From Sphingomonas sp. Leaf357 (lineage in GTDB: Bacteria; Pseudomonadota; Alphaproteobacteria; Sphingomonadales; Sphingomonadaceae): DNA of 64,000 nt. Within the stretch, counting starts at the first letter, position 1. Every line of letters starts with the position of its first letter. The stretch lies in assembly GCF_001423845.1 (NCBI RefSeq), contig NZ_LMPM01000002.1, forward strand, positions 496,001 to 560,000. The letters run 5' to 3'. The translations under genes and the position numbers were made by a program. Shown here piece by piece: positions 1 to 64,000 of the stretch. The notes beneath the pieces are model-generated. The model worked only from the letters and a program-made list of their open reading frames with translations. It made no database searches and was not told the origin of the DNA.

Positions 1-92
1 ACGCTGGCGTCGCGCGATTGGGCCGTTGCCGGGAGGACCGGCAACGCCGCCGTGCCGAGCAGGATTGCGATCGTGGTGAGACAGGTACGCAT
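1..92 (-). CDS. N-terminus of an unidentified exported protein (partial)
   Basis: An ATG at 92 opens a frame that runs off the left edge of the window, so about 30 residues are visible. They begin MRTCLTTIAILLGTAALP and continue to an ATAQ-like signal peptidase I site, which is a typical Sec signal peptide: short basic start, hydrophobic core, small residues before the cut. The mature protein therefore starts just before the window ends. It lies 62 bases downstream of the RodZ-like gene on the same strand and may be cotranscribed with it. The mature part is not visible, so no function is assigned. Confidence 0.6.
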   Translation of the reverse strand, partial: MRTCLTTIAILLGTAALPVLPATAQSRDAS

Positions 93-153
93 GGACACCC
101 CCCGGTGCGAGTGACGTGGAAACATATTGGAGATCGTCATCCTGTCGCCGGCC

Positions 154-1146
154 TCACGGGTTGCCGGCCGGCGCATTGGACGCGGCCGTCGCGGGAACCG
201 GAACCGGCGCGACCTCGCTCGGCACCGTAGCGTTCGGACGCGAGACGCGCGGCTGCGTGCCGGGCGAGCGGGCCGGCGCGGTCGAAGGCTCGTTGCGGAA
301 GGCGGGCGGCGGCGAGTTCGTCTCCCGTCCGGCCGGCTTGCCCGCCGGCGTGGGCGTTGGGGTCGGCGTGCCGTTGGCGCGCGCGCTGAGCGCGGCGGCA
401 CCGATCGGCACATCCTTGATCGCCACGCGACCGCTGCCGAGCGGCGGCAGGGCCGAGCCGTTCAGCGTCACCTGCAATTTGTCCGGGCGGCCGACATTGA
501 TCATCGGGCCGTTGGCGTCGGACGGCACGTCATATTTCTCGCCCGGCTTCAGCGTGTTCAGGAAGAGGGTCTTTCCGGTCGCATCATAGACGCGCATCCA
601 CACCTCGTCCGTCGCGGTCAGCACGACCTGGCCGGATGCCGGCGCGGCGGCGGGCGCAGGCGCGGCCGACGGGGCCGGCGCGGGCGGCATGATCTCGGCA
701 TTGTCGGTCGCCGCGGCCGGCGTGGATCCGCCCCGGAACAGGTTGGTGCCGTACCACAATCCGACCGCGAGCAGGAGCAATGCGACCACGACTCCGGCGG
801 CGACCGCCAGGCCGAACGAGGGCGTGCGCGACGGTTCGTCGATCTCATATTGCTCGTATTCGGTGCGGCGCACGCCGATATCCTGGCCGCGCACTTCGCG
901 GGCGATCGCCACCTCGTCGATGCCGACCGCACGGGCATAGGCCTTGGCGAAACCGACCGCGTAGGTGACCGAGGGCATCGTCTTGAAATCGTCGGTCTCG
1001 ATCGCCTCCAGATGGCGCACCGGCACCCGGGTGCGCGCGGCGATCTCCGCCAGCGACAGGCCCTGCGCCTCGCGCGCCTCGCGCAACCGTTCCCCCGCCG
1101 TTTTCGGGAACAGGGTGGCGTCTTCTGCCGGCGGTGCGTCGGTCAT
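154..1146 (-). CDS. RodZ-like helix-turn-helix membrane protein (HTH + DUF4115)
   Basis: The protein has about 330 residues. An XRE-like HTH lies near the N-terminus (GERLREAREAQGLSLAEIA, then RVPVRHLEAIE). A hydrophobic segment around residues 110-135 (AGVVVALLLLAVGLW) looks like a single transmembrane helix. A low-complexity Ala/Pro linker follows, then a DUF4115-type C-terminal domain (TDEVWMRVYDATGK, LKPGEKYDVP) and a Thr/Pro-rich tail. This is the RodZ order: cytoplasmic HTH, membrane anchor, periplasmic domain. RodZ links MreB to the cell-wall elongation machinery. The frame is open further upstream, but GGAG lies about six bases before the ATG at 1146, so that start is preferred. The gene lies downstream of ptsP on the same strand. 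RodZ function is inferred from architecture only. Confidence 0.8.
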   Translation of the reverse strand: MTDAPPAEDATLFPKTAGERLREAREAQGLSLAEIAARTRVPVRHLEAIETDDFKTMPSVTYAVGFAKAYARAVGIDEVAIAREVRGQDIGVRRTEYEQYEIDEPSRTPSFGLAVAAGVVVALLLLAVGLWYGTNLFRGGSTPAAATDNAEIMPPAPAPSAAPAPAAAPASGQVVLTATDEVWMRVYDATGKTLFLNTLKPGEKYDVPSDANGPMINVGRPDKLQVTLNGSALPPLGSGRVAIKDVPIGAAALSARANGTPTPTPTPAGKPAGRETNSPPPAFRNEPSTAPARSPGTQPRVSRPNATVPSEVAPVPVPATAASNAPAGNP

Positions 1147-1259
1147 TTCCATCTCCGGCAGGAAGGTTGCGGCCCCGTGGATATCCTGCATGTCTTGGAT
1201 GCGTGTCTCACAAAGGGGCACTCAAGTGTCAACGCCCCGCACAACCGCGCATCATATCA

Positions 1260-3536
1260 TTACGCCAGTTCGACGCCGTTTTCCGCCGCCCATGCCGATA
1301 GCGCGCCGCGCATGTCGCGCGGGGATTCGATCAGCAAAGCCTGCATCTTAGTCATCAGCGCGGCGCGATTCAGCGAGCGCACCATCGCCTTGATCGGGCC
1401 GACCGCGGCGGGGGTGATCGACAGGCGATCGATACCCAGGCCGATCAGCGCCATCGCCTCCAGCGGACGCCCGCCCATCTCGCCACAGACCGCCAGCGGC
1501 TTGCCCGCCGCCGCGACCGGTGCCTGCACGCGTGCCAGGAAGCGCAGGATCGCCGGGCTGAGCCAATCGTACCGCTCGGCGAGCTTGGGATTGGCGCGAT
1601 CGGCGGCGAACAGGAATTGCGTCAGATCGTTGGTGCCGATCGAGAGGAAATCGAGTTTCGGCAGCAACAGATCGAGCATTTCCGCCAGGGCCGGCACTTC
1701 GAGCATCGCGCCGTAGCGGATCTCGACCGGCAGCTTCTTGCCCCGGCCGCGCATCCATTCGCGCTGCGTTTCGAACAGCGCGCGCGCCTCGTCATATTCC
1801 CATGGCTCGGACACCATCGGGAACATCACGTTCAGCGTGCGCCCGGCCGACGCCTCCAGCAGGGCGCGCGCCTGCACCTTCATCAACCCGTCGCGGTCGA
1901 GCGCGAGGCGCAGCGCGCGCCAGCCCATCGCCGGATTCTCCTCCTCCTCGGCATCGTCCTTGACGAGATAGGGCAAGGCCTTGTCGCCGCCGATATCGAC
2001 GGTGCGGAAGATCACCGGGCGATCGCCCGCGGCATCCAGCACGTCCTTGTAGAGCCGCTGCTGCTGCGCCTTGGCCGGCAAGGTGGCGGAGACCAGGAAC
2101 TGGAATTCGGTGCGGAACAGGCCGATGCCGTCCGCGCCGGTCACGTCGAGCGCCGCGACGTCGTCGCGCAGGCCGGCATTGACCATCACGGTGACACGGT
2201 GGCCGTCCTTCGTCACCGGCAGTTCGTTCTTCAGCGCGGCGAAGGCGGCACGGCGCTTCTGGCGCATCTGCAGCTTGGTCTCGAACGCCTCCTCGATCGC
2301 CGGTGACGGCCGCGCGAAGACGTTCGCCTCGGCGGTGACGTCGAGCAGCAGCATGTCGCCTTCGGCGATCGCGCGGCGCACGCCCTTGACTCGGCCCAGC
2401 ACCGGCACGCCCATGGCGCGGGCGACGATCGTGACGTGCGCGGTGAGCGATCCTTCCTCCAGGATCACGCCCTTCAGGCGGCGGCGATCATATTCGAGCA
2501 ATTCGGCAGGACCGAGGTTTCGCGCGATCAGGATCGTATCCTGTTTGAGGCCGCCCTGCGCCGCCGTGCCCATCTGGCCCGAGACGATGCGCAGCAGGCG
2601 GTTCGAGAGATCCTCCAGATCGTGCATCCGGTCCGCCAGCAACGGATCGTCGATCTGGCGCATGCGGGCACGGGTGCGCTGCTGCACGCGCTCGATCGCG
2701 GCCTCCGCCGTCAGCCCGGAATCGATCGCCTCGTTGATGCGGCGCGACCAGCCTTCGTCATAGGCGAACATCTTGTAGGTCTCGAGCACCTCCTCATGCT
2801 CGCCGCCGCCGCCGAATTCCGCCTGGCTGGCGATGCGCTCGATCTGTTCGCGCATCTTGTCGAACGCGGCGTAGACGCGGTGCCGTTCGGCCTCGGTATC
2901 CTCGGCCACGGTGTGCTCGATCGTGACGCGCGGCTGATGATAGACCGCGCAGCCGCTGGCCATCCCCTCGACCAGCTTGAGGCCGGGGATGCGCGCCGCC
3001 GCGGTCGACTGCGGGCGCATGCTGGCGGCGGCACTGGCATCGACCAGGTCGGCGTTCGCGATCAGTTCGGACAGGACCATAGCGACGGTCTGCAGCGCCT
3101 CGATCTCGACATCGTCGTAGCGGCGCTGATCGACATGCTGGATCGCCAGCACCCCGACCGCGCGTTCGCGGCGGATGATCGGCACGCCGGCAAAGCTGTG
3201 GAAGCGTTCTTCGCCGGTCTCCGGATTATGCACGAAATTGGGGTGGCTCGTCGCCTCGTCGAGGTTCAGCACCTCGACGAACTCGGCGATCGTGCCGACC
3301 AGCCCTTCGCCCAGCGCGAGCTTGGTGACGTGCACCGCCTCCTGCGACAGACCGCGTGTCGCGTAGAGCTCCAGCACGCCCTCGCGCAGCAGGTAGATCG
3401 AGCACACTTCGCTGTTGATCGCCTCGCCGACGATGTTGACCACGGCGTTGAGCTTGGCCTGCGCCGCGGTGCGCGACGCCATCACGTCGTGTAGGCGGAC
3501 GAGGATTTCGCGGGCGGAGGCGACGGCGGATGGCAT
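1260..3536 (-). CDS. ptsP: PTS-Ntr enzyme I, phosphoenolpyruvate-protein phosphotransferase
   Basis: This 758-residue protein starts the nitrogen-related phosphotransferase relay, passing phosphate from phosphoenolpyruvate to NPr and then EIIA-Ntr in the cytoplasm. The N-terminal about 150 residues form a GAF domain (EGLVGTIAEFVEVLNLDEA), which distinguishes PtsP from sugar-PTS enzyme I. The phospho-histidine domain shows SLTAHVTIVARAMGVP with the active His. The C-terminal PEP-binding barrel shows GLFRTEFQFL, LSIGTNDLTQF and the catalytic-Cys motif AVCGEMGGRP. Length fits the family. In related alphaproteobacteria GAF ligands and glutamine modulate this relay; nothing here shows how it is controlled. 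It lies between ruvB upstream and the RodZ-like gene downstream, all on the minus strand. Confidence 0.95.
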   Translation of the reverse strand: MPSAVASAREILVRLHDVMASRTAAQAKLNAVVNIVGEAINSEVCSIYLLREGVLELYATRGLSQEAVHVTKLALGEGLVGTIAEFVEVLNLDEATSHPNFVHNPETGEERFHSFAGVPIIRRERAVGVLAIQHVDQRRYDDVEIEALQTVAMVLSELIANADLVDASAAASMRPQSTAAARIPGLKLVEGMASGCAVYHQPRVTIEHTVAEDTEAERHRVYAAFDKMREQIERIASQAEFGGGGEHEEVLETYKMFAYDEGWSRRINEAIDSGLTAEAAIERVQQRTRARMRQIDDPLLADRMHDLEDLSNRLLRIVSGQMGTAAQGGLKQDTILIARNLGPAELLEYDRRRLKGVILEEGSLTAHVTIVARAMGVPVLGRVKGVRRAIAEGDMLLLDVTAEANVFARPSPAIEEAFETKLQMRQKRRAAFAALKNELPVTKDGHRVTVMVNAGLRDDVAALDVTGADGIGLFRTEFQFLVSATLPAKAQQQRLYKDVLDAAGDRPVIFRTVDIGGDKALPYLVKDDAEEEENPAMGWRALRLALDRDGLMKVQARALLEASAGRTLNVMFPMVSEPWEYDEARALFETQREWMRGRGKKLPVEIRYGAMLEVPALAEMLDLLLPKLDFLSIGTNDLTQFLFAADRANPKLAERYDWLSPAILRFLARVQAPVAAAGKPLAVCGEMGGRPLEAMALIGLGIDRLSITPAAVGPIKAMVRSLNRAALMTKMQALLIESPRDMRGALSAWAAENGVELA

Positions 3537-3590
3537 TCAGCGGAGCTAGCAGGTTGTGGGGGGCGGTTCTACCGGGCGGGACGCAAGTAA

Positions 3591-4610
3591 TTAGTCGAAC
3601 AATCCCTCCTGCGCGCCCTCCGGCGGATTCAGGCCGAGATGCTTCCAGCCGAGCGCGTTCAGACATCGTCCCCGGGCGGTGCGAGCAACGAGGCCGAGCT
3701 GGATCAGATACGGCTCGATCACTTCCTCGATCGTGTCGCGCGGTTCGCTGAGGCCCGCCGCCAGCGTCTCCACGCCGACCGGCCCGCCGCGATAGATGTC
3801 GGCGATCATCGTCAGGTAACGCCGGTCCATCGCATCGAGGCCGAGCGAATCGACCTCCAGCCGGTTGAGCGCATGATCCGCCGCCTTCGCATCGACCGTG
3901 TCGTGCCCGGCGGCATGGGCGAAATCGCGCACCCGCCGCAGCAGCCGCCCGGCGATGCGTGGCGTGCCGCGCGAGCGGCGCGCGATCTCGTGCGCGCCAT
4001 CCGGCGTGATGCCGAGGCCGAGCAGGATGGCGGCGCGCGTCACCACGCGTTCCAGCTCGTCCACGGTGTAGAAATGCAGCCGCAGCGGAATACCGAAACG
4101 ATCGCGCAGCGGCGTGGTGAGCAGACCCTGCCGCGTCGTCGCGCCGACGAGCGTGAAGCGTGGCAGATCGATCCGCACGCTGCGCGCCGACGGCCCCTCG
4201 CCGATCATCAGATCGAGTGCGCGATCCTCCATCGCCGGGTACAGCACCTCTTCGACGGCGGGCGCGAGGCGATGAATCTCGTCGATGAACAGCACGTCGC
4301 CATCCTCGAGGTTGGTGAGGAGCGCCGCCAGATCGCCCGACTTGGCGATCACCGGACCGGAGGTGGCGCGGAAGCCGACGCCCATCTCGCGCGCGACGAT
4401 CTGCGCCAGCGTCGTCTTTCCAAGCCCCGGGGGGCCGAAGAACAGCACGTGATCCAGCGCATCGCCACGCGCCTTGGCCGCGGCGATGAAGATGCGCAGG
4501 TTCTCTCGCGCCGCCTTCTGCCCGACGAAATCGTCGAGATTTTTGGGGCGCAGCGCGGCGTCCACGTCTTCGGGCGTGCGCTGGGGGGTGAGGATGCGGT
4601 CGTCGGTCAC
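3591..4610 (-). CDS. ruvB: Holliday junction branch-migration ATPase RuvB
   Basis: RuvB is the AAA+ motor that, with RuvA, drives branch migration of Holliday junctions. Visible motifs are Walker A ([14 protein letters not shown]), Walker B ([10 protein letters not shown]) and the C-terminal winged helix ending [17 protein letters not shown]. The open frame extends to 4712, but homology begins at the GTG at 4610 ([15 protein letters not shown]), giving 339 residues, the usual length. That GTG overlaps the TGA of hicA (GTGA), so ruvB translation looks coupled to the toxin gene. In most alphaproteobacteria ruvC-ruvA-ruvB are contiguous; here hicBA separates ruvA from ruvB. No promoter is obvious in front of ruvB. 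Confidence 0.95.
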
Positions 4611-4828
4611 TGCATCAACGCCTTCAGCACATCTTCGGACGACAGTTTTGCTTGGCGCAAGATCCCCGCCATCGTGCCCTTTTTCAGATCGCGGTGCAGA
4701 GGCACGATACACAATGTATCGCCATTGCGCAGCTTTACGTGGCTGCCGCGCTGGCTAATTTCATGAAAGCCAAGCCGTTTGAGCGCGCGAACGAGATCCT
4801 GCCCGGAAACGGGCGGCAGCCTAGGCAT
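4607..4828 (-). CDS. hicA: HicA-type mRNA interferase toxin
   Basis: A 73-residue protein with the HicA fold: [20 protein letters not shown], then [10 protein letters not shown] with the catalytic His, and [19 protein letters not shown]. HicA proteins are double-stranded-RNA-binding-domain-like ribonucleases that cleave mRNA when free of HicB. The ATG at 4828 lies inside the end of hicB (8-base overlap). The frame is open further upstream, but that part is hicB read in another frame. Its stop overlaps the GTG of ruvB. Identification rests on family motifs; toxicity is not shown. Confidence 0.88.
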
Positions 4829-5027
4829 GCTCCCCGACAGTGAACGTGGTAACGATCGGCGGCCCCGAGAACGGCATCGGCTCATCTTCGAGATAGAGTT
4901 CCACCGCCTCGCGTAGCGCCGCCAACGCTTCGTCAATCGTATCGCCCTGCGTGGTGGTCCCCGTTTCCGGGTTGAACGCGACGTAGCCGCCCTCTTCGGC
5001 CGGGGTGAGTACCGCGGTCACCTGCAT
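4821..5027 (-). CDS. hicB: HicB-type antitoxin
   Basis: A 68-residue protein matching the short HicB core: a partial RNase-H-like fold beginning MQVTAVLTPAEEGGYVAF, followed by NPETGTTTQGDTIDEALAAL and the helix REAVELYLEDEP. HicB binds and neutralises HicA. No separate C-terminal DNA-binding domain is visible, so any autoregulation would need another factor or the complex itself. The gene lies 24 bases after ruvA on the same strand and overlaps hicA by 8 bases, so antitoxin is translated first. The whole pair sits within the ruv operon. Confidence 0.87.
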   Translation of the reverse strand: MQVTAVLTPAEEGGYVAFNPETGTTTQGDTIDEALAALREAVELYLEDEPMPFSGPPIVTTFTVGEHA

Positions 5028-5051
5028 CGCAAAATTCCTTCTAATGTCACT

Positions 5052-5642
5052 CTACTTCGCCGCCTTCCGGAGCGCCAGCCGCACCAGCGCATCGAGCGTC
5101 GCGCCGGCGCCCAGTTCCTCTTCCGCCGATGCCACCGCCGCATTGGCTTCGGCGGGGCGGAAGCCGAGGTTAAGCATCGCCGAAACCGCGTCCGCCCCGG
5201 CCCCGACCGGCGAGGCAACGCCGGGCGTGCCGATCGCGACCGCGCCGATCCGGTCCTTCAACTCGCGCACGATGCGTTCGGCGAGTTTCGGACCGACACC
5301 GTTGGCGCGGGCGACCATCGCCTTGTCCTGCGCGGCGATGGCGCGGGAGAGATCTCCCGGTTCGAGCGCGGAGAGGATCGCCAGCGCGACGCGCGCGCCG
5401 ACACCCTGCACGCTGGTGAGCAAGCGGAACCAGTCGCGCTCGGCGGCACTGGCGAAGCCGACCAGACGGATGAAATCCTCCGCCACCAGCATCTCGGTAT
5501 GCAGCATGCACGCCTCGCCGACCGGGCCGATCGCGGACAATGTGCGCGAGGAGGCGCCGACGAGATAACCGACCCCGCCGACATCGATCACGGCATGGTC
5601 GATATCGGTGGCGCTAAGGATGCCCTTGAGGTGTGCGATCAT
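5052..5642 (-). CDS. ruvA: Holliday junction DNA helicase subunit RuvA
   Basis: RuvA tetramers bind the four-way junction and load RuvB. The 196-residue sequence begins [20 protein letters not shown], the usual RuvA start (OB-fold domain). It carries the paired helix-hairpin-helix segment ([20 protein letters not shown] and [18 protein letters not shown]) and the C-terminal RuvB-binding domain ([15 protein letters not shown]). The frame is open ten codons upstream, but the start at 5642 matches the family. It follows ruvC by 151 bases on the same strand, without a convincing promoter in between, and is followed by hicB. Confidence 0.95.
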
Positions 5643-5793
5643 CGTTCGACCCCGAAGTTCACACAAAGTCACGCAAAACGGAGCCCAGCGTCACGCTGCC
5701 GCTGCCGCTGGCGACACGGCGATGCGGAGCGAAAAGGGTCGGAGCGGCCATTGGCGGGACATAACCGGAACACGACAAAGTAGGAAAGCGAAA

Positions 5794-6279
5794 TTACGGG
5801 ATGCGCCGCGCGCTCGCCACATGATGCGCATGGCAGATCGCCACCGCCAGCGCGTCCGCCGCGTCCGCGCCGGCGATCTTGATGCCCGGCAGCAGGCGCG
5901 CGACCATCGCATGGACCTGCGCCTTTTCCGCCGCGCCGGTGCCGACGATCGCCTTCTTGACCAGACGCGCGGCATATTCGCCGACATCGATCCCGCTGCG
6001 CCCGGCGGCGGCCATGATGACTCCGCGCGCATGGGCGAGTTTCAGCGTGGATTGCGGGTTGGTATTGACGAACACCTCCTCGACCGCGGCACCGGCGGGG
6101 GCGTGATCGGAGATCAGGGCCGAGATCATGCTGTCGAGATGCGACAGGCGTCGGGCGAGCGCTTCCTTGTTGTCGGTCTTCAGATGGCCGTTGGCGATGT
6201 GCGACAGGCGGTTGCCCTCGGCGCGGATGACGCCCCAGCCGGTGGTGGCGAGGCCGGGGTCAAGGCCTAGGATGATCAA
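5794..6279 (-). CDS. ruvC: Crossover junction endodeoxyribonuclease RuvC
   Basis: RuvC resolves Holliday junctions by paired nicks. The 161-residue protein begins [17 protein letters not shown] with the first catalytic Asp (LGLDPG), contains the acidic VEEVFVN segment, and ends with the [12 protein letters not shown] and [15 protein letters not shown] motifs carrying the remaining catalytic acidic residues. The start that fits the family is a TTG at 6279; there is no ATG nearby. The DNA immediately upstream is a repeat-rich block (6281-6646), which may have displaced the original leader. It heads the ruvC-ruvA-hicB-hicA-ruvB run. Confidence 0.93.
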
Positions 6280-6286
6280 GATTCGT

Positions 6287-6560
6287 TCGCGCGGAGACGC
6301 GGAGACGCGGGGAGAAGGGGGGAGAAGGAGAAAGAAGGTCGTTCACGCGAAGGCGCGAAGGCGCGAAGGCGCGCGCGACGGAGATGTCTTGCGGTGGCAA
6401 TGTATGGTGCTGGCAGGGCGAAGCGCGGATTCGAAGGCTGCTGACGCAGCAAAGGAAGAGAAATTCCCTTCTTCTTCGTGCCTTCGCGCCTTCGCGTGAA
6501 CCAGTCTTCTTTTCTGCTTGGTGGCTTCGTGGCTTCGTGTGAGCAAACTTGGTCGAAGCC
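6287..6560. repeat. Nested inverted-repeat island upstream of ruvC
   Basis: The 365-base gap between yebC and ruvC holds no gene. A perfect 20-bp inverted repeat has its left arm at 6342-6361 (TTCACGCGAAGGCGCGAAGG) and its reverse complement at 6481-6500. Outside the arms are short tandem iterations: GACGCGGA around 6289-6310 and TGGCTTCG around 6520-6540. The centre (6380-6475) has no recognisable content. The block looks like layered intergenic repeat elements, not coding DNA. Confidence 0.8.
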
Positions 6561-6613
6561 GCGAGCGCGCCTCACGATCGTTGACCGGCCTTTGACGCAC
6601 AGCCCCATCCCAA

Positions 6614-6635
6614 CCCCTCCCCTGAAGGGGAGGGG
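6614..6635. repeat. Perfect 9-bp palindromic stem downstream of yebC
   Basis: CCCCTCCCC at 6614-6622 and GGGGAGGGG at 6627-6635 enclose the loop TGAA. It starts 12 bases past the yebC stop. Read on the plus strand it is followed by CTTTTGTT, but no plus-strand gene precedes it. On the minus strand, where yebC ends, no T-run follows the stem, so it is more likely a mobile intergenic palindrome that could slow transcription than a classical terminator. Confidence 0.7.
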
Positions 6636-6646
6636 CTTTTGTTGGG

Positions 6647-7390
6647 TCAACCGAGCTTCTCCATGACGTCGTCGGAGATTTCGTAATTGCCCCAGACGGT
6701 CTGCACATCGTCGTCGTCGTCGAGCGAATCGAGCAGCTTGAACAGGGTCGCGGCATCGCCCTCGCCCACGTCGACCATGATCTGGGGGCGCCAGGCGAGT
6801 TTCGCGCCCTCGGGTTCGCCGAGCACCGGGGTCAGCGCCTTGACCACCTCGTGCAGGTTTTCGTTCGAGGTCCAGATTTCGTGGCCCTCCTCGCTCGACG
6901 TCACGTCCTCGGCCCCGGCCTCAAGCGCAGCCTCGAACACCGCATCGGCATCGCCGGCGCTGGCCGGATAGTTGATCAGGCCGAGGCGATCGAAGGCGTG
7001 ACTCACCGAGCCGCCAGCCCCCAGATTGCCGCCATTCTTGGCGACGGCCGTGCGCACGTTGGTGGCGGTGCGGTTGCGATTGTCGGTCAGCGCCTCGATG
7101 ATCAGCGATACGCCGCCCGGGCCAAAGCCCTCGTAGCGGATTTCCTCGTACGTCTCGGCATCGCCGCGGCTCGCCTTGTCGATCGAGCGCTGGATATTGT
7201 CCTTGGGCAGCGAGGCTGCCTTAGCCGCGTTGACCGCCATGCGCAGGCGCGGGTTCATATCCGGATCGGGCAGGCCCATCTTGGCCGCGACGGTGATTTC
7301 GCGGCTGAGCTTGGAGAAGAGCGACGAGCGCTTCTTATCCTGCGCACCCTTGCGGTGCATGATGTTCTTGAATTTGGAATGGCCTGCCAT
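6647..7390 (-). CDS. yebC: YebC/PmpR family transcriptional/translational regulator
   Basis: A 247-residue member of the YebC/TACO1 family. The start [20 protein letters not shown] is diagnostic, followed by [19 protein letters not shown]. The middle carries [20 protein letters not shown], and the acidic C-terminus ends with a [16 protein letters not shown] segment. Family members have been described as DNA-binding regulators and, more recently, as ribosome-associated factors relieving stalls on proline-rich sequences. The frame is open far upstream, but the family start at 7390 is clear. The next gene upstream (DUF1003) ends 41 bases away on the same strand. Confidence 0.93.
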
Positions 7391-7431
7391 TGTGCTCTCT
7401 GCGATGCTCTCTTGTCTCGTCTGGCGCGCTT

Positions 7432-7983
7432 CTAGCCCTTGGCGGCGGCGGATGCCAAGCCGTCGATCTTCGCCTCGAGCCGCGACAGGCGCTCGATCAC
7501 CTCGGCGTCGAGCTTGTGGTGCAGCCGCAGGATATCGAGTTCGGCGCGCAGATTGGTTTCGTAATCCAGGCTGGCGGCGACACGATCCTTGGCCGATTGC
7601 CGGTTCTGGCTCATCATGATGATCGGTGCCTGCACGGCGGCGAGCGTCGAGAGCATCAGGTTGAGGAAGATATAGGGGTACGGATCGAACGCCTTGCCGA
7701 AATGCGCCAGCACATCGGAATTGAGCAGCATCCAGCCGAACAGCACCAATGTGAAGAAGGTGATGAACCCCCACGAACCGCCGATCGCCGCGACCCGGTC
7801 CGACAGGCGTTCCCCGAACGTCGAGCGTTCGTCGGACACGTCCGCCGCATCGCGGCTGACGGTGGTGCCGTCCTGGATGCCGAGCAGGACACGCCGCTCC
7901 TCCTCATCCAGCGCCTGGCTCGATTTGCCGAGCAGGCGCTGCGCGAGATCGGCGATGCGGTGGTCCATGCGCGGCAATCCCAT
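7432..7983 (-). CDS. DUF1003 family membrane protein
   Basis: The 183-residue protein has the DUF1003 arrangement. A soluble N-terminal region is followed by [13 protein letters not shown] and a hydrophobic segment [13 protein letters not shown], then [20 protein letters not shown] and the family signature [16 protein letters not shown] charged helical tail ([20 protein letters not shown]) ends the protein. Two transmembrane helices are expected near residues 75-92 and 105-122. The function of DUF1003 proteins is not established. Its ATG lies six bases after the gapR stop, so the two are probably cotranscribed; an in-frame ATG five codons later is an alternative start. Confidence 0.88.
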
Positions 7984-7989
7984 CAGGCG

Positions 7990-8229
7990 TTAGGCGAGGC
8001 CAAGCGCGACCTTGTAGGTTTCGAGCAGCGCCTCGGCCTCGTCGCGGTGATGCTTTTCCATCCGGCGCAGGCGGACGATCGCGCGCATCGTCTTGGTGTC
8101 GTAACCGTTCGATTTCGATTCGGCGTAGACGTCCTTGATGTCGTCGGCGATGCCCTTCTTCTCTTCCTCGAGCCGCTCGATCCGCTCGATCAGAAGGCGC
8201 AACTGTTCCGCGCCGATAACGTCACTCAT
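7990..8229 (-). CDS. gapR: GapR nucleoid-associated protein (DUF2312)
   Basis: A 79-residue coiled-coil protein of the GapR/DUF2312 family: [19 protein letters not shown], then [17 protein letters not shown] and [10 protein letters not shown]. In Caulobacter GapR tetramers encircle overtwisted DNA ahead of replication and transcription and help gyrase and topoisomerase IV. The lysine/arginine-rich second half is the DNA-contacting part. Length and motifs match the family throughout. GGAG lies six bases before the ATG. It is restricted to alphaproteobacteria and some of their phages, which supports the taxonomic reading of the window. Confidence 0.93.
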
Positions 8230-8289
8230 GATGATCTCCGTGGTGGGTGTGGCGCAGCCTCTAGGCGGTTAACCGGCGCGGCTCAACCG

Positions 8290-9603
8290 TCACTTCGCCC
8301 GCGCGACGACGCCCTTGTGCATGACGAAATCGATATGTTCCAGCGCACGCACGTCGTCGAGCGGCGAAGAGGCGACGGCGATGATGTCGGCGGCCTTGCC
8401 GACCGCGATCGTGCCGATATCGTCGCGTCCGATCAGGTCGGCGGCACCGACCGTGGCGGCGCGGATCGCCTGCATCGGCGTCATGCCATCGGCGACCATC
8501 AGCGCGAATTCCTGCGCATTGTCGCCGTGGCGGGAGACGCCGGTGTCGGTGCCGAAGGCGATCTTCACGCCGGCGGCGACGGCCTTCCGGTGGCTGGCGA
8601 CCATCGCCGCGGCGGCGGCCTCCGCCTTGGGCAGCGTGGCCGGCGGCAATGCCCCGCCCCGCGCCTGGGCCAAGGCGGCGACCGGGGCCATCTCGGTCAT
8701 CACCAGATACGCGCCCTTGGCCTTGAACAGGGCGATCGCCTCGTCGTCCAGATACGTGCCGTGCTCGATCGAATCGACGCCGGCATTGAGCGCCGCCTTG
8801 GTCCCCTCCGCCGCATGGCTGTGCGCCGCCACCTTGCGGCCGAGCGCGTGCGCGGTATCGACGATCGCCTTCATCTCCTCCGGCGTCATCGCCCGGCCGA
8901 GGCCGCCCGACACATTGGACAAAACGCCGCCGGTCGCGGCGAACTTGATCACCTTGGCGCCGAGCGCCACCTGCGCGCGCACCGCGCGACGGCAATCGTC
9001 GGGGCCGTCGCACAGATTGATCTCGGTCTTGTGCACAGCGTCCGCGAAGGTTTCGGCGAGGCCGTTGCCGCCGTCGCCATGTCCGCCGGTGACGGAAATC
9101 ATTTCGCCGGCATTGGTGATCGACGGGCCGTCGATCTCGCCCCGATCGATCGCATCGCGAAGTGCTCGGATGCCGCGCGGATCGCCGCCGAGATCGCGCA
9201 CCGAGGTGAAGCCGGCGTTCAGCGTGACCTTCGCATTGACCGCCGCCGTCATCATGTCGTCGAACCGGTCGCGGGTCAGCGCCTCCAGCCGGCTGCGCAT
9301 CGGATCGCCACCGATGCCCCAGAGATGGACGTGCATGTCGATCAGGCCGGGCAGGACGAACTGTTTCGACAGATCGACCAGCGCGGCACCCGCTTCCGGG
9401 GGTGCGAAGCCGGCGCGGATTTCGGCGATCCTGCCGTCGCGCACGATGATCGTGCTGTTGCCGCGCGGCGTCTGGCCCGGTTTGTCGAGCAGCGTGCCGG
9501 CATGGATATATAAGGCAGACGTCGCGGCCTGCGACGCTGGGAGGGTTTGCGCTGCGAGTGGCGCAGCCGCAACGAGCGCGCACGCGGCGAATATCTTCAG
9601 CAT
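8290..9603 (-). CDS. Exported amidohydrolase (imidazolonepropionase-like)
   Basis: The 437-residue protein begins with a signal peptide (MLKIFAACALVAAAPLAAQ), so it acts outside the cytoplasm. The metal-dependent amidohydrolase motifs are present: HVHLWG in strand 1 (LIDMHVHLW), the carbamylated-lysine region AKVIKFAATGGV, the zinc histidines in RKVAAHSHAAEGT and DSIEHGTYLDD, and the catalytic Asp in IAFGTDTGVSRHGDN. These fit the COG1228 imidazolonepropionase-like group, many of which are Xaa-Pro or Xaa-Arg/Lys dipeptidases or of unknown substrate. AGAGGGGACATCG precedes the ATG at 9603. The upstream gene (DUF1244) is separated by a palindromic repeat element, so cotranscription is doubtful. 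Confidence 0.88.
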   Translation of the reverse strand: MLKIFAACALVAAAPLAAQTLPASQAATSALYIHAGTLLDKPGQTPRGNSTIIVRDGRIAEIRAGFAPPEAGAALVDLSKQFVLPGLIDMHVHLWGIGGDPMRSRLEALTRDRFDDMMTAAVNAKVTLNAGFTSVRDLGGDPRGIRALRDAIDRGEIDGPSITNAGEMISVTGGHGDGGNGLAETFADAVHKTEINLCDGPDDCRRAVRAQVALGAKVIKFAATGGVLSNVSGGLGRAMTPEEMKAIVDTAHALGRKVAAHSHAAEGTKAALNAGVDSIEHGTYLDDEAIALFKAKGAYLVMTEMAPVAALAQARGGALPPATLPKAEAAAAAMVASHRKAVAAGVKIAFGTDTGVSRHGDNAQEFALMVADGMTPMQAIRAATVGAADLIGRDDIGTIAVGKAADIIAVASSPLDDVRALEHIDFVMHKGVVARAK

Positions 9604-9619
9604 CGATGTCCCCTCTTTT

Positions 9620-9712
9620 GTCATGCCGGACTTGTTCCGGCATCCACCGGTCCGCACACGCTATGGCGAGGATATTGCGGCACGGTTGACCCTGGAACAA
9701 GTCCGGGGTGAC
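9620..9712. repeat. Palindromic intergenic repeat (GGACTTGTTCC family)
   Basis: The left arm GTCATGCCGGACTTGTTCC at 9620-9638 matches, as an imperfect reverse complement, CCTGGAACAAGTCCGGGGTG at 9691-9710. About 50 bases of non-coding DNA lie between them. The element fills the gap between the amidohydrolase and DUF1244 genes. It resembles the REP-like repeats that are frequent in Sphingomonas intergenic regions. Confidence 0.7.
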
Positions 9713-9715
9713 GGA

Positions 9716-10012
9716 TCAGGCGGAATTTTTCGTCATGCTCTCGGCCATGCGCGCCAGTTGCTCGGGCGTCGCCTCGGGCTGGCGCGCCTTGTAGTCGGCA
9801 TAGGGCATGCCGTAGATCGTCTCGCGCGCCTGATCCTTGCTCAGCGTGCCCGCGCTCGCCTCCTGCGTCCAGTCCGACAGGCAGTTGCGGCAGAAGCCGG
9901 CCAGCCCCATCAGATCGATGTTCTGGGCATCCTCGCGGTGGCGCAGGTGCAGGACGAGGCGGCGGAACGCGGCGGCGGCGACCTTGTCGTCGAGGGCGTC
10001 GATGGACGGCAT
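9716..10012 (-). CDS. DUF1244 domain protein
   Basis: A 98-residue protein. Its core AAFRRLVLHLRHREDAQN and LMGLAGFCRNCLSDW are the DUF1244 signature, with the conserved FCRNCLS cysteines. It continues with YGMPYADYKARQPEATPEQL. DUF1244 proteins are small, widespread in alphaproteobacteria and of unknown function; the paired cysteines might bind a metal, which is inference. The open frame extends far upstream through the antisense strand of pyk, but the family start is the ATG at 10012, divergent from pyk. Confidence 0.88.
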   Translation of the reverse strand: MPSIDALDDKVAAAAFRRLVLHLRHREDAQNIDLMGLAGFCRNCLSDWTQEASAGTLSKDQARETIYGMPYADYKARQPEATPEQLARMAESMTKNSA

Positions 10013-10084
10013 TTGGTCAATCTCCCGGTTGATCGGCGGGAGATAGGCTTTAGAGCCGGGCCTGCAAGCTAAAGGATGCCCGCA

Positions 10085-11539
10085 ATGACCAAGGCCATCA
10101 GCCCGCGTTCGCGGAAGGTGCGCGTGCTCGCCACGCTCGGCCCGGCGAGCAACACGGCCGAGATGATCGGCAAATTGTTCGAGGCCGGCGCCGATGCCTT
10201 TCGCGTCAACATGAGCCATGGCGACCAGGAATCGAAGATCGCGGTGATCCAGGCGATCCGGTCCTTGGAAAAGAAATATGGCCGGCCGACGACGATCCTG
10301 GCCGATTTGCAGGGGCCGAAGCTGCGCGTCGGCAAGTTCGAGGCGGGCAAGGTGGAACTGGTGACGGGCCAGATCTTCCGGCTCGATCGCGACAGGACGC
10401 CGGGTAATGCTGCCCGCGTGGAATTGCCGCACAGGGAGATCTTCCAGGCGATCGAGATCGGCGCACGGCTGTTGCTGGACGACGGCAAGCTGGTGCTGCG
10501 CGTCGAGGATCACGGGCCGGAGCATATCACGGCGCGGATCGAGGTCGGCGGCATGCTGAGCAACAACAAGGGCCTGAACGTGCCCGACGTGGTCGTGCCG
10601 ATGGCCGCGCTGACCGCCAAGGATCGCAGCGACCTGGCCTTCGCGATCGACCAGGGGGTGGACTGGATCGCGCTGTCGTTCGTGCAGCGGCCCGAGGACC
10701 TGGCCGAGGCGCGGACGCTGATCCGCGGCAAGGCGGCGTTGCTCGCCAAGATCGAGAAGCCGTCGGCGATCGACCGGCTGGAAGAGATCATCGAACAGTG
10801 CGACGGCGTGATGGTCGCGCGCGGCGATCTGGGCGTCGAACTGCCGCCGCAGACCGTGCCGCCGCTGCAGAAGCGCATCGTCGAGGTGTCGCGCCGGCTC
10901 GGCCGCCCGGTGGTGGTGGCGACGCAAATGCTCGAATCGATGATCACCTCGCCCTCCCCCACTCGCGCCGAAGTGTCCGATGTCGCCACCGCGATCTATG
11001 ACGGGGCGGATGCGATCATGCTTTCGGCGGAGAGCGCGGCAGGCGCGTGGCCGATCGAATCGGTCGCGATGATGAATTCGATCGGCAATGCGGTGGAGAG
11101 CGATCCGACGCATGGCGACCGCGTGCATTTCACGATCACCCGCGCCGATCCGACCACGTCCGACGCACTGGCCGAGGCGGCGAAGACGATCGCCGCGACG
11201 ATCGGCGCGAAGGCGATCGTGTGCTTCACCACCTCCGGATCGACCGCACGGCGGGTGGCGCGCGAACGGCCCGGCGTGCCGCTGATGGTGCTGACGCCGA
11301 AGCTGGAGACGGCGCGGCGTCTGGGGCTGCTGTGGGGCACGCATGCGGTGCACACCAAGGACGTCGAATCGTTCGAGGAGATGGTCGCCAAGGCCAAGCG
11401 CATGGCGCTGCGCCACCGTCTGGCCGAGGCGGGCGACAGCATCATCGTCATCGCCGGCGTTCCCTTCCGTACGCCGGGATCGACCAACGTGCTGCATGTC
11501 GTGCGGCTGTTGGGCGACGAGTTGAAGGGCTATAATTGA
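10085..11539 (+). CDS. pyk: Pyruvate kinase
   Basis: Pyruvate kinase converts phosphoenolpyruvate and ADP to pyruvate and ATP, the last step of glycolysis. Family landmarks are RKVRVLATLGPASN, RVNMSHGD, ADLQGPKLRVG, the catalytic-Lys region LLAKIEKPSAIDRLEEII, MVARGDLGVELP and the ADAIMLSAESAAG loop. The C-terminal allosteric domain ends TPGSTNVLHVVRL. The length of about 484 residues fits. An in-frame ATG exists at 10076, but AAAGG sits right against it and is well spaced for the ATG at 10085, which is preferred. The 3' end overlaps the convergent vapC gene by 10 bases. Confidence 0.95.
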   Translation: MTKAISPRSRKVRVLATLGPASNTAEMIGKLFEAGADAFRVNMSHGDQESKIAVIQAIRSLEKKYGRPTTILADLQGPKLRVGKFEAGKVELVTGQIFRLDRDRTPGNAARVELPHREIFQAIEIGARLLLDDGKLVLRVEDHGPEHITARIEVGGMLSNNKGLNVPDVVVPMAALTAKDRSDLAFAIDQGVDWIALSFVQRPEDLAEARTLIRGKAALLAKIEKPSAIDRLEEIIEQCDGVMVARGDLGVELPPQTVPPLQKRIVEVSRRLGRPVVVATQMLESMITSPSPTRAEVSDVATAIYDGADAIMLSAESAAGAWPIESVAMMNSIGNAVESDPTHGDRVHFTITRADPTTSDALAEAAKTIAATIGAKAIVCFTTSGSTARRVARERPGVPLMVLTPKLETARRLGLLWGTHAVHTKDVESFEEMVAKAKRMALRHRLAEAGDSIIVIAGVPFRTPGSTNVLHVVRLLGDELKGYN

Positions 11540-11925
11540 ACCGCCAGGGGATGGCCGCGAAGTTTTCGGTCCCGGGTCATCAATCGCGCATCGAGCCGCT
11601 GCGCATGAGCGAGCAGCATTTCATCGAAAGGATCCCTGTGCGGGATCGGCGGCACGACCTGGATGACGCAATCCGACGGGTCGAGCGGTGCCAGCACAAA
11701 TCCGTTCGCCTGGGCAAATCCAAGACCGGCGTCCGCTGAAATGCTGTCCTTGTCGCGCCGCTTGGGTTCATAAGCATGCCATTTCATGCGTAATTCCCAA
11801 ATCGCGATCGCCGAAACGATCAGATCGCCATCGCGCTTCGCGAGAGCGTCAAGTTCGCGCTTCGTGATCTTGTGCGGCATGGTCGCCATCCAAACGAGGA
11901 AATGCGTATCGAGCATGATCCTCAT
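11530..11925 (-). CDS. vapC: VapC-type PIN-domain toxin
   Basis: A 131-residue PIN-domain protein, the ribonuclease half of a toxin-antitoxin pair. The first acidic motif is IMLDTHFLVWM (catalytic Asp). The second is SAIAIWELRMKWH (Glu). The third lies in PHRDPFDEMLLAHAQ, followed by LMTRDRKLR. This matches the COG3744-type PIN proteins usually paired with Phd/YefM antitoxins. The ATG overlaps the antitoxin stop (ATGA). It converges on pyk with a 10-base overlap of coding sequence. Confidence 0.88.
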   Translation of the reverse strand: MRIMLDTHFLVWMATMPHKITKRELDALAKRDGDLIVSAIAIWELRMKWHAYEPKRRDKDSISADAGLGFAQANGFVLAPLDPSDCVIQVVPPIPHRDPFDEMLLAHAQRLDARLMTRDRKLRGHPLAVQL

Positions 11926-12227
11926 TTAGGATTGGGATCCCAATCGTCACCGAGGCCCATAACTGCCCGACTGAAGGCCGGATCGTCGAAACGTTCCTGC
12001 CAACCCTCTTCAAGAACGACCTTGTCGAGGCCAAGCTCCTTACGCACACGCGCCATCCGCTCCCAATCGAGACCGCCCGGCGTATTGGAGATTGTCGAAG
12101 GCGCAGGCGGCGGCCCGAGTTCGGCGACCGTCTTGCCGTTGCGGGTGATCGACACACGCTCGCCCCGCTCCGCCGCGTCGAGGGCGTGGGCGAAATTAGC
12201 GCGGGCTTCGCGGACGGACATTTCCAT
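11922..12227 (-). CDS. Phd/YefM-family antitoxin
   Basis: A 101-residue protein with a Phd/YefM N-terminal DNA-binding domain: MSVREARANFAHALDAAERG, then ERVSITRNGKTVAELGP. The longer C-terminal part (TPGGLDWERMARVRKELGLD and onward) is the toxin-wrapping, intrinsically flexible segment. GGAG seven bases before the ATG at 12227 supports that start; a second ATG at 12221 is possible. Translation is coupled to vapC by an ATGA overlap. TGTAC motifs directly upstream (12244-12260) look like its own operator, as expected for autoregulated Phd/YefM operons. Confidence 0.87.
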   Translation of the reverse strand: MEMSVREARANFAHALDAAERGERVSITRNGKTVAELGPPPAPSTISNTPGGLDWERMARVRKELGLDKVVLEEGWQERFDDPAFSRAVMGLGDDWDPNPK

Positions 12228-12243
12228 GTGACGACTCCGGATT

Positions 12244-12260
12244 GTGTACGCGGTGTACAC
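12244..12260. promoter_or_regulatory. Candidate Phd/YefM operator (TGTACA motifs)
   Basis: Seventeen bases upstream of the antitoxin start read GTGTACGCGGTGTACAC. They contain one exact TGTACA hexamer (12254-12259) and one TGTACG (12245-12250), nine bases apart, and also form the inverted repeat GTGTAC/GTACAC. YefM antitoxins are known to recognise palindromes with a TGTACA core. The position, directly upstream of the ribosome-binding site of the antitoxin, suits autorepression. Confidence 0.6.
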
Positions 12261-12272
12261 TTTCGTCGGTCG

Positions 12273-12899
12273 TCAGGCAAGAATGCCCAGTCTGGCGAGG
12301 TCTGCGCGCAGCGTGTCTGCATCGGTGAAAATCAGGCCGGCCATGCCGACCGCTTGAGCACCCTCAACATTATCGGCACGGTCGTCCACGAAAACCGCCT
12401 GTGCCGCGTCCAGCCCAAAGCGATCGAGCGCAAGATGGTAGATCGGCGCGTGCGGCTTGAGCATCTTCTCGTCGCCGGACACGACGATGCCCCGGAAGCG
12501 ATCGAACACGTCCGCCTCGCGCGCGCGGAACGGTGTCCAGAACTCGCCGGAGAAATTGGTGATCGCGTAGAGCGGCACGTCGGCGGCATCGAGATCGTCG
12601 ACCAGATCCCGCATGCCCGGCATCATGCCGGTGATGCTTTCGATGAAATGCGAGCCCCAGCGCCGGATCAGATCGGCATGCTGCGGATACTCGGCGATCA
12701 ACTCCGCCGAGGTCTCGGCAAACGGGCGGCCGGCGTCGTGCTGGAAATGCCAGTCGGTCGTGACGACGTCGTGCAGGAACGCGTCGAGCGCCCGATCCTC
12801 TGGGATCAGGCGCTCGTACAGAACCCTGGGGTTCCACGCATACAGGACGTTGCCGACGTCGAAAACGACGGCCAACGGCTTCCTGTTGTCAGACGGCAC
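12273..12899 (-). CDS. HAD-superfamily phosphatase (YihX-like)
   Basis: A 208-residue HAD subfamily IA hydrolase. Motif I is VVFDVGNVLYAWNP, where the second catalytic acid is replaced by Gly-Asn as in the YihX group; motif II is YAITNFSGEFW; the motif III Lys is in DEKMLKPHAPIYHLAL; motif IV is AVFVDDRADNVEGA. YihX-type enzymes dephosphorylate sugar phosphates such as glucose-1-phosphate; the substrate here is unknown. The only plausible start is a GTG at 12899. It lies inside the arm of a long palindrome with no recognisable ribosome-binding site, so translation may be weak or begin elsewhere. Confidence 0.85.
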   Translation of the reverse strand: MPSDNRKPLAVVFDVGNVLYAWNPRVLYERLIPEDRALDAFLHDVVTTDWHFQHDAGRPFAETSAELIAEYPQHADLIRRWGSHFIESITGMMPGMRDLVDDLDAADVPLYAITNFSGEFWTPFRAREADVFDRFRGIVVSGDEKMLKPHAPIYHLALDRFGLDAAQAVFVDDRADNVEGAQAVGMAGLIFTDADTLRADLARLGILA

Positions 12900-12973
12900 C
12901 GGCCCGCTCCCCCACCCGGCCTCCCACAGAATATACTGAATGGGAGGTCGGGTGGGGGAGCGGGCCGGCGCCG
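12894..12973. repeat. Long palindrome with 33-bp arms
   Basis: The left arm (12894-12926) and right arm (12941-12973) are reverse complements with two mismatches over 33 bases, around a 14-base AT-rich loop (CAGAATATACTGAA). The stem is C/G-rich (CCGCTCCCCCACCCGGCCTC). It fills most of the gap between rpmJ and the HAD phosphatase on the minus strand and covers the phosphatase start codon. It could act as a terminator-like barrier after rpmJ. No T-run follows. Confidence 0.85.
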
Positions 12974-12985
12974 TTCTTCAACAGA

Positions 12986-13111
12986 TCAGCCCTGGCGTGC
13001 CTTGAAGCGACGGTTCGTCTTGTTGATGACGTACGTACGGCCGCGACGACGGATCACGCGGTTGTCGCGATGGCGGTCCTTGAGGGACTTCAGGCTGTTA
13101 CGAATCTTCAT
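12986..13111 (-). CDS. rpmJ: 50S ribosomal protein L36
   Basis: This 41-residue protein, beginning [18 protein letters not shown] and ending [12 protein letters not shown], is the alphaproteobacterial form of L36, lacking the zinc-binding cysteines (C-minus type). L36 sits in the large subunit near the peptidyl-transferase region. The open frame extends 25 codons upstream, but homology begins at the ATG at 13111. It stands alone here, divergent from the DUF4136 lipoprotein gene and followed by the long palindrome. Confidence 0.95.
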
Positions 13112-13272
13112 GTCAGAAAATCGCTTCTTGATTCTGGTGTTCGGAAAATGAGGGCTGCGCCTATCTTCGGGGGCTTCCCAAGTCAACCCGGGCAGCCCAT
13201 CTTGAACGCGCCACGGATCATCGTCGGCGGCAAAGCGTTACCTGTACGCAACAATATCTTCGGAGACGACCC

Positions 13273-13887
13273 GTGATCAAGGCAGCGGCATTAGGTTTGG
13301 CGATCGTCGGCGTATCGCTCGGTGGATGCGCGACGACCAGCACGAGCGGCCCGGTGGAGGTGACCCGCTTCCATCTCGGCGCGCCGCTGGAACGCGGGAC
13401 GATCACGGTCGAGCCGCTGCCCGGCGGAGCCGCGCCGAGCATCGAGTATCAGACCTATGCCGCGGCGGTGAACACCGAGTTGCTCGCCTCTGGCTATACC
13501 GCGCCGGCGATCGGCGGACCGGCGCAATATCTCGCGGTGGTCAGCTTCACGCGCACCAGCCAGGATGCCGGGCCGCGACGTTCGCCGGTGTCGATCGGCC
13601 TGGGCGGCGGCGTCGGCGGTGGTGGATATCGTGGCGGCGGCGTGGGTGTCGGCGGCGGCATCTCCTTCCCGATCGGCAAGCCCAAGGCCCGCGTGATCAT
13701 CGCCTCAGAGCTCGCGGTGCAGATCCGCCGCCGCAGCGACGGCACGGTCATATGGGAAGGCCGCGCGCAGACCGCCGCGGACATTCGCGCGCCCGAGGCG
13801 GTGGCGGCGAATTCGGCCGCCAAAATGGCCCGCGCCCTGTTCCGGGGCTTCCCGGGCGATTCCGGCCGCACTATCACGGTCAAATGA
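13273..13887 (+). CDS. DUF4136-family lipoprotein
   Basis: A 204-residue protein with a lipobox signal peptide ([13 protein letters not shown], Cys19 the likely lipidated residue), so probably attached to the outer membrane. The DUF4136 region is recognisable from [15 protein letters not shown] to the C-terminal [21 protein letters not shown] glycine-rich insert ([20 protein letters not shown]) lies in the middle. The function of DUF4136 is not known. The start is a GTG with GGAG eight bases upstream. Its stop overlaps the ATG of the M14 peptidase (ATGA), so the two are translationally coupled. Confidence 0.85.
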
Positions 13888-15017
13888 ACACCGGACAGAT
13901 GAGCATCACCGTCAACGCCGCTTTCGACGGCGGCAATATCGACCTTATCGGGATCGATGGCGACACCGTCGATCTCCGCATCCGCAAGGACAAGAATTCG
14001 GATTTCTTCCAGTGGTTCTACTTCCGCGTGGCCGGCGCGGAAGGGCGGACGCTGAAATTCCGCATCCTGAACGCGGGGGAATCGGCCTATCCGGACGGCT
14101 GGCCCAACTACAAGGCCCGCGCTTCGACCGACCGGAAGACCTGGCGGATGACCGATACGCGATACGCCGACGGCGTGCTCGAATGGGATTGGACGAGCGA
14201 AAGCGATCTCGCCTGGTTCGCCTATTTCGCCCCTTATACGATGGAGCAGCACGAGGCGCTGGTCGCGCGGATCGCGCTCAAGCCCGGCGTCACGCACCGC
14301 GAACTGGGCGTGTCGCTCGACGGGCAGGCGATCGATTGCCTGACGATCGGCAGCGGTCCCAAGCCGGTGTGGCTCTATGCCCGCCAGCATCCCGGCGAAT
14401 CGATGGCCGAATGGTGGATGGAAGGTGCGCTCGAGCGGCTGACCGATACCGCCGATCCGGTGACCCGGGCGCTACTGGCCAAGGCGACCTTCCATGTCGT
14501 CCCGAACATGAACCCCGACGGCACGCGGCGGGGCCACCTGCGCACCAATGCCGTCGGCGTGAACCTCAACCGCGAATGGCACGAGCCATCGGCGGAGCGC
14601 AGCCCGGAAGTGCTGTGCGTGCGCAACGCGATGGACGAGACCGGCGTGACGTTCGCGATGGACGTTCACGGCGACGAGGCGATCCCGGCCAATTTCTTCG
14701 CCGGCTTCGAAGGCATTCCCAGCTGGACCGACGAACGGGGCGAGAAATTCTACGATTTCGGCCGCCGCCTCGCCGCGCACACGCCCGATTTCCAGACCCA
14801 GATGGGGTACGGAAAGTCCGCGCCGGGCAAGGCCAATCTCAGCATGTCGACAAATCAGGTCGCCGAGCGCTTCGGCGCGCTCTCCTTCACGCTGGAGATG
14901 CCGTTCAAGGATCACGATGCCAACCCGGATGCGGTATTCGGCTGGGGAGCGGAGCGTTCGAAGGCGCTGGCACATTCTTGTCTCGAGGTGCTGGCGGACG
15001 TGATCGACACGCTCTAG
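13884..15017 (+). CDS. M14-family zinc carboxypeptidase (cytosolic carboxypeptidase-like)
   Basis: The 377-residue protein has the N-terminal beta-sandwich of cytosolic carboxypeptidase-like M14 enzymes ([33 protein letters not shown]). A zinc peptidase domain follows. Metal ligands appear in [18 protein letters not shown] (HxxE) and [15 protein letters not shown] (His); the [20 protein letters not shown] segment is the substrate-binding region; the catalytic Glu lies in [11 protein letters not shown]. It has no signal peptide, so it is cytoplasmic. Bacterial members are uncharacterised; eukaryotic relatives trim C-terminal glutamates. An ATG at 13899 after GGACAG is an alternative start. Confidence 0.88.
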
Positions 15018-15022
15018 CACAC

Positions 15023-15103
15023 CGTCGCCCCGGCGGAGGCCGGGGCCGCCCCCCACCGCGCGTGCCCTCGGCGCACGCGGTCCCGGCCTTCGCCGGGACG
15101 ACG
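15023..15103. repeat. REP-like palindromic repeat
   Basis: CGTCGCCCCGGCGGAGGCC at 15023-15041 and its approximate reverse complement ending at 15103 (GGCCTTCGCCGGGACGACG) frame about 30 bases. Each arm is itself a small hairpin. The same CGTC-CCCGGC-GGCCGGG family occurs at 17444-17526. It separates the M14 peptidase from gpmA. Confidence 0.75.
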
Positions 15104-15116
15104 ATAGAGGAAGCCC

Positions 15117-15803
15117 ATGCCCACCCTAGTCCTGATCCGCCACGGCCAGTCCGCCTGGAACCTCGAAAACCGTTTCACCGGCTGGTGGGATGTCGACGTG
15201 ACCGAAAAGGGCGCTGCCGAGGCGCGCGCGGCGGGGCAGTTGATGTCGGCCAAGGGGCTGGATTTCGACCAGACCTTCACCAGCCTGCAGACCCGGGCGA
15301 TCAAGACCCTCAACCTCGCGCTCGAGGAAATGGGCCGGTTGTGGCTGCCGGTCGAGAAGGACTGGCGGCTGAACGAGCGGCATTATGGCGGCCTGACCGG
15401 GCTCGACAAGGCCGAGACCGCGGCGAAACATGGCGAAGAGCAGGTCCATGTGTGGCGCCGCAGCTTCGACATTCCCCCGCCGGTGCTGGAGCCGGGCAGC
15501 GAATACGATCTGTCGCAGGACCGTCGCTACGCCGGCATCGCGATCCCGCAGACCGAGAGCCTCAAGGATACGATCGCGCGCGTCCTGCCCTATTGGAACG
15601 GCCGCATCGCGCCCGCGCTGAAAGACGGGCAGCGCGTGCTGATCTCCGCCCACGGCAATTCGCTGCGCGCGCTGATGAAGCATCTGTCGAACATTCCCGA
15701 CGACGAGATCACCTCGCTGGAAATCCCGACCGGGCAGCCGATCGTGTACGAACTGGACGCGGATCTGAACGCGACGGACCGCTATTATCTGAGCGAGCGG
15801 TAA
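15117..15803 (+). CDS. gpmA: 2,3-bisphosphoglycerate-dependent phosphoglycerate mutase
   Basis: The enzyme interconverts 3- and 2-phosphoglycerate in glycolysis and gluconeogenesis. The 228-residue sequence carries the phospho-histidine motif [18 protein letters not shown], the [20 protein letters not shown] segment, and the second catalytic His in [17 protein letters not shown]. Length and motifs fit the cofactor-dependent family. GAGGAAG precedes the ATG. The purine genes purE and purK follow on the same strand. Confidence 0.95.
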
Positions 15804-15848
15804 GCGACCCCGGTTGCCCCCGCCCTCCGCCCCCGCTAACGCGCGACC

Positions 15849-16331
15849 ATGACGCATCCTCTCGTCGGCATCATCATGGGCAGCACCTCCGATTGGGAGA
15901 CGATGCGGCATGCCGCCGAGGCGCTCGATGCTCTGGGTGTGGCTTACGAAACCCGGGTCGTCTCCGCGCACCGCACGCCGCATCGGCTGGTCGACTACGC
16001 CGAACAGGCCGGGATACGCGGGCTCAAGGTGATCGTCGCGGGCGCGGGCGGCGCGGCGCATCTTCCGGGAATGGTCGCGGCGCTGACGCATCTGCCGGTG
16101 CTGGGCGTGCCGGTGGAATCCAAGGCGCTGAGCGGCATGGATAGCCTGCTCTCGATCGTGCAGATGCCCGGCGGCATTCCGGTCGGCACGCTGGCGATCG
16201 GTGCGGCCGGGGCGAAGAATGCCGGGCTGCTGGCCGCCGCGATCCTCGCCACCTCGGATGCCCTGCTCGCCGAACGGCTCAAGGCGTGGCGCACGGCGCA
16301 GACCGAAAGCGTGGCGATGGACCCGCAATAG
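15849..16331 (+). CDS. purE: N5-carboxyaminoimidazole ribonucleotide mutase
   Basis: Class I PurE converts N5-CAIR to CAIR in de novo purine synthesis. The 160-residue protein shows [48 protein letters not shown] and [20 protein letters not shown], all class I landmarks. It is followed after 12 bases by purK, the enzyme that supplies its substrate. Confidence 0.96.
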
Positions 16332-16343
16332 AATGGGGTCGCG

Positions 16344-17405
16344 ATGAAGACGCTACCGCCGGGCTCCACGATCGGCATTCTCGGCGGCGGGCAGCTGGGA
16401 CGCATGCTGGCGAGTGCCGCCGCCGAACTCGGCTACCGCACCCATGTCCTCGCGCCCGACCGGGAAAGCGTCGCCGCGCAGACCGCGTCCAGCCTGACGC
16501 GCGCGGATTACCACAACCGCATCGTGCTGAAGGACTTCGCCGCGGCGTGCGACGTCGTCACCTACGAATTCGAGAATATCGACGTCGCCCCGGTCGAATG
16601 GCTGGCCGAACACGTGCCGGTCCATCCCGGCCCGAAGGCGCTGCGCGTCTCGCAGGAGCGCGTGGCGGAAAAGACATTCGTCGAAAGCATCGGCGGCCGC
16701 CCGGCGCGCTGGGCGGCGGTGGACAGTCGCGCCGATCTGGAGGCGGGCCTGGCGCATACCGGCACGCCGGCGGTGCTGAAGACCGCGCGCTTCGGTTATG
16801 ACGGCAAGGGCCAGATGGTCATCCGCACGCCCGACGACGCCGATTCCGCATGGGAGACGATCGGCGGGCCGGCGGTGCTGGAGGCGTTCATCGACTTCAG
16901 CCACGAATTCTCCGTGCTGATCGCGCGCCGCGCGGACGGCGCGGTGGCGCGCTATCCGGTACCGCAGAACGTGCATGTCGATGCGATCCTGCACACCTCC
17001 ACCCTGCCCGCGCCCGAAGCGGTGCTGGCGCAGGCGGAAGAGGCCACCGCGCTCGCCGTGCGCATCGCCGAGGCCTTGAACTATGTCGGCGTGCTGGCGT
17101 GCGAATTCTTCGTCAGCGCGGACGGACCGGTGTTCAACGAAATGGCGCCGCGCGTGCACAATAGCGGGCATTGGACGATCGAGGGCGCGGTGACATCGCA
17201 GTTCGAGAACCATATCCGCGCGATCTGCGGCCTGCCGCTGGGCGACACCGCCCTCACCGCCCCCGCCGTGACGATGGAGAATCTGATCGGGGAGGACGCG
17301 CACCGCTGGGCCGAGATCCTCTCCGAGCCGGGCGCGCATCTGCACCTCTACGGCAAGGACGTACGGCCGGGGCGCAAGATGGGGCATGTCACCCGGCTGG
17401 GGTGA
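16344..17405 (+). CDS. purK: N5-carboxyaminoimidazole ribonucleotide synthase
   Basis: PurK is an ATP-grasp enzyme making N5-CAIR from AIR, bicarbonate and ATP. The 353-residue sequence has the N-terminal GILGGGQLGRMLASAAAELG, the ATP-grasp segments LKTARFGYDGKGQMVI and LEAFIDFSHEFSVLIAR, and metal ligands in CEFFVSADGPVFNEMAPRVH followed by NSGHWTIEG. It lies 12 bases after purE, in the same operon. A REP-like palindrome follows the stop. Confidence 0.96.
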   Translation: MKTLPPGSTIGILGGGQLGRMLASAAAELGYRTHVLAPDRESVAAQTASSLTRADYHNRIVLKDFAAACDVVTYEFENIDVAPVEWLAEHVPVHPGPKALRVSQERVAEKTFVESIGGRPARWAAVDSRADLEAGLAHTGTPAVLKTARFGYDGKGQMVIRTPDDADSAWETIGGPAVLEAFIDFSHEFSVLIARRADGAVARYPVPQNVHVDAILHTSTLPAPEAVLAQAEEATALAVRIAEALNYVGVLACEFFVSADGPVFNEMAPRVHNSGHWTIEGAVTSQFENHIRAICGLPLGDTALTAPAVTMENLIGEDAHRWAEILSEPGAHLHLYGKDVRPGRKMGHVTRLG

Positions 17406-17443
17406 TACATCGGCCGGAAATCTCGGCTGCATCATCCCTTTAT

Positions 17444-17526
17444 CGTCATCCCGGCGCAGGCCGGGATCTCAGGGAGGCGCACAAGACACCCGCCTCATAG
17501 CGATCCCGGCCTCCGCCGGGATGACG
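17444..17526. repeat. REP-like palindrome between convergent purK and cyclophilin genes
   Basis: The 25-base arms at 17444-17468 and 17502-17526 are reverse complements with one mismatch; each begins CGTCATCCCGGCG on its own strand. A 33-base spacer separates them. Each arm also contains a short self-complementary CCCGGC/GCCGGG hairpin. It lies between the 3' ends of two convergent genes and may serve as a transcriptional stop for both. Confidence 0.8.
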
Positions 17527-17552
17527 ATTGAGGCGGGAAATGACGACAGCCG

Positions 17553-18425
17553 CTATTTCCCCCCGGCCCGTCGCACCGCCAGCGGAACGTCGCACACGCT
17601 CGCTCCCGTGGGCACGGTCGGCGGCGCGGCCACCTCGCGCAGCTTGATATAGGCGGCGAAGCGCGGATTGTCGGTACTGCGATATTCGTAGCGCGGGCGC
17701 ACCGCCACCGGCAGATCGCTCGCCAGCTTCACCGAGACGATCCCGGTGCGCTCGCCCGCCGTCGCATAGACTCCCATCGCCGCCTCGCTGCGCGGCAGCG
17801 CGGAGAGATACTGCATCCCCGCGATGATCCGCCCGACCACGGTATAATTGCGATCCAGCCGCCGCGCGGACTGCCCGATCGGCGTGAACAGTTCGGAGCC
17901 GCTGCCGGTCGAGGGCAAGGCATCGCGCGCCACGCCGACCATGCCATAGCAATGCGTCAGCCACGCCGCCTTGCCGTCGCTTGCGATCGGCCAGCCATCG
18001 GCGGTGAAGCCGGACCGGGCGGAATAGCTGTCCGGCCGCGAGAGGGTCTGCGCCGCATCGAATCGCGCGATCTCGAACTCGGCCGCCGGTGCTTGCCTAA
18101 CGCCGGGCGCCATCGCCTTCTTCTCGCTCGCATCGCCCCATTGAGCGACCCAATTCTCCTGCACGCGGTACACGCTCTCATTGTCCCACCAGCCGGCCCG
18201 CGCCAGCGTGCGGACGTTGGCGACATGCTCCGGCGCGAAGCGCGCGGCGAGCCGGATCACGACCGTCCTGCCGCCCGCCAAGGTCATCACCAGCAGTTCG
18301 TCGTCGGGGATCGGCCGCCAGTCTCCCTCCATGACGTCGGACGGCAGCGGAGGTGCCGAAGCGGTGGCGAGGACGGCGGGCGGAGTCTGCGCGACGGCGA
18401 GCAGTGCGATGAGGGGGATCAGCAT
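17553..18425 (-). CDS. Exported cyclophilin-type peptidyl-prolyl isomerase
   Basis: A 290-residue protein with a short signal peptide (MLIPLIALLAVAQTPPAV), so probably periplasmic. A cyclophilin-like core follows: RTVVIRLAARFAPEHVANVR, then WWDNESVYRVQENWVAQWGD, ending with GSGSELFTPIGQSARRLDRN and YTVVGRIIAGMQYLSAL. The family usually has about 165-190 residues; here an insertion around residues 100-150 and a C-terminal extension enlarge it. Catalytic residues diverge from classical cyclophilins (WVAQWGD replaces the usual FMIQGGD), so activity is uncertain. It is convergent with purK. Confidence 0.8.
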   Translation of the reverse strand: MLIPLIALLAVAQTPPAVLATASAPPLPSDVMEGDWRPIPDDELLVMTLAGGRTVVIRLAARFAPEHVANVRTLARAGWWDNESVYRVQENWVAQWGDASEKKAMAPGVRQAPAAEFEIARFDAAQTLSRPDSYSARSGFTADGWPIASDGKAAWLTHCYGMVGVARDALPSTGSGSELFTPIGQSARRLDRNYTVVGRIIAGMQYLSALPRSEAAMGVYATAGERTGIVSVKLASDLPVAVRPRYEYRSTDNPRFAAYIKLREVAAPPTVPTGASVCDVPLAVRRAGGK

Positions 18426-18527
18426 GCGCGCGAGTGTGGCACGACGACCGGCCGAGACGCAATCGCAAGGCGGTGCTTGCGCAGGCGACGATCAGCCTCT
18501 AGGCAGCCGCTTCCGTCCAGGACATGC

Positions 18528-18618
18528 GGAGCGGTGGCCGAGTGGTCGAAGGCGCTCGCCTGGAAAGTGAGTATACGTCAAAAGCGTATCGAGGGTTCGA
18601 ATCCCTCCCGCTCCGCCA
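18528..18618 (+). tRNA. tRNA-Ser(GGA)
   Basis: A 91-base cloverleaf with an encoded CCA end. The acceptor stem pairs GGAGCGG (18528-18534) with CCGCTCC (18608-18614), discriminator G, CCA at 18616-18618. The D arm is GCCGAGTGGTCGAAGGC. The anticodon stem-loop is CTCGC-CTGGAAA-GTGAG, giving anticodon GGA (serine). A long variable arm (TACG...CGTA) is typical of class II tRNAs, and the T arm is GAGGG-TTCGAAT-CCCTC. Its last 14 bases serve as the attachment site of the downstream island. Confidence 0.97.
18605..18618 (+). repeat. att direct repeat, tRNA side
   Basis: CTCCCGCTCCGCCA, identical to 34588-34601. It forms the 3' acceptor end of tRNA-Ser(GGA), so integration leaves the tRNA intact. 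Confidence 0.88.
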
Positions 18619-18885
18619 AGTCTTTCGAATAAGTCTATGTAATAGTGGGGTTTTTACGCCACTAAGGGCTTCGGCCCCCACATTGGCCCCCACAACAGCG
18701 CATAGCGCCGCGCCGTTAAGGCTGACCTCAAGGGTAACACCCTTTTTTTCGGCACAGGGCGAGCCATAATCTTATAGGGTCGGCCTCGGCGCTACGTTAT
18801 TTTTCGAGTTTTTTGATTATGACCGCTGACAGAGCGGAGGACGTGACCCAGTTGGTAGCGTCATCTCAACATCGTAAGGGCCGCC

Positions 18886-19779
18886 CTATGGCCCGGCCAT
18901 CACTTCACGCAAGACTTGCATCAATGTCATGCACTCAACCCTGTGCCCCAGCCGGCTAGCCCCTTTCAGCAACGGCACGCCGACTTCGTCGTCATATACC
19001 AGAATGATCGGCCGGGTTGCGCTCGTCGCACGATGTCCAGCACCATGCAGTTCTCGGAAAACCTTATTTCGGCCTCTCGTGACCTCTATCGCCCAAGTCT
19101 CCCGCTGCCACTCGAGTATAAGATCAATTTCGCCGGGCAGCCCTTCCCAAACAGTAGCACGAGCACGCACACCTGCAGCGCGAGTAATGCTCGTCACGAC
19201 GAACCCCTCCCAACTTCTCTCACGTAGACGCCAAAACGCTTCGACTCTCGCGGGGCCGACGCCGAGCGGACCGTGAGCATAGGTTCTTTGATCCCACCCA
19301 AGGAGCCGATGAAGCACGCCCGGATCAGTGACATACAGTTTGTGTTTCTGCTGATCAGCATCGCCCGGTTCTGTCCACATCGGCAGACGATACAGAAGGT
19401 TCTGCTGCTCTCCGGACGCGAGCAAGCGGTTGAAAGCACCCTGCTTCATTCGACTCCGTTTTTGCGTTCCTGCAGCCCACTCGCCATGGGATCGGGCCAA
19501 CTCCTCCCAGACACTTATTCCGCTAAAGTCCCAAGAGACATCATCGGGGAAAAAAGGAAGCTCTGGCAACAATCGGTCGCCGACCCACGCCGCTGCGCGA
19601 TTATCGGTAGGAGCGAGTAATGCGGGCAGGTAGCGTCCCCGTCGTCGCAAGTCGTTCAGCGTAAAACGCAGCGAAGTCGCATCGCTCTCGCGCAGCCCAA
19701 CCTCAAGGAGCGGACCAACTGCTTCCGTCAAAAGCAGGTCATGCGCTTCAACAAGCTTTATGTCGGGCAAGATCAGCAT
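18886..19779 (-). CDS. Stand-alone DUF4143-like nuclease-fold protein
   Basis: A 297-residue protein from the ATG at 19779, which overlaps the stop of the ATPase gene (TGATG). Its C-terminal half resembles the DUF4143 domain normally fused to the C-terminus of AAA+ ATPases (COG1373 type): KLYVTDPGVLHRLLGWDQ, then WEGFVVTSITRAAG, then PGEIDLILEWQRETWAIEV. In those proteins this is a PD-(D/E)XK-like fold ending EVK; here the motif is D219...E232-V-T234, so the lysine is lost (a Lys follows at 239). The usual N-terminal ATPase is absent; the neighbouring STAND ATPase may substitute. No signal peptide. Role unknown; probably the last component of the three-gene operon. Confidence 0.65.
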   Translation of the reverse strand: MLILPDIKLVEAHDLLLTEAVGPLLEVGLRESDATSLRFTLNDLRRRGRYLPALLAPTDNRAAAWVGDRLLPELPFFPDDVSWDFSGISVWEELARSHGEWAAGTQKRSRMKQGAFNRLLASGEQQNLLYRLPMWTEPGDADQQKHKLYVTDPGVLHRLLGWDQRTYAHGPLGVGPARVEAFWRLRERSWEGFVVTSITRAAGVRARATVWEGLPGEIDLILEWQRETWAIEVTRGRNKVFRELHGAGHRATSATRPIILVYDDEVGVPLLKGASRLGHRVECMTLMQVLREVMAGP

Positions 19780-22700
19780 CAACGGGAAACGTCGAGAACC
19801 ACGACCCGCACCCGACCAGCCGCTACCGCCCGGTGCGTCTCAAGCGAGGCGCGTAATTCGGCAGCGTTAGTGGGTTTCGGCCCTCCGACCGTTTTTCTAG
19901 GAATGTGAAATCCCGGACCAAACCAGAATACCAAATAGATCCCTTGCCCTTCGGCCTGCCAATGACCGGTGTACAACGCCTCAAGCTGACCGTCGATCGC
20001 GGTCCAAAGTGCGTCGTGCTGCTGCCGTTTAGCCTCCACCGGCAGCCACAGCCGGTCATGGTAGAAGACGATATCGGCGCGCTTACCCTGAGGCATATCG
20101 GCCTCGTCCATCGGATAGATCGATAAAGGCTGAAGATGGCCTCTAAGAAGAGTGACAACAAGGTCGCGGCAATCGTTCTCGGTGCGTGGCTGGTTCCCAC
20201 TCCAGAACCAACGCACTTCGTCCTCTGAGCTCCCGCTCAGTCGGCGACCCAACTCCTCCATCTCATAAACCACAATTGAGCGTAGATCCGCGACAACTGA
20301 AGGGGGACCTTCTTCAAGTACCACCTTAATTTGGTCTAGTGTTGGCGGAATGTAACATTGATCAGCCCGCTTCTGTCGCTGTTCAGCAGCCACAATGCGG
20401 ATAGCTGTCGTGTAACCGTCGACGGGCGCATCCCGCAGTTCAGCTATTGATGCTATCGCGTGCGGCGAGATGTCGTTGCCTAGGCGCTGTATGAACGACC
20501 AGAGGTAGTCGGATGCGTCCCATGGGTTTAGGTCGCCTATCGTCACTGACCCAGGACGCGCCGCGATCGGCCATAGGGTTCGGAACGTCGCGATAATCCA
20601 AGCGAGCTGTTCCACGGATAGTAGAACTGGCGGCCCGTCCCGGTCGTGATAGCTGCTTCCGCCGATACGATCGCGCAAGTGCCAGAGCAACTCGGGATCT
20701 ATCGCGCGGCCCAGCCGCGCTATCGCTGGTTGAAAGTCTACGACAAGCGCAACTGCTTCCCAATTGCGACGCCGCTCATCGGCCATCGCTCGCCCTTGTC
20801 GGTCAGCTACGAGCGCTCGCAGGGCATCTCGACGATCGGACCTGAGAAGTTGGTCGACCATCTCGATTTCCGCTTCCGCCGACATATCTGGGAAGCGGCA
20901 AAGCCACCTCTCAGCTAATTCTACGGCTAGATCGCCATGATCTCCGCGCATGATATCGTAAAGCTGGCTCACGTGTCGGGTGTTATGGCGCAGCTGCGGC
21001 TCGACAAAAATGCGAACCACTCGCTTCCACTGCCGTCGTCGCTTGAGCTCGTCTTCCAACAGAGCGCCGAGATCTTTGAGCGCGCCATCGTTCCCGATCC
21101 CCCCGTTCCAGCACTCGTACAAGCCAGCTGCTAGGCGCTCGCTGCTGACCCCATCGAAGGGTCGATCCCTAGTCCGGACGCGCTCGGCGAGGGCAGCGAC
21201 GACAATGTCGCCGGCCGACCAACGCTTCGATTCCGCGAAGCTGCGGGCAACCTCGGCGGCGCGCGGACGTGGCGGCTGAATTTGTAGGAATGCTTCAAAT
21301 CCCTTGCGCGCCGCCTCGGCGACTTCTTCGCCGAGCCATTCAGCCACCCGCTCATGCGCCGGCACGCCGTTGCCGATGTCAGTGAATCGATTGAGGTATG
21401 CTTGGGCTGGAGGGAGGATCAGGCCGTACTCGCCGGCACTCAGAGCATCGATTTTGGCAAGAAAACTGTTCCGATGCTTGCCGTACTTGTTCTGACGCTC
21501 CGCATCCCGCTCGCGCGTCCGCTCAATCTGTTCACGCTCCCACTCTGGCACGACACGCTTGGCTTTGGCATCGATCCAAGCCAAGGTCTCAAGATCGCCA
21601 ACTGCAAAACGCTTGACCGCCTCGCGCAATGGTTGACCTTCATCGCCCCATTCCCGACCGAGCTCCATAACCTCACGCCAGCGCGGATCAGCTGAGTCCA
21701 TCGTCTCCAACAACGCCACGATTTCAGGTTGTGTTGGGTAAAGGTTAATTAGGTCCCGCTGAAGCGGCCAAGCCCTTTGCCAGACATCTTTACCGCTAGC
21801 CTTGTCGAGTAGGATATAACGCTGGATGGCTTGACGCATTGATGCGCGGGCATCCAACCATTGAGCCAGCTGTTTGCCTAAGTCTCGACGATAAGAATTG
21901 TGTTCTTCGAATGGCTCAATCCACTGCCAGAGCCGCAACGGATCAATCAAAGGGTCATTTTGAAGCCTCTTCAAAATCAACGCATATTGCAGGTCGATCA
22001 AATCATTCGCTTCGTGACCGACATGTTTGGGCAAAAGTTCTTCAGCGTACTCCGCAAAGAGATCGAGTAATGCGTCCAACCGCATGACAGGGACATCGTC
22101 GGCCAAACGGTGGAAACTTTTCAACATGTTGCGATCGGGATTTCCTCCAACGGAAGAAAGCGTTAGCCCATCGCGAGCGAGTACGATTGCAACGATCTGC
22201 TCGTCGGCAAGCGATTCAAGTCCTATGTCGTTGAGCATTTCGTGCGCGAGTCTCAGGGAGTCCTCGCTCCCCTCGCAGCGGAGCTGCTCGAGCAGAACCG
22301 ACCAGTCTTCGCCGCCAGTCGCCAGTAGAACCAACGCAGACGCGTGACGAATGCCGTAGGACTCCCGACCGTCGAGCATCAGCTGCCGAATAAGGGGCCG
22401 GAGGCTCTCTGCGCTCTTTGCGTTTCTTAGCTGCTGCAGGAGAAGCGCGCGCAGTCCAAATTCCGCGTTCGGGTCACGCACGACACGTGCGACCTCCGCC
22501 ATCAAGGGTGCCGCTATCAGCGAGGTAGCGCGGTACTTGCGCCAATCCATGAACCGAGGATTTTCTGCCGCGAGCCGCTCCAGCGCCGCGAAGAGCAGCC
22601 GTGCCTGCTCGACCGATAAGGCCTCGGCATCTCCGTATTCTACGACCCCCATGGGATCCGCCTCGATCACAGAGACCGCGAGTTGCGAATCAAGCGCGAG

Positions 22701-23720
22701 CCAAGCGTGCAATCCGCGAAGAGAGGCTGGCACCAGTCCGTGCGACATAAAAAGTTCAAGTAGTCGACGCCGTTTTATCCGGGTGTCTGCTTGCGCCGCC
22801 AGCCAACGTGCGCCGACAAATTCGCCTACGCGACGGTGGACATAGGTCAGCCCCTCCGACTTGTCGGCGGCAAACAGCTTAGTGTCGGCGACACGACCCA
22901 CATGGCCATGGTCGAACGCTTCAATTTCGGTAAGCGACAGCGCCTTGTCGCTGGGGTCAATCAAGCCGCCCGGCAGATCCAAAATGCGAGAGTTCCCTGA
23001 CAAAATCAGACCAGCGAACGCAGCCCCTGCCGCATCTAAGGCAACCTCGCGCGGAAGCTGTTCTTTGACAGAGTTGCGCTCATTTCGGAGTGTCTCGATT
23101 GCATGTTCAAAAAGAGCAGTCGTCGTCTCGGGCAACGCATCGCTTGGCAGAGCTGCGATCAGTTCAAGAGTTTGTGGGTTTCCTAAAAAGTCCGGCCCGA
23201 AGGCGTCGAAGTGATCGCGCAAGCGCGTCGCCCTATCTGCGTCACCGGTTAGAACAGTCAGCAGCTCTATCTGCTCGTCCCGAGTAAGCGGCTCAAGATG
23301 CACCTCTAGGGGCGTTGTTTCGTACTGTTCGGCGATTGCACCCAACGCGGTCGCTGACCGCCACTCCGCAACCCGGCAGCTAAGGAGAAAAGGTGGGTAA
23401 TTGAGCTGGCCCAGCTTTTGTAGCACGCGGTCGACCGCATCGCCTTGGCCTTGCGACGGTACCTCGTCCAGTGCGTCAATGACGAGACGCGTTGCGTTGC
23501 CAGTTAGCTTCTCTGGCAGCACTCGATTTATCAGCTGCGTGGCTCGACAGAAGCTTGCACTGCCGTCGTGTGCCACGAGGAACTTAAGCAACTCCGTCTT
23601 GCCCATGCCCGGCTCACCCAAGACGACCAACGGCTCACGCCGGACGAAGAGGGAGTCCTGTTCGATCCAGTGACGGCCGTCCTTATCGACGTACCACAAT
23701 CGGCGGTTAAGGTAGGTCAA
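19779..23720 (-). CDS. Giant NACHT/STAND-type ATPase with C-terminal PD-(D/E)XK motif
   Basis: The frame encodes 1313 residues from a TTG at 23720. Walker A is GEPGMGKT (residues 35-42), Walker B IDALDE (81-86), and a sensor-like Arg follows in LLSCRVAEWR: the NACHT/STAND pattern. Residues from about 320 to 1150 are helical and HEAT/TPR-like, a probable recognition scaffold. The C-terminus has a nuclease-like motif, D1216-X12-E1229-A-K1231 (ADIVF...PVEAKRQ). Known bacterial NACHT and Avs proteins carry the effector at the N-terminus, so this order is unusual. An ATG at 23750, overlapping the methyltransferase stop (ATGA), is in the same frame but hits TAG after seven codons. The gene is therefore read from the TTG or is disrupted. 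Probably a phage-sensing or restriction partner; function inferred. Confidence 0.75.
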   Translation of the reverse strand: MTYLNRRLWYVDKDGRHWIEQDSLFVRREPLVVLGEPGMGKTELLKFLVAHDGSASFCRATQLINRVLPEKLTGNATRLVIDALDEVPSQGQGDAVDRVLQKLGQLNYPPFLLSCRVAEWRSATALGAIAEQYETTPLEVHLEPLTRDEQIELLTVLTGDADRATRLRDHFDAFGPDFLGNPQTLELIAALPSDALPETTTALFEHAIETLRNERNSVKEQLPREVALDAAGAAFAGLILSGNSRILDLPGGLIDPSDKALSLTEIEAFDHGHVGRVADTKLFAADKSEGLTYVHRRVGEFVGARWLAAQADTRIKRRRLLELFMSHGLVPASLRGLHAWLALDSQLAVSVIEADPMGVVEYGDAEALSVEQARLLFAALERLAAENPRFMDWRKYRATSLIAAPLMAEVARVVRDPNAEFGLRALLLQQLRNAKSAESLRPLIRQLMLDGRESYGIRHASALVLLATGGEDWSVLLEQLRCEGSEDSLRLAHEMLNDIGLESLADEQIVAIVLARDGLTLSSVGGNPDRNMLKSFHRLADDVPVMRLDALLDLFAEYAEELLPKHVGHEANDLIDLQYALILKRLQNDPLIDPLRLWQWIEPFEEHNSYRRDLGKQLAQWLDARASMRQAIQRYILLDKASGKDVWQRAWPLQRDLINLYPTQPEIVALLETMDSADPRWREVMELGREWGDEGQPLREAVKRFAVGDLETLAWIDAKAKRVVPEWEREQIERTRERDAERQNKYGKHRNSFLAKIDALSAGEYGLILPPAQAYLNRFTDIGNGVPAHERVAEWLGEEVAEAARKGFEAFLQIQPPRPRAAEVARSFAESKRWSAGDIVVAALAERVRTRDRPFDGVSSERLAAGLYECWNGGIGNDGALKDLGALLEDELKRRRQWKRVVRIFVEPQLRHNTRHVSQLYDIMRGDHGDLAVELAERWLCRFPDMSAEAEIEMVDQLLRSDRRDALRALVADRQGRAMADERRRNWEAVALVVDFQPAIARLGRAIDPELLWHLRDRIGGSSYHDRDGPPVLLSVEQLAWIIATFRTLWPIAARPGSVTIGDLNPWDASDYLWSFIQRLGNDISPHAIASIAELRDAPVDGYTTAIRIVAAEQRQKRADQCYIPPTLDQIKVVLEEGPPSVVADLRSIVVYEMEELGRRLSGSSEDEVRWFWSGNQPRTENDCRDLVVTLLRGHLQPLSIYPMDEADMPQGKRADIVFYHDRLWLPVEAKRQQHDALWTAIDGQLEALYTGHWQAEGQGIYLVFWFGPGFHIPRKTVGGPKPTNAAELRASLETHRAVAAGRVRVVVLDVSR

Positions 23721-23746
23721 GCCAATCTATATCCGGCAGCGCTTGG

Positions 23747-26700
23747 TCATGCAGCATAACGTCCATCGTTCAGCCGGCGTGCCATGCCAAGGCCGGCCAA
23801 GGCGTCCAACACTGGGCGCACAGTGGCCGCCCGCTTCCCCTTGAAGCTTCGAGCGATGTCCTGAGCCGCCATCGGCACGACGGCGGTCGCCAGTACCTGC
23901 TGCACAGCACCGACTTGTTCGGTGAGGGTAGCGGGCCACAAAATAATGTTGTCGGGGGCGACAACGGCGGCTTCACCCAGATCGAGTGTCCCGGAGACTG
24001 GCGTCCGGTAGCCGGGATCTTGAAAATCAGTCCGCAAATATCGGATTAGACCAAGCGCCTCCTCAGCCGCTCGCTCCTTGTTCAGCGACACAAGCCGCGT
24101 GAGAATCGTTTGTTCATCCAAATTGCCCGACCGATGCTCATCACCCCAGCCATAGGCTTCTGCCACGCTCTCGTCGATCGCGTGATGGTGCTGGCATATG
24201 AGTGCTACTAGGCCTCGCTGATGGATATCACGTTCGGCGGCAGTAAGCGTTCGACCAGATTGAACCGCATCCACCACGTTATAAAGTTTTGTAAGCGTCA
24301 GGTCTTCATGAGCGTGAAGAACACGTTTGCGCAAATTGTCCAGCGCCTCTGCTTCGGCACGAATCCGATCCTTAATTAAGGCGGCGACCTCTGCAGGTAG
24401 GGGGAAGGGATCAAAGCATCGCGACTTACTGTAACGGGGATCATCACCCACCCCGAGCCGCGCTCCGGCGGCGAGTGCCCATGCCTTATGAATGTGGCTC
24501 GACAGGACGCCAAGCTCAAACGCGTCATCAGAAGCAACCGCTATCAGCATGTGATCTGGCAGAATTTCGACGTTCAAAAACTGAAATACCCGATGCTTGG
24601 CGGTCTCGACGGTGACTATATAACGGTTCAGTCCTCGTAGCGCTCGACGAAGGCCCGGCCTCGGCTTTTGAAAGAGCCACCAAGAGTTAGCGTATTGCAT
24701 CGCATCAGGTGTGCGATCTCGTTTTGCCTCCCGCCCTGGGCGGACCGTCATAGCGACATGCTGATATATCGCGGGCCAGCGCGTTCGAACCTCCGCCTCC
24801 CCGTATCCGAAGAGATCGATTACGTAGGCTCCACGGGACCGAGCCATCAGGTCCCTCCCATTCCGATACGGCTTCACAATCAAACCCATCGCATCCGTGC
24901 CCACTGTCAGGCTTTCGGCGGTGGGATGGTCAAGAATAAACCCGGCACCGTTTAGCGCACACCCATTTGACGCTACACCAAGGTTGCCGCGAAGCGTGCG
25001 CGCATCAACGACTGCCGCGCCGATGGTAAGATCACTCAAGATAGGACCGACGCTCAATCTAAACTCTATATTATCCGGCGCCTCGCTCTCATTGATGACA
25101 GTCATCAATCGACCTTCGCCTGCTCCACTGCATGCGACGGTCATCGATATCCGGACCGACGCTCCATCAGATATGTCGACCCATGGATGATTTGGGATTG
25201 CAAAAGCAATCATAAGAGGAGGCTTTCCGTGCATGTAGATCTCGAGCACCCGCCGATTGAACTTTTGGGGGAGTGAGTTAGTCGTGATGAACCCAAACCG
25301 GCGTGTTCTCCTTTGAGCGGTCTCCGCCGCTGCGCGATCCCACCAGTGCATCACAAAGTCAGCGCTCTCCGGGACTGCTGTCGTGCTAAAGAGGGCCTTC
25401 AAATACCCTTCACCTAATTTTTCTCTCATCGTTTTATCCCCGATGAACGGCGGGTTTCCCACGATGAAATCAGCCTTGGGCCATTTGGCTGCTCTCGGCT
25501 TCGCATATTGGTATACTTCGACCCGGGCCGTCTCGTCGGGTACCATCTTCCCCGTGACTAGGTGCGCCTTCATGGTCTCGCCGTCCCACCGCGACACGGG
25601 AGCGCCGGTCTCGTCGCGTTCGATTTCCCGCTCGTCCCAATCAACGAGGGCGTCCCGGTTCTCAATAGTCCGGATGTCACGCAAGATCGGCTCTGGCGGC
25701 GCACGGTCCTTGCCGTTAACGCGGAAGTGCCACTGGAGATAGCCGATCCAAAGAACCAACTGCGCTATGGCGGCGGCGCGCGGGTTGATTTCGATTCCCA
25801 AAAAGTTTTCAGGCGTAATCGTGTGGCCCGTCAGTTCTGCAAGGTACTGGTCGTCGCCCAGCTCGACTAACAGGTCGAGCACCTCGCCCTCCAGTTCCTT
25901 CATCCGCGCCATCGCGACGTAAAGAAAATTACCTGTGCCACAGGCGGGGTCTAGGACGCGGGTGCTTGCAAGCTTGCCATGGAACGATTCAATTGTCCGC
26001 CGAGCCTCGTCAGGCTTACCTTGATCGATCAGTTCGGTAGCTGCGACGCGCACACCTGCCCAGTCCGCGCGCAATGGCTCCATAATTGTCGGCCCCACCA
26101 ACCTCTCGACGTAAGCGCGCGGCGTGTAGTGCGCGCCTAGCTTGGCCCGCTCCTTGGGGTTCAGGGCGCGTTCGAGGAGCGTACCGAAGATCGCCGGCTC
26201 AACCTCAGTCCAGTCTTTCAGCGATGCCTCGATCAGCACCTCCAGCTCAACTTTCTCTAGCGGCAAGGCAGCGGTGTCCTTGAAGAGATAGCCGTTGAAC
26301 CGCTTGACCGGAATACCAAGGGCCGGCGCGAACACGCCCTTATCCATCGCCTCCCATAATGCGGAGAGCTGATGAGGAAGATGCTCGGGGTGATCAAGCT
26401 GGCCGCGCAGCAGCCTCTTGAAGCTATCCTGTGGCAGCAGCACCCCAGTATCTTCGGCGAACATGGTGAACAAGATGCGCGATAAGAAGCCGCTGACGGC
26501 ATCGGGTGAATGGCCCCGGCCCTCCAAACGACGTGACACAGTGGCGAGGAGGTCGGCGATCTCCCGCGTGACGCGAGCGGCCTGGGTTGAAGGGTCGAGG
26601 CTCGCCGGTTCGGTCCAGATCGCAGCGAGGCGTTTGCGCACGTCCTCGTTGCGCAGGTCCTCAAGCATGATGCGGTAGCGCGACCGGTCGGGGAACTGTG

Positions 26701-27229
26701 CATACGCCTTACCGCTTCCTGTAAAGTCAGCGTAGACCTCGATGCAGTAGCCAATGTCCGCGATCAGCAGGAACGGCGGCCATCCGTGGTCGACAGGAAG
26801 GGCTTTAGCGTACCGCTCGGCCTGCCCCTTAGCCTGCACCATCGCCTTTGCCCAACCCGGCGTGCCGCGACGTGCGGTGCCTCGCTTCATTCGGGCGGTG
26901 GCGGTCTGTCCGAACAGATCCAGATCGTCCTCGCCACGTGCAGCAGCGGCCCGGTCCGCATCGCTGCCCTGCTTTGCCTCAAGGATGAACGCCCCGCGCC
27001 TGTAGGCATCAATACGACCGAAGCTGACTGAGCCGTCGCCGTTGTCCTGAAAAACCCGCCGTTCGAATACGTAGTCATTGTGAGCGTCATCGGCGCGGCT
27101 GCCATGCGGCGGCTCAACGCCGATCAGCCGGCAGAGGGCATTAATAAAGCTCTGCGTGTTCGCCAGCTCCGATCCGCCGGTCTCGCGCCAGTGCTCTATA
27201 AATTGTTCGACATCAGCGTCAGGTTCCAT
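23747..27229 (-). CDS. MmeI-like restriction-methylation enzyme (type IIL)
   Basis: A 1160-residue protein with the whole MmeI-type layout. The N-terminal endonuclease motif is D74-X9-E84-A-K86 (GRIDAYRRGAFILEAKQ), matching the D-X9-EXK spacing of MmeI. A helical linker follows (about 200-360). The methyltransferase core has SAM motif I DPACGTGNF (425-433) and catalytic motif IV NPPF (590-593), typical of adenine-N6 methylation. A target-recognition region spans about 700-960, and a C-terminal helical part ends in a winged-helix-like extension (PMAAQDIARSFKGK). Single-chain enzymes of this type cut and methylate at the same site. It is the second gene on the minus strand of the operon; the ATPase follows after 26 bases. 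Confidence 0.87.
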   Translation of the reverse strand: MEPDADVEQFIEHWRETGGSELANTQSFINALCRLIGVEPPHGSRADDAHNDYVFERRVFQDNGDGSVSFGRIDAYRRGAFILEAKQGSDADRAAAARGEDDLDLFGQTATARMKRGTARRGTPGWAKAMVQAKGQAERYAKALPVDHGWPPFLLIADIGYCIEVYADFTGSGKAYAQFPDRSRYRIMLEDLRNEDVRKRLAAIWTEPASLDPSTQAARVTREIADLLATVSRRLEGRGHSPDAVSGFLSRILFTMFAEDTGVLLPQDSFKRLLRGQLDHPEHLPHQLSALWEAMDKGVFAPALGIPVKRFNGYLFKDTAALPLEKVELEVLIEASLKDWTEVEPAIFGTLLERALNPKERAKLGAHYTPRAYVERLVGPTIMEPLRADWAGVRVAATELIDQGKPDEARRTIESFHGKLASTRVLDPACGTGNFLYVAMARMKELEGEVLDLLVELGDDQYLAELTGHTITPENFLGIEINPRAAAIAQLVLWIGYLQWHFRVNGKDRAPPEPILRDIRTIENRDALVDWDEREIERDETGAPVSRWDGETMKAHLVTGKMVPDETARVEVYQYAKPRAAKWPKADFIVGNPPFIGDKTMREKLGEGYLKALFSTTAVPESADFVMHWWDRAAAETAQRRTRRFGFITTNSLPQKFNRRVLEIYMHGKPPLMIAFAIPNHPWVDISDGASVRISMTVACSGAGEGRLMTVINESEAPDNIEFRLSVGPILSDLTIGAAVVDARTLRGNLGVASNGCALNGAGFILDHPTAESLTVGTDAMGLIVKPYRNGRDLMARSRGAYVIDLFGYGEAEVRTRWPAIYQHVAMTVRPGREAKRDRTPDAMQYANSWWLFQKPRPGLRRALRGLNRYIVTVETAKHRVFQFLNVEILPDHMLIAVASDDAFELGVLSSHIHKAWALAAGARLGVGDDPRYSKSRCFDPFPLPAEVAALIKDRIRAEAEALDNLRKRVLHAHEDLTLTKLYNVVDAVQSGRTLTAAERDIHQRGLVALICQHHHAIDESVAEAYGWGDEHRSGNLDEQTILTRLVSLNKERAAEEALGLIRYLRTDFQDPGYRTPVSGTLDLGEAAVVAPDNIILWPATLTEQVGAVQQVLATAVVPMAAQDIARSFKGKRAATVRPVLDALAGLGMARRLNDGRYAA

Positions 27230-27286
27230 GCGAATGTCTTAGGTGCTTACCCAGGCCACAGGCAACCTGCGGCCGCGCGCATTTGG

Positions 27287-27526
27287 CTAGGCCGACACGG
27301 TGATGACATCTCCGAAGCTCACAGTGGCGACGCCCCTGCCCTTGCTGTCCTCGATGTCGATGTGGTGGCGCATGATCAGGTGACGATGTTCTGCAATCGA
27401 CTCCAGCGCCAGCGCGATGCAATCCTTTTCCGCCCTGGCAATGGCTCCGGCCAGATCCGCAAAAACCTGCCCTTCGTCATCATGTGTTTTCTCGTCGTTG
27501 AAAACGTGGAAGAAATAGCCGGCCAT
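27287..27526 (-). CDS. DUF6894-like small protein
   Basis: A 79-residue protein beginning MAGYFFHVFNDEKTHDDEG and continuing with VFADLAGAIARAEKDCIALA; the YFFHV...D.EG..F.DL pattern is that of small DUF6894-type proteins common in Sphingomonas and Rhizobiales. The function is unknown. It lies 57 bases upstream of the MmeI-like gene on the same strand and could be the first gene of that operon. A paralogue lies just outside the island at 34736-34978. Confidence in the family name is moderate. Confidence 0.65.
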   Translation of the reverse strand: MAGYFFHVFNDEKTHDDEGQVFADLAGAIARAEKDCIALALESIAEHRHLIMRHHIDIEDSKGRGVATVSFGDVITVSA

Positions 27527-27608
27527 ACCGCATGAATGATTGTCGCTGCCCTTAGTTGCGGGGATAGATTGAGATCAGGCAGTTTTCGCATTAAAGGGCA
27601 GACGACCA

Positions 27609-28238
27609 ATGTGTAATCGAGCGCGGATGCTGGGCGAGCCAGAGACGATCATCGAGCGGTTCGGCGCCGGCTGGATCGCCGAGAAGCCTCGCGACAATCG
27701 CTTCGATCCCGTCGAGCTACGACCGAAAGGCCGGGCCTACGTCATCCGCCAGCAGGACGGCGCGCACGGTTTGGACGTGATGGCGTGGGACGTTCTCGGC
27801 GGTGCCGCGCCCTGGCCGATGACCAACGTGCGTAACTTGGCCCTGCCGCAGTGGAAGGCATTGGCGTCGAAGCCCGAACAGCGCTGCCTGATCCCGCTCA
27901 CCGAGTTCTGCGAATGGACGCCCGACAAGCACGATCTCGGCGACGGCAAGCCGAAGCTGAAGGGCGAGATGTGGTTTCAGGTGACGGACCAGCCGGTGTT
28001 CGCCGTCGCGGGGTTCTGGCAGCACACCAAGGAAGGTGCCGGCTTCGCGATGGTTACGTGTGATCCGAACTCGCTAGTTGCGCCGATCCATCCGAAGGCA
28101 ATGATCACGATCCTTAAACCTGAGGATCACCAGCGGTGGCTGACTGGCACGGTCGAAGAGGTGATTAAGTTGCAGCAGCCCTACGACGCGGCGGCGATGA
28201 CGGTACGAGGGCCGGCGTTCCCAACGCGTAAATTCTAG
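27609..28238 (+). CDS. SRAP-family protein (YedK/HMCES-like)
   Basis: A 209-residue member of the SOS-response-associated peptidase family, which crosslinks covalently to abasic sites in single-stranded DNA through Cys2. Here Cys2 is present (MCNRARML), as are the conserved Glu in LTEFCEWTPDK and the catalytic His in APIHPKAMITIL. MCNR in place of MCGR is usual in sphingomonads, as is the slightly reduced length. The gene is divergent from the restriction operon; no LexA box was found in the short gap between them. It probably protects single-stranded DNA during island transfer or damage repair, which is inference. Confidence 0.9.
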   Translation: MCNRARMLGEPETIIERFGAGWIAEKPRDNRFDPVELRPKGRAYVIRQQDGAHGLDVMAWDVLGGAAPWPMTNVRNLALPQWKALASKPEQRCLIPLTEFCEWTPDKHDLGDGKPKLKGEMWFQVTDQPVFAVAGFWQHTKEGAGFAMVTCDPNSLVAPIHPKAMITILKPEDHQRWLTGTVEEVIKLQQPYDAAAMTVRGPAFPTRKF

Positions 28239-28496
28239 CTCAGTAACTGAACGCCGGGCTTGTTCATCATGCCTAAGCCGGCATGCTCACAGATGGCGGC
28301 TTATCGTTACCGATGACGGCAATGCCCATCCTCGTAACCATCTTCCGTATCGTTTTGGAACGCCTAGATTTTTTGTAAGGAATGGCTCGCGACAGGCGGT
28401 TTACGATCCGTTAACAGCCCGATCATTCTTCGGAGGGTGGGGGCGCAGGGGCGCAGACGACCGATGTAGAACGTACCCTACAATCGGAGAACGATC

Positions 28497-29099
28497 ATGA
28501 AGACTATGACTAAAATGATGATCGCGGCGACTTTCGCTGTTTCCGGCCTCGCGGCTGGTACCGCTGCTAACGCCGCCATCGTGATCAATATCACACAGGT
28601 TGGAGCCGATGTGCGGGCCGACGCGAGCGGAACCGCAGATACCACGGGCGCAGCGCCGATCGGCCTCCCCATATCCGGCGCCCCTTTTATCAACGGGTCT
28701 CGTGCCGCTGTGAGGGTCGGTAGCGGTGCTTACTACAATTACGCTGTTAGCGGCCCAACTGTGTTCGGAAGTAACTTTCAAGTAACTGCCACCACCGCAT
28801 CGGGCAGCCTTATCGCCGTTAATGGCATGAACCAAACCGTTCAGCTTCTTGCGGCCTATACTTCTAATTCCTTCATCAGCGGCACGGCAACCTTCGCGAA
28901 CCAAACGCTCGCGTCACTCGGACTTACGCTTGGTTCCTATGTCTACCGCCTCCCAAACGACACTTTGACGGTTAATATCGGTCCTGTCGCCGCAGCCGTT
29001 CCCGAAACCGCCACTTGGGCAATGATGATCGCTGGCTTCGGCATGATGGGCGCTGCCATGCGCACCCGTCGTCGTTCGACCAAGGTATCGTTCGCCTAA
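28497..29099 (+). CDS. PEP-CTERM (PEPxxWA variant) surface protein
   Basis: A 200-residue secreted protein. It has a signal peptide (MKTMTKMMIAATFAVSGLAA to ANAA) and a mature region rich in Ser, Thr, Gly and Ala with no known fold. The C-terminal sorting signal reads VPETATWAMMIAGFGMMG, then AAMRTRRR. That is the PEPxxWA-CTERM tripartite signal (motif, hydrophobic segment, basic end), with Thr in place of the second Pro. Such proteins are processed by an exosortase and exported to the envelope or biofilm matrix. No exosortase gene is in this window. GGAGAACGATC precedes the ATG. An intrinsic terminator follows. It is unusual cargo for a genomic island. Confidence 0.88.
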   Translation: MKTMTKMMIAATFAVSGLAAGTAANAAIVINITQVGADVRADASGTADTTGAAPIGLPISGAPFINGSRAAVRVGSGAYYNYAVSGPTVFGSNFQVTATTASGSLIAVNGMNQTVQLLAAYTSNSFISGTATFANQTLASLGLTLGSYVYRLPNDTLTVNIGPVAAAVPETATWAMMIAGFGMMGAAMRTRRRSTKVSFA

Positions 29100-29123
29100 A
29101 CGACTTCTCCCTTGAGAGCGCTA

Positions 29124-29153
29124 AGCCGCTGGCCCTCGGGCTGGCGGCTTTTT
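29124..29153. terminator. Intrinsic terminator after the island PEP-CTERM gene
   Basis: AGCCGC (29124-29129) pairs with GCGGCT (29144-29149) around a loop containing a second GCCC/GGGC pairing. TTTTT follows on the plus strand. It lies 24 bases after the stop of the PEP-CTERM gene and 8 bases before the stop of the convergent minus-strand gene. Confidence 0.8.
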
Positions 29154-29160
29154 GCTGTCG

Positions 29161-29484
29161 CTAATTCGGCTTGCCGATCGGTTCGAGCTTCCAGTCGATC
29201 CCGTCACCTGCGCTCTCCTTGGCGGCAATGCCCTTCATCGCCAGCAGGATCGCCTTGCCAACGTCCTCGCTCAGCAGGCGCATGTCTCGTGGCGTCGGCA
29301 CGTTGCCGCTTTGGACGGCGAGCATACCGATCACGCCACACAGCCCCTCAAGCGCCAGCGGAAAGTCGATCGTGCCGCCTGGTGCATCATCATCCACCGC
29401 TCCAGCGCGAACGACCGCCCATAGGGTTCGCTCGATGATCTTCTCGATATAGGCGGCTTCTTCTGGTGTCCGCGTCTCCGGCAT
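29161..29484 (-). CDS. Conserved-looking hypothetical protein
   Basis: A 107-residue acidic protein beginning MPETRTPEEAAYIEKIIERT, with a predicted mostly helical body (FPLALEGLCGVIGMLAVQSG, LLSEDVGKAILLAMKGIA). AAGGG six bases before the ATG supports translation. No signal peptide, transmembrane segment or recognised domain is seen. It lies downstream of umuC on the same strand, 74 bases away, and may be a distal part of that SOS-controlled operon. Function unknown. Confidence 0.6.
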   Translation of the reverse strand: MPETRTPEEAAYIEKIIERTLWAVVRAGAVDDDAPGGTIDFPLALEGLCGVIGMLAVQSGNVPTPRDMRLLSEDVGKAILLAMKGIAAKESAGDGIDWKLEPIGKPN

Positions 29485-29558
29485 TGTCGGCCCTTTGGCT
29501 GGTGTGGCTTGTCGATATTAGACGCTGGCAGTCGGCCGCATCCACAATTTTGCATAGA

Positions 29559-30827
29559 TCAAGCCCGCACGGTCGGCACCTCGGCGAGGCTGGTGGTCCA
29601 GGCGGGCGAACGCATCTCCGAACGCAGCTTCCATTCGCGGCGAAACCCCTGGGAGGCCGTTACCGCAGTCCAGGTGCCGAATCGCCCATTGATCTCGTCC
29701 AGCGCCGACATCAGCCGATCCCGCTTGCCGGTGTCGTCTTCGAAAAGCGTGCGAGGCCGCATATCAGAGGCAACCAGTTCATCGAGCAAGATGCCGGCCT
29801 TGGTGAAGGCATAGCCATCGCGCCATGCCCGCTCAGCTGCCCGCCTGGCCGCCGCGATCAGCTCCAGGCTGTCGCTCGTCATCGGGTGCAACACGACCAT
29901 GCGTGACCCGCCATATTGCGGCCGCTCGGGCTTGTGCTTGTTGGTGTGGAAGAACGCGGTCAGCCGGGCCGCGACCAAGCCGTGGCTGCGCAGTTTCTCG
30001 CCCGCCCGCATCGCGTATTGGCTAAGCGCACCCATCATGCTGTCGAAGGTCGTTACCGGCGTGCCGAACGATCTGGTGACCGCCATGCCCTTGCGCTGCG
30101 GTTCGACGCTCTCGACGGCATTGGATGGCACCCCGCGCAGCTCGGCCACCAGCCGCTCCAGCACGACAGTGCCGACCGCGCGCGCCTGCTTCATCGGCAT
30201 GTCGCGAAGCCCGGCCGCCGTATCGATGCCCAAGCCGATCAGTTTGGCGGCGGTGGCACGGCCGACGCCCCACACGTCCCCGACCGGGAACACGCGCATC
30301 ACATCGTGCCGGGTACCCTCATCGCGAAGATCGGCCACCCCGTCGAAGCGCGGCTCCTTCTTCGCGGCGGCGTTCGCCAGCTTCGCCAGCGTCTTCGTGC
30401 CGGCGATGCCAACGCATGTGGGTATGGTGGTCCATAGCCGCACCTGCGCCCGCATGGCATGCGCGTGTGCGACCAGATCGCGATCCTCGAACCCGGCCAG
30501 GTCGAGGAAGGTTTCGTCGATCGAGTAGATCTCGGTATCGCGGGCGAACGCATCGCAGGCGGCGATCACGCGCCGCTGCATGTCGCCGTACAGCGTGTAA
30601 TTCGAGGATAGTACGCGGATGCCATGATCGCGCACCTTGTCGCGCAGATGGTGGATCGGATCGCCCATCTTGATGCCGAGCGCCTTAGCCTCGGCCGAAC
30701 GTGCGATGGCGCATCCATCATTGTTGGACAGCACGATCACCGGCACGCCGACGAGCTTGGCGTCGAAGGCGCGTTCGCACGAAACGTAGTAATTGTTGCA
30801 GTCGATCAGCGCGATCGGCGTGGTCAT
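29559..30827 (-). CDS. umuC: Y-family translesion DNA polymerase UmuC
   Basis: UmuC is the catalytic subunit of DNA polymerase V, inserting bases opposite lesions. The 422-residue protein begins [20 protein letters not shown] with the first catalytic Asp, contains [12 protein letters not shown], and has the second catalytic site in [12 protein letters not shown]. Helix-hairpin-helix and little-finger regions follow ([29 protein letters not shown]). Length fits UmuC, not the shorter DinB. The ATG overlaps the umuD stop (ATGA). The operon is preceded by a LexA box at 31568-31582. It is island-borne, like the umuDC copies found on many plasmids and integrative elements. Confidence 0.92.
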
Positions 30828-31288
30828 GGCAGCTTGCGCGCGACGCCGACCACCACGCCCCATATCTCGACATGCTCATCGACGAGGATCTGATCGAACC
30901 CTTCCGCTTCGGGCACCAGCCAATGGCGACCATCCACATAGCGCAGCCGCTTTAGCGTGCGATCACCATGAACCAGGGCAACCACCACCGCGCCCGATCG
31001 CGGCGTTTTCGCGCGGTTGACGACGATCAGATCGCCTTCGTTGATACCGACGCCGGCCATGGACTGCCCATCAACCCGCATGATGTAGCTGGCGGCCGGA
31101 TGCTCGACGAGCCAGGCCCCGAGGTCGATCGGCTCCTGCATGTCGTCCTGTGCCGGGGACGGGAAGCCGGCGGGGGTGTGGCACAGGAAGAACGGCACCT
31201 CGCGCGGCAACAGATCGAACGGTACATCGTGCAGCTTCAGGTCGTTCGCTGGGCGGACCAGCGCCAAGTATGCGGGTCTCGGATCCAC
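30824..31288 (-). CDS. umuD: UmuD, self-cleaving polymerase V subunit (S24 family)
   Basis: A 154-residue protein aligned with UmuD. The self-cleavage site is Ala40-Gly41 in [14 protein letters not shown] (E. coli: CGFPSPAADYV). The catalytic Ser is S76 in [11 protein letters not shown] and the Lys is K113 in [10 protein letters not shown]. RecA-stimulated cleavage produces UmuD-prime, which activates UmuC. The N-terminus is about 16 residues longer than in E. coli. The start is a GTG immediately after the stop of the preceding small gene, with no intergenic base, so the genes are translated as a coupled unit. Confidence 0.92.
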
Positions 31289-31492
31289 CTACAGGATCGA
31301 CGCGAACTGGAGCTGCTGATGCTGTGACGCGAGAACGCACCGCGCTTCCTGCGCCGCGCCGACCGCTTGACGGTAATGCACCGTGCCGAACCGCTCCGCC
31401 TCGTCGAAGCTGACCGGTGCCCATTCCTCGGTCGGATAGCAGGCGTCGTAAATCGCGCGCGCAGCCGCACGCAGTTGCAGGTCGTGCTGCAT
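31289..31492 (-). CDS. Small SOS-operon protein of unknown function
   Basis: A 67-residue protein starting MQHDLQLRAAARAIYDACYP and ending with a helical tail (YRQAVGAAQEARCVLASQHQ). GGAGG five bases before the ATG at 31492 is a strong ribosome-binding site; a GTG four codons upstream is less likely. Its TAG directly abuts the GTG of umuD. It is the first gene after the LexA box, so damage induction is expected. No domain is recognised. It might modulate UmuD cleavage or be a leader for coupling, both of which are speculation. Confidence 0.7.
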   Translation of the reverse strand: MQHDLQLRAAARAIYDACYPTEEWAPVSFDEAERFGTVHYRQAVGAAQEARCVLASQHQQLQFASIL

Positions 31493-31567
31493 GTCATCCT
31501 CCACAGTGTCGCATCACCGCATCGGCGGCGCGGGCCATAGCTAGGCTCATAGCGATCTGATTCGCAA

Positions 31568-31582
31568 GAACATTGCAGGAAC
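31568..31582 (-). promoter_or_regulatory. Alphaproteobacterial LexA (SOS) box
   Basis: Read on the minus strand this is GTTCCTGCAATGTTC, an exact GTTC-N7-GTTC match to the alphaproteobacterial LexA site. It lies 76 bases upstream of the start of the small gene that leads the umuDC operon and reads in the same orientation. Confidence 0.85.
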
Positions 31583-31914
31583 AGATTATGGATGCGATGG
31601 ATGACGCATAGTTTCGAGGGGCACGATGATGCTCAACATGGCGCGCACCGAGGATGCACGGGCTGCACACCCAAGCTTCACCAGCGTATGTTGATGGAGC
31701 GGCATCCCTGTGGCATTCCCAGTACGCGCTCAGTCTGTCCTGAGCGTGAGGCGTCGTAACCTCCAAGCTCTCGGCCGGTCACATCTTTGTGGCCGGGCGG
31801 CATGCGCGTATGTCCAGTCGGCCTAGCCGATAAAGGTGCATGCGCCTTGGCGAGAGCTTGGGTTACGAACGCCCGGCTTGACCGGGCACGTCTCAGTCCG
31901 ACTGGGAGAAGACC
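31583..31914. other. Non-coding interval between the SOS box and a plus-strand gene
   Basis: About 330 bases without a supported gene. It contains an imperfect stem CCGGTCAC...GTGGCCGG near 31775-31796 and a perfect 6-bp stem GCCCGG-CTTGA-CCGGGC at 31871-31887. The latter lies just upstream of the ribosome-binding site of the next gene. Neither has a T-run. No other signal was recognised. Confidence 0.5.
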
Positions 31915-32271
31915 GTGCCAAAGCCAAAATTCAGTCTGCCCCTCTGGTGGGATGAACGTTCTACCCGGCAGAGGTGGGCAATTCTCGCCGGAGCCGCTCT
32001 AGTCTGGATAGTGATTGAGCCGCTGGTCCCTCGCTCTCCGAACAGCTCAGACCCTCAAGCGCTTACTCAAACCGAACAAGCTACAGCTGCGCAAACTGCC
32101 GCCGCACTACACATCTCCAAAGAAGAAGCTGAAGCAATAATTAGAAGATCTCGACCGAGCGCAGAAGAGACACGACGCCTCCGATACGAGCGGGAGAAAA
32201 GAGACGAGGAGGCTGCAGCATTCGCCGCCAGCGTTTGCCAGAGCCAGCCTTGGCTCAACCGATGCCAATGA
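31915..32271 (+). CDS. Small membrane-anchored hypothetical protein
   Basis: A 118-residue protein starting at a GTG with GGGAGAAGACC just upstream. A basic N-terminus (PKPKFSLPLWWDERSTRQRW) precedes one hydrophobic segment, AILAGAALVWIVIEPLV (about residues 22-38), likely a signal anchor. The remainder is a charged helical stretch (ISKEEAEAIIRRSRPSAEE, YEREKRDEEAAAF) with two Cys near the end. No family is recognised. It is convergent with the HTH regulator gene. Confidence 0.6.
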   Translation: MPKPKFSLPLWWDERSTRQRWAILAGAALVWIVIEPLVPRSPNSSDPQALTQTEQATAAQTAAALHISKEEAEAIIRRSRPSAEETRRLRYEREKRDEEAAAFAASVCQSQPWLNRCQ

Positions 32272-32291
32272 CACACGCTTCGCCACCAAAA

Positions 32292-32588
32292 TTATCGAGC
32301 TCGTCCCATAAACTCCACCGGGACCAGAAGCTTGTTCTTTTGACGAGAGCGTTTTGCCATAAGTTCAATATCTAGCGCATAACATACCTGAAACACCTTA
32401 TCCATTTGGATTGAGGGTTTGCCAGATTCAAAGTCTATGATGAACCTGCGCCCGACGCTGGCCTGCTCAGCGATATGAGATTGGCTCAGTTGGAGGATAT
32501 TGCGCCTTGACCGGGCGATTGATGCCAAGTCCGAAACTGCACTGATGTACGAGGTTTCGGTGGCGAGTTCTCGGTATTCTCTATCCAT
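32292..32588 (-). CDS. HipB/Y4mF-like XRE-family regulator (orphan)
   Basis: A 98-residue helix-turn-helix protein. The HTH spans ARSRRNILQLSQSHIAEQAS and VGRRFIIDFESGKPSIQMDK; the GRR-FI-DFE-GKP pattern is that of Y4mF/HipB-like regulators, which often partner a HipA kinase. No hipA lies nearby, so it may be an orphan island regulator. The ATG at 32588 has AAGG nine bases upstream; an upstream extension of the frame is unlikely. A 7-bp inverted repeat (32615-32638) just upstream is a likely operator for autoregulation. Confidence 0.78.
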   Translation of the reverse strand: MDREYRELATETSYISAVSDLASIARSRRNILQLSQSHIAEQASVGRRFIIDFESGKPSIQMDKVFQVCYALDIELMAKRSRQKNKLLVPVEFMGRAR

Positions 32589-32614
32589 ATGTTCAATCCT
32601 TGTGAGCGATCGGG

Positions 32615-32638
32615 AACAGGCGGGGACCAAAGCCTGTT
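32615..32638. promoter_or_regulatory. Candidate operator upstream of the HTH regulator
   Basis: AACAGGC (32615-32621) and GCCTGTT (32632-32638) form a perfect inverted repeat with a 10-base spacer, so the half-site centres are about 17 bases apart, under two helical turns. It lies 27-50 bases upstream of the regulator start. Dimeric XRE-type repressors commonly bind such sites; binding here is inferred. Confidence 0.45.
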
Positions 32639-32750
32639 TCTCCTGCTATCTATTTGTCATCAGCGGACTGTACCCTCATGTTCCCGATCAAGATCCATAT
32701 AGCGCTGAAATTTATCGTAAGTCCCAAGGGAGGGTTGGAATGACACTCGA

Positions 32751-33005
32751 TCAAAAAAACGGTTGCTCACCCTGACCACCGTCCTCGACCGTGATGAGCG
32801 CCTCAAGATCATCACGCCGAATAAGCCTCCGGTTGCCGATCTTGCAGGACGGCAGCCTCCCCCCTTTGAGCAGGCTGTACAGAGTGGTCTTGCCTAGCCC
32901 AGTCACTGTACAGGCCTCGGTTACGCTGTATGCCAGACGGGCCGACTGACCGCGCGGCTCGTCGAGTGGCGAGCGGACGCTCTGGCAGGTGGTAGACTTG
33001 CTCAT
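32751..33005 (-). CDS. AlpA-like excisionase / MerR-type HTH protein
   Basis: An 84-residue protein whose core, RLAYSVTEACTVTGLGKTTL, YSLLKGGRLPSCKIGNRRLI and RRDDLEALI, is the helix-turn-helix of AlpA/excisionase-family DNA-binding proteins. These direct integrases towards excision or activate integrase expression. GGGAG six bases before the ATG supports the start. It lies between the HTH regulator and the integrase, in the same orientation, with a 36-bp inverted repeat and AT-rich DNA directly upstream. Confidence 0.82.
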   Translation of the reverse strand: MSKSTTCQSVRSPLDEPRGQSARLAYSVTEACTVTGLGKTTLYSLLKGGRLPSCKIGNRRLIRRDDLEALITVEDGGQGEQPFF

Positions 33006-33114
33006 ATCATTCTCCCTTCCAGGAGGCTGATAGGCGTTATCCTCAAGAACGAAAGGCCAATTGAACAGTTCTACGTGGTAACTTTGAAGTTGCAGTCACT
33101 CGGCTTTAGAGCCG

Positions 33115-33246
33115 TTCAAAAATCTCAAAGTTACGTGGTAAGGTTGACCCCTCCCCCCTTATAAATTTTCTATATATATAAAAGTCCTAGTGTGTGAAAA
33201 TATATATATAGGGTCAACCTTACCACGTAACTTCGAGCTTTTTGAA
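33115..33246. repeat. 36-bp inverted repeat around an AT-rich core, between integrase and excisionase genes
   Basis: The arms at 33115-33150 and 33211-33246 are reverse complements over 36 bases with two mismatches; the inner 23 bases (33128-33150 against 33211-33233) are perfect. The 60-base spacer is nearly all A/T, including two TATATATATA runs. The core TACGTGGTAA occurs a third time at 33072-33081. Nothing here codes. The position, just upstream of the AlpA gene and downstream of the integrase stop, suggests recombination-accessory binding sites or a promoter/operator region. Confidence 0.8.
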
Positions 33247-33274
33247 ATTGCTAGAGAGCGAGTTGGACGCCTCA

Positions 33275-34435
33275 TCACGGCGTCGGACAAATGGTAGCAG
33301 CCCAAACCCCCATCATCTCGCGACGCTTCTCCAGAAAGATCGTGCGGCGATATGCAGCCACGACCTTGTCCGGGACCGCATGCGCTAGAGCCATCTCAGC
33401 GACCCCATCGGGATACGTCGTCTCTTCAGCGACCCAGTCCCGAAAGCTCGACCGAAAACCATGCACGGTCCACTTACCGCCAATCGCGGTGCGAAGAACT
33501 TTAGTCAGGGTCATGTCGCTGAGAGGTCTGTCAGACATGCCCGGAAAGATCGGCTCGCCCAGCCGACCCTTACGAAGACCTGCCGCCAACTCAAGAACTG
33601 TTAGCGCAGCCGGTGACAGCGGCACGACATGCTGCCTGCCCGCCTTCATTCGGCTCCCGGGGATAGTCCAAAGCTCATTGGCAAGGTCAATTTCGGCCCA
33701 TGTGGCCCCCCGCACCTCCCCCGATCGCGCCGCCGTCAGGATCAAGAAGCGCAGCGCTAGGCGGCCAGCGGTATCACGGTCGCCGAGCTTGGTCATGAGA
33801 TCGGCAATTTGACTAAACGGCAAGGAGGCGAAATGTGAAGCTTGGGTAGTCTGCTTTGGCAGGCCAATTCTGATTGACCGCATTGGAGCCTCGCTGGGCC
33901 GGTGCCCCTTGGCATGCCCCCAGTCTAGCACGATGCCCACCCTCTGGAGCACCCGCCGGGCAGTTTCAGGTTTGCTCTGCCAGATTGGCATCAACAGATC
34001 ACGGACGTGACCAGCGGTGACTTTATCAATAGGCATCGAGCCGATCGCGGGAAAGGCGTAGCTCTTCATCGAAGATAGCCACTGGGCCTCATGCTTGGGG
34101 TTCTTCCAGTCTGACTTTCTCTCGTCATGCACAGCCACGGCGGCCCCCTCAAAGCTTGGCAGGGCGGCCAGGATTCTCCGTGAGACGCGCTTAGCCTCCA
34201 CCGGGTCTTCACCAGCCCGAATTTGCTTTCGAGTCTCCACGGCCCTCTCACGGGCGCCTGTGAGGGTGACGTGATCCGCAGATCCTAACCCTATGTCCCT
34301 GCGCTTGCCGTTCGCTTGAACGCGTAGCTGCCACGATCGCGACCCGCTCTCCTTGACCACGAGCATCAACCCCTGACCATCCACATATCTACCCGGACCG
34401 CAGGTCTTCACTTTCAACGCTGTCAGCTTACCCAT
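33275..34435 (-). CDS. Tyrosine recombinase (DUF4102-type island integrase)
   Basis: A 386-residue integrase. The N-terminus (MGKLTALKVKTCGPGRYVDG, GLMLVVKESGSRSWQLRV) is the DUF4102 arm-binding domain of P4-type integrases. The catalytic domain shows the first Arg in LTAARSGEVRGATW, the HxxR box in VHGFRSSFRDWVAEE, the third His in ALAHAVPDKV and the nucleophilic Tyr in VAAYRRTIFLEKR. Such enzymes integrate at tRNA 3' ends. The frame is open 12 codons further upstream, but GGAG eight bases before the ATG at 34435 fixes the start. The attachment repeat lies 153 bases upstream. Confidence 0.93.
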   Translation of the reverse strand: MGKLTALKVKTCGPGRYVDGQGLMLVVKESGSRSWQLRVQANGKRRDIGLGSADHVTLTGARERAVETRKQIRAGEDPVEAKRVSRRILAALPSFEGAAVAVHDERKSDWKNPKHEAQWLSSMKSYAFPAIGSMPIDKVTAGHVRDLLMPIWQSKPETARRVLQRVGIVLDWGHAKGHRPSEAPMRSIRIGLPKQTTQASHFASLPFSQIADLMTKLGDRDTAGRLALRFLILTAARSGEVRGATWAEIDLANELWTIPGSRMKAGRQHVVPLSPAALTVLELAAGLRKGRLGEPIFPGMSDRPLSDMTLTKVLRTAIGGKWTVHGFRSSFRDWVAEETTYPDGVAEMALAHAVPDKVVAAYRRTIFLEKRREMMGVWAATICPTP

Positions 34436-34587
34436 GCCGTTCGCTCCGTACCCACACTGGACCCCACACATCTACGCGGTTCTGAACGAACCACAACGGT
34501 CACATGCGAACGTTACATGGTGATTTAGGCCGATTTTCTGGGCGACTCTGAACCTCTACGATTCAGCTGGGTCAAAGGTTGGGAGGA

Positions 34588-34601
34588 CTCCCGCTCCGCC
34601 A
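34588..34601 (+). repeat. att direct repeat, integrase side
   Basis: CTCCCGCTCCGCCA, identical to the last 14 bases of tRNA-Ser(GGA) at 18605-18618. The rest of the tRNA is not duplicated here. It marks the right end of the island. Confidence 0.88.
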
Positions 34602-34735
34602 TTACACCGTTCGCGCGCCGCGCGGCGATATCCGCGCTTTCCCGCATGCGGCGGCGGCATCCACGTTCGGTCTCGCAATCGGCATGACCTCGATCAAGCC
34701 ATGCAACCGATACCTGGCGGTTGTGTTAGAGACCG

Positions 34736-34978
34736 ATGACCCATTTCCTTTTCCATCTGCACGAATGCGGCGTCGTTACGGAGGACGAGGAAGGGCGGGA
34801 TCTGCCGGATTTCGAGAGTGCGCGTCATCACGCCGAGATCGCCGCGCGGGCGATCATCTGCGCAGAGCTCGAAGATGGCGACATCTGTCTCGGCTGCCAC
34901 ATCGAGATCGAAAATCGCGACACTGGGGAACGGCATATCGTCGCTTTCCGTGATGTCGTGCGGATCGTGGGCGAATAG
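34736..34978 (+). CDS. DUF6894-like small protein
   Basis: An 80-residue acidic protein beginning MTHFLFHLHECGVVTEDEEG, then RDLPDFESARHHAEIAARAI. It shares the F-FH...DEEG-DLPD-E-AR pattern of DUF6894 proteins with the island gene at 27287-27526. The function is unknown. It lies 134 bases outside the right end of the island and precedes a Crp/Fnr regulator on the same strand. Confidence 0.68.
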   Translation: MTHFLFHLHECGVVTEDEEGRDLPDFESARHHAEIAARAIICAELEDGDICLGCHIEIENRDTGERHIVAFRDVVRIVGE

Positions 34979-35024
34979 CCGGCAGTGAGTGGACGTTACG
35001 TTCCCAGCATCTTAGGGTCGACAC

Positions 35025-35759
35025 ATGGCTGACCCGACCAATGGACTCTCGCTCTGGCTGGATCGCCTGGTCCTGCGCTCGCCTTTGGGCGTGGAGGAGC
35101 GCGAGGCCGTGCTCGGCCTGCCCGGCAAGGTCGAGTCGATCCGGGCGAACCGGGATTTCGTCCGTCTGGGCGAGAAAGTGGACCGCTCCTGCCTGATCCT
35201 GTCGGGTATGGCGGGCCGGTTCGGTCAGGCGCGGAGCGGCGAACGGCTGACCACCGCGATCCACATATCCGGCGACATGGCCGATCTGCATTCGGCGGTG
35301 CTGCCCACCGCGGCCTCGGCGCTGCAGAGCATGGGCGAGACGGTGATCTACCGCATCCCGCATCGCGCGATCATGGAGGCTTCCGGACGCTATCCGGCGC
35401 TGGCCCAGGCCTTCTGGCGCGATTGCACGGTGGATGCCGCGATCCTGTCGCAATGGTCGCTGACCAATGCCCGTCAGACCGCGATCGGGCGGATCGCGCA
35501 TCTGCTGGCCGAATTGAGCGTGCGCTTCGGGGTCGGGCGCGGCCGCGACGACATGGAATTCGAATTCCCGCTTACTCAGATCCAGTTCGGCGACGCCACC
35601 AATCTGACGGCGGTCCATGTCAATCGCATGCTGCGCCATCTGCGCGAGGCGGGGGTGGTGGCGATCAAGGATCGTCGCGTGCGCGTGCTCGACTGGAAAC
35701 GCCTGTGCGCGGCGGCCGATTTCGATCCGACCTATCTGCATCTGCACCAGGCGGATTAG
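35025..35759 (+). CDS. Crp/Fnr-family transcriptional regulator
   Basis: A 244-residue regulator with an N-terminal cyclic-nucleotide-binding-like fold (VRLGEKVDRSCLILSGMAGR, AIHISGDMADLHSA) and a C-terminal winged HTH. The recognition helix lies in FGDATNLTAVHVNRMLRHLR, followed by GVVAIKDRRVRVLDW. No Fnr-type cysteine cluster is visible at the N-terminus, and residues for cAMP binding are not obvious, so the ligand is unknown. Many alphaproteobacterial paralogues of this type respond to stress. It lies 189 bases upstream of the glycosyltransferase operon on the same strand and could control it; no operator was identified. Confidence 0.87.
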   Translation: MADPTNGLSLWLDRLVLRSPLGVEEREAVLGLPGKVESIRANRDFVRLGEKVDRSCLILSGMAGRFGQARSGERLTTAIHISGDMADLHSAVLPTAASALQSMGETVIYRIPHRAIMEASGRYPALAQAFWRDCTVDAAILSQWSLTNARQTAIGRIAHLLAELSVRFGVGRGRDDMEFEFPLTQIQFGDATNLTAVHVNRMLRHLREAGVVAIKDRRVRVLDWKRLCAAADFDPTYLHLHQAD

Positions 35760-35948
35760 GCCCTCTGGATACCGGCCGACCAACGGACGCCGGACGCCCG
35801 CCTTGATCGACATCTATGTGAATCCTGGGTCCTTTCGCCGCCCGATGCGGTAGGACTGCAAACCGCCAAACGCGGCGGGACACGAGGACATGGTTTTCAG
35901 GCGCGACGATCGAGGCGAGAACCGGCCCGCAGACCGCGCCGCGCCGCT

Positions 35949-36956
35949 GTGACCGGCCGGACCGCCATCTGCGTACCGGTCCGCGACGAGGCGGCCCTGC
36001 TGCCGCGATTTCTCGACGCGCTCGCGGCGCAGGACCGGCAGGATTTCACCCTGTGTATCCTGTTCGACGGCTGTGCCGATGCGAGCGTAGCGATCGTGAC
36101 CGCGCGGGCCGCGAGTCTGCCCTTTGGCATCCTCACCGCCGAGGTGGCGGCCGGTGCCCCCAATGCCGGGCTCGCGCGCCGGCGGGCGATGGAACTCGGA
36201 CTTTCGGTGCTGGACGATGACGGAATGATCGTCTCCACCGATGCCGATTCGGTCCCTGCCCGCGACTGGTCGTCCGCGAACGCCGCCGCGCTCGCGGTCG
36301 CGGAGGTGGCGGCGGGCCGGATCGTGCGCGAAGGCGGCCGTCAGAACGCCGTGCAGGATCGGGTCGAGCGCTATTACGACGCCCTGTTCGCGCTGCGCCG
36401 CGCGATCGATCCCGTCGCCTGGGAAGCGCCCGAAACACACCATTATACGAGCGGTGCGAGCCTGGCGTTTCGCGCCTCCGCCTATCGCGCGCTGGGCGGT
36501 TTCGAACCGATCGCCTCGGCCGAGGATGCGCGGCTCGTCGATGCGGCCCACCATGCGGGCCTGCGGATCCGCCGCGACGCCGCCATCCGGGTCGCAACCT
36601 CCGCCCGGCGATCGGGACGCGCGATCGGGGGACTTGCCGACCATCTGCGCAAACTCGATGCCGGCGAGGCCGAAGCGACGATGGCGCATCCCGAAGATGC
36701 GGTCTGGCGCTACCAGCGGCAGGCCGCCGCGCGGGCCGCCTGGCCCGATTTCGGCGCGGGGCGCAGCACCCTGGCGGCGGCGCTCGACAGCGACCCCACT
36801 CGGGTCGAGAGGATCGCGCTGGAGGCACCGAATGCCGAGGCGTTCGCGATGCGCGTCGTGCCCGACCGGCCCGGCGGCGAACGCATCGTGACGCTCGACA
36901 CGGCGGAAGCGGCACTGGCGCGGATCTCGCGAAACGAACGGGTGCTGGCGGCATGA
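35949..36956 (+). CDS. Family 2 glycosyltransferase
   Basis: A 335-residue GT-A enzyme. The nucleotide-sugar-binding start is AICVPVRDEAALLPRFLDAL, LCILFDGCADAS follows, and the metal-binding DxD-type motif is STDADSVPARDW. A likely acceptor region is HHYTSGASLAFRASAYRALG, then EDARLVDAAHHAGLRI. No transmembrane helices are seen, so it acts in the cytoplasm. The start is a GTG with a poor ribosome-binding site, so the true start could differ slightly. Its stop overlaps the ATG of the next gene (ATGA): it leads a tightly packed operon with acyl-CoA dehydrogenase-like, PIG-L and methyltransferase genes. Confidence 0.87.
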   Translation: MTGRTAICVPVRDEAALLPRFLDALAAQDRQDFTLCILFDGCADASVAIVTARAASLPFGILTAEVAAGAPNAGLARRRAMELGLSVLDDDGMIVSTDADSVPARDWSSANAAALAVAEVAAGRIVREGGRQNAVQDRVERYYDALFALRRAIDPVAWEAPETHHYTSGASLAFRASAYRALGGFEPIASAEDARLVDAAHHAGLRIRRDAAIRVATSARRSGRAIGGLADHLRKLDAGEAEATMAHPEDAVWRYQRQAAARAAWPDFGAGRSTLAAALDSDPTRVERIALEAPNAEAFAMRVVPDRPGGERIVTLDTAEAALARISRNERVLAA

Positions 36957-37951
36957 CCCTCGAACACGTGCTGGCGGATCGGCCATCCGATGTGCAGGGC
37001 ATGCGCACGCGGCTGCGCGCCTTGCATGCGCTCCTGCCGATCCATGGCGACCCGCGAACGCCGGACGACATGTTGGCGCTGCTCCGCATGCTCTACCGCG
37101 TCGCCCGCTCGGACCTGCCGCTCGCCCGGCTGTTCGAGGGCCATGTCGATGCGCGGCAGATCGTCGCACGCTATGCCGGCACCGACATCGCGCGCGAGGT
37201 GGACGCCACCGGCGGCGTGTTCGGCGTGTGGAACGCAGCGTTGCCCGGCGAACCGCTGCGGATCGGCGCGGACGGATTGTCCGGCGGCAAGAGCTTCGCC
37301 TCCGGCGCGGGCGTGCTCGATTTCGCGCTCGCCGGTGCGGACACGGCGGAGGGCAACCGGCTCGTGCTGATCGATCTCGCCGCATCGGCCCCCGCGATCG
37401 ACCGCGACTGGTGGAAGGTCGTCGGCATGCAGCGGTCCGAAACCCATGTCGTCCGTTGGAATGGCGCTCCTGCGGGGAGCTACCGCCTGATCGGCGAGCC
37501 CGGCGATTATGCGCGCGAACCTTTCTTCAGCGGCGGCGCCTTGCGTTTCGTCGCCTGCCATGCCGGTGGCGTGGCGGCACTGTTCGATCACGTCCGCGAT
37601 CATCTCGTCGCGACGGACCGTGCCGGCGATCCGCATCAGGCCGGTCGCCTGGCGGAATTGTACGTCGCCGCGGCCTCCGCCGCCGAAACGGTGCGCACCG
37701 CGGCGGAGCGATGGCGCACGCCAGCCTTTGTCGACCATGTCGCCGCCGCGCGCATCACGGTCGCGGCCTCCGCCGAGCGCGCCATGTCGATCGCGCAGGC
37801 GGCGATCGGCGTGACCGGGCTGTTCGTCGATCATCCCTTGTCCGCCGCGCTGACCGATCTGATGGTCTATCTCCGCCAGCCGATGCCCGATGCCCAGCGC
37901 ATGCGCGTCGGCAAGGCGGCGGCGGACGGCCTGCTGGTGCCCGGCCTGTGA
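36953..37951 (+). CDS. Acyl-CoA dehydrogenase-like flavoprotein
   Basis: A 332-residue protein of the acyl-CoA dehydrogenase superfamily, shorter than the usual 380 residues. Recognisable parts are GGVFGVWNAALPGEPLRIGA, LSGGKSFASGAGVLDFALAG, DWWKVVGMQRSETHVVRW, and the C-terminal IAQAAIGVTGLFVDHPLSAA with LMVYLRQPMPD. The last resembles DszC/flavin monooxygenase-like members, not fatty-acid enzymes. The classical catalytic Glu is not evident. Its place between a glycosyltransferase and a PIG-L deacetylase suggests it modifies an intermediate of a sugar-containing product, not beta-oxidation. Substrate unknown. Confidence 0.8.
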   Translation: MTLEHVLADRPSDVQGMRTRLRALHALLPIHGDPRTPDDMLALLRMLYRVARSDLPLARLFEGHVDARQIVARYAGTDIAREVDATGGVFGVWNAALPGEPLRIGADGLSGGKSFASGAGVLDFALAGADTAEGNRLVLIDLAASAPAIDRDWWKVVGMQRSETHVVRWNGAPAGSYRLIGEPGDYAREPFFSGGALRFVACHAGGVAALFDHVRDHLVATDRAGDPHQAGRLAELYVAAASAAETVRTAAERWRTPAFVDHVAAARITVAASAERAMSIAQAAIGVTGLFVDHPLSAALTDLMVYLRQPMPDAQRMRVGKAAADGLLVPGL

Positions 37952-37961
37952 TGTCCCGACG

Positions 37962-38609
37962 ATGAAACGCCTGTCGCTCGCCGGCGTCCGCAACGCCCTA
38001 ATCGTCGCACCGCACCCCGATGACGAGACGATCGGCGCATACGGGCTGATCCGCGCGCTCAAGGCCCGGTCGGCGCGCGTCCGCATCCTCGTCGTCACCG
38101 ATGGTGCCGGATCGCATCCCGGCAGTGCGTGCTGGCCGCGCCGCCGCCTGATCGCCGAGCGGCAGCGCGAGGTGCTGGCGGCGATGCGCGGCGTTGGCGT
38201 GCCCGCCCCCGACGTGACGTTCCTCGGCCTGCCGGACGGCGGGCTTTCGGTCATGGCGAGGATGCGCGCGGTGCTCCGGCCGGCGGTGGCGCGGGTCGGC
38301 GCGTGCGACCTGATCGTCCTGCCCGCGCGGGACGACGATCATCCCGATCATCGTGCGATCGCGGTCGCGCTGGCGCGATTGCCGGCCCGCCGTCTGCACT
38401 ATCTGGTCTGGCCGAACCGGCAGGCGGCATCGCGCCGCGCCAGCCACTATCTGCGCCTCGGCGATCAGGCGGCCGCGAAGCGCGGCGCGATCACCCGCTA
38501 TCGCACCCAGATGGGCGCAATCACCGACGATCCGCACGGTTTCGCGATCTCGCGGGCCGAACTGGCCGGCTTCGCCCGCCCGGTCGAACTGTTCCGCGAG
38601 GTTCGGTGA
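37962..38609 (+). CDS. PIG-L-family N-acetyl-sugar deacetylase
   Basis: A 215-residue zinc hydrolase of the PIG-L/LmbE family. Metal-binding motifs are LIVAPHPDDETIGAYGLI (HPDDE) and LPARDDDHPDHRAIAVAL. VTFLGLPDGGLSV is also typical. Family members deacetylate N-acetylglucosaminyl groups, as in GPI anchor, mycothiol and bacillithiol synthesis. The ATG at 37962 lies 10 bases after the preceding stop. The stop overlaps the start of the methyltransferase (TGATG). In some bacteria PIG-L is fused to a NodS-like methyltransferase; here they are separate but coupled. Confidence 0.9.
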   Translation: MKRLSLAGVRNALIVAPHPDDETIGAYGLIRALKARSARVRILVVTDGAGSHPGSACWPRRRLIAERQREVLAAMRGVGVPAPDVTFLGLPDGGLSVMARMRAVLRPAVARVGACDLIVLPARDDDHPDHRAIAVALARLPARRLHYLVWPNRQAASRRASHYLRLGDQAAAKRGAITRYRTQMGAITDDPHGFAISRAELAGFARPVELFREVR

Positions 38610-39184
38610 TGAAGCCGATCGACCTGCACGGCTTCGACCGCAAATTCGCGCAGGACGACGATCCCTGGCGCACGTTCAGCAACCGCGACGAGGCGCGCAA
38701 GCGCCGCGCGATCCTGCGCGGCATCGGCCCCGCTCCGGTCGGGCGCATCCTGGAACTGGCGGCCGGCAACGGCTCGAACAGTGTCGCGCTGGCGCGCGCG
38801 GCGCTGCGGCTCGACGCTACCGAAGGGACGCGCAGCGGCACCGAATTGGTGCGCCGCGCGGTCGGCGGCGATCGCCGGGTCCGGGTCGAACGGCTGGTGC
38901 TGCCGGGGCGCTTTCCCGGCACTGCCTATGACGCGATGGTCGTCGCCGAACTGCTCTATTATCTGTCCCCGGCGGCGATGGCGAAGGTCGCGCGCGATAC
39001 CGCCGCCGCGCTGCCGCGGGGCGGCCGGCTGGTTCTGGCGCATCACCGCGTCGACTATCCCGATTTCGTCCAGCATGCCGATGGCATCCACGGCCGTTTC
39101 CTGGCCGAAACCCAGGCCCGCTGGGCACTCGCGAACGACGTGCGGACGGGCCGCTGGCGGGTGCAATCCTATGTTCGGGGATGA
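38609..39184 (+). CDS. NodS-like class I SAM-dependent methyltransferase
   Basis: A 191-residue protein. The N-terminal FDRKFAQDDDPWRTFSNRDE, followed by ARKRRAILRGI, resembles NodS-type N-methyltransferases, which act on deacetylated amino sugars. The SAM-binding motif I is RILELAAGNGSNSVALARAA; YDAMVVAELLYYLSP is motif II. Acting after the PIG-L deacetylase it could methylate the freed amine, which is inference from NodB/NodS logic. The ATG overlaps the PIG-L stop, and the 3' end overlaps the next glycosyltransferase by 14 bases. Confidence 0.85.
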   Translation: MKPIDLHGFDRKFAQDDDPWRTFSNRDEARKRRAILRGIGPAPVGRILELAAGNGSNSVALARAALRLDATEGTRSGTELVRRAVGGDRRVRVERLVLPGRFPGTAYDAMVVAELLYYLSPAAMAKVARDTAAALPRGGRLVLAHHRVDYPDFVQHADGIHGRFLAETQARWALANDVRTGRWRVQSYVRG

Positions 39185-40259
39185 ATCCCGCCCGCTCCGC
39201 GTGGCGATGCTCGCGCCAATCGCCTGGCGCACGCCGCCGCATCATTACGGGCCGTGGGAATTGGCCACCAGCCTGCTGACCGAGGCGCTGGTACGGCAAG
39301 GCGTGGACGTGACCTTGTTCGCCACGCTCGACAGCCTGACCAGCGCCACGCTCGCCGGCATCGTGCCCCGGCCATATAACGACGATCCTTCGATCGACGC
39401 CAAGCCGTGGGAAATGCGGCACGTCGCCTACCTGATGGAACGGGCGGGCGCGTTCGACATCATCCACAACCAGGCCGATCTGGTGCCGCTCGCCTTCAGC
39501 CGGATGATCGACACGCCGATCGTAACCACGCTGCACGGCATGCCGTCCGACCGCATCCTGCCGATGCTCGCCGAATATCAGCACGACGTCCATTACGTCG
39601 CGATCAGCGATACCGATCGCAGTCCCGATCTCAGCTATGCGGCGATGATTCCCCACGGCATCGATGCACAGGCCTTTCCGTTCGTGCCCGAGCCGTCGCA
39701 GGATCTGCTGTTCTTCGGGCGGATCCATCCCGACAAGGGCACCGCCACCGCGATCCGCGTCGCGAAGGCGGCCGGACGCCGGCTGCACATCGCCGGTATC
39801 GTGCAGGACCAGACCTATTTCGAGGCCGAGGTCCGGCCGTGGATCGACGGCGAGACGGTCGTCTTCTCGGGCGCGCTCGGCGGCGAAGATCGCCTGCGCG
39901 CGCTGGGATCGGCGGCGGCGCTGTTGCACCTGATCGATTTCGAGGAGCCGTTCGGCCTGTCCGTGGTCGAGGCGCTGGCCTGCGGCACGCCGGTCATCGC
40001 ATTCCGGCGCGGGTCGATGCCGGATATCGTTCGGCACGGCGAGACCGGGTTCGTGATCGATACGGCCGCGCAGGCCGTCGCCGCCGTCGCGCGGCTCGAC
40101 ACGATCGATCGCCGAGCGTGTCGCGCCGATATCGAGCGGCGCTTTTCGGTCGATCGCATGGCCGCGCAATATCACGAGCTCTACCGGGCGATCCTTGCCG
40201 CCCGGCGCGTCACGAGAACCGCGTTCGCTGGTAAGCCAGCTCTCGCGCCAGCGGCATGA
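39171..40259 (+). CDS. Family 4 glycosyltransferase
   Basis: A 362-residue GT-B retaining glycosyltransferase. The N-terminal acceptor domain begins LRVAMLAPIAWRTPPHHYGP with ELATSLLTEALVRQGVDV. The C-terminal donor domain has LLFFGRIHPDKGTATAIRVA and the E-x7-E motif in EEPFGLSVVEALACGTPV. No membrane segment is seen. It begins inside the 3' end of the methyltransferase gene and ends by overlapping the convergent gene at 40210-41727 by 50 bases. It is the last gene of the plus-strand operon. Confidence 0.9.
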   Translation: MFGDESRPLRVAMLAPIAWRTPPHHYGPWELATSLLTEALVRQGVDVTLFATLDSLTSATLAGIVPRPYNDDPSIDAKPWEMRHVAYLMERAGAFDIIHNQADLVPLAFSRMIDTPIVTTLHGMPSDRILPMLAEYQHDVHYVAISDTDRSPDLSYAAMIPHGIDAQAFPFVPEPSQDLLFFGRIHPDKGTATAIRVAKAAGRRLHIAGIVQDQTYFEAEVRPWIDGETVVFSGALGGEDRLRALGSAAALLHLIDFEEPFGLSVVEALACGTPVIAFRRGSMPDIVRHGETGFVIDTAAQAVAAVARLDTIDRRACRADIERRFSVDRMAAQYHELYRAILAARRVTRTAFAGKPALAPAA

Positions 40260-41727
40260 ACGGCAGGCGGGTGCCGCCCTCCGGCGGCGTGCGCAGCAGC
40301 CCGTTGGGGCAATCGCGATCGTCGTCCCAGCCGGGATGGTCGAGGATCGGGTACAGGCAGATCCCCGCCACCGGCACGCCCAGATCGATCGCCAGCGCCA
40401 CTTCATCGCAGATATGCGCCAGCCATTCGGGCCGCGCCTCGCCCTCGATTCCGGTCTCGGCCACGAAAATCGGGCGGCCGTAACGGGCATAGGTTTCGGC
40501 CAGCATGTGGTGGAACGCCCGGTAGAGCGGATGCCCGCGCGCGATCGGCGCGCCGCCATGGACCCACTGGTTGTTGTGGTAGAAATTGACCCCGACGATA
40601 TCGAGCAGGTCGGCCCGTCCGCCGAGTTGCGGCCAGCATCTGCCCGCGATCATGTCCCACGCCTGGAACTGCGCCTGGCGATGTCCCTCGGCCGCGGCGG
40701 CGTCATCCGGGCGGGCCGGGTCGGTGGCGATGTGGATCACGGGATCGGCATGGACGAAGCGCGCGTCCGGATCGACGCGACGGATCGCCTCCATCGCCGC
40801 GATCGCGGCCCGCACGAGCTGCACCTTCAGTTCGAATCCGCGCGCCGTCGCGAACGGATTCATGTACCCGGCATCGCCGCCACCCCAGGACAGGAACGAT
40901 ATCTCGTTGACCGGCGCATAGAGATGGCGACCCGGCAGCCGAGCGGCGATCGTGCGGGCGGCGGCTTCGGCGAAGGCGGCGAAACGGGCGACGAAATCGG
41001 GCCGCCAGACATCAACATCGTCGGGCCAGCCGTAATGCAGCAGATCCCAGATCACTTCCGTGCCGGTCGCCGCAACGCCCGCCAGCTGGTGCTCGAGGCT
41101 CGACCAGTCATAGACGCCCGGCGACCGTTCGATCAGATGCCAGCGCAGGCCATCGCGCACCGTGACGAGGCCGTGCGCCTGCAACGCTGCATAATCCGAT
41201 GCGGCCAGTGCGTCGTGGCGCGTGGCGGCGATCACGTCGATGCGGGCGCGATCGTGTCCGCGCCGGTGGGTCGAACATTCGAAGCCGCCCTGGAAGAAGC
41301 TCCCGAACAGCGCGGGCACCGCCGCCGGCAGGCGCCGCGCCGCATCGAGCACCGTCGTCGGTTCGTCCGCCAGCAGCGTTTGGAGGTCGATCGACACCGG
41401 ACGCAAATGCAATTGCTCGAGCGCGGGGGCCAGATCGGCGGTCGGCTCGCACGCGACTACGCAGTCATAACCGGGCAGGATGCCGGCCAGATACGCGACC
41501 GTGTCCTCCAGCGAGAGGCCGTAAGGCTGGGTGTCGACCTGAACCCCCGTCGCCGACATTCGCGCCAGCGCCTGGTCCGGCAGGCCGGGCAAATGCCGGC
41601 ACACGACCGCGTCGAGCCGGTAGCGTGCCGGATCGAGCGTCCGCGCCAGCCGCCTGACCTGCCATTCCGCCCCGCCCCCGCCCAGGGACGCGAACACGAA
41701 CAGGACACGTAGCGGCCGCTCCGCCAA
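40210..41727 (-). CDS. Truncated glycosyltransferase fused to a GH1-like glycosidase
   Basis: A 505-residue protein from a TTG at 41727. Residues 1-115 look like the N-terminal Rossmann half of a GT4 enzyme (LRVLFVFASLGGGGAEWQVR, YDCVVACEPTADLAPALEQL) with no donor domain. From about 140 to the end it is a GH1/clan-A (beta/alpha)8 glycosidase: FGSFFQGGFECSTHRR, then the acid/base E275 in YAPVNEISFLSW and the nucleophile E424 in FVAETGIEG. In typical GH1 enzymes these are NEP and TENG, so the family fit is loose. No signal peptide. It follows the GT-UGM gene by 11 bases, same strand. The product may trim or transfer sugars of the local glycoconjugate. Confidence 0.78.
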   Translation of the reverse strand: MAERPLRVLFVFASLGGGGAEWQVRRLARTLDPARYRLDAVVCRHLPGLPDQALARMSATGVQVDTQPYGLSLEDTVAYLAGILPGYDCVVACEPTADLAPALEQLHLRPVSIDLQTLLADEPTTVLDAARRLPAAVPALFGSFFQGGFECSTHRRGHDRARIDVIAATRHDALAASDYAALQAHGLVTVRDGLRWHLIERSPGVYDWSSLEHQLAGVAATGTEVIWDLLHYGWPDDVDVWRPDFVARFAAFAEAAARTIAARLPGRHLYAPVNEISFLSWGGGDAGYMNPFATARGFELKVQLVRAAIAAMEAIRRVDPDARFVHADPVIHIATDPARPDDAAAAEGHRQAQFQAWDMIAGRCWPQLGGRADLLDIVGVNFYHNNQWVHGGAPIARGHPLYRAFHHMLAETYARYGRPIFVAETGIEGEARPEWLAHICDEVALAIDLGVPVAGICLYPILDHPGWDDDRDCPNGLLRTPPEGGTRLPFMPLARELAYQRTRFS

Positions 41728-41738
41728 TGCCGCCCCGG

Positions 41739-44081
41739 TCAGGAGATCGACACCGCGACGTTGTTGGGCATCAGCATCGGCGCGAGCCGGCGATAGGTCG
41801 CCAGCGCCTGCCCCACCACCTGGTCCATGTTGTAATATTTGTAGGTCGCCAGCCGTCCGACGAAGCTGACGTCGAGCAAGGCGTCGGCCAGCGCCTCATA
41901 TTGCTTGTACACCGCCTGGTTGTCGGCGCGCGGGATCGGGTAATACGGATTCCCGGTGGCGCTGGAATATTCGTAGCTGATGCTGGTGCGGGCATGCGCC
42001 TGCCCCGTCAGATGCTTGTATTCGGTGATGCGGGTATGGGCGATGTCCTCCGACGGATAGTTCACCACCGCGACCGGCTGGAATTGCGCCATGTCGTGCG
42101 TTTCGTGCCGGAAATCGAGACAGCGATAGGGCAATGCGCCGAACCGATGGTCGAAATATTCGTCAACCGGCCCGGTGAAGATCGTATGCCCGGCGGTGAT
42201 CCGCCCGCGCACGTCGCGGAAATCCACCCCCAGCTCCACATCGATCAGGTCGTGATCGATCATGTTCTCGAACATCCGCGTATAGCCATCGGCCGGCATC
42301 GCCTGGAACGTATCGAGGAAGTATCGATCGTCGGTCGAGGTCCGCGTCGGCACGCGCGCGGTGACGGATTTGTCGAGTTCGGACGGGTCCAGCCCCCATT
42401 GCTTGCGCGTATAGCCGCGGAAGAACGTCTCGTAGAGTTCCTGCCCGACCGCCGCGATCACCACGTCTTCGGACGTACGGATCTCACGCGGTTCGGCGCG
42501 CGCGGCGAGGAACGCGGCAGCCTGCGCGTCGTCGCTCAGGTCCAGCCCGTACAGGCCGTTCAGCGTCGTGCGGTTGATCGGGATCGGCAGCAGCTTGTCG
42601 CGCACCGAGGCCAGCACGCGATGCTCGTACGGCCGCCAACGGGTGAAGTCGGACAGATAGCGGACGATCTCGTCGCTGTTGGTATGGAAGATGTGCGGGC
42701 CGTAGCGATGCACCAGGATCCCAGCCGCGTCATGCTCGTCATATGCGTTGCCGCCGAGATGATCGCGCCGGTCAATCAGCAGTACGCGTTTGCCCGATCC
42801 CGCCGCCAGCCGCTCGGCCAGCACCGATCCGGCGAAGCCCGCGCCGACCACCAGCACATCGTAATCGGGCCGGGCTTCGGACGGCCGGATCGCCGGCGCG
42901 GTGACGAGATCGTTGGCCGGTGCGACCGGATGTCGCTTCGCCTCGACCGCCGCGAGCACCATCCGGTGCATGCCGTCATAGGTGCGATCCCATGACATCG
43001 TGGCGAGCAACGCATCGGCCTCGTCGCGCCATCGTCCGTCCGCCGGCAGGGCCAGAACCCGCTCGCATTCCGAAACGAATGCGGCTGCGTTCGCCGCGAT
43101 CCCCACGCCTTCCAGGCCGCCATATTGCGCCACGACGTCGACGATCGGCGTTGACACGACCGGACATCCCGCGGCGAGATATTCCGGCGTCTTCGTCGGG
43201 CTGATGTAGCGCGTCGCCTCGTTGATCGCGAACGGCATCAACGCGACGTTCCAGCCCGACAGCCATGCCGGCAAGTCCGCATAATCGCGTCCGCCGACCC
43301 AATGGACATTGGCACGCCGCGGCAGGCTGTCCGGCGCGATCTTCACCACCGGCCCCACCATCACCAACGACCAATCCGGCCGAGCGGCGGCGATCGCGTC
43401 GATCAGGTCGAGATCAATCCGCTCGTCGATCACGCCATAGAAACCCAGGATCGGCGCGGTAATTCTGGCCTGCTCGACAGGCTCGGCGATGGTCTCGCGC
43501 GCGGCGGCGAAATGCGGGACGTCCACCGCGGAGGGGAATGCGCGGATGTTGCCATGGCGCGACTTCTTGGCCTCGAACAGGCTCTGGCCGCCGGTGAACA
43601 TGACATCGGCGCGCCCGATCAACGCCGCTTCGCGCGCGAGAAGAGCGGGATCGGCGAACTTGAACGCCGACAGTTCGTCCATGCAATCATAGACGATCGC
43701 CGCGGCATCGACGTGCCCGGCAAAGGCGAACATCATCGGCGTGTAGAACCACAAGATCGGCGGCGCCGAAATGCTGGTCGCCACGAACATATCGAGCAGC
43801 GCTTTCAGCCCCGTCTCCCGCTCCGCCGCGCTCCAGCCACGTGGCACACGCGGGCGCAGCGCGATGACGTTATCGTCCGGAAAGGGATGATATTCGAGGT
43901 ACGGCAGCGGGTGATCGCACGGGATCGGCTCTTCCCACACATATACCCTCCGCTCCCGTGCGGAGCGTCGCATCAGATGCTGCGGGCGCTGGATGACGAA
44001 ATCCCAACGCAGATGCGAAAAGCAGATCAACGGCGACGCATCGGAAAGAATAGTGGGTAGGCCAATCTGCACGCGGAGCAT
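41739..44081 (-). CDS. Glycosyltransferase-UDP-galactopyranose mutase fusion
   Basis: A 780-residue bifunctional protein. Residues 1-390 are a GT-B glycosyltransferase (FSHLRWDFVIQRPQHLMRRS at the start; donor domain with VVKIAPDSLPRRANVHWVGG, ISPTKTPEYLAAGCPVV). From about 405 the sequence is a flavin-dependent UDP-galactopyranose mutase: the FAD site VLVVGAGFAGSVLAERLA, LGGNAYDEHDAAGILVHRYG, HIFHTNSDEIVRYLSDF and TRKQWGLDPSELDKSV. UGM makes UDP-galactofuranose, so the fused transferase probably uses it. Glf alone is about 370-390 residues, so the C-terminal half is full length. It is transcribed with the GT-glycosidase gene. Confidence 0.9.
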   Translation of the reverse strand: MLRVQIGLPTILSDASPLICFSHLRWDFVIQRPQHLMRRSARERRVYVWEEPIPCDHPLPYLEYHPFPDDNVIALRPRVPRGWSAAERETGLKALLDMFVATSISAPPILWFYTPMMFAFAGHVDAAAIVYDCMDELSAFKFADPALLAREAALIGRADVMFTGGQSLFEAKKSRHGNIRAFPSAVDVPHFAAARETIAEPVEQARITAPILGFYGVIDERIDLDLIDAIAAARPDWSLVMVGPVVKIAPDSLPRRANVHWVGGRDYADLPAWLSGWNVALMPFAINEATRYISPTKTPEYLAAGCPVVSTPIVDVVAQYGGLEGVGIAANAAAFVSECERVLALPADGRWRDEADALLATMSWDRTYDGMHRMVLAAVEAKRHPVAPANDLVTAPAIRPSEARPDYDVLVVGAGFAGSVLAERLAAGSGKRVLLIDRRDHLGGNAYDEHDAAGILVHRYGPHIFHTNSDEIVRYLSDFTRWRPYEHRVLASVRDKLLPIPINRTTLNGLYGLDLSDDAQAAAFLAARAEPREIRTSEDVVIAAVGQELYETFFRGYTRKQWGLDPSELDKSVTARVPTRTSTDDRYFLDTFQAMPADGYTRMFENMIDHDLIDVELGVDFRDVRGRITAGHTIFTGPVDEYFDHRFGALPYRCLDFRHETHDMAQFQPVAVVNYPSEDIAHTRITEYKHLTGQAHARTSISYEYSSATGNPYYPIPRADNQAVYKQYEALADALLDVSFVGRLATYKYYNMDQVVGQALATYRRLAPMLMPNNVAVSIS

Positions 44082-44173
44082 CCCTGTAATACGCCCCCGC
44101 GCTGGGAGTGCTTAAGGCACCCCACCCGACGAAGCATTGATTTCGATCACCACAAATAATTTTACTTTAAGGA

Positions 44174-44187
44174 CCGTCTTCGGACGG
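44174..44187. other. UUCG-capped hairpin in a 270-base gap
   Basis: CCGTC-TTCG-GACGG is a perfect 5-bp stem with a very stable tetraloop. It lies in the gap between the GT-UGM gene start and the DUF2252 gene stop. No T-run follows. Nothing else is recognisable in 44082-44354. Confidence 0.4.
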
Positions 44188-44354
44188 GTTCGCAACGGGA
44201 CTGATTAACCTAAAGCAAGTATTGGTCTGGCGTCGCGTGTTTGAGTAGCCAGCCATGAACGAAGCTTCAGACGGCTGGTGTCGGAAGGGGGGCGCCGCCG
44301 TTTAGACGACCTTCTTCCGAAAATCCTTCCTGCTCCGATGCGCAGGCGGCAAAT

Positions 44355-45551
44355 TCAGGCTGCCTGCGCCAAAGCGTAGCGCCGACAATGCTCGAGATAG
44401 CCTGCCTCATGGCTGGCGGTGAGATCGACGACGCTATCCCAAAGCCAGGTAGGCGCATCGATGTCGGCACCTTGGCGACGCGCGATCGAGGCCGCCCATT
44501 CGGCACGACCATGCGCATCCATCTGCCGGGCATGTGCTCGCCCCACGACATAGGCGAGATGGCGCGCTGCACGCGTCGCCTCGCTCCGTGAGAACTGCTC
44601 GATTTCCAGTTTCAGATCCTGCGGCAGCAATTCGCGCAAGACCATGGATTTGCCCAGCACCTGGGTGGGCAGCATCCGCGCGCCGAGGTTCGGGGCGAGC
44701 GCCCGCGCGCCCGTAACGACCCGGGTCGCAGGATCGGACGGCATCTTGCGACGCGCGCTGGAAGGCGCGATCGCCGCGACGGCCTCTTTCAGGTCGATCA
44801 GGGCATATTGATCGGGATGCTTCTTGCGCCCGCCGATCGCGACCAGCGCGGCGAACCGAAGATTGCCGAGCGAACTGCAGCCCTTCTTCCAATAGGCCGC
44901 GTCGACCAGCCGGACCCGGTCGCTATCCTCTCGGCTGTTCAACGACAGGATCATGCCGGTCACGGTCGGTTCTGCGAACAACGCCTCCAGGGCGTCCCGC
45001 TCCTCGGTCTCCAGCGGCCAGAACTTCTTGCCCAGCGTCAATTTCGGCTCGATATCGTCGAGCCGCTCTTCGGCGAGATGGCGCCATCTCCGGCCCAGGG
45101 CCTTCTGGCGGACCGAGCGCACGACATTCGGCTCCGGTGCCGACGCTTCCTCACGGTCCGCCATCGCCGCGACATAGCCCTCGACCATATGTTCGATCAT
45201 CCGCGCCGTGGTTACGCCCGGCAGATCGGACCCGCGCGCAGCGGTCGCCAGGGACAGGCCGAGCCGGATCAGGTCATGGGCGGGGTTGCCGATGACGCTT
45301 TGATCCAGGTCGCGGATCTGTACGGCCACGTTGCCGGACGCGTCGGCCACCGGCCCGAGATTGCCGAGATGGCAATCGCCGCAGATCCAGATCGGTGGGC
45401 CGACCGGCAGCCGCTTTCCCGCGCGGGACTGCGCCAGCCATGCGTAGAATTTGATCGTGTTGCCCCGCACATACGCATGCGTCGAGCGCGCCATCTTCAG
45501 CGTGCGGATATTTTCCAAATCGGCCGATCGGGTATCGCGTTGCTGATTCAT
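44355..45551 (-). CDS. DUF2252 family protein
   Basis: A 398-residue protein with the DUF2252 core, a kinase-like phosphotransferase fold: FYAWLAQSRAGKRLP, WICGDCHLGNLGPVADASGN, VAVQIRDLDQSVIGNPAHDL, then SSLGNLRFAALVAIGGRKKH and AYVVGRAHARQMD. The conserved GDCHLGN and RDLDQ motifs correspond to catalytic-loop and metal positions of aminoglycoside-phosphotransferase-like folds. No substrate is known. The start MNQQRDTRSADLENIRTLKM at 45551 is preferred to an upstream ATG. It is divergent from the DUF4142 gene; the intervening 280 bases hold an EcfG-like promoter pointing at DUF4142. Confidence 0.87.
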   Translation of the reverse strand: MNQQRDTRSADLENIRTLKMARSTHAYVRGNTIKFYAWLAQSRAGKRLPVGPPIWICGDCHLGNLGPVADASGNVAVQIRDLDQSVIGNPAHDLIRLGLSLATAARGSDLPGVTTARMIEHMVEGYVAAMADREEASAPEPNVVRSVRQKALGRRWRHLAEERLDDIEPKLTLGKKFWPLETEERDALEALFAEPTVTGMILSLNSREDSDRVRLVDAAYWKKGCSSLGNLRFAALVAIGGRKKHPDQYALIDLKEAVAAIAPSSARRKMPSDPATRVVTGARALAPNLGARMLPTQVLGKSMVLRELLPQDLKLEIEQFSRSEATRAARHLAYVVGRAHARQMDAHGRAEWAASIARRQGADIDAPTWLWDSVVDLTASHEAGYLEHCRRYALAQAA

Positions 45552-45736
45552 TTCCGCTCCATTGCCGTGCCGTTTCCATTGAACGCGCAGCAATGAAAAA
45601 CGGTTCGCCAACCCATGGAACGAATTTCACCGATCGAGATCAAGCCGATAAAAGAATTCGGGATCAGCTATTTTCGTATCGTTATAACTCCACCCGGAGA
45701 TAGTAATTGATCGAAATCAGCAAGCGTTGCGTTTCG

Positions 45737-45761
45737 GGAACTTCCGCACCGACCTAATGTT
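45737..45761 (+). promoter_or_regulatory. EcfG-type general stress promoter for the DUF4142 gene
   Basis: GGAAC (45737-45741), 17 bases, then GTT (45759-45761) match the alphaproteobacterial EcfG consensus (GGAAC-N16/17-CGTT), with T in place of C before GTT. The site lies 70 bases upstream of the GTG of the DUF4142 gene in the right orientation. Confidence 0.6.
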
Positions 45762-45830
45762 CATGGCGTCACCATACTAAAGACGATCTATCGGTGGCAT
45801 TGCTGCCTACCTCTCTATTGGAGACTTGAT

Positions 45831-46313
45831 GTGAAAACGTTCATTCCGCTCGCGACAATCGGCCTCGCCTTCGCCGTACCGGCCGCCGCTCAGGTCATGC
45901 CCGCCGCCGACTATGTGAAGACGGCCGGCGCAAGCGACCTGTTCGAACGCGAGTCCGCGCAGGTCGTGCTCCAAACGACCACCAATCCGAAGGTGAAGTC
46001 GTTCGCCAACATGATGATCTCCGCGCACAGCAAGAGCACCACTGACGTAAAGGCGGCCGCCCTGCGCGCGAAGGTCGCCGCCACGCCGCCGATGCTGACG
46101 CCCGCCCAGTCGGACATGATCGCCCAGTTGCGCGCGCAAACCGGCACCGCTCGCGATGCCACCTATATCGCACAGCAGAAGACGGCACATGGCCAGGCTC
46201 TGTCGCTGCAACAGGCTTATGCGACGGGCGGAAAGGCGATGCCGCTGAAGGCGGTGGCGATGAAGATCGTTCCGGTCGTCAAGCATCATATCCAGATGCT
46301 CGACGCGATGTAA
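45831..46313 (+). CDS. Exported DUF4142 protein
   Basis: A 160-residue protein with a signal peptide (MKTFIPLATIGLAFAVPAAA), so probably periplasmic. The mature part is a DUF4142 four-helix ferritin-like fold: ADYVKTAGASDLFERESAQV, KVKSFANMMISAHSKSTTDV, and VKHHIQMLDAM at the end. Such proteins are common in stress regulons, with no established activity. The start is a GTG. The EcfG-like promoter upstream suggests induction by the PhyR-NepR-EcfG system. Confidence 0.87.
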   Translation: MKTFIPLATIGLAFAVPAAAQVMPAADYVKTAGASDLFERESAQVVLQTTTNPKVKSFANMMISAHSKSTTDVKAAALRAKVAATPPMLTPAQSDMIAQLRAQTGTARDATYIAQQKTAHGQALSLQQAYATGGKAMPLKAVAMKIVPVVKHHIQMLDAM

Positions 46314-46415
46314 TCGGGGCGGCAAAGCTTGATTAGAAGACGGCCGCAGCATCCCATGATGCCGCGGCCGATTTCGTCTGGTGGGAAATGCCTTTCCGGC
46401 ACTTGCTGCGCGACA

Positions 46416-47390
46416 CTACACCGAGCCGGTCCCGCCATTCGCACCGAAAACGCTGCCGGTGGTGAAGCTGGTGCCCGGGTCGGCGAGCGTCACGTACAGC
46501 GACGCGAGTTCGGCCGGCTGGCCCGCGCGCCCGAGCGGGGTGTCCTGCCCGAATTCGCCCATCTTGCCCGGCAATTGTCCGCCGGCGACCTGGAGCGGTG
46601 TCCAGACCGGCCCGGGTGCTACGGCATTCACGCGGATACCCTTCTTGGCCAGTTGCTTCGCCAGTCCCTTAGTGAAGATCTCGATCGCGCCCTTGGTGGT
46701 AGCATAATCGAGCAGTTCTTCGCCTGGATTGAACGAATTGACCGACGCGGTATTGATGATCGAGGATCCCGCCTTCATCAATGGTGCGGCGGCCTTGCTC
46801 AGCCAGAACGTCGCGTAGACGTTCGTCTTCATCGTGCGGTCGAACTGTTCCGAGGTGATCTCGGCGATCGATGCCTTCGACTGTTGGTAGGCGGCGTTGT
46901 TCACGAGGATGTCTAGGCCGCCAAGGCCCTTGGCGACTTTGGCGATCAACTGTTCGCAGAATTTCTCGTCGGTCAGATCGCCCGGGATCAGCAGCACCTT
47001 GCGGCCCTCGGCGCGCAACAGCTTGGCGACATCCTGCGCATCGGGTTCCTCGGTCGGGTAATAGTTGATCGCCACGTCCGCACCCTCGCGCGAAAAGGCA
47101 ATGACCGCGGCGCGTCCGATGCCCGAATCGCCGCCGGTGACGAGCGCCTTCATCCCCTGGAGCCTGCCCGATCCACGATAGCTGGCCTCTCCGGAATCCG
47201 GGACGGGCTTCATGTCCCGCTGCAAAGCCGGCCATTTCTGGCGCTGCTCGGCAAACGGTTCGGTGGGATATTTCGAGTGCGGATCGGTCATCACGGGGCG
47301 GGCACCTTGGGCAAGAACGGGGGCGGCGGCGATGCCGGCACCCGTGGCCGCGGTGGCCTTCAAAAGATCGCGGCGCGTGGACTGTGTCAT
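46416..47390 (-). CDS. Tat-exported short-chain dehydrogenase
   Basis: A 324-residue SDR. The N-terminus MTQSTRRDLLKATAATGAGI with APVLAQGA is a twin-arginine-type signal. The SDR core has the cofactor motif ALVTGGDSGIGRAAVIAFSR, NNAAYQQSKAS, the catalytic Tyr-Lys in LLDYATTKGAIEIFTKGLA and the C-terminal AVAPGPVWTPLQVAGGQLPG. The closest group is the YhdF/YhxC/GsiB-linked family of stress SDRs, often NADP-dependent; an exported dinucleotide enzyme must carry its cofactor. The frame is open 105 codons upstream, but the ATG at 47390 fits. An EcfG-like promoter lies 30-54 bases upstream. Confidence 0.87.
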   Translation of the reverse strand: MTQSTRRDLLKATAATGAGIAAAPVLAQGARPVMTDPHSKYPTEPFAEQRQKWPALQRDMKPVPDSGEASYRGSGRLQGMKALVTGGDSGIGRAAVIAFSREGADVAINYYPTEEPDAQDVAKLLRAEGRKVLLIPGDLTDEKFCEQLIAKVAKGLGGLDILVNNAAYQQSKASIAEITSEQFDRTMKTNVYATFWLSKAAAPLMKAGSSIINTASVNSFNPGEELLDYATTKGAIEIFTKGLAKQLAKKGIRVNAVAPGPVWTPLQVAGGQLPGKMGEFGQDTPLGRAGQPAELASLYVTLADPGTSFTTGSVFGANGGTGSV

Positions 47391-47419
47391 CTCGGGTCTC
47401 CATCTCATCTGCCCGCTGC

Positions 47420-47444
47420 AACAGGCTTGGGGGCCAGGAGTTCC
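47420..47444 (-). promoter_or_regulatory. EcfG-type general stress promoter for the Tat-SDR gene
   Basis: On the minus strand GGAAC (47444-47440), 17 bases, then GTT (47422-47420), followed by GC. It matches the EcfG consensus as closely as the site at 45737 and lies 30 bases upstream of the SDR start codon. Confidence 0.6.
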
Positions 47445-47568
47445 ATTGCGGCCTAAACAGTTGATCCAGGTCAAGACCTTGAACTTCTTTGCTTTTCGGC
47501 AGGCAACCGGAGGAACTTTGGCCCGCGTCGAAGGATTGGAGGCTTTCCAGTTACAGCGGAGAAGCAGC

Positions 47569-48159
47569 GTGACCGAGGTCGCCACCAACCCCAATGACGA
47601 CGCGCCGTTGACCGCATCGAAGCGCAGCGACGCGGCCCGGCGCCAGGCCGAGACCATGACCGATCCGAAAGGGGACAGCATCGTCGCGCGTACCGTGACG
47701 ATCAACCGTCCGGTCGCCGAACTGTTCGCCTACTGGCGCGACTTCGGCAATCTGGCGACGTTCATGGAGAATGTCGTATCGATCGATGCGATCGACGATA
47801 CGCGATCGCATTGGACGGTCCGCGCCCCGGCCGGGAGGACGGTCGGATGGACCGCGCGCGTCACGGACGAGGCCAGGGACAGCTTCATCGCCTGGTCGTC
47901 CGAAGACGATGCCGACGTCGCGAACAGCGGGCGCATCGACTTCAAGGATGCCGGCGCACGCGGCACCGTCGTCACCGCGACGATCGTCTACGATCCTCCG
48001 GCGGGTATCGTCGGCAAGGTGATCGCCAAGCTGTTCCAGCGCGAACCGGCGATCCAGGCCCGCCGCGACCTGCGTCGCTTCAAGCAGTTGATGGAAACCG
48101 GCGAGATCGCGACCTCGTCCTACACGCGCGAACAACTCGCCAAAGAACGGGAGCAATAA
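47569..48159 (+). CDS. SRPBCC-family cyclase/dehydrase-like protein
   Basis: A 196-residue protein. From residue about 45 it shows the polyketide-cyclase/START-like fold of coenzyme Q-binding and stress SRPBCC proteins: [50 protein letters not shown] and [18 protein letters not shown]. Ligand unknown. The GTG at 47569, with GGAG nine bases upstream, is the best start. It is followed after one base by the alcohol dehydrogenase, forming a three-gene operon with the SDR at 49367. GGAAC occurs at 47512-47516, but no matching -10 follows. Confidence 0.82.
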
Positions 48160-48160
48160 G

Positions 48161-49354
48161 ATGCGCGCACTGGCATGGCACGGCCGCCACGACGTTCGCG
48201 TCGATACGGTGGACGACCCCGAAATTCTCAACCCGCGCGACTGCATCATCAAGGTCACGTCGACCGCGATCTGCGGGTCGGACCTGCATCTCTACGACGG
48301 CTATATCCCGACGATGCAGGCCGGCGATATCCTCGGCCACGAATTCATGGGCGAAGTCGTCGAGACCGGCCCCAAATCCACGCTGAAGAAAGGCCAACGG
48401 GTCGTCGTGCCGTTCACGATCGCCTGTGGCAGCTGTTACCATTGCGGCAAGCATCAATATTCCGCTTGCGACAACGGCAATCCCGCCGACAATCAGGACA
48501 TCGGGATGGAGTTGTACGGCCAGCCGATGTCGGGGCTGTTCGGCTACAGTCATCTGACCGGCGGCTATGCCGGCGGCCAGGCGGAATATGTCCGCGTGCC
48601 GTTCAGCGATGTCGGCCCGATCGTCATCCCGGACGGTGTGGAGGACGAGAAGGTGCTGTTCCTTTCAGACATCCTGCCGACCGGATGGCAGGCAGCCGAG
48701 AATGCCGACATCGAGCCCGGCGACACCGTCGCGGTCTGGGGTTGCGGGCCGGTCGGTCTTTTCGCAGTGCAGTCGGCATTCCTGATGGGCGCGGAACGCG
48801 TGATCGCGATCGACCATCTCCCGCATCGTCTGGAACTGGCACGGAAATTCGGTGCCGAGACGATCAATTTCGAGGAGAGTGCGGTTTACGAGGCGTTGAT
48901 GGAGCTGACCGGCGGGATCGGCCCGGATGCGGTGATCGACAGCGTCGGCCTCGAAGCGCACGGCTTGTTCGTCGACAATGTCGTCGATCAGATCAAGAAA
49001 TCGACGTTTCTGGGCACGGACCGCATCCATTCGATCCGCCAGGCGATCATCGCCTGCCGCAAGGGCGGGCGAGTCTCCATGCCGGCCGTCTATGGCGGGA
49101 TCGTCGACAAGTTTCCGCTTGGCGCATTCATGGAAAAGGGCCTGACGCTCAAGACCGGACAGACCCACGTGCAGCATTACATGCCCGCGCTGCTCAACGC
49201 GATCATGGAAGAGAAGATCGATACGACCTTCCTGATCTCCCACCGGCTGGCGCTGGAGGATGCGCCGAAGGGCTACAAGATGTTCCACGACGACCAGAAC
49301 GAGGTGACGAAGGTGGTGCTCAAGCCCGACTTCGCCACCGGACAGACAGCGTAA
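48161..49354 (+). CDS. Zinc-dependent alcohol dehydrogenase (formaldehyde dehydrogenase-like)
   Basis: A 397-residue medium-chain dehydrogenase. Catalytic zinc ligands are Cys in [18 protein letters not shown] and His-Glu in [15 protein letters not shown]. The structural-zinc lobe [17 protein letters not shown] has four cysteines. The NAD site is [18 protein letters not shown]. The long form resembles glutathione-independent formaldehyde dehydrogenases and related stress ADHs. Substrate not fixed. It lies one base after the SRPBCC gene and 12 bases before an SDR, so the three are expressed together. Confidence 0.9.
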
Positions 49355-49366
49355 GGAGAGTTCGAC

Positions 49367-50146
49367 ATGGCTGATAAATTCGCGATCATTACCGGTGCCT
49401 CGAGCGGCATCGGCCTAGAACTCGCCAAGCTGGCCGCCGCCGACGGCTATGATCTGCTACTGGTGGCCGACACGCCGTTCGTCAATGCCTCGGCCGGGAT
49501 CCAATCGAATGGAAAGGTCGACACGCTCGATGCCGATCTCGCGACGATCGAGGGAGTCGATCGCCTGCTCGACGCGGCGGGCGGGCGCCGGGTCGATCTG
49601 CTGTGCGCCAATGCCGGCCACGGCCTCGGCCGCGCGTTCCTCGATCAGGATCTCGCGGACTGGCGACACGTGGTGGATACCAATATCACCGGCACGCTCT
49701 ACCTCGTGCAGAAAGTCCTGAAGCCGATGGTCGCGCGGGACGAAGGCAAGGTGCTAGTCACCGGGTCGGTCGCCGGATATATTCCAGGCGCTTTCCAGGC
49801 AGTGTATAACGGCACCAAGGCGTTCGTCGACAGCTTCACGGAGGCGTTGCGAAACGAGATCAAGGACGCGAAGGGCGTGACGCTGACGACCTTGATGCCC
49901 GGCCCCGTCGATACCGAATTCTTCGAGCGCGGCGACATGATGGACACATCGGTCGGCACCGATCCGAACAAGAGCGATCCCGCCGACGTGGCGAAGGATG
50001 GCTGGGATGCAGTGATGAGCGGCAAACCGTCGGTCTTTTCCGGTTGGAAGACCAAATTGCAGGGTGTTCTGGCCAACGTCACGCCGGGGTCGGTCCTGGC
50101 CGAGCAACATCGCAAGATGGCGGAACCGGGCACTGCCGACAGCTGA
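49367..50146 (+). CDS. Short-chain dehydrogenase/reductase
   Basis: A 259-residue SDR, cytoplasmic. The cofactor motif is AIITGASSGIGLELAKLAAA; LLCANAGHGLGRAFLDQD replaces NNAG; the catalytic Ser is in VTGSVAGYIPGAF and the Tyr-x3-Lys in QAVYNGTKAFVDSFTEAL. The MPGPVDTEFFERGDMMDT region shapes the substrate pocket. It resembles COG0300 (DltE-like) SDRs. GGAGAGTTCGAC precedes the ATG. It is the third gene of the SRPBCC-ADH-SDR operon. A GC-rich hairpin (50158-50186) follows the stop by 12 bases. Confidence 0.9.
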   Translation: MADKFAIITGASSGIGLELAKLAAADGYDLLLVADTPFVNASAGIQSNGKVDTLDADLATIEGVDRLLDAAGGRRVDLLCANAGHGLGRAFLDQDLADWRHVVDTNITGTLYLVQKVLKPMVARDEGKVLVTGSVAGYIPGAFQAVYNGTKAFVDSFTEALRNEIKDAKGVTLTTLMPGPVDTEFFERGDMMDTSVGTDPNKSDPADVAKDGWDAVMSGKPSVFSGWKTKLQGVLANVTPGSVLAEQHRKMAEPGTADS

Positions 50147-50358
50147 GAATCCTATTACCGTGTTGTCGCCGCGCGCGGCAGCACGGTGATGGTTTCGAGC
50201 AGTTCATGCCGACGGCACGATCAAGCGATTGTACAGGTTTCGGCGATGATCGGTTCGACGTCTACCTAGTCGCCGTAGAGTCCGGTCAGACACAGCGTCT
50301 TGCTCGATCGGCGGCGGCACAGATGAAAACGGGCCGGCAATGCCGACCCGCTCCCCGA

Positions 50359-50739
50359 TCAGTTCTTCTTGCGCGCCCGTTTCGGGCTGGCTGCGGCCAC
50401 GACATCTTCTTCCTCATCCGGCGAATCCTCGCCGGCCTCGGTCAGCGCTTCGCCCAGGGCCTTGAGTTTGTCTTGCGACTTGTCGGATTTCTCCGCGATC
50501 CGGGTGGTCGCGGCGCCAAGTCGGTGAAGCAGGGCATGGACGCGGTCGGCATCCGGATCTTCCTTCTCCAACTGCTTCCGCAACGACGCCAGGTCGCGCA
50601 GGATGCCCTTGGCGCCCGCGACGTCGATATCGGCTAGCGCGGCTTCCCAATCCTCGATCATCTCCGCGCCCTTGGCAGGCTTGGTACTTTCCAGACCGCG
50701 ATTGATCGCATTCATCGTTCCGGCAAATTTAACGGCCAT
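50359..50739 (-). CDS. Hypothetical charged helical protein
   Basis: A 126-residue protein starting MAVKFAGTMNAINRGLESTK, predicted helical throughout (ALADIDVAGAKGILRDLASL, RKQLEKEDPDADRVHALLHR). It ends in an acidic stretch (DSPDEEEDVV) and a basic tail (SPKRARKKN). No domain is recognised; the composition would suit a small nucleic-acid or protein-binding factor, which is not evidence of one. The ATG at 50739 is preferred over one five codons upstream. It is convergent with the upstream SDR gene across about 210 non-coding bases. Confidence 0.6.
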   Translation of the reverse strand: MAVKFAGTMNAINRGLESTKPAKGAEMIEDWEAALADIDVAGAKGILRDLASLRKQLEKEDPDADRVHALLHRLGAATTRIAEKSDKSQDKLKALGEALTEAGEDSPDEEEDVVAAASPKRARKKN

Positions 50740-50894
50740 CTTGTCTCTCCGCATGCCAATCAGCTGGCGATCCCTAACGCGGGGGCGAGACGCGAATATC
50801 CCGTGCGGTTTCTGCTTATCTCACTGCTTTCGATCAATATTCGACCGGTCTTACCGTGCGCGGTGCCGGACGCGTGGCTTACCGCGCGGCGGCA

Positions 50895-51278
50895 TCACAG
50901 ATGATCGTCGGGATGCTTGTCGCGATGTTCGACATATTCCACCAGCATCCCGTCACGGTGTCGAACCAGCATGTTGCGACCCGTCGGCACGGTCTTGATC
51001 GGTTCGAGGATGACGGCTCCGAGTGTCCGGAGCTGTTCTTCCCATCCGGCGATATCATCGACCAGGAAAGTGGCCTCGGTCGCGGCGAACCTCGCCAGGC
51101 TTTCCTGCGGGCCACCGATCAGCAGCAGGGATGCGATCTGGGCCAGTTTCAGATCATGCTCTGGATAATCGAAGCGCAGCCGGGCCGGTTGCTCGAACAG
51201 TTCCTCGTAGAACGATACCGCATCATCGAACCGGTCCAGCGTCAGGCAATGACGGGTCAGGATGTTGAGAATTCGCAT
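50895..51278 (-). CDS. VOC-superfamily (glyoxalase-like) protein
   Basis: A 127-residue protein with the paired beta-alpha-beta-beta-beta fold of the vicinal oxygen chelate superfamily: ILNILTRHCLTLDRFDDAVS, FYEELFEQPARLRFDYPEHD, ATEATFLVDDIAGWEEQLRT, then LVRHRDGMLVEYVEHR. Metal-ligand positions cannot be confirmed: His in the first strand and Glu in VEYVEH are candidates. Substrate unknown. It is monocistronic, separated by over 100 bases from both neighbours. Confidence 0.78.
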   Translation of the reverse strand: MRILNILTRHCLTLDRFDDAVSFYEELFEQPARLRFDYPEHDLKLAQIASLLLIGGPQESLARFAATEATFLVDDIAGWEEQLRTLGAVILEPIKTVPTGRNMLVRHRDGMLVEYVEHRDKHPDDHL

Positions 51279-51382
51279 TGTCGGCCCTTACCCGAAAGAT
51301 GTTATGCTCGAAGAACGTGTCATGGCCCGGCCGAAACTCGGAGCGCTAGCCACAGCCTGATGCAGCGTTGCGGTGACGATCA

Positions 51383-51739
51383 TCACCGATAGCGCAGGGT
51401 CTTCTCGAAGCCGTCGTTCGCCTTGGTCATCTTGGCGATCCGCCTCAGATGCCCGCGAACGTGCCGTTCGAACCGCACATCGTCGTAGATTCCGGTCGCC
51501 CGGTAATCGTCCATGCCGATCAGGCTCTTGATCCGCGCGGCGAACACGGCCTGCGCCTCCGCCCAATCGCCTTTCAGCGCAGTACATACCCACTCCTCGG
51601 CCGCGGCAATGTCGTAATCGTCCCGCGCTTCGTACCCGCGCCGGTCCGCCGCCGCCTGATCCAGTTTCGCCGCCGTGGCACGGCGATCCAGCCACGTCCG
51701 GACCAGCGCCGGGTTCCAGGGCTTGGGGGAATCGCTCAT
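51383..51739 (-). CDS. Hypothetical protein coupled to psd
   Basis: A 118-residue protein starting MSDSPKPWNPALVRTWLDRR, rich in charged residues and Trp. Its central part (YDIAAAEEWVCTALKGDWAE, AQAVFAARIKSLIG) and tail (FERHVRGHLRRIAKMTKAND) suggest an all-helical fold. No family is recognised. Its ATG overlaps the stop of phosphatidylserine decarboxylase (ATGA), so expression is tied to psd. Confidence 0.62.
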   Translation of the reverse strand: MSDSPKPWNPALVRTWLDRRATAAKLDQAAADRRGYEARDDYDIAAAEEWVCTALKGDWAEAQAVFAARIKSLIGMDDYRATGIYDDVRFERHVRGHLRRIAKMTKANDGFEKTLRYR

Positions 51740-52587
51740 GCGGGGCGATCGCCCATGCACTCACCGAGCCGCACCGCGCGCTCCGGCATCCAGCTTTGGT
51801 CGAACGCGATCGTTCCGGGCCGGAACAGCATCACGATCGTCGAGCCGAGCAGGAAGCGGCCCATCTCCTCGCCCTTTGCCAGAACGATGTTCCGGTCGGC
51901 GTAGGACCATTCGGCCGTCGCACCCGTGCGCACCGGGTTGACGATACCGTGCCAGACGGTGGCCATGCTGCCGACGATGGTCGCGCCGACCAGCACCATC
52001 ACGAACGGACCGTGTTCCGGGCTGTCGAACACGCACACTACGCGTTCGTTGCGTGCGAACAGATTGGGCACGCCGCGCGCGGTGACCGGGTTCACCGAGA
52101 ACAGGCTGCCGGGAATATAGATCATCCGGGTAAGCCTCCCTTCGCACGGCATGTGGAGGCGGTGATAATCGCGCGGCGACAGATAGAGGTTCGCGAAGCT
52201 GCCGTGACGGAATTCGGCCGCCAGCGCGGCATCGCCGCCGATCAACTGGGTGGTGGTGAAACGATGCCCCTTGGCCTGAACGATGTGATGATCGTCGATC
52301 GGGCCGAGCTGGCTGATCGCGCCATCCACCGGGCAGACGAAATCGGCCGCGGCCAACGGGCGCGCGCCGGGCTTCAGCGGGCGCGTGAAGAAGTCGTTGA
52401 AACTGGCATAGCTGGCGATGTCCGGGTTCGCGGCTTCGCGCATATCGACCCCGTATCTGGCGACGAACCAGCGGATCAGCCGCGTCGTCATCGCGCCGGC
52501 CTTGGCCCGTGCGACACGACCGGCCAGATTAGTCAGGTGCCGTTTCGGCAGCGCATATTGCAGCAGGACGGTGAAGCGATCGGCCAT
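51736..52587 (-). CDS. psd: Phosphatidylserine decarboxylase proenzyme
   Basis: The enzyme decarboxylates phosphatidylserine to phosphatidylethanolamine at the inner membrane, with a pyruvoyl group made by self-cleavage. The 283-residue sequence shows SYASFNDFFTRPLKPGARPL, CPVDGAISQLGPIDDHHIVQ, YLSPRDYHRLHMPCEGRL and the cleavage motif LGSTIVMLF (Gly-Ser bond). It belongs to the longer, E. coli-like class, not the short alphaproteobacterial form, and its location in an accessory region suggests a second copy. The frame is open far upstream; the start MADRFTVLLQYALPKRHLTN at 52587 fits the family. The 307 bases upstream hold no recognised gene. Confidence 0.9.
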   Translation of the reverse strand: MADRFTVLLQYALPKRHLTNLAGRVARAKAGAMTTRLIRWFVARYGVDMREAANPDIASYASFNDFFTRPLKPGARPLAAADFVCPVDGAISQLGPIDDHHIVQAKGHRFTTTQLIGGDAALAAEFRHGSFANLYLSPRDYHRLHMPCEGRLTRMIYIPGSLFSVNPVTARGVPNLFARNERVVCVFDSPEHGPFVMVLVGATIVGSMATVWHGIVNPVRTGATAEWSYADRNIVLAKGEEMGRFLLGSTIVMLFRPGTIAFDQSWMPERAVRLGECMGDRPA

Positions 52588-52894
52588 CTTGAACCCTTGA
52601 GCGTCGAGCGGCCGTCGTACCAGCCGATTGCGCCGATGCACGCGCTTTTCCCGAATCTCTGCGAAAGCCGAGTTTAACGAATGTCGCGCGTGACGGCACC
52701 ATTCTATCTTGAGCGCCCGATGAGGAAGGACCGCTGGCGCGACCGGGCATGACACCGCTGCGTCTTCCGCGCCTCTGCGCGAACAATGCGATCGATCACC
52801 GATATCGATCCGGCCCGGACTCTGCCGGCCACGTACGCCCCTTGCCTCGGCGCGCCGGAGCGCGCAGATCGGCGGCGCAGCGCAGGAGCATGTC
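52588..52894. other. Non-coding gap between divergent psd and monooxygenase-like genes
   Basis: About 307 bases with no supported gene. It should hold the psd promoter on the minus strand and that of the next gene on the plus strand. No clear sigma consensus, operator or strong hairpin was recognised. Confidence 0.4.
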
Positions 52895-53194
52895 ATGACC
52901 ATCAAGATCGTCGCCTTCGTCACCGTCAAGCCCGGCGAGGAAGACGCCTTCATCGCGGCGGCCCGCACCTGCGTCGCGGCATCGCGAGCCGAAAGCGGCG
53001 TGCTGCATTACGATCTGTGGCGCGAGACCGAGGGCGATCGGCGGTTCGTGTTCAACGAACTCTATTCCGATCAGGCCGCGGTCGCGGCACACATGGCCTC
53101 CGACCATTTCAAGGCGTTCGGCCTGGCCGCGCGTGGCCTCGCCGCCGCTCGCCCCGAAATCATCGCGACCGAAGCGGTCGACGTCGCCGACTGA
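52895..53194 (+). CDS. Antibiotic-biosynthesis-monooxygenase-domain protein (YgiN-like)
   Basis: A 99-residue ferredoxin-like alpha/beta protein of the ABM family: KIVAFVTVKPGEEDAFIAAA, ESGVLHYDLWRETEGDRRFV, FNELYSDQAAVAAHMASDHF. Members are small dimeric quinol or polyketide monooxygenases, or simply ligand-binding proteins. The substrate is unknown. AGGAG six bases before the ATG is a good ribosome-binding site. It is convergent with the response regulator gene. Confidence 0.85.
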   Translation: MTIKIVAFVTVKPGEEDAFIAAARTCVAASRAESGVLHYDLWRETEGDRRFVFNELYSDQAAVAAHMASDHFKAFGLAARGLAAARPEIIATEAVDVAD

Positions 53195-53268
53195 CGCTTC
53201 CGAACGGGAGACGATCGCGCGGCGACCGCGCGCCCACCGGCTCCATCGGTGCCCGGCATCGAGAGCCG

Positions 53269-53871
53269 TCAGAGCCAGCCCTTTTCCCTGGCGATGCGGC
53301 TGGCCTCGACCCGGTTGTTCGCCCCGATCTTGGCGGCGGCTTCGGACAGGTAATTGCGCACCGTTCCCGGCGAGAGCGACAGCCGGCGCCCGATCTCCTT
53401 GTTGGAAAGCCCCTCCTCCGCGAGCCGGAGAGAGACGCGCTCGCGCTCGGTCAGCGGATCGTCCCCTTCCCAAGCGGTCGCGGCAAGATCGGGCGCGATC
53501 GCCCGTCCGCCGCCCGCGACAGTGCGGATCGCGGCGGCCAGCTGCTCGACCGGACTGTCCTTGAGCAGATAGCCCTTCACCCCGGCGGTCTGCGCGCGCC
53601 GGAGATATCCGGCCCGGCCGAAGGTAGTGACGATCACCACGCGGGTCGCCAGACCTTCGGTCGCGATTTCCTGCGCCACCTCGATTCCGGAGCGTTTCGG
53701 CATCTCTATGTCCGACAGCAGGATGTCGGGCAGCAGCCGGCGCACCAGTTCCAGCGCCTCGTCGCCGTCCGTCGCGCGCCCGACGACCTCGATATCGGTC
53801 TCATAGCCGAGCAACGTCGCGATCGCGCCGAGCACGAGCGCCTGATCCTCGGCGACGACCACGCGGATCAT
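53269..53871 (-). CDS. LuxR/NarL-family response regulator (DesR-like)
   Basis: A 200-residue response regulator. The receiver domain has RVVVAEDQALVLGAIATLLG with the acidic pocket, the phospho-acceptor Asp in LPDILLSDIEMPKRSG, and the Lys in VKGYLLKDSPVEQLAAAI. The output domain is a NarL-type HTH: LTERERVSLRLAEEGLSNKE, IGRRLSLSPGTVRNYLSEAA. It resembles DesR/LiaR-type regulators. Its ATG overlaps the stop of the sensor kinase gene (ATGA), and both follow the ABC exporter genes, which it probably controls. Confidence 0.92.
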   Translation of the reverse strand: MIRVVVAEDQALVLGAIATLLGYETDIEVVGRATDGDEALELVRRLLPDILLSDIEMPKRSGIEVAQEIATEGLATRVVIVTTFGRAGYLRRAQTAGVKGYLLKDSPVEQLAAAIRTVAGGGRAIAPDLAATAWEGDDPLTERERVSLRLAEEGLSNKEIGRRLSLSPGTVRNYLSEAAAKIGANNRVEASRIAREKGWL

Positions 53872-54965
53872 GCGGCACCCGCGGGGACGGAGGCGGCGAG
53901 CCGCGTACCCGGCGTCGTGCGCTCCAGCATCAGGCTTCCGCCCGCCGCCGAGAGCCGCTGGCGCATGCCCGCCAGGCCGGTTCCCTCGGTGAACGATCCG
54001 CCACGCCCGTCATCCTCGACCGTTAGCCGCGCCATGCCGTCGAGGATCGAGATCGCCATGCGGCAATGCCGCGCACCGGCATGCCGGATGACGTTGGTCA
54101 CCGCCTCGCGCAGCGTCATCGCCAGCACCGCGCCGGCCTGGGGCGGCACGCTTTCCGGATCGCCATCGAACTCGGCCGACACTCCCGCCGCCGTCAACGC
54201 TCCGCGCGATACCTCGGCTTCGCGTGCGAGCGATCCGCCGGTCATCCCCGCCAATGCCGCACGCAACTCGCCCAGCCCCTCGCGCGCCACGCCGGCGACG
54301 CTGCGCATCTCATCGGCGGCGGCGATCGGGTCGTCGATCGCCAGCCGCGCGGCGATATCGGATTTGAGCGCGACGAGCGTCAATGTCCGCCCGACCACGT
54401 CGTGCAGGTCGCGCGTGATGCGCTCGCGCTCCGCCGTCTGGCTCAGCCGCCGCACCTCCTCCTGCGCCGCGAGCAGCGCGTCGTTGCGGTCGAGCACCGC
54501 CTCCCGCGACATCACGCCGAACCCGGTCGTACCGATCAGCAGGACACCGGGCAGCCACCAGATCAGGGGGTGCGACAGCGTCAGGCCGACCACGACCGTC
54601 AGCAGCGCGAAACCGAAGATCGTCCATCCGGCGAACCGGCCCGGACGCAAGGCGCCGGCCATCGACCCGGCATAGATCGCGAACACCGTCCAATTGCCGC
54701 CCCAGGGCGCGAGCGCGACGGCGATGACCATCACCAGGCAGGCGGCGGCGAACAATCTGCGTCCGGTCGCGCGGCTCCGGCTGAGATAGAGCGGCAGGAA
54801 GAGTATCAGCCCGATGATCGAGGCGATGACGCCCCCGCGCGTCGGCTTCACCCACAGCCAGGGCAGGATGTAGAACGGCAGATAGGCGAGCCAGGGCAGC
54901 GGCCCGTTGAGGAAGCGCCGCATGCCCGTCTCGTTCCGCGTCGATGGCCGTGCCCGGGTCATGGA
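53868..54965 (-). CDS. DesK-like sensor histidine kinase
   Basis: A 365-residue membrane kinase. About five to six hydrophobic segments fill the N-terminal half (WLAYLPFYILPWLWV, IASIIGLILFLPLYLS and others). The dimerisation domain is HisKA_3 type with the phospho-His in ERERITRDLHDVVGRTLTLV. The ATPase domain has REAVTNVIRHAGARHCRMAI and DDGRGGSFTEGTGLAGMRQR. These are hallmarks of DesK/LiaS-like kinases. A GTG at 54965 with AGGAG five bases upstream is the likely start; an ATG follows one codon later. It lies 28 bases after the permease gene in a four-gene operon. Confidence 0.9.
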   Translation of the reverse strand, partial: SMTRARPSTRNETGMRRFLNGPLPWLAYLPFYILPWLWVKPTRGGVIASIIGLILFLPLYLSRSRATGRRLFAAACLVMVIAVALAPWGGNWTVFAIYAGSMAGALRPGRFAGWTIFGFALLTVVVGLTLSHPLIWWLPGVLLIGTTGFGVMSREAVLDRNDALLAAQEEVRRLSQTAERERITRDLHDVVGRTLTLVALKSDIAARLAIDDPIAAADEMRSVAGVAREGLGELRAALAGMTGGSLAREAEVSRGALTAAGVSAEFDGDPESVPPQAGAVLAMTLREAVTNVIRHAGARHCRMAISILDGMARLTVEDDGRGGSFTEGTGLAGMRQRLSAAGGSLMLERTTPGTRLAASVPAGAA

Positions 54966-54993
54966 CACAGCGTCTCCTCTGCGCGGCACGGCG

Positions 54994-55743
54994 TCAAGCC
55001 GGGCTGCGGCGCCAGCCGGTCCAGGCCCAGACGACCGCCACTCCGACCATCGCGATCACGACCGCGACGTGAATCACCGTGCCGCCAATGACGGGCGCAC
55101 CGACGATGGCACGTCCGATCTGGCCGAGATGATAGGCCGGCACCGCCTCGCCGAGCGCGCGCATCCAGGCGGGGAGCAGCGTGGACGGCAGCCACAGGCC
55201 GCCGACCACCGCCGATCCCAGGAACAAGGCGTTGGCCATCGCGACCGCGCCCTTGCCGCCCATGCGCATACCGATCCCGAACCCGATCAGCGCATACGGC
55301 ACGGTCGAGGCGAGATGCAGGGCGACGAGCAATGCCCAGCGGTCGGGTGCGAGCCTGACGCCACCGACCAGCGACAGCGCGTAGATCAGCGTGATCGCGG
55401 CGGCGGTCGCGGCGACGGCGGCGGCGAGCTTGGCGGCGACATACGCCGCCGGCGGCATCGGCGAGACGCGCTTGAGTTCCACCAGCCCCTGTTCGCGTTC
55501 CATAGCGACGCCGGCACCGAACCCGAACAGCGCGGGGCCGATCGACGCGAAGACACCGTAACCGGCAAGCGAGGCCGCCGCGGCCTCGGGCGACGGCTTG
55601 CCGAGGGCGAGCGTGAACAGCGCGTAGAAGGCGGCCGGGGTCAGCACCGAGGGCAGCATGAACTGCGGCAGCCGCCAGGACCTGCGCAGTTCGGCGACGC
55701 ATTCGCGGCGCCACACGCCGGCGGGATGGGCGAGCGCGCTCAT
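54994..55743 (-). CDS. ABC-2 type transporter permease
   Basis: A 249-residue integral membrane protein with about six hydrophobic segments: WRLPQFMLPSVLTPAAFYAL, FTLALGK, YGVFASIGPALFGFGAGVAM, AAAITLIYALSLVGGV, ALFLGSAVVGGLWLPSTLLP and VIHVAVVIAMVGVAVVWAWT. A cytoplasmic EREQGLVELKRVSPMPPAAY loop is typical of ABC-2 (DrrB-like) permeases. It pairs with the ATPase whose stop overlaps its ATG (ATGA). Drug, lipid or peptide export is likely; substrate unknown. Confidence 0.88.
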   Translation of the reverse strand: MSALAHPAGVWRRECVAELRRSWRLPQFMLPSVLTPAAFYALFTLALGKPSPEAAAASLAGYGVFASIGPALFGFGAGVAMEREQGLVELKRVSPMPPAAYVAAKLAAAVAATAAAITLIYALSLVGGVRLAPDRWALLVALHLASTVPYALIGFGIGMRMGGKGAVAMANALFLGSAVVGGLWLPSTLLPAWMRALGEAVPAYHLGQIGRAIVGAPVIGGTVIHVAVVIAMVGVAVVWAWTGWRRSPA

Positions 55744-56651
55744 GCCGCGATCCTCCGATCGGCCTGGAGCAGGACGGACATCGCATCCTCCAGCGACGCG
55801 TCGCTGATCCTGAGATCAGCAAGTGCGGAATCCGCGCCGAGCAGCGCGCGAACCGTGGCGACGGCGTTCCCGGACTGGACGACGCACTCGGCCCCCGCGC
55901 GCTCGACGCGGCGGACCGCCGGCAGCGCCATGAGGTTGGCATCGGACAGCGTCGTGCGGCAGCGCAGCGTCGATCCCCCGACCTGCGCGCGGATCGCCGT
56001 CGGCGTGTTGTCGGCGATCACCCGGCCCTTGGCCATCACGAGCACGCGATCGGCCAAAGCGTCGGCCTCGGCGAGATCGTGGCTGGTGAGCAGCACCGCC
56101 GCGCCCGAATCCGCCGCCTCGCGCACCGTGGCCCAGAGCGCCATCCGCGCCTCGCGGTCCATCGCCGCGGTCGGCTCGTCGAGCACCAGCAGATCGGGCC
56201 GCCCGCAGATCGCCAGCGCATATTGCACCCGCCGCGCCTGACCGCCGGACAGCGCGCCGCAGCGGCGATCGGCGAGATCGGCGAGGCCCGCGATCGCCAG
56301 CGTCTCGGCGATCGGCCGGGAATCCGCATAATAGCCCGACTGCAGCGTCACCACTTCGCGGATCGTCAGCACGTCGGGCAGGCCCGCCGCCTGCAGCATG
56401 ACGCCCATCCGCGCGCGGGCCGCCGGCCGGATCGGATCGAGGCCGAACAGCATAGCACTGCCGGCGTCCGGTCGCAGCCGCCCGGTCAGCAGGCTGACCG
56501 AGGTGGTCTTGCCCGCTCCGTTCGGTCCGAGCAGCGCTGTCACCTCCCCCGCTTTGACGTTCAAGTCCAGGCCCGCCAGCACGGCATTGCCGCCGAGCGT
56601 CTTGGACACCCCGACCAGCGCCGCCACGACCGATAAATCCTCGCGCTCCAT
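55740..56651 (-). CDS. ABC transporter ATP-binding protein (DrrA-like)
   Basis: A 303-residue ATPase. Walker A is LLGPNGAGKTTSVSLLTGRL, the signature is ALSGGQARRVQYALAI, Walker B is PDLLVLDEPTAAMD, and the switch His is in VLLTSHDLAEADALAD. The C-terminal extension after about residue 220 is usual in DrrA/CcmA-like exporters. The ATG at 56651, six bases after AAGGGAG, is preferred to two upstream ATGs. It begins the operon ATPase-permease-kinase-regulator, divergent from the alpha/beta-hydrolase gene. Confidence 0.9.
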   Translation of the reverse strand: MEREDLSVVAALVGVSKTLGGNAVLAGLDLNVKAGEVTALLGPNGAGKTTSVSLLTGRLRPDAGSAMLFGLDPIRPAARARMGVMLQAAGLPDVLTIREVVTLQSGYYADSRPIAETLAIAGLADLADRRCGALSGGQARRVQYALAICGRPDLLVLDEPTAAMDREARMALWATVREAADSGAAVLLTSHDLAEADALADRVLVMAKGRVIADNTPTAIRAQVGGSTLRCRTTLSDANLMALPAVRRVERAGAECVVQSGNAVATVRALLGADSALADLRISDASLEDAMSVLLQADRRIAA

Positions 56652-56796
56652 GTGCATCTCCCTTGCCATGAGAGCGGTGATGCACCCGGACGCAGTGCGC
56701 CGTCAGTGCGCGATGTCATGCGCGGCGGGTGACAGATGTCACTGTTCGCCGACCGTGAAACGCACGCATCTGTCATTGAGCAAATCGGAGGGACGC

Positions 56797-57708
56797 ATGA
56801 AAGAATTTCACATCGGATCGCTGGCATTCGCGCTCGGGATTGCGACGTCGCTCGCGCCGGCGATGCCAAAACCGGCGATGGCCCAGCGCATCACGACCGC
56901 GCCGGCGAGGCTCTATGCGGACAGCAAGTTGGTCGCCACCGATCGCATCTCGGTCGAGATCGTCGGGGCCGGCCCGGATGTCGTCCTGATCCCCGGGCTC
57001 GCTTCCTCGCGCGAGACCTGGCGGCGCACAGCGGATCGCCTTCGCGCCCATTTCCGGCTGCATCTGGTGCAGATCAACGGCTTCGCCGGCACGCCGGCGC
57101 AGGCGAATGCCAGCGGCCCGATGTTCGACCCCGTGGCCGAGGCGATCGGCGCGTATCTCGGCACGTTCGGGAAACCGGTCGCGGTGGTGGGACACAGTCT
57201 GGGCGGGACGCTGGGACTCGCGATCGCCGAACGGCATCCGGGGCTGATCTCGAAGCTAATGCTGGTCGATACCTTGCCCTTTTTCGGGGTCGTGATGGGC
57301 GGTCCGAACGCGACGCCGGACACGATCAGGCCGATGGCGACGGCGATGAAGGCAGGCATGACCCATGCGATGCCGGACGCCCGCGCACAGCAGATGGCCG
57401 CCTCGATGATCACCGCGCCGGCCGATGTCGCCCGTCTGGTCGGGTGGATGCAGGCCAGCGACCCGGCGGTGGTCGCGAGCGCGATGACCGACGACATGCT
57501 GGCGGACCTGCGGCCCGGCTTGGGCACGGTCGGCATTCCGGTGACGGTGCTCTACGAGACGGCTCTCGGCGACGCGGTGAAGGCCGGTTATGCCGACCTG
57601 CCCAAGAAAACGCTGACCGAAGTGCCCGGGGCGAAACACTTCATCATGTACGACGAGCCGGCGCTGTTCGATGCCGCACTGGATGCTTTTCTGCGCGCAA
57701 AGTTCTGA
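56797..57708 (+). CDS. Exported alpha/beta hydrolase
   Basis: A 303-residue protein with a signal peptide (MKEFHIGSLAFALGIATSLA to PAMA). The alpha/beta-hydrolase core follows: VVLIPGLASSRETWRRTADR, the nucleophile elbow in VAVVGHSLGGTLGLAIAERH (GHSLGG), the catalytic acid probably in VTVLYETALGDAVK, and the His in VPGAKHFIMYDEP. Substrate unknown; periplasmic esterase or lactonase are possible. GGAGGGACGC precedes the ATG at 56797. It is divergent from the ABC transporter operon. Confidence 0.87.
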   Translation: MKEFHIGSLAFALGIATSLAPAMPKPAMAQRITTAPARLYADSKLVATDRISVEIVGAGPDVVLIPGLASSRETWRRTADRLRAHFRLHLVQINGFAGTPAQANASGPMFDPVAEAIGAYLGTFGKPVAVVGHSLGGTLGLAIAERHPGLISKLMLVDTLPFFGVVMGGPNATPDTIRPMATAMKAGMTHAMPDARAQQMAASMITAPADVARLVGWMQASDPAVVASAMTDDMLADLRPGLGTVGIPVTVLYETALGDAVKAGYADLPKKTLTEVPGAKHFIMYDEPALFDAALDAFLRAKF

Positions 57709-57825
57709 CGCCATCGTGATAAGGAACGCGGGCACAGCCATGCACGGCCGAGGCACCTGAAATCTCTTTCGACACGCTGTCCACCCGCCGGTGCAACTCT
57801 TTCATCGGCGAGGGATTGGAGCGTC

Positions 57826-58015
57826 ATGACAGACAATATCGATAGGAAAGTGGTGGCGATCACCTTTGCGAGCAGGGCGCGAAACTCGTGATCCGGGCGC
57901 GGCGGCGCGACCGCCTGGCACTGGCAGCGGAGTTGGTGACTGCCGCCGCCCCGGAGGACGTGTGCGCCTTGGATATCGCTGACTATCGCGCTTCCCCGCT
58001 CATAGGAGATCATCG

Positions 58016-58019
<4 letters not shown>
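57826..58019 (+). pseudogene. Decayed short-chain dehydrogenase
   Basis: An ATG at 57826 opens MTDNIDRKVVAIT, the usual lead-in to an SDR TGASSGIG motif, but the frame then reads FASRARNS and stops. In another frame, just downstream, EQGAKLVIRARRRDRLALAA, then [19 protein letters not shown] reads as the segment that normally follows the nucleotide-binding loop. A deletion has removed the glycine motif and shifted frame; the remaining SDR body is also gone. The final TGA overlaps the ATG of the aldo/keto reductase (ATGA), the junction expected of the intact operon. Not functional. Confidence 0.8.
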
Positions 58020-58998
<979 letters not shown>

Positions 58999-59002
<4 letters not shown>

Positions 59003-59826
59003 GTGCGATCGCCGCGGGCAATCTGGCGGTCGTCACCGGGGCGGCAAGCGGCATCGGCCTCGCTGCCGCCAAGGCGTTCGCGGCGCGCGGGATGCGCGTC
59101 GTGATCGTGGATCTCTTGAACGAGGCCTTGACCGAGGCGGCGCAGGCGATCGGCGATCTGGCGATCCCGATGACCGGGAACGTATCCGATCGTGGCTCGG
59201 TCGAGGCGCTGGCGGTCACGGTCGCGGATCGCCACGGGCCGGTGTCTGTGCTGATGAACAATGCCGGCATCGGCGGCGGAGGCGACGTGCTGGCCGATCC
59301 GGCCGGCTGGGCCAAGGTGATCCAGGTCAACCTGATGGGCGTGGTGCACGGCGTGCAAGCCTTCGCCCCGGCAATGATCGCAAGCGACCGGCCGGGACTG
59401 ATCATCAATACCGGGTCCAAGCAGGGCATCACACAGCCGCCGGGCAACACGGCCTACAATGTCAGCAAGTCCGGCGTTAAGGCGTTGACCGAGGGGCTGG
59501 CCCACACGCTGCGCCAGCAGGCGGGCGAGCGGATCACCGCGCATCTGCTAATCCCGGGCTTCACCTATACCGGAATGACGGCGGGGCGCGCGACCGAGAA
59601 GCCGGCCGGCGCCTGGTCGGCGGAGCAGGTGGTGGAATTCATGCTGGCAGGGATCGCCGCCGGCGATTTCTACCTGTTATGCCCCGACAACGAAACAAGC
59701 ACGGAGCAGGATCGCAAGCGGATCCTGTGGGCGGCGGGCGACGTGGTCGAGAACCGCCCGGCTTTGTCGCGCTGGCATCCCAAATGGCAGGACGCGTTCG
59801 CGCGGTTCATGAGCACCGACGCCTAG
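58999..59826 (+). CDS. Short-chain dehydrogenase/reductase
   Basis: A 275-residue SDR. Cofactor motif [38 protein letters not shown], catalytic Ser in [18 protein letters not shown] and Tyr-x3-Lys in [18 protein letters not shown]. The C-terminal part ([20 protein letters not shown], then [20 protein letters not shown]) includes about 40 extra residues seen in a subgroup of proteobacterial SDRs. Substrate unknown. It is translationally coupled to the aldo/keto reductase by an ATGA overlap. Confidence 0.9.
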
Positions 59827-59858
59827 GATCTGACGATTTGAATCCGAATGGCCCCTTT

Positions 59859-59875
59859 CCGTTCGTTTCGAACGG
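59859..59875 (+). terminator. Perfect 7-bp hairpin after the AKR-SDR operon
   Basis: CCGTTCG (59859-59865), loop TTT, CGAACGG (59869-59875), 33 bases past the SDR stop. There is no T-run, so it is only a candidate terminator or pause site. Confidence 0.4.
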
Positions 59876-59947
59876 GTGAGGGTAGAGGCATCATGCTCTG
59901 GGCGTTACGCCCGCGACAATCTCACCGCTACCGGCTAGGGAGCCGCG

Positions 59948-61192
59948 ATGAATAGCGAAGTGCAGCCCGCGGGCATGAAACGGCGGGAGTTCGTGGCGTT
60001 CATCGCCGCGGTGATGGCCGTGAACGCGCTGGGTGTCGATCTGATGCTACCGGCGCTTGCCGATATCGGGCGCGAGCTGAGCATCGGCGCGGCGAATCAC
60101 CGGCAGTGGATCATCACCGCCTATATGCTCGGCTTCGGGGCGGGGCAGCTGGTCTACGGGCCGCTCGCCGATCGCTACGGGCGCAAACCGATCCTGGTCG
60201 TGACGCTGGCGGGGTTCGTCGCGGCGAGCATCTTCGCCGCCGGATCTCCCACGTTCGAGGCGTTGCTCGGCGCGCGCGTGTTGCAGGGCCTGATGTCCGC
60301 CTCTACCCGCGTGCTGGCGGTGGCAATCGTGCGGGACGGCCAGTCGGGCCGGCAGATGGCGCGCACCTTGTCGCTGGCGCAGATGATCTTCTTCCTGGTG
60401 CCGATCCTGGCGCCGAGCCTTGGACAAATCCTGCTCAAATTCGGGCCGTGGCGCTTCATCTTCTATGCTTTGGCCGGTTTCTCTGCGCTGGTCCTCGCCT
60501 GGTCGACACTCCGCCTGACCGAGACCTTGCCGGCGGCGCGGCGCATTCCGCTGTCGCTCGCATCGCTGAAGCAGGGCTACCGCCTGACGCTGACCAACCG
60601 CTTCTCGCTCGGCTACGCGGTCGCTGCGTCGATGACGTTCGGGGGGATCATCGCCTTCGTGTCCTCCGCCCAGCAGATCTTCGTCGACGAATTCCATGCC
60701 GGGAGCCGGTTCACCTGGCTGTTCGCGTTGTGCGCTTTCGCGATGGGCTGCGCGTCGTTCCTCAATAGCCGGCTGGTCGAGCGACTGGGCACGCGGCTGA
60801 TCTCCCAGACGGCGCTGATCGCGCTCATCGTGCTGTCGCTGCTGCATCTGATCGTGATCGGCGCAGGCGAGGAATCGCTGTGGACCTATATGATCTTCCA
60901 GGCGCTGTGCATGACGTGCATCGGCCTGTGCGGATCGAATTTCGGCGCGATGGCGATGGAGCCGGTCGGACATATCGCCGGCACCGCATCGTCGATCCAG
61001 GGGTTCATCTCCAGCATCGGTGCCGTTCTGGTGGGCAGCGCGATCGGCCAATCCTATGACGGGACGACGTTCCCGCTGGCGATCGGCTATCTCGCCATCG
61101 GCCTCGCGGTGCTTGCGATCGTCTATGTGATCGAGGGCGGCCGGCTGTTCCAGGCACGCATGGTGACGCCGGAGATTCGATCGGTTCTATAG
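59948..61192 (+). CDS. MFS multidrug efflux transporter (Bcr/CflA family)
   Basis: A 414-residue inner-membrane protein with 12 expected transmembrane helices. The DHA1 signature lies in YMLGFGAGQLVYGPLADRYG (then RKPILV), and the conserved loop is SRVLAVAIVRD-like (STRVLAVAIVRDGQSGRQMA). The Bcr/CflA match includes DLMLPALADIGRELS at helix 1. Drug:proton antiport is the known role. AGGGAGCCGCG precedes the ATG. The antiporter gene follows after 34 bases on the same strand. Confidence 0.92.
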   Translation: MNSEVQPAGMKRREFVAFIAAVMAVNALGVDLMLPALADIGRELSIGAANHRQWIITAYMLGFGAGQLVYGPLADRYGRKPILVVTLAGFVAASIFAAGSPTFEALLGARVLQGLMSASTRVLAVAIVRDGQSGRQMARTLSLAQMIFFLVPILAPSLGQILLKFGPWRFIFYALAGFSALVLAWSTLRLTETLPAARRIPLSLASLKQGYRLTLTNRFSLGYAVAASMTFGGIIAFVSSAQQIFVDEFHAGSRFTWLFALCAFAMGCASFLNSRLVERLGTRLISQTALIALIVLSLLHLIVIGAGEESLWTYMIFQALCMTCIGLCGSNFGAMAMEPVGHIAGTASSIQGFISSIGAVLVGSAIGQSYDGTTFPLAIGYLAIGLAVLAIVYVIEGGRLFQARMVTPEIRSVL

Positions 61193-61226
61193 GGACTTTC
61201 CGAAGCCGGATAGGTTCGGCATCGAA

Positions 61227-62495
61227 ATGCCGCCCGAACCGTTGGTCGGGATGCTTGCCCTTCCCCACGAATTCATCCTGCTCGGTATCGGCGGACTCAT
61301 CCTGGTCGCGGCGTGGCTGCCGGTGCTGATCAAACGCCTGCCGCTGTCGCTGCCGATCATCTTCATCGCCCTGGGATTCCTGCTGTCCTTCACGCCTTGG
61401 CTGCGCACCAGCCAGACGGCGATGACGCATGATCCGACGCTGGAACATCTGAACGAGATCATCGTGCTGATCGCGCTGATGGGGGCCGGGCTGCGGCTCG
61501 ACCGGCCATTCGGCTGGCGACGCTGGCGATCGACCTGGCTGCTGCTGCTCGTCGTCATGCCGCTGACCATGATCGCGATCTTCGTCGCGGCGCGCTGGGG
61601 GCTCGGGTTCAGCATCGCCGCGGCCATCCTGACCGCCAGCGCGCTCGCACCGACCGACCCGGTGCTCGCGGCCGACGTCCAGACCGGGCCGCCGCGCGAG
61701 GGCGAGGATGGCGAGACGAGGTTCGGCCTGACGTCGGAAGCGGGGCTCAACGACGGGCTGGCGTTTCCGTTCGTCCTGCTCGCGCTGGCGGTCCAGGCCG
61801 GCACGCTGGATTGGGTGCATTGGTCGGCCCTGCAGCTGGCCGGCGATCTGGCCGTGGGAACGCTGATCGGCTGGTTGCTGGGTGCCGGGGCGGGCTATCT
61901 GATGTTTCGCCTGCCGTCCGCGAAGCTTTCCGAAACCGGCGATGGCCTGGTCGCGATCGGCGTGACCTTCATGGCCTATGCCCTGAGCGTCCTGATCCAC
62001 GGCAACGGCTTCATCGCGGTATTCGTCGCCGCGCTCACGATCCGATCGACCTGCCCCGACGACGAATTCCACACCGCGATGTCCGATTTTTCCGGGCAGA
62101 TCGAACGCGTGCTGATGGCGATGGTGATGCTGCTGTTCGGCTGGGCGATCGGCCGGGGATTGCTCTCGGCGCTCGACTGGCGCGGGGCGGCGATCGCCGT
62201 GGCCCTGGTGTTCGTCATCCGCCCGCTGACGACGCTCGTCGCGTTCCACTGGTCGGGCGCGCCGGTGATGTCGCGGCATCTGATGGGCTTTTTCGGCATT
62301 CGCGGGATCGGTACGTTCTTCTACCTGCAATATGCCTTCAACCGAGCGGATTTTGCGGAGCGGCACGCGATCTGGGCAGTCGCCGGCGCGACGATCCTGT
62401 TGTCGATCGTCGTGCACGGGATGACCGCGACGCCGCTGATGGCCAAGGCGGACGCACGCCGCGAGCGCCGCCTGGCAAGAGAGAGCGGCGGATGA
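61227..62495 (+). CDS. Cation:proton antiporter (CPA1/NhaP-like)
   Basis: A 422-residue membrane protein with about 12 hydrophobic helices. The ion-binding region ALAPTDPVLAADVQTGPPRE and SEAGLNDGLAFPFVLLALAV matches CPA1 antiporters: the TDPV motif and the ND pair. A conserved Arg lies in FFGIRGIGTFFYLQYAF. It exchanges Na+ or K+ for H+ in the inner membrane. A second possible ATG lies 24 bases downstream. A bidirectional terminator follows at 62520. Confidence 0.92.
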   Translation: MPPEPLVGMLALPHEFILLGIGGLILVAAWLPVLIKRLPLSLPIIFIALGFLLSFTPWLRTSQTAMTHDPTLEHLNEIIVLIALMGAGLRLDRPFGWRRWRSTWLLLLVVMPLTMIAIFVAARWGLGFSIAAAILTASALAPTDPVLAADVQTGPPREGEDGETRFGLTSEAGLNDGLAFPFVLLALAVQAGTLDWVHWSALQLAGDLAVGTLIGWLLGAGAGYLMFRLPSAKLSETGDGLVAIGVTFMAYALSVLIHGNGFIAVFVAALTIRSTCPDDEFHTAMSDFSGQIERVLMAMVMLLFGWAIGRGLLSALDWRGAAIAVALVFVIRPLTTLVAFHWSGAPVMSRHLMGFFGIRGIGTFFYLQYAFNRADFAERHAIWAVAGATILLSIVVHGMTATPLMAKADARRERRLARESGG

Positions 62496-62519
62496 TCCGC
62501 CGCTCGCGACGCGCAGCAA

Positions 62520-62549
62520 AAAGCCGCCGACCTTTCGGCCGGCGGCTTT
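62520..62549. terminator. Bidirectional intrinsic terminator
   Basis: AAAGCCGCCG (62520-62529) pairs with CGGCGGCTTT (62540-62549). Flanking A-run on the left and T-run on the right make it work on both strands. It lies between the convergent antiporter and PEP-CTERM genes. Confidence 0.85.
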
Positions 62550-62571
62550 CCGTTCGCGTGACGAAGCGAAC

Positions 62572-63183
62572 TTATGCGTAGGTGACGGCGGTCGACACCT
62601 TCGCACGGCGGCGCATGCCGAAGCCGACCATGCCGAAGCCGGTGAGCATCAAGGCCCAGGTCGCGGGCTCGGGAACGGCGGCTGCCGCCTGGGTGAACGA
62701 GAACTGGCCGGTATAATCCGACGGATCGCCACCCGATACGGCACGGAACGGGCTGACATTATCGGCCGGGCTACGATCCCAGCCGAAACCGGTCAGCGTG
62801 TAGGTGAGGCCGCCCACGGTCGCGCTGGTGCCACCGGTGAAGGTGCTGCCGACATACTGGCCCGAGATCGTCGCGCCGTCGGCGAAGATCAGCGTCAGGG
62901 TGTAGAACGGATCCGAGTTGGTCGACGTACCGCCCGGGAAACCATCACCCGCGATGACATAGTTGTTCGAACCCGTCGTCGTCGCCGACGACGTGAAGTT
63001 GTCGTTCGGATTGATCACGTTGCCGAACGGGCGAACCAGAAACAGCGTGTAGAAGGTATCCGAGGAATTGGTGTTCCAGATCGTGCCGCTCGGGCCGTTC
63101 ACGCTCGCGCTGATCAGGTCGGCTGCGTTTGCGCCGGTCGTCATGCCAATGGCCGCGATCCCCGCCAGGATGTATTTCTTCAT
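62572..63183 (-). CDS. PEPxxWA-CTERM surface protein
   Basis: A 203-residue secreted protein. Signal peptide MKKYILAGIAAIGMTTGANA. The mature part is Ser/Thr/Gly-rich beta-type sequence (WNTNSSDTFYTLFLVRPFGN, SDPFYTLTLIFADGATISGQ). The sorting signal is VPEPATWALMLTGFGMVGFG with MRRRAK, the canonical PEPxxWA-CTERM. Exosortase processing and envelope or extracellular display are expected. Monocistronic. It is a chromosomal counterpart to the island-borne PEP-CTERM gene at 28497, with no close similarity outside the sorting signal. Confidence 0.92.
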   Translation of the reverse strand: MKKYILAGIAAIGMTTGANAADLISASVNGPSGTIWNTNSSDTFYTLFLVRPFGNVINPNDNFTSSATTTGSNNYVIAGDGFPGGTSTNSDPFYTLTLIFADGATISGQYVGSTFTGGTSATVGGLTYTLTGFGWDRSPADNVSPFRAVSGGDPSDYTGQFSFTQAAAAVPEPATWALMLTGFGMVGFGMRRRAKVSTAVTYA

Positions 63184-63517
63184 AAACGTTCCTACTTCTT
63201 AAGCTGACAAAAGTTTTCGCGCCGCGATCGCAATCGTCGCTCGCAAGTTGCGAGAGCAAACCACGCTGCAGACACGACAGTAGAAAAGCATGTTTCGTGC
63301 CACTGGCCTGTTTCGGCCATTCCTGATCACGTAAAATCGAATGTGTAATACTTGGCGACATGGCGCTATATTACCATCGAAATCAGGGTAGTTCTCGGCG
63401 TGGGATCAAACTCACATCGCCAAGTTTTCGTTCCGCTACGCATTGCAAATTGTTCGGTTCGGCGGACCGTCGAAACGCTTTGTCTCGAAACGGCACAGGC
63501 CGATCATGTGCCCTGGA
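63184..63517. other. Non-coding gap upstream of the PEP-CTERM gene
   Basis: 334 bases, AT-richer than the surroundings. It holds one small stem, TGGCC-TGTTTC-GGCCA (63304-63319). It must contain the promoter of the minus-strand PEP-CTERM gene, but no consensus stands out. The stop of the SGNH hydrolase is at the right end. Confidence 0.45.
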
Positions 63518-64000
63518 TCAGCGACCGCGGGTCAAGGTGTCGATCTCCCGCTTCATCGCGTCGGCCCAGATCTGATAGCCCCGGGCATTGGGATGCAGAT
63601 AATCCGGCATCAGATCGCCGGGCAGCGTGCCATCGGGCGCGAGGAATTCGGGGCCGACATCGAGGTAGAACACGGTCTTGCGATCGGCCAATCCGGCGAT
63701 CAACGTGTTCGTGGCGTTTACCGCCAGACGCAACGGATCGTCGCTGCGGTTGCCACGCGGAAAGATGCCGAGCAGCAGGATTCTCGCGCCGGGCAGCTTG
63801 CGGCGGATCGCCTCGACCACGGCCGCCACGCCGTCGGCGGTTTCCGCAGGGCCCATGCGGTTGGCATTGGCCAGATTGTTCGTCCCGATCATCAGGACCA
63901 CCAGCTTCGGGGTCAGGCCGTCGAGTTCGCCATGGTCGATGCGCCACAGCACGTGCTGGGTCTCGTCGCCGGCGATGCCGATATTGTAGGGACGGAAGCG
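63518..64000 (-). CDS. SGNH/GDSL-type lipase-acylhydrolase (5' end outside the window)
   Basis: At least 160 residues are visible; the N-terminus lies beyond 64000. The sequence enters as YNIGIAGDETQHVLWRIDHG (block II Gly), then block III LVVLMIGTNNLANANRMGP with the oxyanion Asn, and the catalytic Asp-His block V in DYLHPNARGYQIWADAMKRE. Block I with the catalytic Ser is off the edge. The family resembles platelet-activating-factor acetylhydrolase-like SGNH enzymes that deacylate sugars or lipids. A GTG at 63952 is internal, not the start. Confidence 0.88.
   Translation of the reverse strand, partial: RFRPYNIGIAGDETQHVLWRIDHGELDGLTPKLVVLMIGTNNLANANRMGPAETADGVAAVVEAIRRKLPGARILLLGIFPRGNRSDDPLRLAVNATNTLIAGLADRKTVFYLDVGPEFLAPDGTLPGDLMPDYLHPNARGYQIWADAMKREIDTLTRGR

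Follow-up and report, generated by a model that had tools for sequence, protein, structure and literature searches.

Gene order and the tRNA-Ser island

The three genes described here lie in a 64,000-nucleotide stretch of the Sphingomonas sp. Leaf357 genome, referred to as the window. They encode an MmeI-like restriction-methylation enzyme, a large ATPase assigned below to the EruA family, and a stand-alone DUF4143 protein (Table 1). The ORF check placed all three on the minus strand, with 26 bp separating the MmeI-like and EruA genes and an overlap at TGATG between the EruA and DUF4143 genes, and thereby bore out the arrangement given in the original prediction.

Table 1. Features of the operon and its island (window coordinates).
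Feature	Position	Strand	Basis
MmeI-like Type IIG/IIL restriction-methylation enzyme, 1160 aa	23747..27229	-	Pfam, PADLOC
EruA, 1313 aa	19779..23720	-	NCBIfam NF058535
DUF4143 protein, stand-alone, 298 aa (TTG start) or 297 aa (next ATG, within TGATG)	18886..19782	-	Pfam
tRNA-Ser(GGA), attachment site; last 14 bases (18605-18618) form the left repeat	18528..18618	+	ARAGORN
Right attachment repeat CTCCCGCTCCGCCA	34588..34601	+	exact 14-bp copy of the tRNA-Ser 3' end
Island tyrosine integrase, 398 aa, adjoins right repeat	33275..34471	-	Pfam Arm-DNA-bind_3, Phage_int_M, Phage_integrase

The operon sits on a real 16-kb integrative island at tRNA-Ser. Its predicted location on such an element was confirmed by the integrase, by the 14-bp tRNA-Ser repeat, which occurs in two copies in the window (0 such matches in 100 shuffles), and by a GC content of 54–65% within the island compared to 63–72% in the flanking DNA (as far as 44 kb). 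Sixty other genomes of the genus were compared; in the 11 that match best, the left flank and the tRNA are kept, and the 1.5 kb compared to the right of the tRNA match neither the island nor the right flank of the window, which marks tRNA-Ser as variable. No clean empty site was found. The same island also carries, at 27609–31288, an SRAP gene and a gene for a PEP-CTERM protein, as well as an S24 peptidase gene (UmuD-like) overlapping the gene of a Y-family polymerase with DUF4113 (UmuC-like).

Domains and conserved motifs of the three proteins

The 1313-aa ATPase matched NCBIfam model NF058535, 'NACHT domain-containing antiphage protein EruA', at 1289.1 bits (cut-off 1000), with residues 6–1312 covering positions 1–1318 of the 1318-position profile. 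By this profile match, it is a full-length member of a named antiphage family. The original prediction had given no system name for this gene set; no name was found for the set of three, but the ATPase alone has one. The NTPase is located at the extreme N-terminus, with Walker A (GEPGMGKT) at residues 35–42 and Walker B (LVIDALDE) comprising D82, D85, and E86. These three residues are invariant in all 26 aligned EruA sequences (window included), and Walker A is present in 25 of them, the remaining one (L035) being cut by a contig end. EruA thus has the Walker A motif and the Walker B motif with D-x-x-D-E by which NACHT STAND NTPases are recognized; the Pfam NACHT model, with a cut-off of 26.7 bits, gave a score of 20.5. 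A long middle region separates the NTPase from a C-terminal PD-(D/E)XK nuclease of approximately 140 residues with E1181, D1216, E1229, K1231, and Q1245 as its nuclease residues. D1216 and E1229-A-K1231 are kept in 26 of 26 sequences, and the predicted structure of the C-terminus (pLDDT 90.4) yielded nuclease-like matches and a PD-(D/E)XK fold, so that alignment and predicted model together provide the D, the E-x-K, and the fold typical of this superfamily. EruA appears to end in a DNA-cutting domain.

In the MmeI-like protein, Pfam identified MmeI_N, MmeI_hel, MmeI_Mtase, and MmeI_TRD in this order, and the PADLOC model REase_MTase_IIG matched at 1450 bits. PD-(D/E)XK nuclease, helical spacer, methyltransferase, and target recognition domain are hence found on one chain, as in Type IIG-IIL enzymes. 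Across 14 aligned sequences (window included), D74-X9-E84-A-K86 is kept throughout, and the methylase motifs DPACGTGNF (from 427) and GNPPF (from 591) are conserved with small changes. At E up to 1e-50, 35 of the 199 family genomes contain homologues, its own genome counted, and the best homologue is 74% identical across the full length. We conclude that this is an ordinary mobile restriction-modification enzyme. Among the other 34, surroundings were read for 13 homologues, and in three of these a different gene overlaps downstream. In two of these cases (L152:7975-8895 and L154:12100-13011), the gene contains a DUF5655 domain with a below-cut-off NucS match and follows the MmeI homologue with a 4-base overlap. 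BREX, DISARM, and MADS were rejected as assignments when the three operon proteins were scanned, as the companion genes of those systems are absent. The PADLOC models PglX, DrmMI, DrmD, and mad2 match parts of the MmeI-like protein far below the IIG model, and the EruA and DUF4143 proteins match no BREX, DISARM, or MADS model except mad8 at E 0.047.

The third protein matched Pfam DUF4143 at 40.8 bits (cut-off 28.1, E 2.4e-10). AAA_14 gave no match in it at E up to 1, and no P-loop is present in the alignment: the P-loop and the Walker B region are gone, and a remnant of the last part of the ATPase seems to align. Where the other sequences of alignment A1 have E-I-K or E-V-K (8 of 8), the window protein has E-V-T. 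The E-x-K lysine is lost and, therefore, the DUF4143 motif is not an intact site, although G193, E218, D220, and E233, all invariant in A1, are retained. Thus, among the three PD-(D/E)XK-like motifs of the original prediction, those of the MmeI-like enzyme (D74-X9-E84AK86) and of EruA (D1216-X12-E1229AK1231) were upheld, while the third (D219...E232VT234) was not. No model of the NCBIfam release searched matches the DUF4143 partner.

Distribution of EruA and its DUF4143 partners

EruA was sampled in 34 genomes whose match is full or nearly so: seven above the cut-off among 199 family genomes, three further long matches among 385 class genomes, 18 among 398 phylum genomes, and six among 295 genus genomes, with a few genomes common to these samples. 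Of the first 28, ten fall short of the NF058535 cut-off (503–997 bits), and two (G172 and G925) have an in-frame stop in EruA; among the six genus genomes, the one scored with the model, G944, reached 1249 bits. Since G1087 and G1112 encode identical proteins, 33 of the 34 are distinct. The count excludes contig-edge pieces (G401, G520, G805, G738, G629, and G651), a partial match in G809 (281 bits), HyoA-like matches of about 110–190 bits, and weaker ones. Contig ends shorten the EruA flanks in G691, G678, and G709; G090 is without the upstream side and G043 has almost no downstream side. DUF4143 genes were searched genome-wide with Pfam in 28 of the 34 genomes and, in the remaining six, with a profile from A1 across the 17–20 kb surrounding EruA.

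DUF4143 is a recurrent partner of EruA. It directly adjoins EruA in nine of the 34 genomes, downstream in the window, G031, G189, G090, G320, and G944 and upstream in G262, G616, G855, and also G189. Among six plasmid EruA loci read, one has DUF4143 downstream (Paracoccus sediminicola NZ_CP115770). The ATPase-DUF4143 pairing of the original prediction is therefore supported. In the PF13635 search of 28 EruA genomes, 15 genes passed the cut-off and 9 of the 15 adjoin EruA, which would be far above chance, given genomes of thousands of genes. In a 38-row tree of EruA proteins (six plasmid records, six genus genomes, and, with the two interrupted copies left aside, 26 of the first 28 genomes), the DUF4143 label requires 4 changes compared to a mean of 9.0 after shuffling, with none of 500 shuffles as low, and upstream and downstream partners fall in different parts of the tree. 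An earlier 32-row tree agreed with it; each was built as a 'quick' tree and contains one long row (L102).

Within the 38-row tree, the window EruA belongs to a clade of eight proteins (support 100), five of which (L087, L088, L141, L142, and L184) have no DUF4143 neighbour. DUF4143 commonly follows AAA_14, as it also does here: the eight partners scanned, from seven genomes, consist of an AAA_14 ATPase and DUF4143, and all eight partners outside the clade keep the P-loop lysine and E-x-K. The three partners inside the clade are all changed. Those of the Paracoccus plasmid and G944 carry a K-to-R exchange in the P-loop, keep E-x-K, and have no AAA_14 detected by Pfam; the third is the window protein. 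Judged by its sequence, the latter is probably a reduced, non-catalytic EruA accessory. The gene may be in decay; the open frame overlapping the EruA stop suggests that it is still expressed.

Several other EruA genes sit among unrelated genes for siderophores, chemotaxis, transport, or metabolism. In G189 (L034:5967-14141), AAA_14-DUF4143 genes occur on both sides of EruA and are followed by a HEPN_LA2681 gene, all with 4-base overlaps; in G320 (L083:12213-13358), the EruA-DUF4143 pair has a Cas1-domain gene 174 bp upstream. In both G626 and G944 (L087:12602-14044 and L183:6461-7879), EruA has near it, at differing places and orientations, a RES-domain gene whose N-terminus is of HEPN_RES type. 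A type I hsdS gene overlaps EruA by 4 bases in G691 (L098:1736-7236), and in G709 (L096:12003-19230) hsdM and a BRO-N gene lie downstream. In G1021 (L188:7915-15785), EruA is followed at 65 bp by the gene of a 1221-aa protein that matches STAND/NACHT models weakly and below cut-off, and two Burkholderia records (L141:4208-5674 and L142:4230-5696) have a Schlafen AlbA_2/HATPase_c_4 gene (488 aa) about 140 bp upstream.

Proposed mechanism and relation to known systems

Based on the observed gene structure, family membership, motif conservation, predicted fold class, pairing frequencies, and partner reduction in one clade, we consider it probable that the operon combines independent restriction with an EruA sensor-nuclease whose DUF4143 accessory has been reduced to a pseudo-ATPase. 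A defence role for all three genes is plausible. The island would carry two separate defences, head to tail, and from here on we infer the signal, the assembly, DNA as the substrate, the role of the DUF4143 protein, and independence from MmeI. The MmeI-like enzyme alone would methylate its own site and cut unmethylated DNA. Upon an infection signal, EruA, as a STAND/NACHT sensor, would bind ATP and assemble via its N-terminal NACHT domain, and assembly would switch on the C-terminal PD-(D/E)XK nuclease, leading to degradation of phage and/or host DNA. The DUF4143 gene would represent an EruA accessory derived from AAA_14-DUF4143 partners, which in the clade of the window became a pseudo-ATPase; the window copy has probably lost any nuclease activity as well. 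Most likely, its product regulates EruA without catalysis or serves it as a subunit that binds DNA or a partner, or else the gene is heading for loss.

The three genes are not a conserved three-gene system. As determined with Pfam MmeI_Mtase over 28 whole genomes and phmmer in the stretches around EruA, an MmeI gene occurs near EruA in one of the 34 EruA genomes, the window itself, and none of the 13 MmeI homologues with surroundings read adjoins EruA. These counts bear directly on a single integrated system, in which MmeI methylation would mark self and EruA and DUF4143 would attack unmethylated or restriction-evading DNA. The shared strand, the 26-bp spacing followed by an overlap, the shared island, and the positions of EruA elsewhere next to hsdS or upstream of hsdM speak for such a system, but it is highly improbable in view of both counts and of the EruA genes located among unrelated genes. 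The original prediction had proposed methylation status as a self signal or a second layer tied to the MmeI enzyme; this was not borne out and comes down to adjacency at one locus. It had also held that its set would fall if the homologues rarely adjoined the methyltransferase or if the set matched a named type. Rare adjacency to the methyltransferase is what was found; the ATPase-DUF4143 pairing is supported, and a family name applies to the ATPase.

Two further explanations concern the DUF4143 gene. EruA alone may be the defence, with the window gene a decaying passenger without present role. This would agree with the 25 of 34 EruA genomes that have no DUF4143 beside EruA, with its lack in five of the eight proteins of the window's clade, and with the missing ATPase core and E-x-K lysine of the window copy. 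However, the frame stays open for 298 codons with its overlap of the EruA stop intact, the four A1-invariant residues remain, and distant genomes show the pairing again, on one side of EruA or the other, and we regard a mere passenger as rather unlikely. An antitoxin-like brake holding the EruA nuclease off until infection would fit the 4-base overlap in five of six downstream pairs (starts chosen mechanically; the sixth has an 11-bp gap). Its absence from the same 25 genomes indicates that EruA can live without such a brake and, as the only partner is upstream in three genomes, this function is distinctly improbable. With regard to the accessory that we favour, it is possible, and at this stage tentative, that EruA is an inverted bacterial NLR, with the NTPase first and the nuclease last, and that one EruA clade forms a two-gene subtype in which the AAA_14-DUF4143 ATPase became a non-catalytic subunit gating or aiming the C-terminal nuclease. 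This would have occurred stepwise, the K-to-R exchange in the P-loop coming first and the ATPase core and E-x-K lysine being lost later.

EruA already bears a name, and MmeI enzymes are well known. For the pairing of EruA with DUF4143, and for the form of it that lacks the ATPase, no description was found in the open-licence literature. If our reading is true, a bacterial NACHT sensor can carry a DNA-cutting effector at the end opposite to that in described bNACHT proteins, and the recruitment of a DUF4143 ATPase can be followed by its reduction to a pseudoenzyme partner. The graded partners, with intact P-loop, K-to-R exchange, or no ATPase core, represent natural material for testing the role of the partner.

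For MmeI, a Type IIL enzyme, PMC4833311 gives D70, E80, and K82 as the catalytic residues; the window enzyme has the same domain order and identical D-X9-E-X-K spacing but is longer, at 1160 compared to about 919 residues. The AAA_14-DUF4143 ATPases, PADLOC candidate PDC-S01, have the DUF4143 domain in common with the window protein. All four EruA partners put to PADLOC matched PDC-S01, with up to 546 bits, whereas the window protein, without AAA_14 and without the E-x-K lysine, reached only 26.6 bits. HyoA (NF058534, 'NACHT domain-containing antiphage protein HyoA') is a related NACHT family. Its model was matched weakly by two of three EruA relatives scanned (116 and 156 bits, far below the cut-off of 1200), and the window EruA gave no match at E up to 1. 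Open frames of 1441–1519 aa in L009-L012, L046-L052, and L077-L081 score about 110–190 bits with the EruA model and are probably HyoA. Compared to the EruA family as modelled by NF058535, the window locus differs by a DUF4143 partner without the AAA domain and by the MmeI gene upstream. An assignment of EruA to AVAST or bNACHT proteins with an N-terminal effector was rejected. According to PMC12169576, bNACHT25 and bNACHT32, which share a NACHT NTPase and a PD-(D/E)XK nuclease with EruA, have an N-terminal nuclease and a C-terminal sensor; EruA, with its P-loop at residues 35–42 and its nuclease at the C-terminus, has the reverse order.
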